This document shows positions 1 to 43,780 of a stretch of DNA of 43,780 nucleotides, piece by piece. Below the pieces are notes generated by a model, which worked only from the letters and a program-made list of their open reading frames with translations, did not search any database and was not told the DNA's origin. The stretch covers positions 81,449 to 125,228 of the forward strand of contig JAHBMJ010000620.1 in assembly GCA_018398765.1 (NCBI GenBank). Reading direction: 5' to 3'. Source of the stretch: Chromera velia (Eukaryota; Sar; Chromeraceae). The number at the start of each line of letters is the position of its first letter. Within the stretch, counting starts at the first letter, position 1. A program made the position numbers and the translations under genes.

Positions 1-395
1 CCCCACCTAGTCTCATGAACCCCTCCTGTGTAGGCATAGAGTTCTTCAACCAGTCAGGTTCCTCCTGGGGGGGAGGAAAGTGCCGCCACCTGTACTGGCG
101 GTACCTCATGTGCATCAGTCGGTGGTAGAGGAAAAGGTTGTGCAGAGTCAACTCGCGAATCTGCATCATGCATGCATGCATCCATGCAGCACTCCCTCCC
201 TCCGTTCATCATCGACTTGTCTGTCTGATCATCTGATACAATCACGCATCGATCCGTCTCTCTTTGGCATTCGATTGGGTCGTGTCCAGCCAATGCTGTT
301 GAAGAGTGCCGTCCCGACGTGGAATTCATTCGTCTGACTGCGGTCCCTTTTCCTTCCTTTTTTGTTCTCCCTCCCTCTCTCTCTCTCTCTCTTTT

Positions 396-427
<32 letters not shown>

Positions 428-3400
428 TTCTTTCTTTCTTTCTTTCTTTCTTTCTTTCGTTCTTTCTTTCTTTCTTTCTTTCTTTCTTTCCTTCCTTCCT
501 TCCTTCCTTCCCTCTTCCATCCATCCATCATTCACTGAATTTGCATGCATCGACTTACTTACTCTTCTTCTCCTTTATCACCGGTGACGCGGTGACATGC
601 AGGCCGCTGGAGGCAGGGGAAGACCACAAACACCCATACAGAGAAAGGGCAGCCCCCCCCCCACCACCACACACACACACATGCAGCAGAGGCCTCGTTT
701 CAGTTCGCCAAAGTCTTTTGTAAAATGATGCACACGGTCTGTCTGTCTGTGTGTGACCGCATTGACCTACCTACCTACCTACCTTGTCATCCTTCTTCTC
801 AGTCCGTCTGAGAAGATCTTCGTATCCCTGCCTCGACTGCCCTCTCTGCCGTTCTGCTTCCTCCCTCAACCTTTCTGCGCGTCTGAGATTCGCCTCCCTC
901 TCGGCAAGGGTCCGCCTTTGCACACGGTTCTGGTCTTGTGCTAGAGTGAGCTGGCTTCTCTGCAAGGAGACGACAGCCAATGAACTCTCATACAAGGAAG
1001 AAAGGAACTTTGCAGCCTACCCACATGAACATCAACACGCGAAACCTCTCTGGGCAGAAAGGCCTCTACATAGACGCGACCTTTGAAGGATGACACACAC
1101 AAAAAGAAAGAAAAGGACTTTGTGGGTAGAAAGAAACACGATGCGTCGCCCGAAAACGAAGAAGTCAGGTTAGCCAAGGAGTAAAACCAATAAGCATCGC
1201 GACAGCATGCCTACAATTCCGAGAGAAAAAAGACGAAAGAAGAAGAAGAAGAAGAAAAAAGACCGACCAGCTCTTCCACTGCAGGAAGCCCCCTTCCTCC
1301 TTCTCTCAGTCTGTTCCATTCCCCCCCCACCACCGTCCTCTCTGCCTGTAGAGCCTGTCGCATTGCCACAAGCAGTCCGAGTGCGTGGCCCGCTTGTGCC
1401 TCAGGGAAGCCCCGGGTCACCTCAAACATTTCGTTCAGCTGCACCGATTGATTGCCCATAGAAGAGAAGAGAAGAGCACCGCACATCACGTGGTATTCAA
1501 CAGACACTTCAACAGACAACTAGCGCGCAGACGTACACACAATGGAAGAGCAATCACGGACAGAGGCACCTGTCGCTTCTGAAGTAGCGAGTTGAAGAAA
1601 AACAAACAAGAGAGAAGGCACAAACGAAGGCGCTGAATTGAATTGAATTGGTTGAGGCCGGACCAAGAAACAAAGACACAGGAAACCGAACGTCCAGAAA
1701 ACTGATCCCTTCTGCCTTTTTCAGTTTCAACAGATTCACAAAAAGAAGGAAGCAGAGAGAAAAGCAGAAAGATTTCCATTCTTCCAACCGACTCAGACAC
1801 TGACTGAAAGACAGACAGACCGTGCTTCTGATTTCTTGTCTGCACATTGCTTCCAGTTCCTCTCTCGAGAACATCTCACGCGGCCGTCGGATTTCTCCTC
1901 CCTCAATCATCCCTTCAGGAGTCCCGGCACCCAATGCAGGTTCAGCCGGGCCCCCTGCAAATGCCTGGGCCCCCTGGACCACTTGTGCGGCTTGCGCAGC
2001 GGCTTGGTAGTATTCGGGGGGTTCTTCCGCGCCTCCCCAATTAAAGAGGTGGACTGCGCCTGGGAACTGAAACACTCCTGCGCCTGCTTGCGGGAGAGCA
2101 GCCGCACCCCCCTCTTGTTCCGCTTCAGCGGGAGGACCTGCTGCGGCAGCAGCAGCAGCAGGAGGGGGGGGGAGGTGAGGGTATAGGGGCCCAGTAGCCG
2201 TGGCAGCAGCAGCGGCAGCCGCTGCAGCAGCAGGTACCCCCTGCAGAGGGCACAAACCACCCCCCCCCTGCAAATGTTCCCCTTCCATCTCTTCCGCCGG
2301 TTGGTCGTCCTCTCCTGCTTGTTCGATTCCCCCCCCCATGCCCATGTCTTCATCTTCTCCGTCCCCGTCGCCTCCTGCTCCAGGCGGCTGGAGCATCGGA
2401 GGTCCCCCCCCAGTCTGCCTGCCGACGCCCTCCGACTCCCTCTCGCTCTGACCATCATCATTATTCCCCCCACCCCCTCCCCCATCCGAGCTGTCTGACA
2501 GATCGATCGGTTCTGCGGCGGAACCTACTCCAGCCGCAGCACCAGGGGGGGCCTGTTGCTGCAGGTTGAACGGAATCGCAAAGTGCGCGAAACCCTGTCC
2601 AACCGCCTGTTGTGCGTGGAACAGATGATGATTGTACGCTTCATCTTCATCATCTTCGTCCTCATCCTCATCCACCTCATCACCCTCATCCTCATCTTCT
2701 TCTGCGTAGCCATCATCAAAGAAAACATTCCCCTGGGCGTCGGGGTGCTCATCTCCTTCCACTTCCTGGTCCTCCTCTCCGTCGTCATCCTCACTCCCCC
2801 CAACTCCTTCCACGCCATCATCCTCATCCTCTCTCTCTTCCTCTTCGTCTCGATCCTCTCCGTCCCCCTCGTCTCCGCTGAACTGACCAAACTCCTCCTC
2901 GTCCTCTTCGCTCTGTGCGAGTAGACGCAACGAGCCGCGATTGACTCCCTCATCCCCCCCTTCCTCCTCCCCATCCCCATCTTCATCATCTCCATCAATG
3001 CCCTCATCGTCCCACTCGTCTTCCTCTTCCTCGTCCTCCTCCTCCCTCCGACGTTTGAGCCTCCCGGGCACCCTCTCAGAGCCTGACTGGGACTGAGACT
3101 GAGACTGAGACTGAGACCGCGCCCCGGAGAGGCCCAAACGGAAACCCTCAGAAGAGGACCCGTCACTACCAAAACCAACCGCATGCCCCCTCTCTCCGCC
3201 TGCCCGAGCCGCAGGGCGGAAACCGCTTGCAGCTGCCGCCGCTCCGAACAGCCCGGCCAGTCCACCCGACGCAGCGGCTCCACCAGAGGGGGCACGCAAA
3301 TCGAAGGCGCCATCTCCCTCCTCTCGTCCCTCTGCAAATGGAGACGAACCAGAGGAAGATGATGATGAAGGCCCGGCAGCCTCTGCGGGGGGCGGGGGGG

Positions 3401-3740
3401 GAGCGAAATGCTGTACCGGTGGTTGCTCCACCCAAATTTGGCAGTTAACCCCGACACTCTTTTTGGAAGGGTCGGGTTCTTCCTCCCGGACCTCCGCTGT
3501 CTCATCTGCCGAGCTCTCTCTGTTCTCTTTGGGATCCAAGAATGCTCCCTGGAACGCCAAGGCGGCAGTGAGCCGCCCGACGGTATTTCTCAGCTCGGCT
3601 TTGTCTTTGGTCAAAAGATCAATGATCCGGTCTTTGTCCTTGTTCTCATACTGCAGTCTCGCGTTTTCCTTTCGTAACCTTTCAATTTCTTCTTCCACAC
3701 TTCCGCCCAGGTAATTTTCCCACGACGGAGGTGCGGCCAT
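1..3740 (-). CDS. Acidic low-complexity coiled-coil protein, C-terminus beyond the window
   Basis: I do not recognise this protein. Four exons can be read on the minus strand: 3740-1821, 1438-1268, 959-783 and 160-1 (open at the edge). All junctions are phase 0 with GT donors (GTCTGT, GTCGGT, GTAGGT) and CAG acceptors. The start is the ATG at 3740 (MAAPPSWENYLGG). Residues about 15-60 form a leucine-zipper-like coiled coil rich in E, R, K and L. A long acidic, Ser/Gly/Ala-rich region follows, with runs of Glu/Asp, poly-Ala and poly-Gly. A PIDLSDSSD segment near residue 410 resembles a SUMO-interacting motif. Exons 2 and 3 are charged and helical (RTLAEREANLRRAERLREE); exon 4 is rich in Arg, His and Tyr. 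Acidic tracts plus a zipper suggest a nuclear or chromatin-associated role, but that is inference only. It is head to head with the ABC1K gene. Confidence 0.7.
391..515. repeat. CTTT/CCTT microsatellite in an intron
   Basis: About 125 bp of CTTT units passing into CCTT units. It lies in the third intron (782-161) of the minus-strand gene, where it reads as GAAA/GGAA on the coding strand. It creates long Lys/Glu/Arg or Phe/Ser/Leu reading frames that are not genes. Confidence 0.95.
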
Positions 3741-4433
3741 GATGCCGCGGCACAGCAGGAGTTCTGTGCTGTGGCCAAAACTTTTTGTGGAAATTTGTTG
3801 AGGAGAAGCCCTCAAATCATTTCTTTCCGGACTGCAAACACCTCAGCGAAAGAAAAAGAAAACTTCCACCTCAACAGACCTCCACGGAATCGACAAAAAG
3901 CAGCCTCAGTGCACCGGAGGAAACGTGTTTTTTTCCTCTTTCATCCTGCCAACGTTTTGTGACGGAACATGACTGAATGGAATTCATCAAGACGGAGCTG
4001 GTTTGAGAAGGCTCCTATATACAAAATGTGTCAAGGATTGTCAAAGCGTCTCTTCTATGCGTCTCTTAATTGGCTTCAAAGCAGAAATCATGCGTGGAGT
4101 TTGGGGTGGGGCCCACAAGGGCCCGCGGGGGCCGACCAATTTTTCATTTGGGGCCGGGGCGGCACCGGGGCCCGGCCACTGAATAAGCGACAAGACTGAC
4201 CTTGACTCAAAAGAGAGACTGCCGACTCTCCGGATCTCTCTCGCAGAGTCTGGCCGGGGCGGCTTTCGGAGCGCAGTGACCATTCACCGTTGTTGAGAGG
4301 CGAAAATTTAGCACTTTTTTGCTGAACCTGTTGATCTGTGTGTGCACTTCACATTTCTGCGCCGACAAGAGCGCACATACCGGTCTCGGATTGATTCAGA
4401 TCATCATGTGTGTATGAGAAGTCGACTGCCCAG
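3741..4433. promoter_or_regulatory. Divergent intergenic region, likely shared promoter
   Basis: This 693-bp gap separates the start codons of two head-to-head genes, the acidic coiled-coil gene (-) and the ABC1K gene (+). No clear TATA box or other core element stands out. A GC-rich patch at 4152-4177 contains a short inverted repeat (GGCCGGG ... CCCGGCC). Promoter function is inferred from the arrangement only. Confidence 0.45.
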
Positions 4434-6423
4434 ATGAGGTTGTCATCAAAGTGCCTCTTTGCGAAGCTTCTCTATGTCCTGCTGGGGGGCATAGAGGCAT
4501 TTCGATTAGATTCCTCCTCTTGGTTACCCGCCTCCGCACGTCTTCGTAAATCATGGCTGCAAGACGGAAGAGCTTTGCCGTCTCTGACGAAGTTGAAGGC
4601 TTTGCCGGAAAGAGAAAGTGATGGGGGAGGGTCCAGGCGTCTTGTGAAGGCCCGAGAACTTCTAGATGCTGCAGTAATGAAAGGGCGGGGTCAGTTGTGC
4701 TTCCTGGGCTGAGTGGGGTTGTGCAGAAGACATGAAGAGGAAACAGACAAGAAGATAAAGGATCTGCTTACTTACCATCGAAGAGAAGCGTCAACGAACG
4801 CACATTTCCCCTCCTCACCTATTTTCCTGCCCCTCTTTCAGCTCAACTTCTCTTGCTCTTCTGCTTTTTTCTTGCATGCCTCAAGCTGCCCCTTCCCTGC
4901 CTGCTTCCTCCGCCATCTTCTGACTCAGCTTCCATCCATAGCAGCTTCGGCTTTCCGATCCCCCCTTCAAATAATTCGTCTGAATCCTTCAATTCCCAGC
5001 TGCCCACCTTGCTGAACCGATATTTCATGCACGTATGTACCCCCTCCTTCAGGTTCCGAGCCGATGCTGGAGCCCTCTGTTCCCTACGACCCCACCAAGG
5101 CAGCAGAGCTGTTCAGCCAGAGGCCGCTCCAGGTCTCCAAGAGGCAGGTGGAGCTGGTCACACCGCTGGCGAACTTTATGGCTCGTGTGATTCTTGACAT
5201 TCAGTCGGGCAGAGAGAAGGAGAACAGACGGAAGAGGGCCCAGGAGCTTCTGGCGCTCATCTCGAACCTTGGTTGGTCGGTTGGTTGGTTCGTTGGTTTG
5301 TGAATTGGTCCATTTGTGGTGCTTGGTCTGCCAGTCAGTCAGTTAGTCAGACTCGGGGCGGGCACGAAGGAAACTCTAAGTGCACACGCCGCACTTACAG
5401 AGGCATGGAAAGGGCAGGAGTCTAGAGACAGACCCACTGTGCGAAAACATCGAAAAAACTTCTGGAGAGAAAAAAAAAATCCCCCCCCCTGTCTGCAGGT
5501 CCTGCCATCATCAAGGCGGGCCAGGCCCTGTCTTCTCGTCCCGACCTTCTACCTGCTGAGTACCTTGAAGAGTTGCAGAAGCTTCAGGACAGACTGCCAC
5601 CCTTCCCTACACCACAAGCCTTTGCAACAATCGAGGAAGAACTCGGAATGACAATTGACGAGGTCAGACCTAGATCACAACTAAGAAGCAAGCAGGCGGT
5701 TCCATTGTGTGGAGCGAAATGTTCTTTCGATTTGCCGGTCTACTTTCCAGCTCTTCCCTGCACCTTTTTGTTTGTTTGCAAGCTTTCTCTCTAAGTTTCT
5801 GTCCGTTTGACGAAGCGCTGGAGAAACAGAACGCGCCAACGGAAAGACGAATGCCGTTGCTGCTGGCCTCAACTCAATCAAGCGAATATGGACACAATAC
5901 TCCGACGGCCTGCAGATCTTTTCCGAAATCGACAGCGAGCCTGTGGCGGCAGCTTCCATCGGGCAGGTGTACAAAGGGAGGCTCAGAAGCAACGGGCAAC
6001 AGGTGGCGGTGAAAGTTCAGAGGCCAGGCTGTGAAGAGCAAATCGGGATTGATCTGTTCATCCTCAGGTCTTACTCTCAGGTCGGTGGGTGGGTCCTTGG
6101 CAGGCAGGGAGGGAGGGAGGCTGTTGGATTGGGTCTGCGTGTTTGGTTTTCTGTCTTGCCCTTCTCTTTTTGTTGTGTTCTCTTGTTTTTCTGGATGGTC
6201 CACTGGACATTTCTTTTTTCCCCTTCTGATCCTTCCAGTCCCCTGTTGCTTTCGTCTTTCTTCGTTTACGCACATGTCGGTTTGTTCATGGTTCGGACCC
6301 ACAGCTCCAACAAGAGACTCTGCTTAGTCGTTTATTTTGGATGGCAGTGGTGGGGCTCTACATCGGGCACTTGTCTGCCTCGCTCCTTCCCTTCTCTCCT
6401 CTTGTGTGTGCGCGTCTGGGTGT

Positions 6424-6458
<35 letters not shown>

Positions 6459-8006
6459 CCTCTGGCGTGTCCTCTTGTTTGCCTCCTGGTGTCCGTTCAG
6501 GTGTTTACGGGCCTTCTGAAGGCCGTGCGCCGTGACTTGGACTTCGTCTCCGTGATTGATGACTTTGGGAGACTCATCTACGGGTAGGTCGGTGGATAGG
6601 GGGGTGGGTGGAGGGCATCTTCGGAGAATGTTTTGGCAGTCAATGGTTCCTCACACTCTCCCACTTTGTGAACTTCTTTCTTTCTTTGTCTAACACCGTC
6701 AGTGTTCAGTCCCACAAAATTTTGCATCTATGTATCTGTGTGCGCTTGTTTTTATCAATATCTATCTGTGCTTTGGTACTGGCCTTTGTGCAGGGAGATA
6801 GACTATCTTCTTGAAGCCAACAACGCGAAGAAGTTCAATGAGATCTACGCCCTCTCTTCTCAAAACGTCACTGCACCCATTGTCTACGAAGCCTTCACAA
6901 CCAAAAAGGTCAGTCAAAAGTCAAAATTGTCTTGCAACAAAATCAGTGAGCGAAGAGCCGATGCAGGCTCTGACCCTGACCCGCCCGGGAGGGATGAGTC
7001 GTTGAGTCACATCCCCAGAGCGAATCGAGATGTGTGCGAGCGTGTTGAAGCACTAGATGACGAAATGGGCAGAGGCTTTGACTCAGATCACCAAAAAAGA
7101 CGCCACACACAATTTCTGGGACCTTGTGTGTCTGTTTTTTTTGTTTCTTCCTGAATTCAGGTCTTGATGATGGAATGGGTCGAGGGATTCCGACTGACGG
7201 ACAGCGCTGCTCTGGAGCGACTGGGTTTTGATAAGACGCAGCTTGTCAACACCCTTGTGGAGGTGAGTGAGTGAGTGAGTGAAGACTTAAGAAGTATATG
7301 GAAGGAAGGGGGGCAACGGCTTCTGTCCCCCCATAGTTTTTTCTTGAGGAGCAAGAAGACAGTGAGTGTACACACAGGCACAGAGAGCTAGAGAAAGGGA
7401 GGGAAAATGGCAAAATTGAAAACCGATCAAGAGTCCGAGGAAGGAAGGCCTGCATGGTCCTCCGTTGCCTGGTCGGGTCGTTCTTCTCAGTCACTCCTGT
7501 TCGTTCCACCGGGCCTCTCTCCCTCTTCCTTCTTTCGTTCGTTCGCTCGGCTGATGGTCCACTCTCCCTTGTGCTCACTCACCTCTCGTCTCTCTCTATC
7601 TCTCCCTCTTCTTCGCATTTGCTTTCAGTGCTCTTTCCGACAAATTCTCGACAACGGGTTCTTCCATGCTGACCCTCACGCGGGCAACCTGTTCGTGAAC
7701 AAGAGGGGGCAGCTTGTCTACCTCGACTTCGGCATGATGTCCTATGTGAAGCCGAACCAAAGGTAGGTATGCAGGGCGGCCTTTGCGAAGGGCAAACAGT
7801 TTCAGAATGTTGTAACATTTCTTCGGTTTTTTGTATGCATTCTGGAAGAACACCACGACGGTCTCCCATTGACATCGGTCGGTCACAGGGGCATCTCACC
7901 AACCGTGCGCCTACTTTTCTGCTCATTGCCGGTTCTCTCTCATTCACTCATCGCCTTCTGGAGTTCTCCCCTCCTCTCCTCTCCTCTCCCCTCCTTTCCT
8001 CTTACT

Positions 8007-8037
<31 letters not shown>

Positions 8038-10112
8038 CCGTGTGTGTGTGCATGGGTGTGTTTGTGCAGGTATTCGTTGATTGAGGCAGTGGCGCACCTG
8101 GTCAACAGGGACTTCGATGCCCTTGCAACACTGTACAAGAGGATGGGGTTCATCCCGGTGGACCAGGACACGAAACCCATCGTCGAGGCCCTCCAGGACG
8201 CCTTGCCGGAGGTCCTGGGAGCCTCGGTGTCCGAGCTAAACTTCAAAAATGTGATCAACAAACTGGGGGTCAGTCTGTCATCTTATTTGGCTATCCGTCA
8301 GCCGAGTCTCCGCTGACCTTCGGGGAGATACAGAAACGCACGACAGCAACGAAGGAATGGCATGTAAAAAGGAGCGCGGAGCTGCAAATTCCCGCTTGTC
8401 TCTTCTCTCGCCTCCGGCGCTTTCACATCGACTACTTTGACATTTGCGTTGATTCAGTCTGTGGTTTGTGCTCAAGTACTCAAGTAACCGGGTGCATCCT
8501 TATGACTGACGAAAGTGTGCTCTTCCTCTCTCTTTCTGCAGGACGTGATGTATAAGTATCCGTTCAGCCTGCCCCCCTTCTACATCGCCATAATCCGTTG
8601 CTTGGGGGTCCTCGAGGGTCTGGCGATCCAGGTGGACTCCAACTTCACCATCATCAGAAGGGCATACCCCTACATCGCCTCTCTTCTTCTGACGGATGCT
8701 TCTCCGGAACTCAAGGCATCTCTACGACAACTCAGGTAAGAGGGAAGACCTAGGCGAGAAAAAACGAAAAAGGATCTCTCGAGCATCTGTCTCGGTCGGT
8801 CCATTAGAAAACCTCCTGTGCGTTGAGAAAAAAATCGAAAATGCTTCTTGAAGTGAGAAAAAATCGAGCATTTCTTTCTCCATATACTTTTTGTTTGAGC
8901 GTGCAGCATGCCTGAGGGTCAGTTGCTGTGGGGCAGAGTGGAGTCTCTGCTGGAGAACGCGCTCTCTCTCGAGAAAAGCCAATTTGACGCTTCCATGGCG
9001 GCATCCCAGCTTCTGGACTTTCTCTTAGACGAGGATTCGAAGGAAGTTGCTGACCAGGTTGTAGAGAAATCTGTTGAATTGGCAGACCAACTCGGTCAGT
9101 CAGTCGGGGCGTCTCCTGCGTGTCTCATTTTACTGCGACTTGAGCTATTTCTCTGCTTTCTGCCTTGGGCCTTCTTTTGCTTCTACTCCTTGCACACGTG
9201 TCTTCTGTCTTGGCAGTCCTTCCCTCTCGTCTCACTCACTGTCTGTCCCTCTCTTTAAGTAAGGCAGAAACTTCTGAGGGGCAGAAGACAAGTCCCCGCC
9301 CGGTCTTTTTGAGCAAGGGGAACGCTGCCTCAAGGCAGGATTCCTCCCTCCAATTGGACGCTGCCTCTCTCAGTGTTGCTTCCATATCTCCCTTGAGTCT
9401 GCTTACCCAACTCTGGAGTGGGCGCGTTCCCGGGTCGTGTATCTGGTCAAAATGCCGAATGTGCGAACGCGACCAGTTCAAACGTCACATTCATGTGCAT
9501 ACCACCAAGTGACTGGCTGGCTGGCTGGCTGGCTGACTGCAGGAGTCGAGTTCTCGGACTACATCAAGGAGTACACTGGCGCAATTTCCGGATTTGGTCA
9601 GTCAGTCAGTCAGTCAGTCAGTCTCTGCTGGATGGGACGGAGAGAGGATCGGAAGGAAAAAAGGAAGGAAGGAGAAAAGATCAAGAGAGACGAATGAGAC
9701 AGAAATGTCATCTCTCATCCTCCTGTGCCTGCATCTGAGACGATCCTTTACAGCTGAGCCATGAGGCAAAAAGCCGCTGATCGATGGACCATTCCTCCCT
9801 CCCTCCCTCCACCAACGTCTATATACTTACTGTATGTCATGGGTGCCTGCTGCAGGCCGAGTCTTCCAGAACGTGCCGTCTCCCCTCTCGTTGTCCCTCC
9901 TGGGTCTGGTCCAGGCCCGCGTGCTGAAGGCAGACACGGACCCCGAGATGGGCCCACTGTTGTTGAAGGCCCAGCAGATTGCTCGAGTGCTCGGGTGAGT
10001 GAGGGAGTGAGTGAGTGAGTCTCTGGGTGGTTGGGTGGGTGGGCGGGGGAGGATGGGGTGGAAGAGATGTCTTTTAGAGATGTGGAAAAAGGGAGGAGGC
10101 CGTGGGGCGGCT

Positions 10113-10167
<55 letters not shown>

Positions 10168-10889
10168 CGGTGTGGGTGGGTGGTCAGAGTGATGCAGTGC
10201 GCTGAGTGCGTGAGGGAGTTGATGACAAATCCATCGACGCACTTGCTTTGTCGCTTCTCTCGGTTGTTCCCGAATCGATTCATTCATTCAGTCAGTCAGT
10301 TTTTTTTTTCTTTGTCTTTTGTTGCAGTGCGAACTCTTCGATTGACCCGAAGAAACTCGCCAAGTTGATCTCCAAAGTTCTCAGGGTCAGTCAGTCAGTC
10401 AGTCATTCAGTCAGTCAGGTAGTCCGTTTTGGGTGTTTGGGAGGGGGGAGAACTCTGAGCCTTCCGCTTCTCTGAAGAAGCAAAGGTGCATTTGGTGCCT
10501 TCCCGTTGAACTCACCCATTTCTGTTCGGGATCGCTTTCGTCGTTCCTGGCTGATCAGAGGAGAGGACAGGAGACGATGCGGAGGGAGGAGCAAGAAAGA
10601 AGGAGGAGGGAGGAGCACACGGCTTCGCCATTCATTCCCCATGCATCACCAATGAAAGAAAGTCTTTGTTTGTGTTTGCTTGCAGGATCCCCGAGCACAG
10701 GCATTGACTCAGGACCTGGCCATTCGAATTTCGGAGAGGGCAATAGCTCGAAATTTTGGAGTTCTTCTTGCTCAAGACAGATTTGGGGGGCGTCCAAGCG
10801 GAGGTTCGGTGTCACCTTCAACTTCGTTCAGACAGATGGACAGGGAGAGGGCGGAGGGGAAGGACACGAATCCAAAACCTCCATCGTAG
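4434..10889 (+). CDS. ABC1/UbiB-family atypical kinase (ABC1K), probably plastid-targeted
   Basis: Fifteen exons give 757 residues with all phases consistent: 4434-4689, 5053-5271, 5499-5662, 5916-6080, 6501-6583, 6794-6908, 7161-7262, 7629-7762, 8070-8268, 8542-8735, 8907-9094, 9543-9596, 9856-9994, 10328-10385, 10686-10889. Family hallmarks are clear: the KxGQ motif (IIKAGQALSSRPD, about residue 163), the Ala-rich loop (VAAASIGQVYKG, 223-234), the lysine in VAVKVQRP (246), EIDYLLEANNA, MEWVEGFRLTD, the catalytic HADPHAGN (D383, N388) and LDFG (D401). ABC1 kinases are ATP-binding proteins that regulate isoprenoid-quinone and other lipid metabolism in mitochondria and plastids. The start ATG gives a hydrophobic leader (MRLSSKCLFAKLLYVLLGG) ending in EAF before a basic, Ser-rich stretch. 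That resembles a bipartite presequence for a complex plastid (inference). The roughly 350 residues after the kinase core fit the long plant and algal forms. Confidence 0.93.
6427..6457. repeat. GT dinucleotide microsatellite in ABC1K intron 4
   Basis: A run of about 15 GT units sits between exon 4 and exon 5 of the ABC1K gene, shortly before the acceptor at 6500. Confidence 0.9.
10113..10167. repeat. CT then GT microsatellite in ABC1K intron 13
   Basis: About 13 CT units switch directly to about 13 GT units inside the intron between exons 13 and 14. Similar CT/GT composite runs occur at 8004-8055 in another intron of the same gene. Confidence 0.9.
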
Positions 10890-13311
10890 TACGCAGGGGG
10901 GGGGAGAGAAGGAGTGAATGAATGAATGAATGGCCATGTGAGAAGAGAAGTTAGACAGAGAGTCAAGACAGAATTGAGCCAGGAGGGAGCGTGGGCTGGC
11001 TGGAATCATATACTTCGCCTCCTCCCCCAGACAGAAACTCAGAAAGCAAAAAGTAAACATTCAAACTTGTCCATGCAAGCGTGAAAGAAAGGAAAGATGG
11101 GTTTTGTGCGGGTGACTCGTGGCTGAAACTCGAAAAAAAAAATGCGGAATGCAAGACAGGCAGAAATACAGGTGGCATCTCTGACTGTCGTGTTGTTTCA
11201 TTCAAAGAAGTTCATTCGTCTTGTGAAATCGTTACATGGTGTGCTTTGGAGTTCTGTCTCTTCTGCCTATCTGCCTGCCCGTCTGCCTATCTATCTAACT
11301 GCATATTTCTGCCCGTTTCTCTTTTAAGGTTCTTGTCAAATGGCAGCTGAGCTTTGCAATGCACCCACACAACGGTTCCCTGCCATGATGTACATGGTTG
11401 TTTTGTTTTGACTGTTTGGTAGTGGTTTAACTGTGTTGAGTGCAAGAACTTGAAGGAGTGGGGAGGAGGGGGGTTGGGTAGCGCATATCGACATTGTGTC
11501 GGAGTTTTCAGTCGTCCCTCCCGCCTTTGTTTCAGTAGTACGTCTCTCATGCATTCTGTCTTTCCTTTCTAAAATTCTTTCTATCTTTTTGGAATTCAGA
11601 CTCTTGCTTACCTTCGCTCTCCCACCGCGATTCCGACAACATTATGATGTCTGTCAGTGTCCGTCCGTGTGGACGCATTCCGACTTTCGGTTGCTCACGA
11701 GAGAACGTGTACAAAGTCCGGTTGGTGTGCATGCCGATGCAGTACGTGAAAAAACTGTATGAAACTTTCACCGTATGCATGTTTTGAGCGTTTGGCTTGC
11801 AGTCCCACTTTATGAGCGCTTTGAAATGAATACCGGTCGATCGATTTAGCTATCTATTGATCAGTAAGCATGGTTCGACCCGCTCGGACCGCTCCTCGCT
11901 AGGCTCCTCGTGGTTGCATGCAAGCTTCATAAGAAGCTCCATGAGAACCATAATGGACCCTAAGACAGAACCTAAGGATCATAAGTCCTATCCTACTGAG
12001 GACCTACTAGCTCCTGCCAGGCTTTATTTCGAAAGTCACTAGAAAAGTCTATAGTGTGTGATACTATAAGGGTGATACTTTTATTACTGTTATAACTTAT
12101 GTTATAATGATATTCCAAAGTACTAATCAATTAAGGTAGTCATTTTATCCAGGATTTGATTAAATTAAAATGAAATTGATTCTTTTTATTTTTTTATTAC
12201 TTTCGATACCAGGGTAATAAACCCACACGCCGCCTCGAGGGAGAAGGTGACCTGGACTCAAACCCTCAAAGCAGCAGCAGAAGAAAAGAAGAGGAAACAT
12301 GGGCAGGCAAGCGCGGACAGAGGGTATGACTTCACTCCACTCTTGAGTGCGGTCGACGGCACGATGGGGGGGGAGGTAAGGATGTTTTTGAAAAGGTTGG
12401 CTAAGCGATTGAGTGAGAAATGGGGGCAATATGTGAGTAAGACATGCAGCCAGATCCGAGCCTGATTGCAGATTGCCCACCTGAAAGCGGCAAGCGCGTG
12501 TATTCGGGGGACCCGAGGAGTGCAGGGAGAGGGCTGGGAGGAAGGAGGAATAGGCAGTGCGCTGGTTATGATAGAGGGATAAGAAGTATTCAGCAAATCC
12601 CAAAGTTGGAAGGAGGAGAGTCAAGCTTGAGGTCGCTCAAGTGAGAGAGCTAGCAGCGAGAACAGTAAACAGGACAGAAGGAAAAGGCGGAAGAAGAACA
12701 GGCTAGACGCTAGTAGGGTTAGTAAATGCTGTCAGTGGCCGACTCAGTGCCGAATGTTGACATTTGCAACACCTCTACTGCCGACATTGATATTTGAAAC
12801 GGCATTTTGTAGCCAAAGTGGCATTTAGTATGCAATATATAGATATATCAATGGATCAGACGCGCAAAACGCATGCACAAAAAGCGTTTATTTTCGTGTG
12901 CATATGCGTTTTTTGTATGTAGAGACTTAATTGGTATTAAATTTCTCTTATCGCCTCTCCGGGTGTGTATTGGTCCGGTATGCATAGGTTTGTTTTAAAT
13001 TTGCATATATGTATATCACAACATGGGCATAAATTAATTTTTTAATGCGGCCGGATCGATTAAGATGTCTCTCTCATACTGTATGCATGTGTGTATCAAT
13101 ATACGTACAATGATTGATCGAAGAGTTCATCGTGAGCTTTTAATCCGGGACCCGCACTCAAAGAATCTGGTAGGGGAGGGTTAGGAGAAGCACAGACAGA
13201 AAAAAAGGAACAACAAGGGGGGGGCAGCTCAGGCTCTTCCAGAGGGGAAAACGGAAAATGAAGGAGGCAGCAGAGAGCAGCAGCCAGTGCTGCACTTCCT
13301 GAACTTCCTAA
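10890..13311. other. Gene-poor intergenic region
   Basis: After the ABC1K stop codon I see no convincing coding region. The first 1 kb is compositionally like neighbouring introns and probably includes the 3' UTR. From about 11,820 the sequence becomes more AT-rich, with short A/T blocks, no recognisable tRNA and no complete transposon. Several short open frames occur, but none has family motifs or splice-site support. Confidence 0.5.
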
Positions 13312-13872
13312 TTAGATTCACCACGTCTCTCAGCAAGATGCAGACGGTGAGACCGAAAAGTTTAATGCTACCATCCCTCTTGAAGGAACTACTGTGATCC
13401 CTATGGCCCCCAACAATAAGTGCCTTTGGCACTTTGTGGAACACTTCGTCAACAAAACAGAATCCATTCTCAGGGGGGAGTACGTCAATTTTCTGAAAAA
13501 CAATGAGTCGATAACAGTGTATGGTAAACCAATTGGCGGGGAGGAAGGATGAATAGCAATGACAGCTATTGAAGAGCTAGTTGAGGAGGTACAACGGCTA
13601 AATCTCACCAAGCTGCATACTCTCACGGGGGGAGCGGGGCTTAACGTAACATTGCGATTCGCCGTGTTGATATCTAGGGGGGGTATTGCGAGATCCTTCT
13701 CTTGTCCCATCTCCTCCAAACATACATCCATGTCTATATCCAAGAAGGCAACTAATATAGGAGAGTGACACTGACAGGAAAGAAACGTATAATATTACGC
13801 AGAGATGCCTACATCCTTTGGTCAGCCCAAAAATTGGGCGATCATTACGATTGTCTTACCATTCCAGGCATT
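13312..13872 (+). pseudogene. Relic of an OTU-type cysteine protease domain
   Basis: A broken coding relic read in the plus direction. The first part holds an NNKCLWHFV segment, which resembles the catalytic DGxCL box of OTU (ovarian tumour) cysteine proteases. After an in-frame TGA at 13550-13552 the same frame continues with IAMTAIEELVEEVQRL, like the conserved middle of the domain. A shifted frame then carries LGDHYDCL near 13840-13860, like the catalytic HY box. The order and spacing fit an OTU domain of about 180 residues, with one nonsense codon and one frameshift. OTU domains deubiquitinate proteins and also occur in large mobile elements and DNA viruses. The AT-rich, repeat-bearing setting suggests a decayed mobile element, but no transposase or polymerase is visible nearby. 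The family call rests on short motifs. Confidence 0.45.
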
Positions 13873-14399
13873 CTCCCAGTCCAACAGCCTGGGTGGAAAC
13901 AGATTTGTAGACTAAATTTCGATCAATTTTAGATAGTCACACTGAGTCACTTGAATCAGATGATAAATAGGTTGTGGTGACAATATGGTCTACAGTTAAG
14001 ACACTTTCAGAATTCAAAAATTTGAGAAAGTTAAAACTAAAAGTCAAAAAGAAAGTCATAGGTTTGATCATAGTTTGATCTAGTTTGGCAACTTTGGTAT
14101 ACTTTTGTCGAAGATTGACACTGTTGGTCTAGGCAAACTATGAAATGTCGGCACTGTATTGAAATATAAATATCGTTGCCAATCAGTGCCGTTTATACGT
14201 TTAGTGTCGATAATGGTATTTATCGCCTACGGCATTTATTAACCCTAAATGTTAGAAACAAACTTTAAGTCAATGTCCCCCCTCTATATAATCTTAATTT
14301 AAATTGTTTCTTTTTAATAGAGTTCTTATAAATTAAAAAGAAGCATCCTGGTTTGAATTAAGTATAAATCAAAGGAAACTGCTGTTATAAAGAACCGAA
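13873..14399. other. AT-rich non-coding stretch
   Basis: AT-rich sequence following the OTU relic. No coding region, RNA gene or clear repeat was seen. Confidence 0.4.
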
Positions 14400-14488
14400 C
14401 TGCCTCGTGCGTTACCGCCGAATGCTAGACGCCTATTTATACGCCGATGACGATGGGGGTCGATGGCGTATAATGATGATGATGATGC
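14400..14488. repeat. Dispersed repeat with GATGAT tail, copy 1
   Basis: This stretch shares a core with 37699-37780: CTGCCT..GCG, then CCGAA(T/C)GCTAGACGCC, TATT, CCGAT..CGATGGCGTAT, ending in a (GAT)n/(ATG)n run. The matching order of blocks at two distant sites shows a dispersed element, about 90 bp long, ending in a trinucleotide tail. A 3' simple-sequence tail is typical of short non-LTR elements, but no RNA polymerase III boxes were confirmed. Confidence 0.6.
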
Positions 14489-14588
14489 TAATATTATTAT
14501 GGAGGCAGGCTTTACCGCGGCTTAGTCAACTCATCAGTATCACTAGCATTATTATCATGATAAAATAGAATTTATAGAAACTCAACCT

Positions 14589-14668
14589 CAGGATATCCAA
14601 TTAGGTTTTAACCTAACCTAACCTAACCTAACCTAACCTATTCTAACCTAACCTAATTGGATACCCTG
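14589..14668. repeat. Inverted repeat enclosing an AACCT tandem array
   Basis: Two 19-bp arms (14589-14607 CAGGATATCCAATTAGGTT; 14650-14668 AACCTAATTGGATACCCTG) match at 18 of 19 positions as reverse complements. Between them lie about eight AACCT pentamers with one interruption. The pentamer equals the arthropod-type telomere unit TTAGG read on the other strand, but the array is short and internal. Confidence 0.8.
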
Positions 14669-15044
14669 TGAATCAACCTGGAATTGTAACTCTACAGTTG
14701 TAACATAGATTGAATCTAGGATCGATTTCAAACATTTTTTAGCTCTAGAGCCTCTAGTTTTAGCTATATATACTAGCTGGACATATATATAAGATATAAA
14801 TGATAAGTGCTGGGATAAAGGATAAGTAAAATTAACGTCATTTAGCGGTGCCCGGCCCTAGAAGGCTAGAACACGTATACTATAGAACACTGAAAAACCC
14901 ACTTCTATGAACCAGTTTATGGACCTGGCTTTGATGAATGCTAGTTTCAAAGTTGTTCACTTGTCCATCTCGCGAGAATGACGCCCTCATTGCTTAGAGT
15001 TTCTTGGAAGTGGCCACTTCACGACCGTTCACGACCTCCCCCTG
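14669..15044. other. AT-rich intergenic stretch
   Basis: AT-rich sequence with no gene recognised. It contains a GCGGTGCCCGGCCC motif at about 14845-14858, which resembles one arm of the GC-rich palindrome at 15934-15975. Confidence 0.4.
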
Positions 15045-15578
15045 TTACTGAATGTACAGATGTTCACCGCACCAAGAGCAGTGGTCCTTTTTTGTGCAGC
15101 GAACACATGTTGCTGTTGATGGGTGACAACCGCACTGCACTCCTGAGAGATGTCTCTTGCACTTAGCACAGCCTCTCTGTGGATGGGGGCATCCATGGGG
15201 TCCCATGGGGCTGCACCTCTGATGCTTTGGTAGCACCCTCGCGGCAAGTGCGTCAGCGGCCTTCTGATTGTAACACTTGTCGCACAGACCAGTTCCCCAT
15301 CCGATCTCGCTCCGGGAGAGCTTTGCAACACAAATCTTGCAGTGCCCAGCATTCCAACAACTATCACACATTCTCTTTCCCCATGCCTGCTCATCAGCAG
15401 ATAGAGGATGCTTCGAGCACCCCCTGCAGGTCAGGCGTTTTTCCTCCTTCCGTACACAGTCCTCGCATCGGTTGTCCCAGTTCCCGCGAGAGATCAACCA
15501 CTGAAGCTCTTTGTCCCCAAAGGCCCGTATGCACCCTGGAACGATGCAACGCATCTGGTATCCAGGGTAGAGTGACAT
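15045..15578 (-). CDS. Small Cys-rich putative zinc-binding protein
   Basis: A single uninterrupted frame of 177 codons starts at ATG 15578 (MSLYPGYQMRC) and ends with TAA at 15047-15045. It contains 22 cysteines, mostly in CxxC pairs: CEDC, CRGC, CDSC, CKIC, CDKC, CAKC, CVRC, CSWC. These are spaced 7-20 residues apart with several His between them. The unit of CxxC, about 15-20 residues with Trp and Gly, then CxxC recurs at least three times (NRCEDC; KRMCDSC; TGLCDKC). This suggests stacked zinc ribbons, loosely reminiscent of Stc1-type or LIM-like modules. No signal peptide is seen. It lies alone in a repeat-rich AT block, so it could belong to a mobile element. No specific function is supported. 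Confidence 0.55.
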   Translation of the reverse strand: MSLYPGYQMRCIVPGCIRAFGDKELQWLISRGNWDNRCEDCVRKEEKRLTCRGCSKHPLSADEQAWGKRMCDSCWNAGHCKICVAKLSRSEIGWGTGLCDKCYNQKAADALAARVLPKHQRCSPMGPHGCPHPQRGCAKCKRHLSGVQCGCHPSTATCVRCTKKDHCSWCGEHLYIQ

Positions 15579-16657
15579 TGTGAGGGCTCAGTGCTAAGTA
15601 ACTGGCTGTATCAAAACCTACACTCGCGCTCACGTGTTTCTTACTGCGCAACAGTGCATGTACGATGTCTAGATGAGACCTCTTCGTCCAGGTTCCATAA
15701 AGAAACGAGAGGTTGCAGCGTTTACCAGTAACGCAGCTTTCATGGCGTGAGGTAGGAGTACGCGGTAGCAATTGGGGTGACAGACAACATCAAGCAACAC
15801 TCAGTCAATTAGTGTGCGCAACTCGCTGTGTTGTTGCCGCAGCACATGCAGTTGCCGCACTGTTGCGATCTGTTGCATGCATGCAGTTGCGTGGACGGGG
15901 AGTCCTGGACGCGGGCCCATACATGAAATTTCCGGGCCGGCACCGCGGGCCGGCTCTCATTCGCGGTGCCGGCCCTCATTCAATGCCGTCATTAAATTGC
16001 CGTCTCCCAAACCACGAACCCTCGTTCAAAAAAGCTTTACCAAGCTCAGTTTCAAGTTCAACATGGAATATGTTGCAGATGCACTGTCACAAAGCTGCAC
16101 GAAAGATCACGAAAGGATGCTGCATCATCAATTGGTGTTCATTGGGAACACTGAAATTCGATCTGAAGGAAGACCCGCAAAGCGCGTCTTCCATTGTCAT
16201 TCATCGTCTCCTGGGTTCTGTTGGTGCCGGTTTCACAAACACTTTCGTTTTCGTACTTCATCTGTGAATTCCCTTCTCCCATCCCTCCCCAAGGTGTGTT
16301 GTTCGGTTCACTCATGTAAGACTGACACTTTGCTGTTTTTCGACTTTCTTGCAGAGAGGTTGCGTCTGCTGTGATCTGGCAGGTGTAGCCAATCTAACAG
16401 GGTATCTTCAGGATTTTCCTCGTACCCACTTCGTTAGGAGACTTGTAAGGATAGCTAGGTGCAAGCAGTCGTGTTATTGGAAAAGCGAAACCTCTTCCGA
16501 AGCTCCTGGGGGATTCAAACGACCGTCTATTTGCAGACAGAGGGTTCTGCCGCCTCTCCTCGAAGGCCTTTGACCCCTTCACGCAGCTGAGCTGTATGAA
16601 GTTTGAGATCGGCACTTCTGCTGTCCTTGTTTAGACGGGAGTGATTACAGACTGACC
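15579..16657. other. Intergenic region upstream of the CEP120-like gene
   Basis: No gene model is supported here. It contains the GC-rich palindrome at 15934-15975. The last part (about 16,300-16,657) may hold the 5' UTR or a non-coding first exon, since TTACAG directly before the start ATG could be an acceptor. Confidence 0.4.
15934..15975. repeat. GC-rich palindrome with 14-bp perfect arms
   Basis: GGGCCGGCACCGCG at 15934-15947 is the exact reverse complement of CGCGGTGCCGGCCC at 15962-15975, with a 14-bp loop. It follows an AAATTT patch. Related GC-rich motifs occur at 4152-4177 and about 14845-14858. Confidence 0.8.
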
Positions 16658-19600
16658 ATGTCATTTCCGTTTGTGATCTTTGAGATTGATCTTTCTGTAG
16701 ACACTGGAGGGCCCTGCAGGTCCACTGTCGCTCTCAGGGCAGCACGAGGTGTGTCGGGGTTGAGTGAGGGGCGAGAGGGGGCTCGGAAGTTCTTCACTGG
16801 GAAGCTCCATGAGTGGCTCGAGAAGACGGGGGAGGGCAGCACAGAGAGCGTGGTTTCAGAAACCGCAGAATCAGCCTTTGGGGGCCTTTTTACGGGCACC
16901 TTGGTAGAATTATTTAATTTTCTGTACACCTACGGGGAATTTTTTTTCTCTGTCCACTGCCACACCCCAGTCAACCCATCTATTCCAACAAGCAGCAGTG
17001 CAACCCCAACACAGTCACGTGCGCTCCTGACTTTCCCTTTCTGTGATGTGCTTGATGAGCACGCTGACCTTTCGGGACCGTCTTACTCCTCCGTAGCGGA
17101 GCTGGAGCATGAGGGAGGTCGTCGTATGAGAGTCAGCATTCGAATGTCCGAATTGCAGGGGGGGACTGCGCTCCGATCCAATGCGCGTCTCCTTCCTGTT
17201 GCATTCAAACGATTGGAGGAGGGAAGGAGAGAAACAAGGCTAGGTGCGTTCGGACAGGGCGTTTTTGTCCTTGCTCTCAGGTGGGCGTCTTCCACACAAG
17301 ACGTTCAAAGTGGGAGGGTGGATGCCTCGGGTGATTGTTTGACGGTGGAATGGAAGGGTTTGCGGTTGGGGGTCGGGAGGACGTGGGAGGACTGCGGGTG
17401 CGTTTCTCTTCCTCTTTGCGAAAGCTGGGAAGAAAGCTTAGCCCTCCTCGAAATGTCTTCAGACGACTGGACATGCCGCGCCTTTTCCTCACCCCACCAT
17501 ACTGTTCCAGTTCCACCCAAATCACCCCTGAAAGCAACACAACAAGAGGTGGTCCTCCCCCTAGACCTTGAACCTCTGTTAAGTTCGCTGTCTAGATTTG
17601 TGGAAACATTCAGGGGTGATCCAAACTCCAGTCAGAGTTCTGCCCTTGACCCTCCAATGGGAAGTGGTGTTCGCGCATTCCTCACCACCGCAGCCCCCAT
17701 TAGAAGTAGTGGTACAGCCTTCCACCTCGAAGCACGGCTATCCTGTGTCCCTGTCTCTGTTGAGGGGGACGCCCGGGGTGATCATTCCCCGCCCCGAACA
17801 CAGTCCATCGTGCCAGTCGCCCCCTCGCGTTCTCCTCCGAGGAGGACGTCAGAACGCGTCAATTCCGAGGGGGAGAGGGAGGGGGGGCGGCAACCGTCCG
17901 CTACAGAGAAAGAAAGAGGACAGAGAGGGAAACGCAAAGACGTCGGCGACACGCAAATGTCGCATACTGGAAGGTATGTCGGGTTCTCTGGAGAGGAGGG
18001 ACGGAAAGTTGGTTCATACACCGGTTGCGATACATTGCTGACCTGCTGGTGGTTGGTTGTCGTGTCTCTGCTGCCTTCGACAAAGAAGCAATTCGGTGAT
18101 TCTCGAGTTTACGCGCTTTCCATTGAGATCTTTTTGCCTTCTTTCGTTGATGTCTCTGCTTGATCTCGAATGACAAAGGCTCAAGTAATACTCAGGTATC
18201 ATGATCAGCTCTTTCCTCTTTTCAACTCTCTCACGGCACCGATCTTTCACTCTTTCGAGCACTTCCATGATCCCCTCACATGCTCCACTCTCTTCCGTTC
18301 TCTTTCCTACCTTCTTTGCAGGCCGAACGTGCTGAGACACACACGCTCTCCTTCAACAGGCCTGATACAGCGGCCAAAAACGGCCTCACTTACGAAAGGG
18401 GGAAAGAAAGAAAAGAACATGGAAGGGATAGGGCAAACGCAGAGGTTGAGAGAGTCGTCTCTCGGCAGAGAACTTGAGAGCGATGGAGTTCCGGCGGCTT
18501 GGCTGGCCGTTCTTTCGGGGGGGGAGTCGGGGGATGATGGGATTGAGGGGGTGGGACCCAGTGGGTTCAGAAAATGTCGTCTCTCTCTCGACCTCCGCGT
18601 CCTCAAAATGAATGTTTTGAAAAGAGAAGGAGAGGGAGATAGTGGTACTGGGCTCACGGTTTTGCCCTCTGTGTACATAGAGGTAGATTTAGCATCTTTG
18701 GGCCACCCCCGTCCCCTCTGCACCTCCCCCTCTTTCAGACTCGAGCGTGACAGAGAAACGTACATCCCCAACGGGTTCGTATCTCTCGGGATGGATATGG
18801 AATATGGGGGTGAGGCGTGTGAAGATTTTCTGTCCCGCATTGAGGCGGGAGGACCTATAGGCATCCGCGTATGCGATGCCGTCTCCCGTTTGCCCATCGG
18901 GGTCTGCAGTTTGTTTCCGTCTCCGGTGCTCTCTGCCCCTGAGCGAGAGGTCGAAGCAGAAGCAGAAGAGGGCAATACTGCAAGACCTCGCAGGTGTGTT
19001 GTGCAGACTGAGAGTGCAAGTCTTCCTGTGTTCCTTCCAGACGCACAGGAGAAGGAGGGGGGGGAGGGCACAGGTCACTCAGAGGCCGACAGTGTTGGGG
19101 TTCTCTGGGTGTCCCTTTTCTGGGAGCGAGAGAGGGCACCGCCTCCCGTTTCCCGAAGAGAGAGGGAGGCCGCTTCAGTGGCGTTGGAGCGGTGGAAAAA
19201 GCAGGAAATGAGCCGGTTCCGAGCTAAGCTCTCCTCCCTTGAAGCCTCAAAGAAGGAGGAGACGGAGAAGGCAGTAGCAGAGGCTGCACGAGAAAGCCGA
19301 GAGGGGTTTCGGCAGAAAAGTCTCGCCGTTGTGCGTTTAGAGTCAGCATTGAGAAGGAAATTGAAGGAAGTGAAGGAGGCAGCCGAGTCCCTCGAATCCC
19401 AAAAAACCGCCTTGGCAAGACAGTCAGAAGACTGTCGTGTGGCAGTGCGGAGAGCAGAAGAGCAGGCTGCTGTAGATGCGAGAAGGGCGGGGGAGGATGC
19501 CGGCAGAGTAGCTGCACGGGAGGCAGAGAGGGCAGAGGAAATGGCGGGTAGACTGAGGGCATTAGAGGAGAGGGCAGTCCGAGCTGAGAGTGAGGTAGCC

Positions 19601-20518
19601 GATCTAAAAGCCGAAAATGCAGTGCTTCGAGCAGGCAGTGGAGCATATAGCAACGACGTTGTGCGTCTGCGAGAGCGCGTACAGGAGGAGACCGCTCGCT
19701 CCGAGTCTCTCCAAGCAACCGTCTCTAGACTCCGATCCGATCTCTCGGCTTCAATTTCAGAAAACGGACAGCTGAGAAGGCAGGTGGGGGAGGTTGAGGT
19801 TGAATTGCGCAGAGAGAGGGAGAAGGTTTTATCCTTAGGTTCTCTCTCTCTAGGACTCCCACCAGGTTCTCCTCCCCCTGCAGGAGTTGTGGTCTCCCAG
19901 GGGGCCGATGCCCTCGCAACCCGAGGCAGAGCGGGGGTGACCTCGGGGGAGCACGCCACGTCCCTCCTAGAACGTCTCGGAGAGATGCGAAGTGTTTTAG
20001 CGTCTCTTGAGAAGTCCTATGGCACTCGTCAGACTCAAATTGTGTCTGGGGGGGCTGCAGCAAACCCTTCCGATCAGGCTGTCGCTGCAGGGGTGAGTAC
20101 GACTCAGACCTTGCCCGACAAAGTGTTGCATCCCTCCGACACTGCGCCCCTGCCTCCTGTCCGAAACCAGCCGCGCACAGTCCCGAAAGGGACAGGGAGA
20201 GTCAGCAGTCTGGCCGAACAGGAAGAGGGGAGGGAAAGGGGAGACCTGTACAGAGAAGGAGAAGCCCATTCGGTCCAAACGGACGCAGACCGGGAGAACA
20301 TACCCCCTTCTTTTATCCCGTCTCGCATTCCCGCACCACCTGCTGTGGGAGAGACTGGCCGTGCCGCTGCGTGGAGCGACCGCGAGCCGGCTGCACCGGT
20401 TGATGTCTCCGTGCGAGAGCGGAGGAGGGAAGGGGACCAGGCAGCAGTGCCTTTGCCGTTGGTTCAAGAAGAGGGAACCTTACGGCCTTTGTACAGGGCG
20501 GAGGTTTACCGAGAGTGA
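16658..20518 (+). CDS. CEP120-like centriole assembly protein (C2-type region plus long coiled coil)
   Basis: Two exons, 16658-17973 and 18322-20518, give 1,170 residues. The junction is AG|GTATGT to TTTGCAG|G (phase 2). The ATG at 16658 sits in ACCATG. The first 430 residues are globular and then Ser/Pro-rich. A second globular block (about residues 490-710) has a segment VYIEVDLASLGHPRPL with PSFRLERDRETYIPNGF shortly after it. This resembles the central C2-like (DUF3668) part of CEP120, including the VGVLWVSL strand just before the coiled coil. From about residue 715 to 945 a long heptad-rich coiled coil starts ALERWKKQEMSRFRAKLSSL, as in CEP120. A Pro/Ser-rich tail follows. CEP120 acts in centriole elongation and basal-body formation, so a flagellated stage is implied. 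The family call relies on order and local similarity; another C2 plus coiled-coil centrosomal protein is possible. Confidence 0.6.
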
Positions 20519-21908
20519 ATGAATCCACCTTTTTGTGAATAAAATTAAATAGATCGTTGTCGATTTATCATCTGCTGATCTGTCACAGCTTGATATTATT
20601 TTTACAACGTAGTCATTTATTTTATCATAAATCAATAAAAAAATATAGATTGATTTAGTGGTGCTAAATCAAAGCCTGTATGCTTTTTATTCTTTCTGTA
20701 AGAAGAATTAAACATCTTTTATATGATTGATTGATAAATTTCTTCTCTATGATGACGAAAACTATACTAACCCAGGAGAATTGTACCCAGAATTGCATGG
20801 TTACTGAAAGTTAGAAATTAAAGCTTAGAATTCAGGCAACAGTCGATAACAATTAATAACAATGAAATACACACTATAATATGCACAGTAATAATTAAGG
20901 CTGAATAATCCTATGAGGGCTCCAGTAACATCGATGTACTGCATGAAGGTATAACCAGAGAATATCCCAGAGAAAGTAAGGAAAATCACCGTAGAATATT
21001 TTAGAAACAACTACGCGGGCTAGAATCAGTGCGTTAGCACTCTCTGATACTACAAGCCACTTGAAGCAGAAATTTTTAAGTTCATCCGTCCATGCGACTT
21101 TGTTTTTCAAGAATTAATCCGCGCCTGCGGCACGAACTTTCAAGACACTTTCCGCGCCTGCGGTACGTAGTTTAAAGATATAGCCCGCACCTGCGGCACG
21201 GATGAAAGCTATCCGTGAGAGCGACTTTAAATTCAAGTGGTTTGTAGTGTCAGGGAGGTGTGTGTCAGAAGGAGTGTTCTTAAGTTTACCAGTGTCGGTA
21301 CCTAAGTGTCGGAGGCATTGCCGTGGTCGACACAGGCAGTGTGAGGCACCAATGTGAAGATTGAGGTTTTTGTTATGCATGCCGCGTCCCCGTGTATGAG
21401 GGGCGGATCTAGCCTAGTCTCCAATTAAAGGATACTGATGGAGAATAGAGTCACTGGAAGTAAAACTTAGAAGTAACTGGAGATCAAGCCTAGGTTTTGA
21501 CTGTAAAGTTGAAGCAAAACTTCTACTAGTCTAAGCTGACCATCGTCATTCATCGAGGGTTTGATGATTGAGGGTTTTGATTCAAAAAAAAAAAACGATG
21601 CTCGGGCAAATTATCTCGGATAATCTCGGGCATGCAGTCTCGAGATGTCTCGAGCAAGCACCCAAACACCGAATGCAAGAGAGGTCAGTAGCCGCATGGG
21701 TCCAGCAGCACTGGTAGTACATTGAGTCACAATCACGCCGTTGGGTAGGTCGTTCTTTTCTCTGAAGCCGCCAAGTACAAAGCCGCGGCGTGCGATCAGG
21801 ATCATCTTTGCAAGTGACTGTAAAGCTCATCAGTATCTTGTGTTTATATAAACACACGAAAGTTTCTGTTTACGCAAGCCTCGCTTTTCGGTTCCCTTCT
21901 TCTACACA
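20519..21908. other. AT-rich intergenic region
   Basis: Starts with the 3' end of the CEP120-like gene (AATAAAATT shortly after the stop could act in 3' processing). It then becomes strongly AT-rich without a recognisable gene. It contains a short triple repeat at 21117-21201. From about 21600 GC rises towards the Kazal gene, whose promoter probably lies in the last 200 bp. Confidence 0.45.
21117..21201. repeat. Three degenerate copies of a ~33-bp GC-rich unit
   Basis: GCGCCTGCGGCACG (21121), GCGCCTGCGGTACG (21152) and GCACCTGCGGCACG (about 21187) recur with AT-rich spacers that are also partly alike. On the minus strand the units would encode RAAGA, RTAGA and RAAGA, but no gene is evident. 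Confidence 0.6.
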
Positions 21909-22908
21909 ATGCTCAAGTTGCCTCTCCTTCTCCTAGCTGGCCTCCTCGGCCTCCCCTCCCTCTTCGCTCAGCGCGGTGGTGTTTGCTTGACCGTCTACAT
22001 TCCTGTGTGTGGGGTAGACGGTCGCACGTACCCAAACGACTGCACACTCCGGAATGCGGGTGTCCCAATGGCACACGAAGGACAGTGCCGTCAGGTTGCC
22101 AGCTTTAGTAGCCCTGGCGTTTCCTCTGCGGGACCTGATCGTCCTCGAAGGTTGGAGGAGACGGCATCGGAATTTCGTGTCGCAGGCCTTGAGGAAGGCG
22201 TCTCCGATGCATTCCGACTCCCTCAGACGAGTGATCAAGAGACTGCCGAGGCTGGTTTTGTGCGTCCAGAGAAGCAGACAGCTACTCAAGTCCTTGAAAA
22301 GGTAAGCCAAGCCCTTCTATGGCTTCTCTCTTCTTCATTTTCTTTCACTTTCTTTTTTGCTTTGTGCGATTTCTTTCTTGTCTGCCACGTTGCCTTTTCT
22401 CTCCCCTCGCGCCTTGTCTTCTAGGCTTTACACACACGAAAAAGTTGTTCTTAATCGTGTAAAATCCTCATCAGATCTTCTCTAACTTCCCGGCAGTCGC
22501 ATGAAAACTTGCACCCAACAAGATGGCCCTCGGGGCATATAAACGCCAATACGTGTGGTTTTTCATGGCCCCAATGCACGTCAAGGTTAGTCAATTTCAA
22601 TTTTGAAGCTGAATGCTAGTCCAAAGTGCATCATACGATCAGAAGACCATGCAGTGAATGTAAAAAAGCGCATCAGCTCCAGAAAATGTCTTTCTTTCTT
22701 TCTTTCTTCTCACCTTTCCTCGTCCTCCTCGTCCGGACTCCTCATTTTGCTCCCTCCGACTTTCCATTCCGACTCGGCGGCCTGCTGCAGATCTCTCTCC
22801 CTCCCTCAATTGCATCCTCCGAGATGGAGGCAGAAACCGAGAAGGACACGATCATGTCTCGACATCTGCGTGGTCGGACGTCCACATGATCCCTCCAGCC
22901 TGAAGTGA
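21909..22908 (+). CDS. Secreted Kazal-type serine protease inhibitor
   Basis: Exon 1 (21909-22301) starts with a clear signal peptide (MLKLPLLLLAGLLGLPSLFA) followed by one Kazal domain: C26, C34, C45 and C60 around PVCGVDGRTYPNDCTL and HEGQC. Kazal domains block serine proteases by a substrate-like loop. By alignment with classical domains the P1 residue would be Thr28. Only four cysteines are present instead of six. The pair that usually tethers the N-terminus is missing, as in many protist and oomycete short Kazal domains. Two further exons with matching phases are proposed, 22497-22585 and 22791-22908, giving 199 residues. These downstream exons are tentative because their sequence is simple and basic. 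The Kazal exon itself is convincing. The product should enter the secretory pathway. Confidence 0.75.
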
Positions 22909-23294
22909 GCCGGGCCGCCTCACCGATGAGGAGCCACCTCACCGATGAGCGGAGCACGGAGAGAAAGAAACAAGGAATTGAAAGACGAGCTCTTTTACCT
23001 TTGATTCCCTTCGCTTGAAGCAGATCGAGGGAAGATCGAGAGAGAGAGAGAGAGAGAGAGAGATGTGAATCGGATAGATCCCGCATGCCGCTGTTGTTCC
23101 TGCATGAAAAGATTAGGGCATGCAGACCTCCTTGAAGGCTCCTTCCAAACAATCGAAGGTATCGATCCTCCAGTGGCTGGCTGGCACCGTCTCTCTTCAC
23201 TCCAAGTTTCTTAATCGTTCTCTGGTCGTTGTAGTGTCATCAATGCCATCGCCCTTCTTCGTGCTATAGAGGGAAAAGCGATCGAGATGTTTGA

Positions 23295-23540
23295 ATGAAT
23301 TGGCGAAGCATATTCGCGAGACTGCATGCAGCTGTGTTTGTGGTTGTCGGCTCATTCGTTTTTGTCACAGTGCCCGCGCTTTCACTCGCAGTGACTGGCG
23401 CGCAGACATGTCCTTATCTTTTTTACCTGGGTGCTGTGTGTAGAGTGCATGCATGGGTTCGTGATTGCCCTTGGACAGATTTCTACAAACAGCATGTACG
23501 AGGAAAGAACTGCCAAAAGAAGCATGCATTCGTGCTATGA
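23295..23540 (+). CDS. Possible small secreted or membrane peptide
   Basis: An 81-codon frame starts with ATG and ends with TGA. Residues about 8-35 are strongly hydrophobic (LHAAVFVVVGSFVFVTVPAL), like a signal peptide or membrane anchor. They are followed by a Cys-containing tail (CPYLFYLGAVC ... DCPW ... NCQKKH). There is no family match and no splice support, so it may be a chance frame. Confidence 0.2.
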   Translation: MNWRSIFARLHAAVFVVVGSFVFVTVPALSLAVTGAQTCPYLFYLGAVCRVHAWVRDCPWTDFYKQHVRGKNCQKKHAFVL

Positions 23541-24454
23541 TCTTCTTCATTGCGAGGGAACAACTCATCAGATTCATGACCAGAATGACGACTGTACATA
23601 TGCTCTCTTTTTTTTGAATCTGTTGAGATCTAAGTTGAGATTGATGAATCAATGATTATCGCGTGTGTCAAGAAATCTACTTCATTAATTGAAGCAAAAT
23701 TTGTCGGCGAAATTGTCGCAACGCTTCTTCCAGATACTGCCAACTTGAATGCTGTGTCGGGCACCATGCCACCATCATAATGCCACCATGACTGCAGCGC
23801 ACATGAGTGGTGAAGGTCCATAGCTGAATGTAGAAAAGCTTTGTGAGAGGCGAAAAGCTGCATGTAGTTACTGGAGCTGTTGGTTTTTCAAATAATGAAA
23901 AGTGCATATAATACTTAAATTTAATATACATGCGTTTCAGATACTGCTTCTTACTAAGTCCCTGCTAAGTTCCTAGTACAAAATTCCTAGTACTTCCTAG
24001 ACTGTCAGTGCTCTACAGCCAGTGCTTCTCTGTATGCTAGTGTGTATGTTAAGTTGATGTGCATACTCGATCAGTATATAGAGTAACAGTCTAGAGAAGA
24101 GTACCGTAATACAGTACTATAATACTTAAGATAAAAAATTACGCTATATAAATTTTACCGTAGGTCTTACTCTGTGTTATATGCTATATTCCAATAAGTA
24201 GTGCCAAGTATCCCCCCCCCCCATGAATGTGTGCTCTGGGTTGTCCTCAAAGCCTTGCTAGTGGCTTGGGATTTGGCGTCGCTAAATCTAGGATTTCCCT
24301 CAATCATCATCATCATCATCATCATCATTAGTCGTTAGGCTAGTGATCAGGATATTACGATAAGTTTAAACCCTAAAATCAACTCCTAAACTATAGCTTC
24401 ACAATATTAATGAGATGAAGGTCCAAACTACCCTGCAAAGACCTAGGAATTTTG

Positions 24455-24520
24455 ACAGGAATTTAGAGGAATTTAAACAGGAATTTAGAGGAATTTAGAC
24501 AGGAATTTAGAGAAATTTAG
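24455..24520. repeat. Short tandem repeat, ~22-bp unit
   Basis: Three near-identical copies of ACAGGAATTTAGAGGAATTT, with small changes in the third copy. It sits about 30 bp upstream of the MITE. Confidence 0.75.
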
Positions 24521-24551
24521 CTAAGAATATATAAAGGAATCGAAAAGTGGA

Positions 24552-24787
24552 CTAGGCGCCGGCTAGAGAAAAAAAAAAAAGATCCCCCAAAACCCTTTAC
24601 TTTTTTTTTTTTTCTGTATCAGTCAAACAACTGTTGTTCACTTGTTGTACAAGTGTTGTTTGTGTGTTGCACAACTGTTGCTAAGTGTTGTTCAAGGTTG
24701 AAAAGTAAAAAAAAAAAGAAAAAAAAAAAAAGATCTCCCCAAATCACTTATTTTTTTTCTTTTTTTTTTTCTCTAGCCGGCGCCTAG
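24552..24787. mobile_element. Non-autonomous DNA transposon (MITE) with 8-bp target duplication
   Basis: A 236-bp element bounded by terminal inverted repeats CTAGGCGCCGGCTAGAG and CTCTAGCCGGCGCCTAG. The 8 bp directly outside both ends are identical (AAAGTGGA at 24544-24551 and 24788-24795), a clear target-site duplication. Inside are poly-A/poly-T blocks and TCAGTCAAACAACTGTTGTTC with related TGTTGTT motifs. It has no coding capacity. An 8-bp duplication is typical of hAT-like transposases. A related element lies at 38095-38472. Confidence 0.85.
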
Positions 24788-26457
24788 AAAGTGGAATCGA
24801 AAAGCAGAGAGTCCGACCCAACGAAAAGAGAGAAGAGTATCAAAGCCTATCGCTCCTTTAAGAGAAAGGAACAAAGAAAAATTGACCCGCTCAGATGGAT
24901 AGAAGACAGACAGACAAACAAAAGAAACTAAATCTTTCAATATCGTTTCTGTTATTGTTCTCAGGCTGATGTTCATCTTTTTCCTTTTCATCCCATTTGT
25001 CAAGTTAGTAAAAAAGCAGCTATAAAGAGGTTTTTGATCTTGATCTTGTCATGCAAGTAATAATGAATCGACGATCGTGCCTTTTCTGGTTTAAAAAGAA
25101 GCGTAATGTGTAAAACACATCACATGCAAAGGCTTAGACTGCGTATGTGTAACAAAGAAGTTGATTGAAAACGGCCTGGAAGAGATTCTAGGCGGGCTAC
25201 GGGGTGTGGTCTGAGCCTTAGCAATGGGGCACACCCCCCTGCCCTTTGTGGGGGCGACCTCTACAAAACAAAACGCCGACAGTGCTCAAAGGCACCACTA
25301 AATCACTTATCACTTATCACTTAATAGACTGAGTTTCTGCTACTTTCTGTGTAGGCTAGTTAATTAGCTTAGTAATGACTAAATTAATTAAGGACCTATT
25401 TAAAAACTAATTAATTGAAAAACATTTTTTAAAAATAAAGTCTGGAGGGCAAAAAAAAAACTTTAACAAAAAAAAAACTTTAAAACTTTAGTGTCTACAC
25501 CTAAAACCTGATTGATATCGTTAACGTCACTTTTGACATGAACTAGGACATGAATCATCCTAGGAATCACTAGAGGAATCATCATAAAATAATGTACTAC
25601 ACAACTTGAACTTTTATTTTCAATATAGTTTTCAATGTTATTTGTAGTATTCTCTTTAAGAATCTCTTATACCATAAGTACTTAAACACATTTTTGATAG
25701 AGTAGTCATGAGTAATCTAGTAGTCTGACCATAAAATCTAGCATAAAATCCACCACTCTAGCGAGTCTAGCCACTTCTAGCTATTACTCCTTTTACGGTG
25801 ATCTCGAGCAAGCTTTTCATACATGCAGTTAGGTGTGGTTTGCTACGAACGGAGTCAAGGTGGCAGCGTCCCTTTAGGGCTCCTTTGGCCCTTTCTACTT
25901 TTCTGCCCTCCCCTCTGCCTGTGAGCATCGGATGACTGCAATTGCAGCAGTCTTCCTTCTTCTCAATGCTCTTTGAACTCCCCTCCCCTCGCCCCCTCAG
26001 TTTCAAACATTCATGCACGTTTGCTTCTATTCCCTGATAAACTGATTCATCTGATATTTCAGTCCCTGCATTGCCAGTCTGGCGGGTTCCATTTCAAGCC
26101 CTCTGTTTCTTTTGCTGGCCCTGCTTTGCGAGCTCCTTCCAGAAGCCGTTCGAGTACCTGCAAGCTCACCTCATTTTCACAGGGAGGGTGTAAGAATGGC
26201 GCAAAAAATAAACGTAAAAAAACACGAATACGAAGAATCTACGTGCATGTCAAAAACCGGGTGGCAGAAAAGAGGGCACGAGAGCCGAATTTCCAAACAG
26301 AAGCAAGGGGTGTTTTCCGGGTAAGGAGATAGCGAGGGGGGAAACTGAGGAACTTCCGCTGTGATCTCTAGAGTCTACGGAAAAGCAGAAAGAAAAGCGG
26401 AACAAGAATGAAGGAATCCGTTTGCAATGAGAGCACTTGCAGGTCAAGAGACAGCTC

Positions 26458-26725
26458 TTAAGGATTCATGCAGAAGAAGAAAGGCGGGAGAGCCAAAGGG
26501 AAGGCCAAGTGATGCTTAGTCTCGGCTGACGATGTGAAGATCTCCTCGCCCTTTTTGATGGCTCTGGTGGCGATCAGGAAGACGCGCTGGGTCACCTGCG
26601 AAGTGAAAGGGGGGCGGGCAGGCCGCCGTGGCCAAAGAGAGAGGAATTCACATACAAAGCTGGAAGTTCAAGCCGAATAAGAGATGCAGCAGCGAGGCGA
26701 AAGAATGGCTCTCTCTCTCTCTCTC

Positions 26726-26762
<37 letters not shown>

Positions 26763-26826
26763 GTGGGTGTGCACGCGCGAGTGTGTGTGGATGTGTACGT
26801 GTGTTTGTGTGTGTATGTGCGAGAAA

Positions 26827-26863
<37 letters not shown>

Positions 26864-28820
26864 AGGGAGGGAGAAAAAAAAGTCTCTTCAACACAAAGAA
26901 CGCTCTCGTATCGATCTGTTCCATTTTCCTTCCATTCCAATATGTCAAGACACAAAACCAATGAAGCTCCTTCCGTTTTCTTGCTTTGAATGAATCGCTT
27001 CCATCAAGTCTCTATTCCGATACAGCACTTCCAAAGTCTCTTACACACTCTCGGGTGGATCTGTCGATCGACATGCGGAAAGAAATATCATTGTATCACG
27101 AGCTCGGGCTCCAGGAACTCATGGAACCACATCCACTTTCCGTCCTCGCCTACCGTCTGACAGACTGACCGACCTTGTTCGCATCCGTTTTCCAAAACTG
27201 CTTGACGTTGCACCCTGGCGCCTTCTTCCCAGGCACGGGGTGTCTGGTGCCGTCGTTTGCGTGATGAGCTCCTCCAAGCCCCTGAGGAAATTTGAGAACG
27301 GACTGCAGGCAGGCAGGCAAACAGGCAGGAGCCAGGGCCGAGCTAGATTGAATGTGCTGCATGTTGATGGATGCCCTGGCTGTTGGTTGATGCGGGACTC
27401 AGAATGCTTTTTTTCTTTGTACAGATATTCCTTTCTTTCCGTTCGAAATGGGGGACTCGCGGTCAATGAAATTAAGTCTCTCATCGATGTCTGGAAAGGA
27501 AGAATGCCTGTGTGAGGAAAAAGAGGGATGTAGACCCACACGACAAACAGATGTTGGTGCTCAAATGGTGCAAATGATTGGCAGGAGAAGTAATATCAGA
27601 GAACTCTTCACATACGCGTTCATAGATATTGTTGCTCAACGTCTCATGAAGAGATCATCCATCTAAACCTGACCGAAGCATCTAGACAGAACCCGCCCTT
27701 GAGAGAGACGATGTGTTTGGCTTTTCCCGCTGCTCGAAGTTTCTTGGCCTCCTCAAAGCCGAGCAGATGTCCCGCAAACTCACTCACGAGATCTCCCTCC
27801 TCAAAATCCCTGCAAACATGCGTGCATGCATAGATACAGACGGCAGACAACGGAACCAAAGGAACGCCAATCAAGAAGTTTCACTAAACATCGACATCAC
27901 CAAAACTCTTCCAGAGACTTACGCAAAGCATCTCTCTCTCCTCGCAAAGCTCGAAGGAAAGACTTCAAAGTGGCATGCATGCACAAAGTTTCTTTTATGG
28001 GAGGGACTCTTGGGACCTCCTTCCTTCAAACACAAGCTAGAGGGAAAACAGAAGCTAGGTCTCCCAAGCACAATGTAGTGGCTGGTCTTTCACTGGCCTG
28101 TCTGCGAAGAGTCCGGTCCCTGCCCCTGGAAGATTCGATCTGCACACATTGTCATCACCAATCAATCATTCAATTGCCACGGCAGTAAGTAAGTCAGGAT
28201 TAGCCAACAGATCGAGAAAAGTAACACAGCGAGTCAACAGTCAGTAAACAGCCACAAATATCGAGACGACGCGAGGTGAAAGAGAAGGCCTCAAAAGCAA
28301 AGAGAATTAACGCCTCTCTCCTCTCTCCTCCTCCCTTACAATCTCGACCTCATCGATCACTCCAATTGGGTACTAGCTTGCTCTGTGTCCCTAGCTACCA
28401 CTTGACGCACGCACGTTCTGATAGAGACCCCGTCGCCCACCACTGGGACGGCCTTTCCTTTATGGAAAAAAGGCTCCAGCCAGCGCTTGATGAACTGCTC
28501 TTTCTCTTCCCTGTACGCGGCCTCATCAGTCTTCCCAATCTTCGCGCCTGCACCAACCCACAGAAGAAGGAAAGATTGCGGGACTGCAGAAAAAAAGGAG
28601 GCGACCAAAGAAGCCAGAAGTAGACGGAGAAGACAGAACTACCCAATGAAAAGAAGCCTTCGGAACCAACAAGATGGAGACTTCTACAAAACCGTCTTCG
28701 AGCGATCTATTTGTGTAGATTCCACGTATTTTTGTATTCTCCCGTCACCAACTCTGTCGATCGCACTTCCATCCCTTCCTTGCTCTATCCTTTTATGGGC
28801 GATGGCCGAAGAGTCTACTT

Positions 28821-28851
<31 letters not shown>

Positions 28852-29918
28852 TCTGTACTGACGGTTCTGGCCTCTTTGAGATCTGGAGGACTTGTCGGAG
28901 TGAAATGTGCAGCTGGTCGGAAGTCCCGAAAAATTGATCTTCTCCCTGCAGACGTGGAAAGAAGGACTCTCTCTGTGCATGCGTGCGTGTGCGTGTGCGT
29001 GCTTGCGTGGGTGCATGTGTGCGTCTGTGTCTGTGTCTGTACGTATGGAGGGACTGGGGTGCGGCGTAAGTGTGTACCTTCCAACACATGCGTGAAAGAC
29101 CCAGCGGCTGTTTGGGATTCCTTCCACTGCGTTGAGATGTCAGAAGCGGAGAGACTCACAGGATGTGCCTTCGTCTTCTCATGACCTGCTTTCTCGTCTC
29201 CACAGGCCTCTGTGGGGTGCTCTTTCCCTTCCCTGTTTCCTTTCCCTCCACCTTCGCCTTCTTTTGCTTCTTTGCGTTGGGTTTCGCGCACCCTTCCTCT
29301 TTCTCGTCTCCCTCCCCCTCTTCTGTCTTGGCATATTCCTCAGCTTCGTCGTCTCGCTTGCGCTTCAGAAGACCTCGAGCTTCTTTCCCCACTTTGTCCA
29401 AGAGACCTTTCCACCACGGTTCCTTTACCCCCGTCTCTTTCTCCTCCCCAACTGCTCCCCCCGCTCCCGTCATCACTTCTCTCTTTGCCTGAAACTCCCC
29501 ACTTCTCCCAAACCCCACAAGGCCTCTCTCAGCAAACAGATCTCTCACGTGGTTGAACAACCCCCTAGTGTCCGTCTCCAGCACCCTCTTCTCATCCGTC
29601 AGAGCGACAACCCTCCTGAACACCGGTAGGTGATAGCCCCTCAGAGTCACTGGAGTCTCCTCAAAACCCAAAGCACGAAAAACGACACCCAGAGGCTCAT
29701 CAGCCGATTCCACCTGCGCGGGCCGGGCCCGCAGGCGCACAAACACCCACACAGATACACACACACACACACACAGAGTGGGGGGGATATAGGGGCGAGA
29801 GCGAGAGAGATCTCCCCATAGAACATCAATTTGAGTCTCCTGCCTGTATCTGGACACCCCTTTTTCTAAGTTTTCCATCGAAGACGGAACAGGACAGTCA
29901 GCCAAGACACACACACAC

Positions 29919-29949
<31 letters not shown>

Positions 29950-30390
29950 GGATGAGCGGAGGAAGGACGGGAAAGGAGAAAGTGAGCTGCGAGCGGGTAA
30001 AGACAGGCAGAGAGGTGTGTTGAGACAAGGAAGGAAAGAGACGGAACAGGATGTCGGAAGACGTTCGATGTCGCATTCCTGCAGGGTGCGGCTTCAACCT
30101 CTCATTCAGACACTTACTGACCTTCACAGACCCGTCAGGGGCCTTAGTAGTGTGTCGGACATAGACAACCTTGGTGATTGGCCATTTGGTCTGGGTCTCC
30201 CTCAAGGTGTCGGACCCCCACTCTCTCTTCATCCAGGGCCCCACCGGGAACCCCGCAGTCTCCCTCATCCACTCTGGAAATCCTGGATGCCCCCTCCTGT
30301 ACACAAACGGACGGAGGACCTGCTGTGCAGCCACCGCAAGGACTCCGTGGTGCAGCTGGCACGCCCTCTTGTCCTTCTCCTTGTCACCTG

Positions 30391-30441
<51 letters not shown>

Positions 30442-30468
30442 CACACGCACACACACACACGCACACAC

Positions 30469-30543
<75 letters not shown>

Positions 30544-30564
30544 CACACACGCACACACACACAC

Positions 30565-30635
<71 letters not shown>

Positions 30636-30658
30636 TGCACACACACACACACATGCAT

Positions 30659-30694
<36 letters not shown>

Positions 30695-32128
30695 ACGATG
30701 AGGAGGCTAAATTGATTCTTGCCCTACGTGTCGTTTGTCGCTGTAACGCACCCTGCCAAAGATTCAGCATGCTCAGTGAGTACGCACATCTTTTCCGTGC
30801 ACGTATTGTGCAACACAGGGAGCGAGCTAGAGGCCTCTCTTCAATGCCGGCCCCATGCGCCCGCCGCAACGTACAGGTTTTGCAGCCCTTCCTTGAATCC
30901 ACGTCCTTGCTTCATTCCGTGCGGCCTCCCAGGGTCCCTCCCTGTCTGCCTGAACCCTAGCTCGCTGGCTGCCCGGCTGCCTGCCTGGCTGACTTACTCA
31001 CCTGTGGCTTTGGGAGGAAGGCCAAACAGAAAGACGTTGTGGGAGGCCATGAACTCCCAAGGGAGCAGGGGCGTCTCGCTCGAGTCGCTGGGTGGAGATT
31101 CGCCGGAATGCTCCTTCTCATCCTCAGCTGAAGGAGAGGAGCTTGAAGAAGAAGAAGAAGCAAAAAGGGAGGGGAAAAGAGAAAAGGACGAAGAAGAAGC
31201 AGAAGCAGCAGACGCTTTCCTCTTTTCTTCGAGCACACAGGGATCCAGAGGCACCGGCCTGAGTCCGTCTGTGTCCACGTGCTTGTAGGCTCGGGGAGGG
31301 GCTTTGGGTCTCTCAACAGGGCCAAAGGAGTCGTCTGGATTTTGGACCTCCGGGTAGAGTGTGGAAGAGATCCCAAAGTTCTTTCCGTCTTTGGCTGTGG
31401 GGAACTCGGGGAGACGGTTCTGCAGGGGTGATGCCGAGTGGGGGGGGGGATGGATGACGGGCAGGCAGGAAAGGCCGGATAGATACGTATGAAGGGACGA
31501 AACCGTACGGAGGAGACATACAAAAAGAGGGAGAGGGTGAGAAAGGGAATTTCAAAGCGGGCAGAGTGTCCGTGGGAGCTAGACAGGGAATCAGGAATCC
31601 AAGCGGGAGGCTGAATTCATTTGCATGCTGAAGGTGTTCTGTTTCTCTGTTCGGACAGCAACCACACAGGAAGAAATCCAGGCGCTGCATGCCAGCTTCA
31701 CCAACCTGCTTGGAGACTGACTGACTGACTGACTGACAGAAGACATGGCGATCCCGAGGAATCCCACGACTCTCCAATCATGTGTTCCCATTTCGGCGGG
31801 ACCTCCATTCTTCTTTGAGACGACCACCTCGACGCCCTTCTGATTCGAAGCACCCGAAAAAAGGGACAACTTGGAGTCCGATTCAACCCCAACCCCCACG
31901 TTCCCGCCTGAAATTCTACCCCCTTCCTTTAAGTTGCCAGGAGAAGTCTTCGAGATGTGAGGTACTTTCTGTTTCTCTTTCTGGTTCAGGCGCTCGAGGA
32001 GGAAGAAGGAGATGGGACCAGTGTCAGACAAGAAGTATCGACTCTTCCCTTCAAGGTACGCCTCCCTGGCTTCGTCCGATTTCACTAGCACTGGAAATCT
32101 GCACATTCACGAAAACATACACTCACCC

Positions 32129-32159
<31 letters not shown>

Positions 32160-32664
32160 CACACTCTCTCTCTCTCACACACACACAGAGGGGGTGCTGA
32201 GAGGCTTTCTCTGCCGGCAATCCCTATGGCCCGCACTCAAATGGAAGAAAAAAAGTGAAATGGGGGACAGAAATACTTCTCCGCCTGAGCGTGCAGGGAG
32301 AGAATCTGCCCGGACGGAGACAAAATAAGGTTCACCAAAAAAAGACCGAGAAACAGAAAGGCAGACGGCCAAAACGAAAAGCTGGAAAACAAAAGACGAC
32401 TCCAAATCTACCTGTGTGACTGCCGTCCTTCGGATGGACTCACGTATTTTCCGGATAAATGCTCCCGTTATACTCGTCTGTGTGGAGGGCCCTGAGCACA
32501 TTCACCACCGCTTCTTTTTTCCACGCCTTTCCCTCAGAGGCACGGACGAGAATGTATTCCATCCCATCTCGTTCTTCATGACATAGGGCATCTTGATCAT
32601 CTTGAGGTATGGGGAGACGAATGACGTCCCTCCACTCCTTCGCAGGAGGGCAATGAGGAGGCAT
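26458..32664 (-). CDS. SET-domain protein with divergent active site
   Basis: Eleven exons give 817 residues with all phases consistent: 32664-32444, 32098-31738, 31419-31002, 30387-30122, 29713-29160, 28945-28863, 28547-28407, 28125-28098, 27809-27674, 27281-27174, 26595-26458 (stop TAA). The start is ATG 32664 (MPPHCPPAKEWRD). The N-terminal two thirds are unrecognised. They include an acidic/Ser-rich tract and a Lys-rich basic tract (KKQKKAKVEGKETGKGK), which suggest nuclear location. A SET domain occupies about residues 670-800: AGTGLFADRDFEEGDLVSEF, KHIVSLKGGFCLDAS, GLGGAHHANDG, GCNVKQFW, VFLIATRAIKKGEEIF. SET domains transfer methyl groups from SAM to lysine, usually on histones. Here the usual NHSxxPN motif is replaced by ANDG followed by GCNV, and the Tyr normally after EEIF is absent (TSSAE). 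Exon 8 is only 28 nt and is followed by a GC donor. Confidence 0.85.
26709..26858. repeat. Composite CT/GT/TA/GA microsatellite in the last SET-gene intron
   Basis: CT units pass into GT, then about 14 TA units, a GT-rich stretch, and finally about 13 GA units. The whole block lies in the intron between exons 10 and 11 (27173-26596). Confidence 0.9.
30394..30693. repeat. 300-bp AC microsatellite in a SET-gene intron
   Basis: Nearly pure AC repeat with scattered CACG variants, in the intron between exons 3 and 4 of the SET gene. On the coding strand it is GT-rich and abuts the acceptor at 30389-30388. Smaller AC runs lie in the next intron at about 29757-29776 and 29910-29948. Confidence 0.95.
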
Positions 32665-33256
32665 CGCGCCGCGCCGTCTCCGAAGTGTGCTGGGTCCTGG
32701 AGGCCTGCTCGTTTGACGAACAGACACGCTTCAAAAATACCCGGCCAGCAGATAATTTCGGAGGCGCTGAACTCTTCTCAGACGCGAAAAGGCGCACACA
32801 AAAAGTGGGAGGGGTACCTGAAAGATGGTGAAAGTCTGGAAGAGTGTATCGGTGAAGGCAGAATTAAGATGCCACAAGTCTGAGAAAGTTTGCATGAATT
32901 AAAGCTCGGCGCGTAGCTCGGATTAGCTCGGCAAGCGCCAGCTTGGAGGAGACGGCATTGCACTGAGTCCTGCCGACGAAAGTGGTGATCATTGCAGTCT
33001 GTCCACAGTCTGTCCGTTTGAGAGGTCCGGACAGAAGTTGCTTGTAGTGGTGAAAATGCTCGGCCAAAAGCACTTGAAAAAGAGGCGGAGGAACCCAGCT
33101 GTATTGAGAGAGCGAACCAACGTCGTGGCGCTTCGGTAGAGGACTGCAGGCACACTTCAGCTCCAGCAGTGCGACAGGAACTGTCTTGGACGTTAATTAC
33201 TCCCCCACGCGCCTTCAGAAGAAAGAGCCTGACACACGCCCCCTCCACTAGTGCAG
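32665..33256. promoter_or_regulatory. Divergent intergenic region between SET gene and CCZ1
   Basis: 592 bp separate the two start codons, which point away from each other. No TATA box is obvious. GCAG directly before the CCZ1 ATG could be an acceptor of a 5' UTR intron. The shared-promoter role is inferred from layout. Confidence 0.45.
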
Positions 33257-36200
33257 ATGATGGCTCGCCAGCAGCAGACTCAGCCTGCTGAATTGGCTGC
33301 TTGGTTTCTCTATGATCCCACGAGACAGCCTGAGAAGCCCAAACCCACTGAAATCGAGGAGCAAGACGCCAAACTAGTCTATTACTACCCTGCACACCGT
33401 CCACTTGATGAGAAGAGAAATCAAGCCAGCCTTGTGGAGGGCCTCGTCGGGTTCACAAGGTCTGCCCGTCTTTGTGATTTTGCAGTGGGTGCTGAGAACT
33501 CTCGTGTGTTTCATGAGGAGATCCTTTGGATTTCAGCTATCGCTCTATCGTTTGTATCGGCTCTTTCCTGTCATCCTTCATTTTAGCCGTCTACCTTCCT
33601 TCTCTGGGTCGGGTACTATGTCCCTTCTGCTTCCTTGATGTTTCGTGACCATCCTTGGCATTTTGGACTGAGGAAAGTGTTCCTTTCCTCCGTCCTTTGA
33701 GTAGTTCACATTCAGTCCCGCTTTTGCTTGCTCCTTTTATTCCTCGTTCATTTTTTCTCCTTCAGTTCCTCGTCGCCTCCTCATTTTGTCCCTCTCTTCC
33801 ATCACTCTCTTCCTGGGTGCCTGCCTGCCTGCCTGCCCCCGTTCCCGTACATGCGTGCAGATCCTTCTCGGGCGACGGTGACTGCATGGAAGTCATGCGC
33901 ACCCAGCAGTACACGGTGTGTGTGCTCGAGGCCGAACCCGACATCTTCCTTGTGCTGGTCAGCTGCCAAATGAAAAGCTCGTGCCTGCCTTTGTGCCTGT
34001 GTAGCTGTACAGCCCCTGGCTCACTTGCTGTTGTTTTTTCCTTTCTGTGTCTCGATTCTCCGAGGTCCGTGCGTGCATCCTTCAAGAGCTTTCCGGACGT
34101 GCAGATCACTACTCTTTTTTCCGGGAGAAACGTTCTCTATTATCCTTTCATGGTGCAGGCAGTCAAGAACGCGACTTCGAGCCTTGCCAGCGACCCCCAG
34201 GCCACGAAATACGCAGAGGACCCGAGCACTGCGCACGACGAGGCATTGAGAGGACTTCTGAAGCAGAGCCACAGGCTCTTTTGGCTCTTCCACGGGAGCG
34301 TTCGGAAGTTTCTTGGCAACCATGGAGTGATCAAGCTGGCTGATTTGCTGGATGATTTCGTTCCTGCTTTTCTGGCCACTGTGGAAGTGCCGAGATCCCA
34401 CCGATTTGAGACCCTGGAGGGGTTTCACTTCGGTCCAGTGGACAGACAGACGCACTTGTCTATTCTGTCTTTGCTATTCGGTCTCAGGAGAAGATTTGCG
34501 ACCATCCGGTTCTCTGCACTGCTCTTCAAGGGATTCGTCCTTGCGTCCCGTTTTCCCTCAGGGGATATGCGGGTACTGTACGGTTATGTGGTATTGAACA
34601 ATGGAGCTGTGGTTCCGGACAAACTAGGGCGACGGCCATTTGGCAGAATTCCCACTGTGGCGACGTTGAGGGCAGGCAGCTCCTCCTCTGCGTTTGCAAG
34701 GGCAAATTTTCTCAAGCCGGAGGAAGATGGCTTTGTCATCGGGCCTCCGAACACCGACAGAGACAGGGAGGGAGGCGGAGGAGGGGGGTCAGATGGGGAG
34801 GAGGAAGAGGAGGGGGGACACTTGGGGGGGCGTTTTTCTGATGCGGGCGCGTCTGATCTCTCTGGGTCTCTCTCTCCCTCTTCTTCCCCTGGCCAGAGGA
34901 GCAGAAGGCCTCCGCGGCTGCCGCATGAGAGCGGAGGGGGGGCGTTCACTCCGTTGGTCCATCTTCTTGACGGCTCTACCGGCTATCTGGCTGTCTTGAA
35001 GGTCCGTCAGAGAAGGAAGACGTCATGCTTTTTCTGCGTCCAAACGGCAAGCATGTGTCTGATAGAGAGATCACAGTGTGTGGAAGACACGGTTGTAATG
35101 TCGCAGGGAGAGATGGAGCGCGTATTTGGGAGTATGAGGAAGAAAAGTTTGCGCCTGTCCGTTCTCTCTAAGCCGTCCTTTCTTTGTTTTTTCTCTTTGT
35201 GTGAGTGCAGTACCGTGACTTTCTCCTTCTGACCCTCCACGAATCGGGAGATGAGGGCTCGGGGCCATCTGCAATGGGGGCAGAGAGACTTCGGGAACTG
35301 CGGAAATTCGCTGTGGGGTGCAGGTCAGAAAGAGAAAGGGTTGGGGCCAGACGGCAGAACTATTGCATTTGGCCTTACGTTTGTTGACCTAAGATCTTTT
35401 GCTCCGCTCATCATTTTTGTTGTGGCTGGCTGTGTTTCTGATCTCTCTTTTGTGTTCCCTTCTTTACTTCTTCGTTGTTTTCTTCCTTCTGTTTCTCGCT
35501 TACTTTCAGTCGATGGCTTTTGATTGACCCCCACTGCAGAGGAGGGCTGGCCGAGCTGCTGCCTACAGTCGAGGAACAATTCACCAAAATCGTGGGGCAA
35601 CCAGACGCGTTTCGATTTGTGTATCACAACGGTGCAAATGGGGCGATCAGAGTGTGAGTTCTTTTTCTTTGGGATATTTTTTCAGCAAGAAGGTCTTGCA
35701 CGAATGCGGTGTGAATGAATGATGTTGGCGGACTGTGAGGTTTAAAGGACGGCGGCTCCATTTCTTCCCTGTCAAGTTACGCATGGGCGTGGAATTTTTT
35801 GGGTTGGAGGCAGGTCAATTCGTTCTCTTTGTTCTCCTTTCCCCCCCCACTGCTTGAATGCCTGCCTCTGTGTCTAATTTCTGCCTGTCTTTCTTTCTAC
35901 CTGCTCATTTTCCTGGATGACTGCAGTGCCAACAAAGCGATTCCGGGAAGGTCCAGAGGCAATTCTGGAGGGTGGAGGGAAGCGGCTGCCGCTGCGGGTG
36001 TGGGGGGCGGTTCTTCGGCAGGACGTAGCCAGAGCAGCCAGGGAGGCTCTTCTTCAGGGGTCCAGGGGAGGAGCCTCCAGACAGCCTTGACTGCCGAAGA
36101 GGCCAGGATAGCCGGCCGCATGCACTCATTGATGGACTCCAGTGCACAGACGGGACACCCAGAGAGGTCAGACAAACAGACAGACAGACAGACAAACAGA

Positions 36201-36905
36201 CAGACGGACGGACGGACGGACGGACGACCCGCGGGGGGGGGTGGAGGTGGTGGAGGTGGAAAGAGATGGAGAATTGACCAAAGCCACAACAGTGAACAGT
36301 GCGGCCGAATAGATGTGCCCGACAATACAATTTGTATTTTTTTCCAGAGCTTCTCCATTATCTCCTCTGTTCTTTGAAAATTTTTATTTCATTTCATTGA
36401 GATTGTGGTCCAGAGACGCTTCCAGTCGGTCACTGAAAAGACGTTCCCTGTTTCTCGGCTGTGGGCGCGTGTGAAACTTTTCCAGGTACCGATTTGGTCA
36501 GAAGCAGTCAGCAGAGGAAAATGATCATGGGAATGTTCCATCTGTCTGCAGAGAGATCTTGCAGATTTCTGTCAAGACGGGTGCGAGTGGGGGTAATTGG
36601 GTATGCGGAAGGAGGTCTCTGGAAAGAGAATTCCAACTGTTCTCGGACAGCCAGTCCCTGAACTTCTCCCAGATGGAAGGTGTGTTGGCTTTCTTTCTTA
36701 TCTCTCGACAGTTACGTTGTCGCCTTTTTCTTTGTTTTTCGTGAATCATCATATTCCTCTATCCGTCTGTCTTGTCTGTCTGTCTGCTTGCTTGCCTGGC
36801 GCACTGCCAGCGTGGACTGAGTGATCGTTCTTTTGTTTCTTCTCTCTCTCGCTCTCTCTCTCTCACTCTCTCTCTTTCTTTCTTTCTTTCTTTCCTTCCT
36901 TCCTT

Positions 36906-36943
<38 letters not shown>

Positions 36944-37233
36944 CTCTCTCTCTCTCCCTCTCTCTGTCTCTCTCTCTCTCTTTCTCTCTTTCTCTCTCTC
37001 TCTCTCTCTGTCTCTCTCTGTCTCTCTCTTTCTCTCTCTCTCCCTCCCTCCCTCCCTCCCTGTTGTCCACAGTACAAAGAACAAAGACGGAAAAGATAGA
37101 GAAATGTGTTTTGTTCGATATTTTTCCCCAGTTGTGTCGCACCTTCTTGTCATACTCCATGCCGACCGCTTCTAACCTTTGCCCATTCTCCCTCATTGAC
37201 AATCTACGCATCGTTTCTTCAAACAAACTCTAG
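33257..37233 (+). CDS. CCZ1: CCZ1 homolog, subunit of the Mon1-Ccz1 Rab7 exchange factor
   Basis: Exons 33257-33459, 33861-33957, 34159-35001, 35211-35323, 35510-35653, 35927-36166, then probably 36414-36485, 36565-36679 and 37073-37233. CCZ1 pairs with Mon1 to activate Rab7 on endosomes for late-endosome and vacuole traffic. The N-terminal longin part (AAWFLYDPTR ... EEQDAKLVYYYPA ... SLVEGLVGFTRSFS) matches the family. So do the second-longin segments FHFGPVDRQTHLSILSLLF and FSALLFKGFVLASRF..GDMRVLYGYV. The C-terminal pieces FRFVYHNGANGAIR and NWVCGRRSLEREFQLF match as well. Acidic and Gly/Ser-rich inserts lie in exons 3 and 6. The join from exon 6 (ends phase 2) to the 36414 exon (starts phase 0) does not fit, so a microexon or different boundary is missing. 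The last exon is tentative. Upstream ATG 33257 and 33260 are both possible starts. Confidence 0.85.
36842..37062. repeat. Long CT-rich microsatellite in the last CCZ1 intron
   Basis: About 220 bp of CT with CTTT, CCTT and GTCT interruptions. It ends just before the proposed acceptor at 37072, so it may serve as an extreme polypyrimidine tract. Confidence 0.9.
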
Positions 37234-37698
37234 TGGACCTCCCGTGCTTTTCTGGTTGCCCTTGACACATGGTGGATTGTTTTTCATGGTCGATGAGTGC
37301 TTCCGCAACTCTGTCTATATGCGCGTTGCCCTGTGCCTCCGCGCTCTGTCATCATTTGTTCGTTCCCTGCAGAAGAACGCCTCCGCTTTACGGGACAATG
37401 CTTTTCCAACATTTTTACATCGTGATCGATCCATTAAACCCTGAGTCGGGTGGACTGACCTAAAACCTATACCAGAAGCTTGTCGCGATTCTTGTCGCTC
37501 GGCTAAATGAGCTTGCCAAGTGAATTAAACATGCAGAGAAATTCATCTCTCTGAAAGAATGTGGAACGGACTAGTGCAGATCTATACTCCAATTCACTAT
37601 ATAAAATTTCAAGTCTGTAGTCAAGAATCAAGGGTCTGACCATCATGTAAAAAAGTTACTCCACAATAGTGTACTGTATTAACAATTCTAGTAACAAT

Positions 37699-37780
37699 CT
37701 GCCTTGCGTGTTGTGACTTGCCGAACGCTAGACGCCTATTATGGGCCGATAGCGATGGCGTATGATGATGATGATGATGA
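37699..37780. repeat. Dispersed repeat with GATGAT tail, copy 2
   Basis: Same block order as 14400-14488: CTGCCTTGCG, CCGAACGCTAGACGCCTATT, GGCCGAT, GCGATGGCGTATGATGATG and a (GAT)n tail. Both copies are in the same orientation. Confidence 0.6.
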
Positions 37781-38094
37781 GTGTACTCTATGATACACAA
37801 TTAGTATAATTATTATTCTATATGTAACAGGTTATAGGAATAAAAGCTAAAATCAAGGATCGTGAAAGGATAAATAGACAATGTTAATTGTTTTTTTTTA
37901 ATACTACTAAACTTTTAGATCATATAACTGCATATATGATTAGATATAAGACCATATTTAAGGATGAGAAAAGGTGTATTGGTGTAAGGTGCTTTGGACG
38001 AATGCACTTGAATTGAGATGCATTTCAGATGCATTCATCACGTGCATTGTTTCTACTATAAAAACATAAATTAAAGAGCAGTCTCCTAGCTAGG

Positions 38095-38472
38095 CTAGGC
38101 GTCGGCTAAAGAAAAAAAAAAAGATATCACCCCAAACCTTTTACTTTTTTTTTTTTTTTCTTTTTCAGTCAAACAACTGTTGTTCAAGTATTGCACAGGT
38201 GTTGTTCATGTATTACACAACTGTTGTTAGGTGTTGTTAAGGGCAAAAAAGTATAAAAGAAAAAAAAAAAATCTTTTCTGATCCGAGACCGATCACTTTT
38301 TTTTTTTCTTTTTTTTTTTTTTGCCCTTAACAACACCTAACAACAGTTGTGTAATACATGAACAACACCTGTGCAATACTTGAACAACAGTTGTTTGACT
38401 GAAAAAGAAAAAAAAAAAAAAAGTAAAAGGTTTGGGGTGATATCTTTTTTTTTTTCTTTAGCCGACGCCTAG
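38095..38472. mobile_element. Foldback element: 378-bp near-perfect palindrome related to the MITE
   Basis: Ends are CTAGGCGTCGGCTAAAG and CTTTAGCCGACGCCTAG. The left arm (38095 to about 38252) and right arm (about 38315 to 38472) are reverse complements along nearly their whole length, differing mainly in homopolymer lengths. Around 60 bp in the middle are less symmetric. The terminal sequence and the TCAGTCAAACAACTGTTGTTCA core match the element at 24552-24787, so both belong to one family. A clean target duplication is not evident here. Confidence 0.85.
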
Positions 38473-38814
38473 CTCCTAGGGTTTCTAGCCATTAAAAGGC
38501 GCCTAATTCAATGCCTAAACATTCTTTCTCATATAACATAGCTGCACAATCTAGTATACAATCTTATCACAATCTTTTACTATAAGAATTTGATTGAAAA
38601 ACACATAAAAAGTTGATAAAAACCAATAGCAAGTCTCGTTTTTGAATTATAAAAACGATCCTTTGAACTAGATTCAACTGTACTGAAGCACTTCACTTCT
38701 TATAAATGCATCCTCATGTCATTCATCAATAAATTGAAAAATAGCAAAAGCATCCTAACGATGGGGAATCTTCTCAATTTTGTGGAGAAACGAGCTAAAC
38801 GGTGCTGTCCAAAG

Positions 38815-39440
38815 TATGAAAGACATGCCGCTGCCTGAGCAAAGAATGAAAGAGGTACAGTCATGTTGCTGACTGAGTAGAGGATGGAAAAGACAGAGAC
38901 ATGTTGCTGACTAAGTGTTAGAGAATGAAAGAGGTGCAGTTATGTTGCTGACAGAGCAGAGAGTGAGATAGATGGAGCCAGGCTGCTCCCTATGCGGAGA
39001 ATGAGAGAGGTGCAGTCATGCTGCTATTTGAACTCAGAATAAAAGAGGTGTAGTCGTGCTGCGGCCTCAGCAAAGAATGAAAAAGGTGTAGTCATGCTAT
39101 TCATGGAGGAAAGAATGAAAGAGGTACAGTCATGCCGCTGACTGAGCAGAGAGTGAAAGAGATGTCGACATGCTGCTGCTTGCATAAACAAAGAATAAAA
39201 GAGGTGTGGTCATGCTGCTGATAGAGCAGAGAGTGATATAGAGCGAGCCACGCTGTGGCCTGAGCTGAGAATGAGAGAGGTGTAGTTATGCTGCTGCTTG
39301 GGTAGAGAGTGAAAAAGGTGTAGTCCTGATACTGACTGAGCACTGCCAGAGAGTGAGAGCGATGGAGTCATATAGCTGACTGTGCAAAGAATGGATAAAA
39401 GAGGTACAGTCATGCTGCTGCCTCGGCAGAGACTAAAAAA
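38815..39440. repeat. 38-bp minisatellite, about 16 degenerate copies
   Basis: The unit is roughly GAATGAAAGAGGTGYAGTCA followed by TGCTGCTGACTGAGCAGA. Units start near 38846, 38884, 38925, 38963, 39000, 39039, 39076, 39113, 39151, 39193, 39231, 39269, 39307, 39351 and 39389. The period is mostly 37-39 bp, with a few longer units. Alternating units are more alike than neighbours in places. The period is not a multiple of three and stops interrupt all frames. Confidence 0.85.
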
Positions 39441-40250
39441 AATGTGGACGTGCCTTTTTATTATATACACTTTATGTTCTAGCTTTATGTCTTTTGTTAT
39501 ATATATTAATACTTTAATTCAGTGTAGAAAAAGTCTTTTTAAATTTATAGCTGAGTGTGCCTACAGACAAAGTTATCACCATCGGAAGTTTAATTCGGAA
39601 CATACTAGCTAAAGAACATAACAAGGTCAGTGAGTGCAAAAACTATTATACGAACTTTTAAAGTCTTAAAACCTTAACTTAGTTAATAGTTATGTTTAAA
39701 GTTTCCTGTTTTATAACAGTTTTTAAATTGTTTAAGTTAAGTCTGGCGCATTTATTTTAAATCTCTTGCCCATCACACTTAGAGGCTTGATTAGTTAGCC
39801 TAGTAATTAGCTTTAATAAATATATAATAAGCCTGACAATACACTGTCCACATAAGAGTAACGGCTCTAGAATAGTAACGAGGCGGCTGTCAGACTGACA
39901 ATATAATGATACCGAAATTATCAGTCACATATATGATCATTGATCAGTGAGGTTCGCAGTGAAACTGTTCCATTTCCAGCTATATAGACGCGCAGAAATT
40001 TTCAATATCTTGAATGTCAGACTGGCAATAGCCTGGTATTCATTCCTTTCTTAGGCTTTCTATCGATTTACATCGATTTTGGAATTTGGAAAGAACCGAA
40101 AGGTTCGAAATCGCCTTCTAGATCGCTTTTGGATTGCGGGTATGTGTAATCAACAAAAGGGCGAGCATGGGTACTTCCTTCTCCTTTTTTTCTCTCCTGT
40201 TCCTCTTTTGAATCGACAACGCAATTAAGAGATCTTAAAGAGATCCCCCC

Positions 40251-40295
40251 GATAATGCCATCGATCGGACCTTTGCCTTCCGTCACTGCGCTATC
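40251..40295 (-). promoter_or_regulatory. Weak SECIS-like hairpin candidate in the 3' UTR of the AhpD-like gene
   Basis: On the minus strand about 350 nt after the stop codon: an outer stem GATA..GC/GC..TATC, a TGA opposite a GA, a short inner stem CGGA/TCCG, and an apical loop AGGCAAAGG containing AAA. The order resembles a eukaryotic SECIS element. The inner stem is only 4 bp and the TGA-to-AA distance is shorter than usual, so this is a candidate only. Confidence 0.2.
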
Positions 40296-40641
40296 AATTC
40301 GAGTCTTCACTCCCTCAAGCATCAAGCAGGAACCTCCAGATTGGAAAGAGCTGGTTTCGGTTCCCGCCTTCGTTTTGAGCAGAAAGGAGAGAAAAGAAAA
40401 GGAAACGAAACCACCCATAAATGTTGATAAGCACGGTCGTCGATCACGACAGAGAATCAACGCTCAGCGACCTTCCGTACACATGCATGCACAATGATCC
40501 ATATCCAACTCCCCAGGCTTCTTGTCTCTCTCACTCAATCATTTCACCATTCACTCATCAAACCCACGCAGCCGTCTCGCTGCATGAGGAATTCGAATTC
40601 CGCGTTGTCTCTTCCCTGTCTCTCCTTTCTTTCCCCACCCC

Positions 40642-42293
40642 CTACTGCCCCCCCTGAGAACGAGCAACAACCAACACAGTGCCGACTGCTGCAGCCAGAG
40701 CTCCCATGGCGAGGGCACTTCGGTTGCGTCTGGCCCACTTCAGGCCGTTGTTCACCCCCCCAATCGCATTGTAGAAGTACACAGCGAACCACGCATTTTG
40801 GTGATCGTTGGCGTCAACCACCCGAGTGATCATCTGAAAAAACGACGCGACCAGCACACCGTCAAGGGCCGCGCCGACACCGTCGTGACTTTCCACCTCC
40901 ACACGCGCCGCCCTCATTTCCTCCCTATCGAACGGCGCCTGCACAACCGCTCTACCCAGACGCTCCAGTCTCTCCCGTCTCGCCTTATCGGCACCAGACT
41001 CCTCCAGGCCTGCCGCGAGGTCCCTGAAGGTCTGGTGCCCATCGTGTCAGTAATCGCAGGCCACGGCACCGGCAGCAGCCTCTGCCAGGACCTCGATCTC
41101 CGTGCGAGAGAGGAACCTGTCGTCTGGAGCCTTCGCTTCGCCCACCAATTGCATGATTGCATGACCATCTGTGGTGGGATGTAGAAGAGGCTACAGAGGC
41201 GAAGCAAAGCTGCCAGGTTGCCAGGTGTCAGAGTCGGACCCGCAAAAGGAACAATGGAGATCGGGATGGACCTGCGTTTCAAAAACAAAAGTCCATTCCT
41301 TCAAGAATGTGGACTTGTGAAGAAAATTTTGGACCTTGAATTCGCGTCAACAGGTAACAGAAAAAGAAATAGCCTTTCTACGAAAGGACGAAGGGGTTTG
41401 GAGCTGCATCAACAGACGGCGGGTTGACTACTTACTTCCCACACCGGAAATCTCGGAAAAGAAGAGAAGTATAGTCTTCCTGTCGACAAGCTAAGAAGAT
41501 CACGATTTTCATGCCGTCGTTCAGCTCAAGGTCAGAGAAGAGAACGAAAAATTCCGATCGAAGAAGAGCACAGACAGACGCACGTGCATACTTACCTAAT
41601 CGCCCACGCTTCCTCAGAATCTTTCGGAGCGAAACCCGGGCGTTCATTTCCGGACAGCACCAGCGGCATGCGGTCCCACTCGACGCGTGTGAGGCGCTTG
41701 GTCCAGGAGGCAAGCAGGTTGCGCGGTGGAGCACTTTTTTTGACGTCATCGGGAATGGAAAGAGAAGGAAAAGGCGGAAGACTGTCGGAGGAACAGTCCA
41801 ACGCTGCGAGTGCACTCTGGATGCCGTTAGTCATTGCAACCACGCCCACAAGGTCTTCGAATGCGGTACAGAGATCATCCCTACCCAACCCAAAGGTTTC
41901 AGGGAAACTCTGCTGAGAGGAGGAGAGACGGGAAAGGACCAGCTCAAACCAGTCGGGTTGTTTCACTTTCGCATTCAGGTTCACAATCGAATATGCGAAG
42001 CACATCAGAAAGGCGTCGCGATCGTTTGCAGGAAGCTTCCCTGCCAGTTTCCCTCCCTGATCTCTCTTGAAAAATTTCTCCCAATACTCGCCTTCCTTTC
42101 CGGGGCGAGGACAGACGTTCTTCAGAGACGCGCAGGTCAGACACTCACGTGCTCCCCAAGTGTACTCTGCAAGACGTTGACGAGTCTGCTGGTCGAACCA
42201 GTTTCCATGCCGAGAGATCAGATCCTTCCACACCTCCAAAGCCTCGTCAACAGCCCCGTGTCGAGGCTGCCGACTGGCCGCTCCAGGTGTCAT
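40642..42293 (-). CDS. Tandem AhpD-like (CMD-domain) membrane-anchored protein, probable selenoprotein
   Basis: Three exons, 42293-41596, 41479-41436 and 41168-40642, join in phase (ATTAG|GTAAGT, GGGAA|GTAAGT) and give 422 residues if TGA at 41049-41047 is read through. The stop is TAG. The second domain shows the AhpD/carboxymuconolactone-decarboxylase pattern: a helix FLSRTEIEVLAEAAAGAVA, then C-D-Y-[TGA]-H-D-G-H. The TGA replaces the second cysteine of CxxCxxxH. About 135 more codons follow in frame, including helices like GVGAALDGVLVASFFQMITR. AhpD-type proteins are thiol peroxidase-related; the CxxC pair does the redox chemistry. The first domain (residues about 20-180) has a similar fold signature but a degenerate motif (CLTCASLK, no His). 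The C-terminus has a hydrophobic segment (ALAMGALAAAVGTVLVVA) that could anchor it in a membrane. Alternatives are a recent nonsense mutation or an unseen small intron. Confidence 0.75.
41047..41049 (-). other. In-frame TGA, candidate selenocysteine codon
   Basis: TGA lies between TAC (Tyr) and CAC (His) in the AhpD-like motif, three residues after Cys and four before His. This is the exact position of the second catalytic cysteine. Four other genes in this window, including the CEP120-like and Kazal genes, appear to use TGA as stop, so general reassignment to an amino acid is unlikely. Confidence 0.65.
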
Positions 42294-42858
42294 TGGTGCA
42301 GAAAGTGATCGACTGGATACGATCGAAGGACTGAAAGTAACAAATTCAGTCTGGAAGTAGAACGACGAAGACTTCGATACTTTCGTCAGTTCATTAGGTA
42401 CACCCTCGCGTCTCCCTTGACAGAGAGGACTCTGAAGCGTCTCGATGAAGCCGATCGTTGGGATTGGAGACTTAGTGTCTGACAGTTTCTACGATGTAGA
42501 CGGGCCGGGCGGATATCTGCACATGCTGGAAGACAGGACACGATGTCGCCGCAATCATCCGCATCGGCATCCGCGAAATTTCACGCTTTCCAAGATTCCC
42601 GCGGTCCCGCGCGCTCCGCCCTCCGGGGCCATGGACTCACCCGCGACATCCCGCGACACTGTGCCGCAACTGAAATGTATTGAAATGTAGCCAGCTTCTT
42701 TTAAGCAAGTCTAGCTAGCTGCCATAAGAGAAACCCACCCATATGCGCTCACACACGCACAAAACTGCAGTTGGTCACGGACCGAAAAGAAGAAAGGGGA
42801 GATAGACGTCGTAGTTGTTGCAGCGTGTTGATCTTCTTCCTCGAACAGAAGCAGAAGT
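42294..42858. promoter_or_regulatory. Divergent intergenic region between AhpD-like and SS18-like genes
   Basis: 565 bp between two start codons facing away from each other. It contains an 81-codon open frame at 42445-42690 that is probably chance. No core promoter element is obvious. Confidence 0.45.
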
Positions 42859-43289
42859 ATGGACGTGGAGGAGGACGTTCAAGCAGCGATTGATCGTCTC
42901 TGGAAGAATGGACTTCCTCACCCTCCAGAGCAGTTGAGGGGAATTCATGTGGCCAACCAGGCGTCTGCACAGAGACTGTTGGATGAGAATCAGCAGCTCA
43001 TTTTTGCAGTATCCGAAAATGCGAGAATCAAGCGTTTTGCTGACTGCGCTGCGTGAGTTACAACTTCTGTGTCCTGGACCATCTCCAGCCCCAAGAGGAG
43101 TAAACCCCTCAGACCCTCGCTGCATGCTTCTATGCGTGCAGATACCTTGAGCGTCTCCAACAGAATCTTCTGTACCTCGCTTTGCTTGCTGACCAGGTCC
43201 GCCCGTTGGTCGTGCCTCACTGTCCGTCTCTTTGCCGCCTCCTTGCCGTCTCCTCTTGTGATTGAGGCATCCTTTCTTTCTTCTCTCTC

Positions 43290-43320
<31 letters not shown>

Positions 43321-43780
43321 TGCCTTTCCCACAGCGTTCGTTCTCTTCTACCTCCCAAATACCTTGGAGGTCCCTCTTTTCAGGTTTCCTCTTCGCCCCT
43401 CGTGCAGTTTTTTCCCAATGGTGTTCGCTGTCGGCCTCTAATTGATTTCTTCCCTTCAGTCTCTCATTGACACTTCCGCTCCATTTCTTGATCCTGCCTG
43501 TTTACTTGTTGTGACCTCCATCTCTTGATCCTGCCTGTTTACTTGTTGTGACCTCCATCTCTTGATCCTGCCTGTTTACTTGTTGTGACCTCCATTTCTT
43601 GATCCTGCCTGTTTACTTGTTGTGACCTCCATTTCTTGATCCTGCCTGTTTACTTGTTGTGACCTCCATCTCTTGCTCCTGCCTGTTTACTTGTTGTGAC
43701 CTCCATCTCTTGATCCTGCCTGTTTACTTGTTGTGACCTCCATTTCTTGATCCTGCCTGTTTACTTGTTGTGACCTCCAT
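42859..43780 (+). CDS. SS18/GIF-like (SSXT domain) chromatin-remodelling subunit, partial
   Basis: Exon 1 (42859-43052) starts MDVEEDVQAAIDRLWKNGL and contains ASAQRLLDENQQLIFAVSEN followed by KRFADCAA. Exon 2 (43142-43196) gives YLERLQQNLLYLALLADQ. Joined in phase (GC|GTGAGT to GTGCAG|A), they form the SSXT (SNH) domain of human SS18 and plant GRF-interacting factors: a helix with LLDEN and LI, then a conserved QxNLxYLAxxAD end. SS18-type proteins are subunits of SWI/SNF (BAF) remodelling complexes and transcription co-activators in the nucleus. A third exon may start at 43335 after TTCCCACAG, but its end is unclear. The rest, usually a Gln/Met/Pro-rich tail, should lie beyond the right edge, past the 37-bp satellite. 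The start is head to head with the AhpD-like gene. Confidence 0.8.
43275..43321. repeat. CT microsatellite in SS18-like intron 2
   Basis: About 20 CT units just upstream of the proposed acceptor at 43334, likely acting as the polypyrimidine tract. Confidence 0.85.
43481..43780. repeat. 37-bp tandem satellite running off the right edge
   Basis: About eight nearly identical copies of a unit reading TTGATCCTGCCTGTTTACTT then GTTGTGACCTCCATYTC. Differences are few (mainly C/T at one site, one GATC to GCTC), so the array is young or homogenised. It lies inside or just after the SS18-like gene, probably in an intron. Confidence 0.95.

Follow-up and report, generated by a model that had tools for sequence, protein, structure and literature searches.

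Chromera velia, a eukaryote, very probably has a gene whose product is a two-domain AhpD-like selenoprotein with a hydrophobic segment at its C-terminus, a distant relative of the NCBIfam family NF041238; the gene is one of two copies found in the genome. It lies on the minus strand of the stretch of DNA analysed here (43,780 nucleotides of contig JAHBMJ010000620.1, called the window below), close to the contig end (the assembly comprises 178 Mb in 4040 contigs). An intron, the size of the genome, and SECIS-like elements in 3' UTRs are in line with a eukaryotic origin. Selenocysteine (Sec) at its in-frame TGA is a strongly supported reading and by far the best one, and the use of Sec by the AhpD-like gene family of this genome is very likely, judging from sequence. 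The evidence readable at that level consists of a TGA and a SECIS-like element in two copies, the family affiliation, a predicted fold, other Sec genes, and a tRNA-Sec. The window copy is laid out as follows, in window coordinates.

41596..42293, minus strand: exon 1, an open frame with bacterial-family homology, encoding the N-terminal AhpD-like domain with ECLTC
41272..41595, minus strand: intron 1, 324 nt, GTAAGT..CAG; the intronless second copy is continuous across the site
41165..41271, minus strand: first part of exon 2, in the first frame, with the conserved GPT..FYIPP and 14 of 24 residues as in the second copy
41169..41239, minus strand: 71-nt stretch readable as a second intron, judged coding from its match to the second copy
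41149..41164, minus strand: two tandem units of 8 bp, each TCATGCAA, where the frame changes, seen in the sequence; the 16-mer occurs once in the window
40642..41148, minus strand: second part of exon 2, in the second frame, with the catalytic AhpD domain and the C-terminal segment; homologous, and open except for the TGA
41092..41094, minus strand: Glu codon, possible proton-relay Glu, 12 residues before the motif Cys
41035..41058, minus strand: active-site motif C-D-Y-U-H-D-G-H, aligned with CFYUTxxH of the bacterial family
41047..41049, minus strand: in-frame TGA, predicted Sec, in the column of the second catalytic Cys; likewise TGA in the second copy
40663..40719, minus strand: candidate tail anchor, a hydrophobic segment at the C-terminus; highest Kyte-Doolittle mean over 19 residues 2.13 (2.34 in the second copy)
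40310..40389, minus strand: SECIS-like hairpin in the 3' UTR, with its ACGA core at 40373-40370, 269 nt past the stop

The open frame of exon 1 has its first ATG at 42293, shares 57% amino acid identity with the second copy over the 219 codons compared, and is homologous to the bacterial family at GtWwtGaeR..ArdCalC. Intron 1 is supported by the second copy, which lacks it and reads straight across. The single TGA in an otherwise open 174-codon frame (41166-40645, minus strand), reported in the initial annotation, is seen in the sequence; the frame continues past it for 134 further codons, up to the terminal stop of the gene (TAG at 40644-40642, minus strand). This TGA had been assigned to the place of the second Cys of the AhpD CxxCxxxH motif, and C-D-Y-TGA-H-D-G-H can indeed be read there and aligned with the bacterial CFYUTxxH. 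The candidate relay Glu is invariant in all 39 rows of alignment A1 (see below), and the Glu74-Cys86 spacing that the accessible text of one study gives for YP_296737.1 (PMC4674687) equals the spacing from Glu to motif Cys in the window protein.

Elsewhere in the window, an open frame at 5811-6587 (plus strand) has an ABC1 atypical kinase-like match (E 9.7e-18), and scanning five other long frames gave no Pfam match at E<=0.001. Overlapping arrays of 38-bp tandem repeats (63-68% matches) occupy 38830-39295, downstream of the AhpD-like gene, and a minisatellite of 37-bp units (8.2 copies, 97% matches) at 43479-43780 reaches the contig end.

The second copy, found at G000:C2346 (locus L149) by a genome search with the window protein, is 54% identical to it over query residues 7-161 (E 3.3e-44). 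It is intronless and runs for 431 codons from ATG to TAA, with one TGA as its sole in-frame stop-like codon, located at the same codon as in the window copy and within the motif CDF-TGA-HDGH. At the column where homologs were to be inspected for Cys or Sec, this copy therefore also carries TGA, and no Cys codon. Differences between the two copies at codon positions 1, 2, and 3 number 9, 6, and 21 before the TGA and 57, 43, and 87 after it, a purifying pattern on both sides (pS 0.71 and pN 0.26 before; pS 0.82 and pN 0.34 after). A scan of the genome contigs with the joined protein matched 13 stretches, none of which was confirmed. A further hit, L150 (E 0.07), was rejected because it is of low complexity and every one of its three frames contains stops.

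The closest family of both copies, and their best NCBIfam match, is NF041238 (AhpD_rel_CFYUT, 'alkylhydroperoxidase-related (seleno)protein'), which matches both exons of the window copy in collinear order. The joined model (a first gene model of 418 aa that omits the 71-nt stretch; the match to L045, the HMM-piece scores, and the hydrophobicity score of the window protein given in this text rest on the same model) reaches 38.1 bits (E 1e-9) and the second copy 42.8 bits (E 3.8e-11). Both remain far under the curated cut-off of 175 bits and are, therefore, distant relatives; the CFYUT motif of the family name is absent, the window copy having CDYUH and the second copy CDFUH. Pfam PF02627 (CMD) scores 9.7 bits in the window against a gathering score of 23, leaves the second copy unmatched at E<=1, and has no match in the genome at E<=0.001. 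Two features of the AhpD/CMD superfamily, the AhpD fold (here predicted) and CxxC/UxxxH, are present. According to the available text of a review, NF041238 corresponds to the Sargasso Sea 'hypothetical protein 1', a CxxU protein listed among prokaryotic selenoproteins (PMC13188914). In its accessible part, the 2005 Sargasso study presents four sequences of this protein, without functional evidence (PMC1088965), and a GOS study, likewise in its available portion, assigned its shared families to bacteria (PMC2398784). The occurrence of AhpD-like selenoproteins in bacteria, mentioned in the initial annotation, agrees with NF041238 and its CxxU.

Bacterial relatives were collected by searching the DNA of bacteria and archaea for the pattern C-F-Y-TGA-T-x-x-H, a search that returned at least 120 loci. 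The pattern used one set of codons and demanded C-F-Y-TGA-T and the His beforehand, so the conservation of these letters in the set proves nothing; some of the frames, short ones such as L043, L066, and L073, are plainly chance matches. The long two-domain length is shown by 66 of the 120 loci among the matches listed. Reduction below 60% identity left 45 of these 66, and 38 of the 45 entered alignments A1 and A2; L026 and L068, which look short-type, stayed out, and L100, L105, L124, L131, and L137 were dropped to keep the alignments small. NF041238 matches all 38 members scanned of the 45 non-redundant ones. Among the 120 listed matches, the best for the window protein is L045, from a Candidatus Hydrogenedentes MAG (E 5.5e-12), aligned at positions 21-60 and 145-365. 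No phage, plasmid, or viral relative was matched, also with the bacterial alignment as the query.

An HMM built from the 66 long members matches the joined protein in three collinear pieces (E 3e-10, calculated, as for the parts below, on a one-sequence database or with the size set to 1), the middle piece being weak (-0.4 bits). Scored separately against the same HMM, the part downstream of the TGA reaches 20.9 bits, where the highest of 500 shuffles has 12.2; the part upstream of it reaches 9.6 bits, only just above the 9.4 bits of its own top shuffle among 500. Since each part outscores its shuffles, the similarity crosses the TGA, and the coding similarity described earlier on both sides holds, narrowly so for the upstream part.

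Like the NF041238 proteins, the window protein combines two collinear domains, a similar length, CxxU and His in the C-terminal domain, and the invariant Glu, while differing in being eukaryotic, in having a SECIS-like element in the 3' UTR, and in its C-terminal hydrophobic segment. The layout had been considered a possible new architecture; its two domains are in fact those of the bacterial family. A degenerate AhpD-like domain is present, as had been noticed, but it is the N-terminal domain that is degenerate, and not a second one. The C-terminal hydrophobic segment is the only part extra to the bacterial layout. It occurs in both copies; of the 66 long bacterial members, one reaches 1.6 (Kyte-Doolittle, last 60 residues). 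The membrane anchor proposed at this end, thus, stands as a hydrophobic segment added to the bacterial layout; as an anchor, it is a candidate.

The catalytic domain is predicted to adopt an AhpD-like fold. It shares this predicted fold, the CxxC/U..H motif, and the Glu spacing with AhpD and peroxidase-related AhpD-fold enzymes (6k40, 2prr, and M. tuberculosis AhpD), from which the window protein differs by Sec in place of the second Cys, an extra N-terminal domain, and the C-terminal segment. Searching solved structures by sequence returned two chains, with a best E of 0.47. For the bacterial relative L045 (2088-3206, plus strand), the full-length model has Sestrin2 as its best match, across both domains, suggesting a possible link between the NF041238 family and the Sestrins. 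Human Sestrin2 differs, with 9% identity, and the CxxU of the window protein sits in the C-terminal domain, whereas Sestrin2, as described in the available text of PMC4674687, has a catalytic N-terminal domain (Cys125) and has lost the C-terminal motif. The Sestrin Pfam domain was found neither in the window pieces (E<=10) nor in the second copy and L045 (E<=1).

A SECIS element had been anticipated downstream on the minus strand, and a hairpin lies there, at 40389-40310, though its score for the Rfam SECIS_1 model is below gathering. In-frame TGAs were found in four genes of this genome, the two AhpD-like copies, SelT, and SelM, and their hairpins have ACGA..AAA..GAT in common. The ACGA-core elements are located as follows.

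40373 of the window, minus strand: AhpD-like window copy, 269 nt from stop to element
729 of L149, minus strand: second AhpD-like copy, 730 nt from the stop
2494-2545 of L008: SelT, 532 nt from the stop
1241 of L145, minus strand: SelM, 230 nt from the stop

The four elements follow a common plan, namely ACGA, one base, a 10-position helix, one or two bases, AAA, a loop, the other arm, and NGAT. Standard pairs fill 10 of the 10 helix positions in each AhpD-like copy, 9 in SelM, and 8 in SelT. Double changes at all 10 helix positions among the four genes mix unrelated genes, so that only the AhpD-like copies inform covariation: between these, four helix positions changed on both sides and two on one side, with 10/10 pairs kept. 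The window hairpin folds with z values of -2.57 and -2.09; the SelT element is not much better than its shuffles (-1.17 and -1.49).

Rfam SECIS_1 matches the 3' UTR of the window copy at 40371-40316 (minus strand) with 20.4 bits (E 2.3 for 4227 families, about 5e-4 for the single family asked) and that of the second copy with 23.4 bits, both missing the gathering score of 35. The model has no match at the SelT or SelM loci, and none genome-wide at E<=1. A descriptor scan covering the window plus 957,251 bases of loci returned three hits and no others, namely the elements of the window copy, SelT, and SelM, from which the descriptor itself had been drawn; as a null, 150 simulated windows yielded a hit in one. 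In the second copy, ACGA is preceded by T, and the element there was seen by eye and matched once the descriptor freed that base. The relaxed version returned 15 rows with at least 7 pairs in 1,007,682 bases (some loci overlapping), and 5 rows with at least 8 pairs, four of them in the 3' UTRs of the TGA genes and the fifth at a bacterial locus, L085. Within the window, a looser descriptor allowing 12 cores found the ACGA element plus two AGGA hits (1114, plus strand; 3947, minus strand), and an element pattern written after two elements were known gave one match against 0.03 expected. R1, a model derived from the elements of the window copy and SelT, finds the element of the second copy (21.3 bits, E 0.0012), the sole element scored held out, by Rfam SECIS_1 as by R1, and misses that of SelM. 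Its other weak matches are in L019 (12.1 bits, E 2) and in L144 (18.4 bits, E 0.055), the latter rejected as it lies, on that strand, upstream of an MsrA stretch and outside its 3' UTR.

The geometry of the window hairpin, with a GA/GA core, a helix of about 10 pairs, and an apical AAA, is that of a SECIS, with ACGA as core letters. With eukaryotic type II SECIS elements, it shares the position in the 3' UTR, the tandem G.A/A.G, the helix, and the apical AAA; it differs by ACGA instead of AUGA, in all four elements, and by the sub-gathering Rfam score. Toxoplasma elements have GGGA at the core position. A whole-word literature search for SECIS and ACGA found no report. In the accessible text of a review, AU, rarely GU, precedes the first GA of SECIS elements (PMC13188914), a rule from which the ACGA core departs.

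The Sec machinery was to be checked in the genome, and a full-length tRNA-Sec with anticodon UCA was found (69.4 bits). Six weaker matches to the tRNA-Sec model (38-43 bits) are located at G000:C3304 (L004, L005, and L007), C3563 (L002), C2426 (L003), and C3792 (L006); the three on C3304 are close together, and these are perhaps other long-arm tRNAs. Three stretches of a single contig match SelD, and its presumed Sec/Cys site is occupied by Cys. SelT has an in-frame TGA in CTS-TGA-GFR and SelM in CSG-TGA, presumably the sites where Sec is expected. One SelW-like gene, two of the four GPx-like stretches, and two MsrA-like genes have Cys at the positions assumed to be their Sec sites; the active-site stretches of the other two GPx-like matches show neither Cys nor TGA. 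The proposal of Sec at the second CxxC position, thus, gains from the TGA kept in the second copy, the SECIS-like hairpins, tRNA-Sec, SelD, and the TGA-containing SelT and SelM.

The integrity of the window copy requires a separate discussion. The frame change at the 8-bp repeat may reflect an assembly error, a variant allele, or recent damage to the gene, which would make this copy a young pseudogene. It is quite possible, if somewhat short of probable, that it is a young pseudogene or null allele, only the second copy making the selenoprotein: comparison with the second copy shows the stretch ahead of the repeat to be coding, and the reading frame shifts at TCATGCAA-TCATGCAA, ahead of the Sec codon. 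Against this, the window copy has no other stop or frame break, its SECIS helix retains 10/10 pairs, and its coding pattern is kept; an assembly error would give the same picture.

The frame could also be restored by removing the 71 nt at 41239-41169 as a second intron, yielding a protein shorter by about 23 residues, and the two upstream exons described earlier as joining in phase do so only if this stretch is cut out. Its GT..AG ends and pyrimidine-rich 3' end are compatible with splicing, but the 5' site, GTCCGA, looks weak, and the stretch looks coding. Together with one adjoining residue, it reads GPTLTPGNLAALLRLCSLFYIPPQ against GPTITPENLAVMLKLAHLFYMPAT in the second copy, with 14 of 24 residues identical, an identity reached by none of 100,000 shuffles; differences at the three codon positions number 7, 6, and 18, i.e., 18 of 31 at third positions. 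It also contains a Tyr aligned with a Tyr that is invariant in the 38 bacterial rows of A2. A second intron is, therefore, unlikely. Both of these readings concern the window copy only and leave the Sec reading of the gene family untouched.

Two further readings bear on the TGA itself. The frame break already carried by the window copy might suggest an AhpD gene of the Cys type whose TGA is a plain stop or results from mutation or faulty sequencing, but this is very improbable given the same-codon TGA in the second copy, the homology beyond it, and the SECIS-like hairpins in both 3' UTRs. Reassignment of TGA to Trp or another residue in the nuclear code, to which in-frame TGAs in several genes could point, is hardly credible: each of those found falls at an expected Sec site of SelT, SelM, or one of the two AhpD-like copies (a presumed site for SelT and SelM), Trp is encoded by TGG (7 in the second copy, 8 in exon 1), and the matched stretches of the SelD, GPx, and MsrA families are without TGA, one MsrA stretch having TAG.

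Under the preferred reading, that of a Sec-containing AhpD-like enzyme, we infer from these sequence features how the protein may be decoded, what it may catalyze, on which substrate, and where. The type-II-like ACGA hairpin in the 3' UTR is proposed to recruit the Sec machinery, so that tRNA-Sec would insert Sec at the in-frame UGA. A Glu-His relay would activate the Sec of C-x-x-U for attack on an alkyl hydroperoxide; the Cys three residues ahead would then close a selenenylsulfide, to be reduced by a cellular thiol partner. The anchor would place the enzyme at a membrane.

In PMC, no report of a eukaryotic AhpD selenoprotein was found by title or abstract start, most subscription papers lying outside PMC, and combining Chromera velia with selenoprotein gave nothing related by title. 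The main text of 'The algal selenoproteomes' (PMC7539508) leaves AhpD, alkylhydroperoxid-, and carboxymuconolactone unmentioned. Within the reach of these searches, two things are new, namely a bacterial selenoprotein type with a branch in eukaryotes and the shared ACGA SECIS core. A broader, more tentative proposal is that this lineage may read a changed ACGA SECIS core (C.U for U.U beside the tandem G.A) throughout its selenoprotein genes (four of the four found), presumably with an adapted SECIS-binding protein, and that a family of two-domain AhpD selenoproteins, which would be structurally a sister of the Sestrins, may have its eukaryotic branch here.

The eukaryotic selenoproteins would gain a type described from bacteria, present as two gene copies, one of them with an intron, and equipped with eukaryotic-style SECIS elements, a case relevant to the passage of selenoprotein families between domains. 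With an ACGA core in four elements of one genome, the core letters needed by the SECIS-binding protein become directly testable. Moreover, the Sestrin2-like predicted fold of the bacterial relative, with CxxU kept C-terminally, may offer a model for a redox-active ancestor of the Sestrins.
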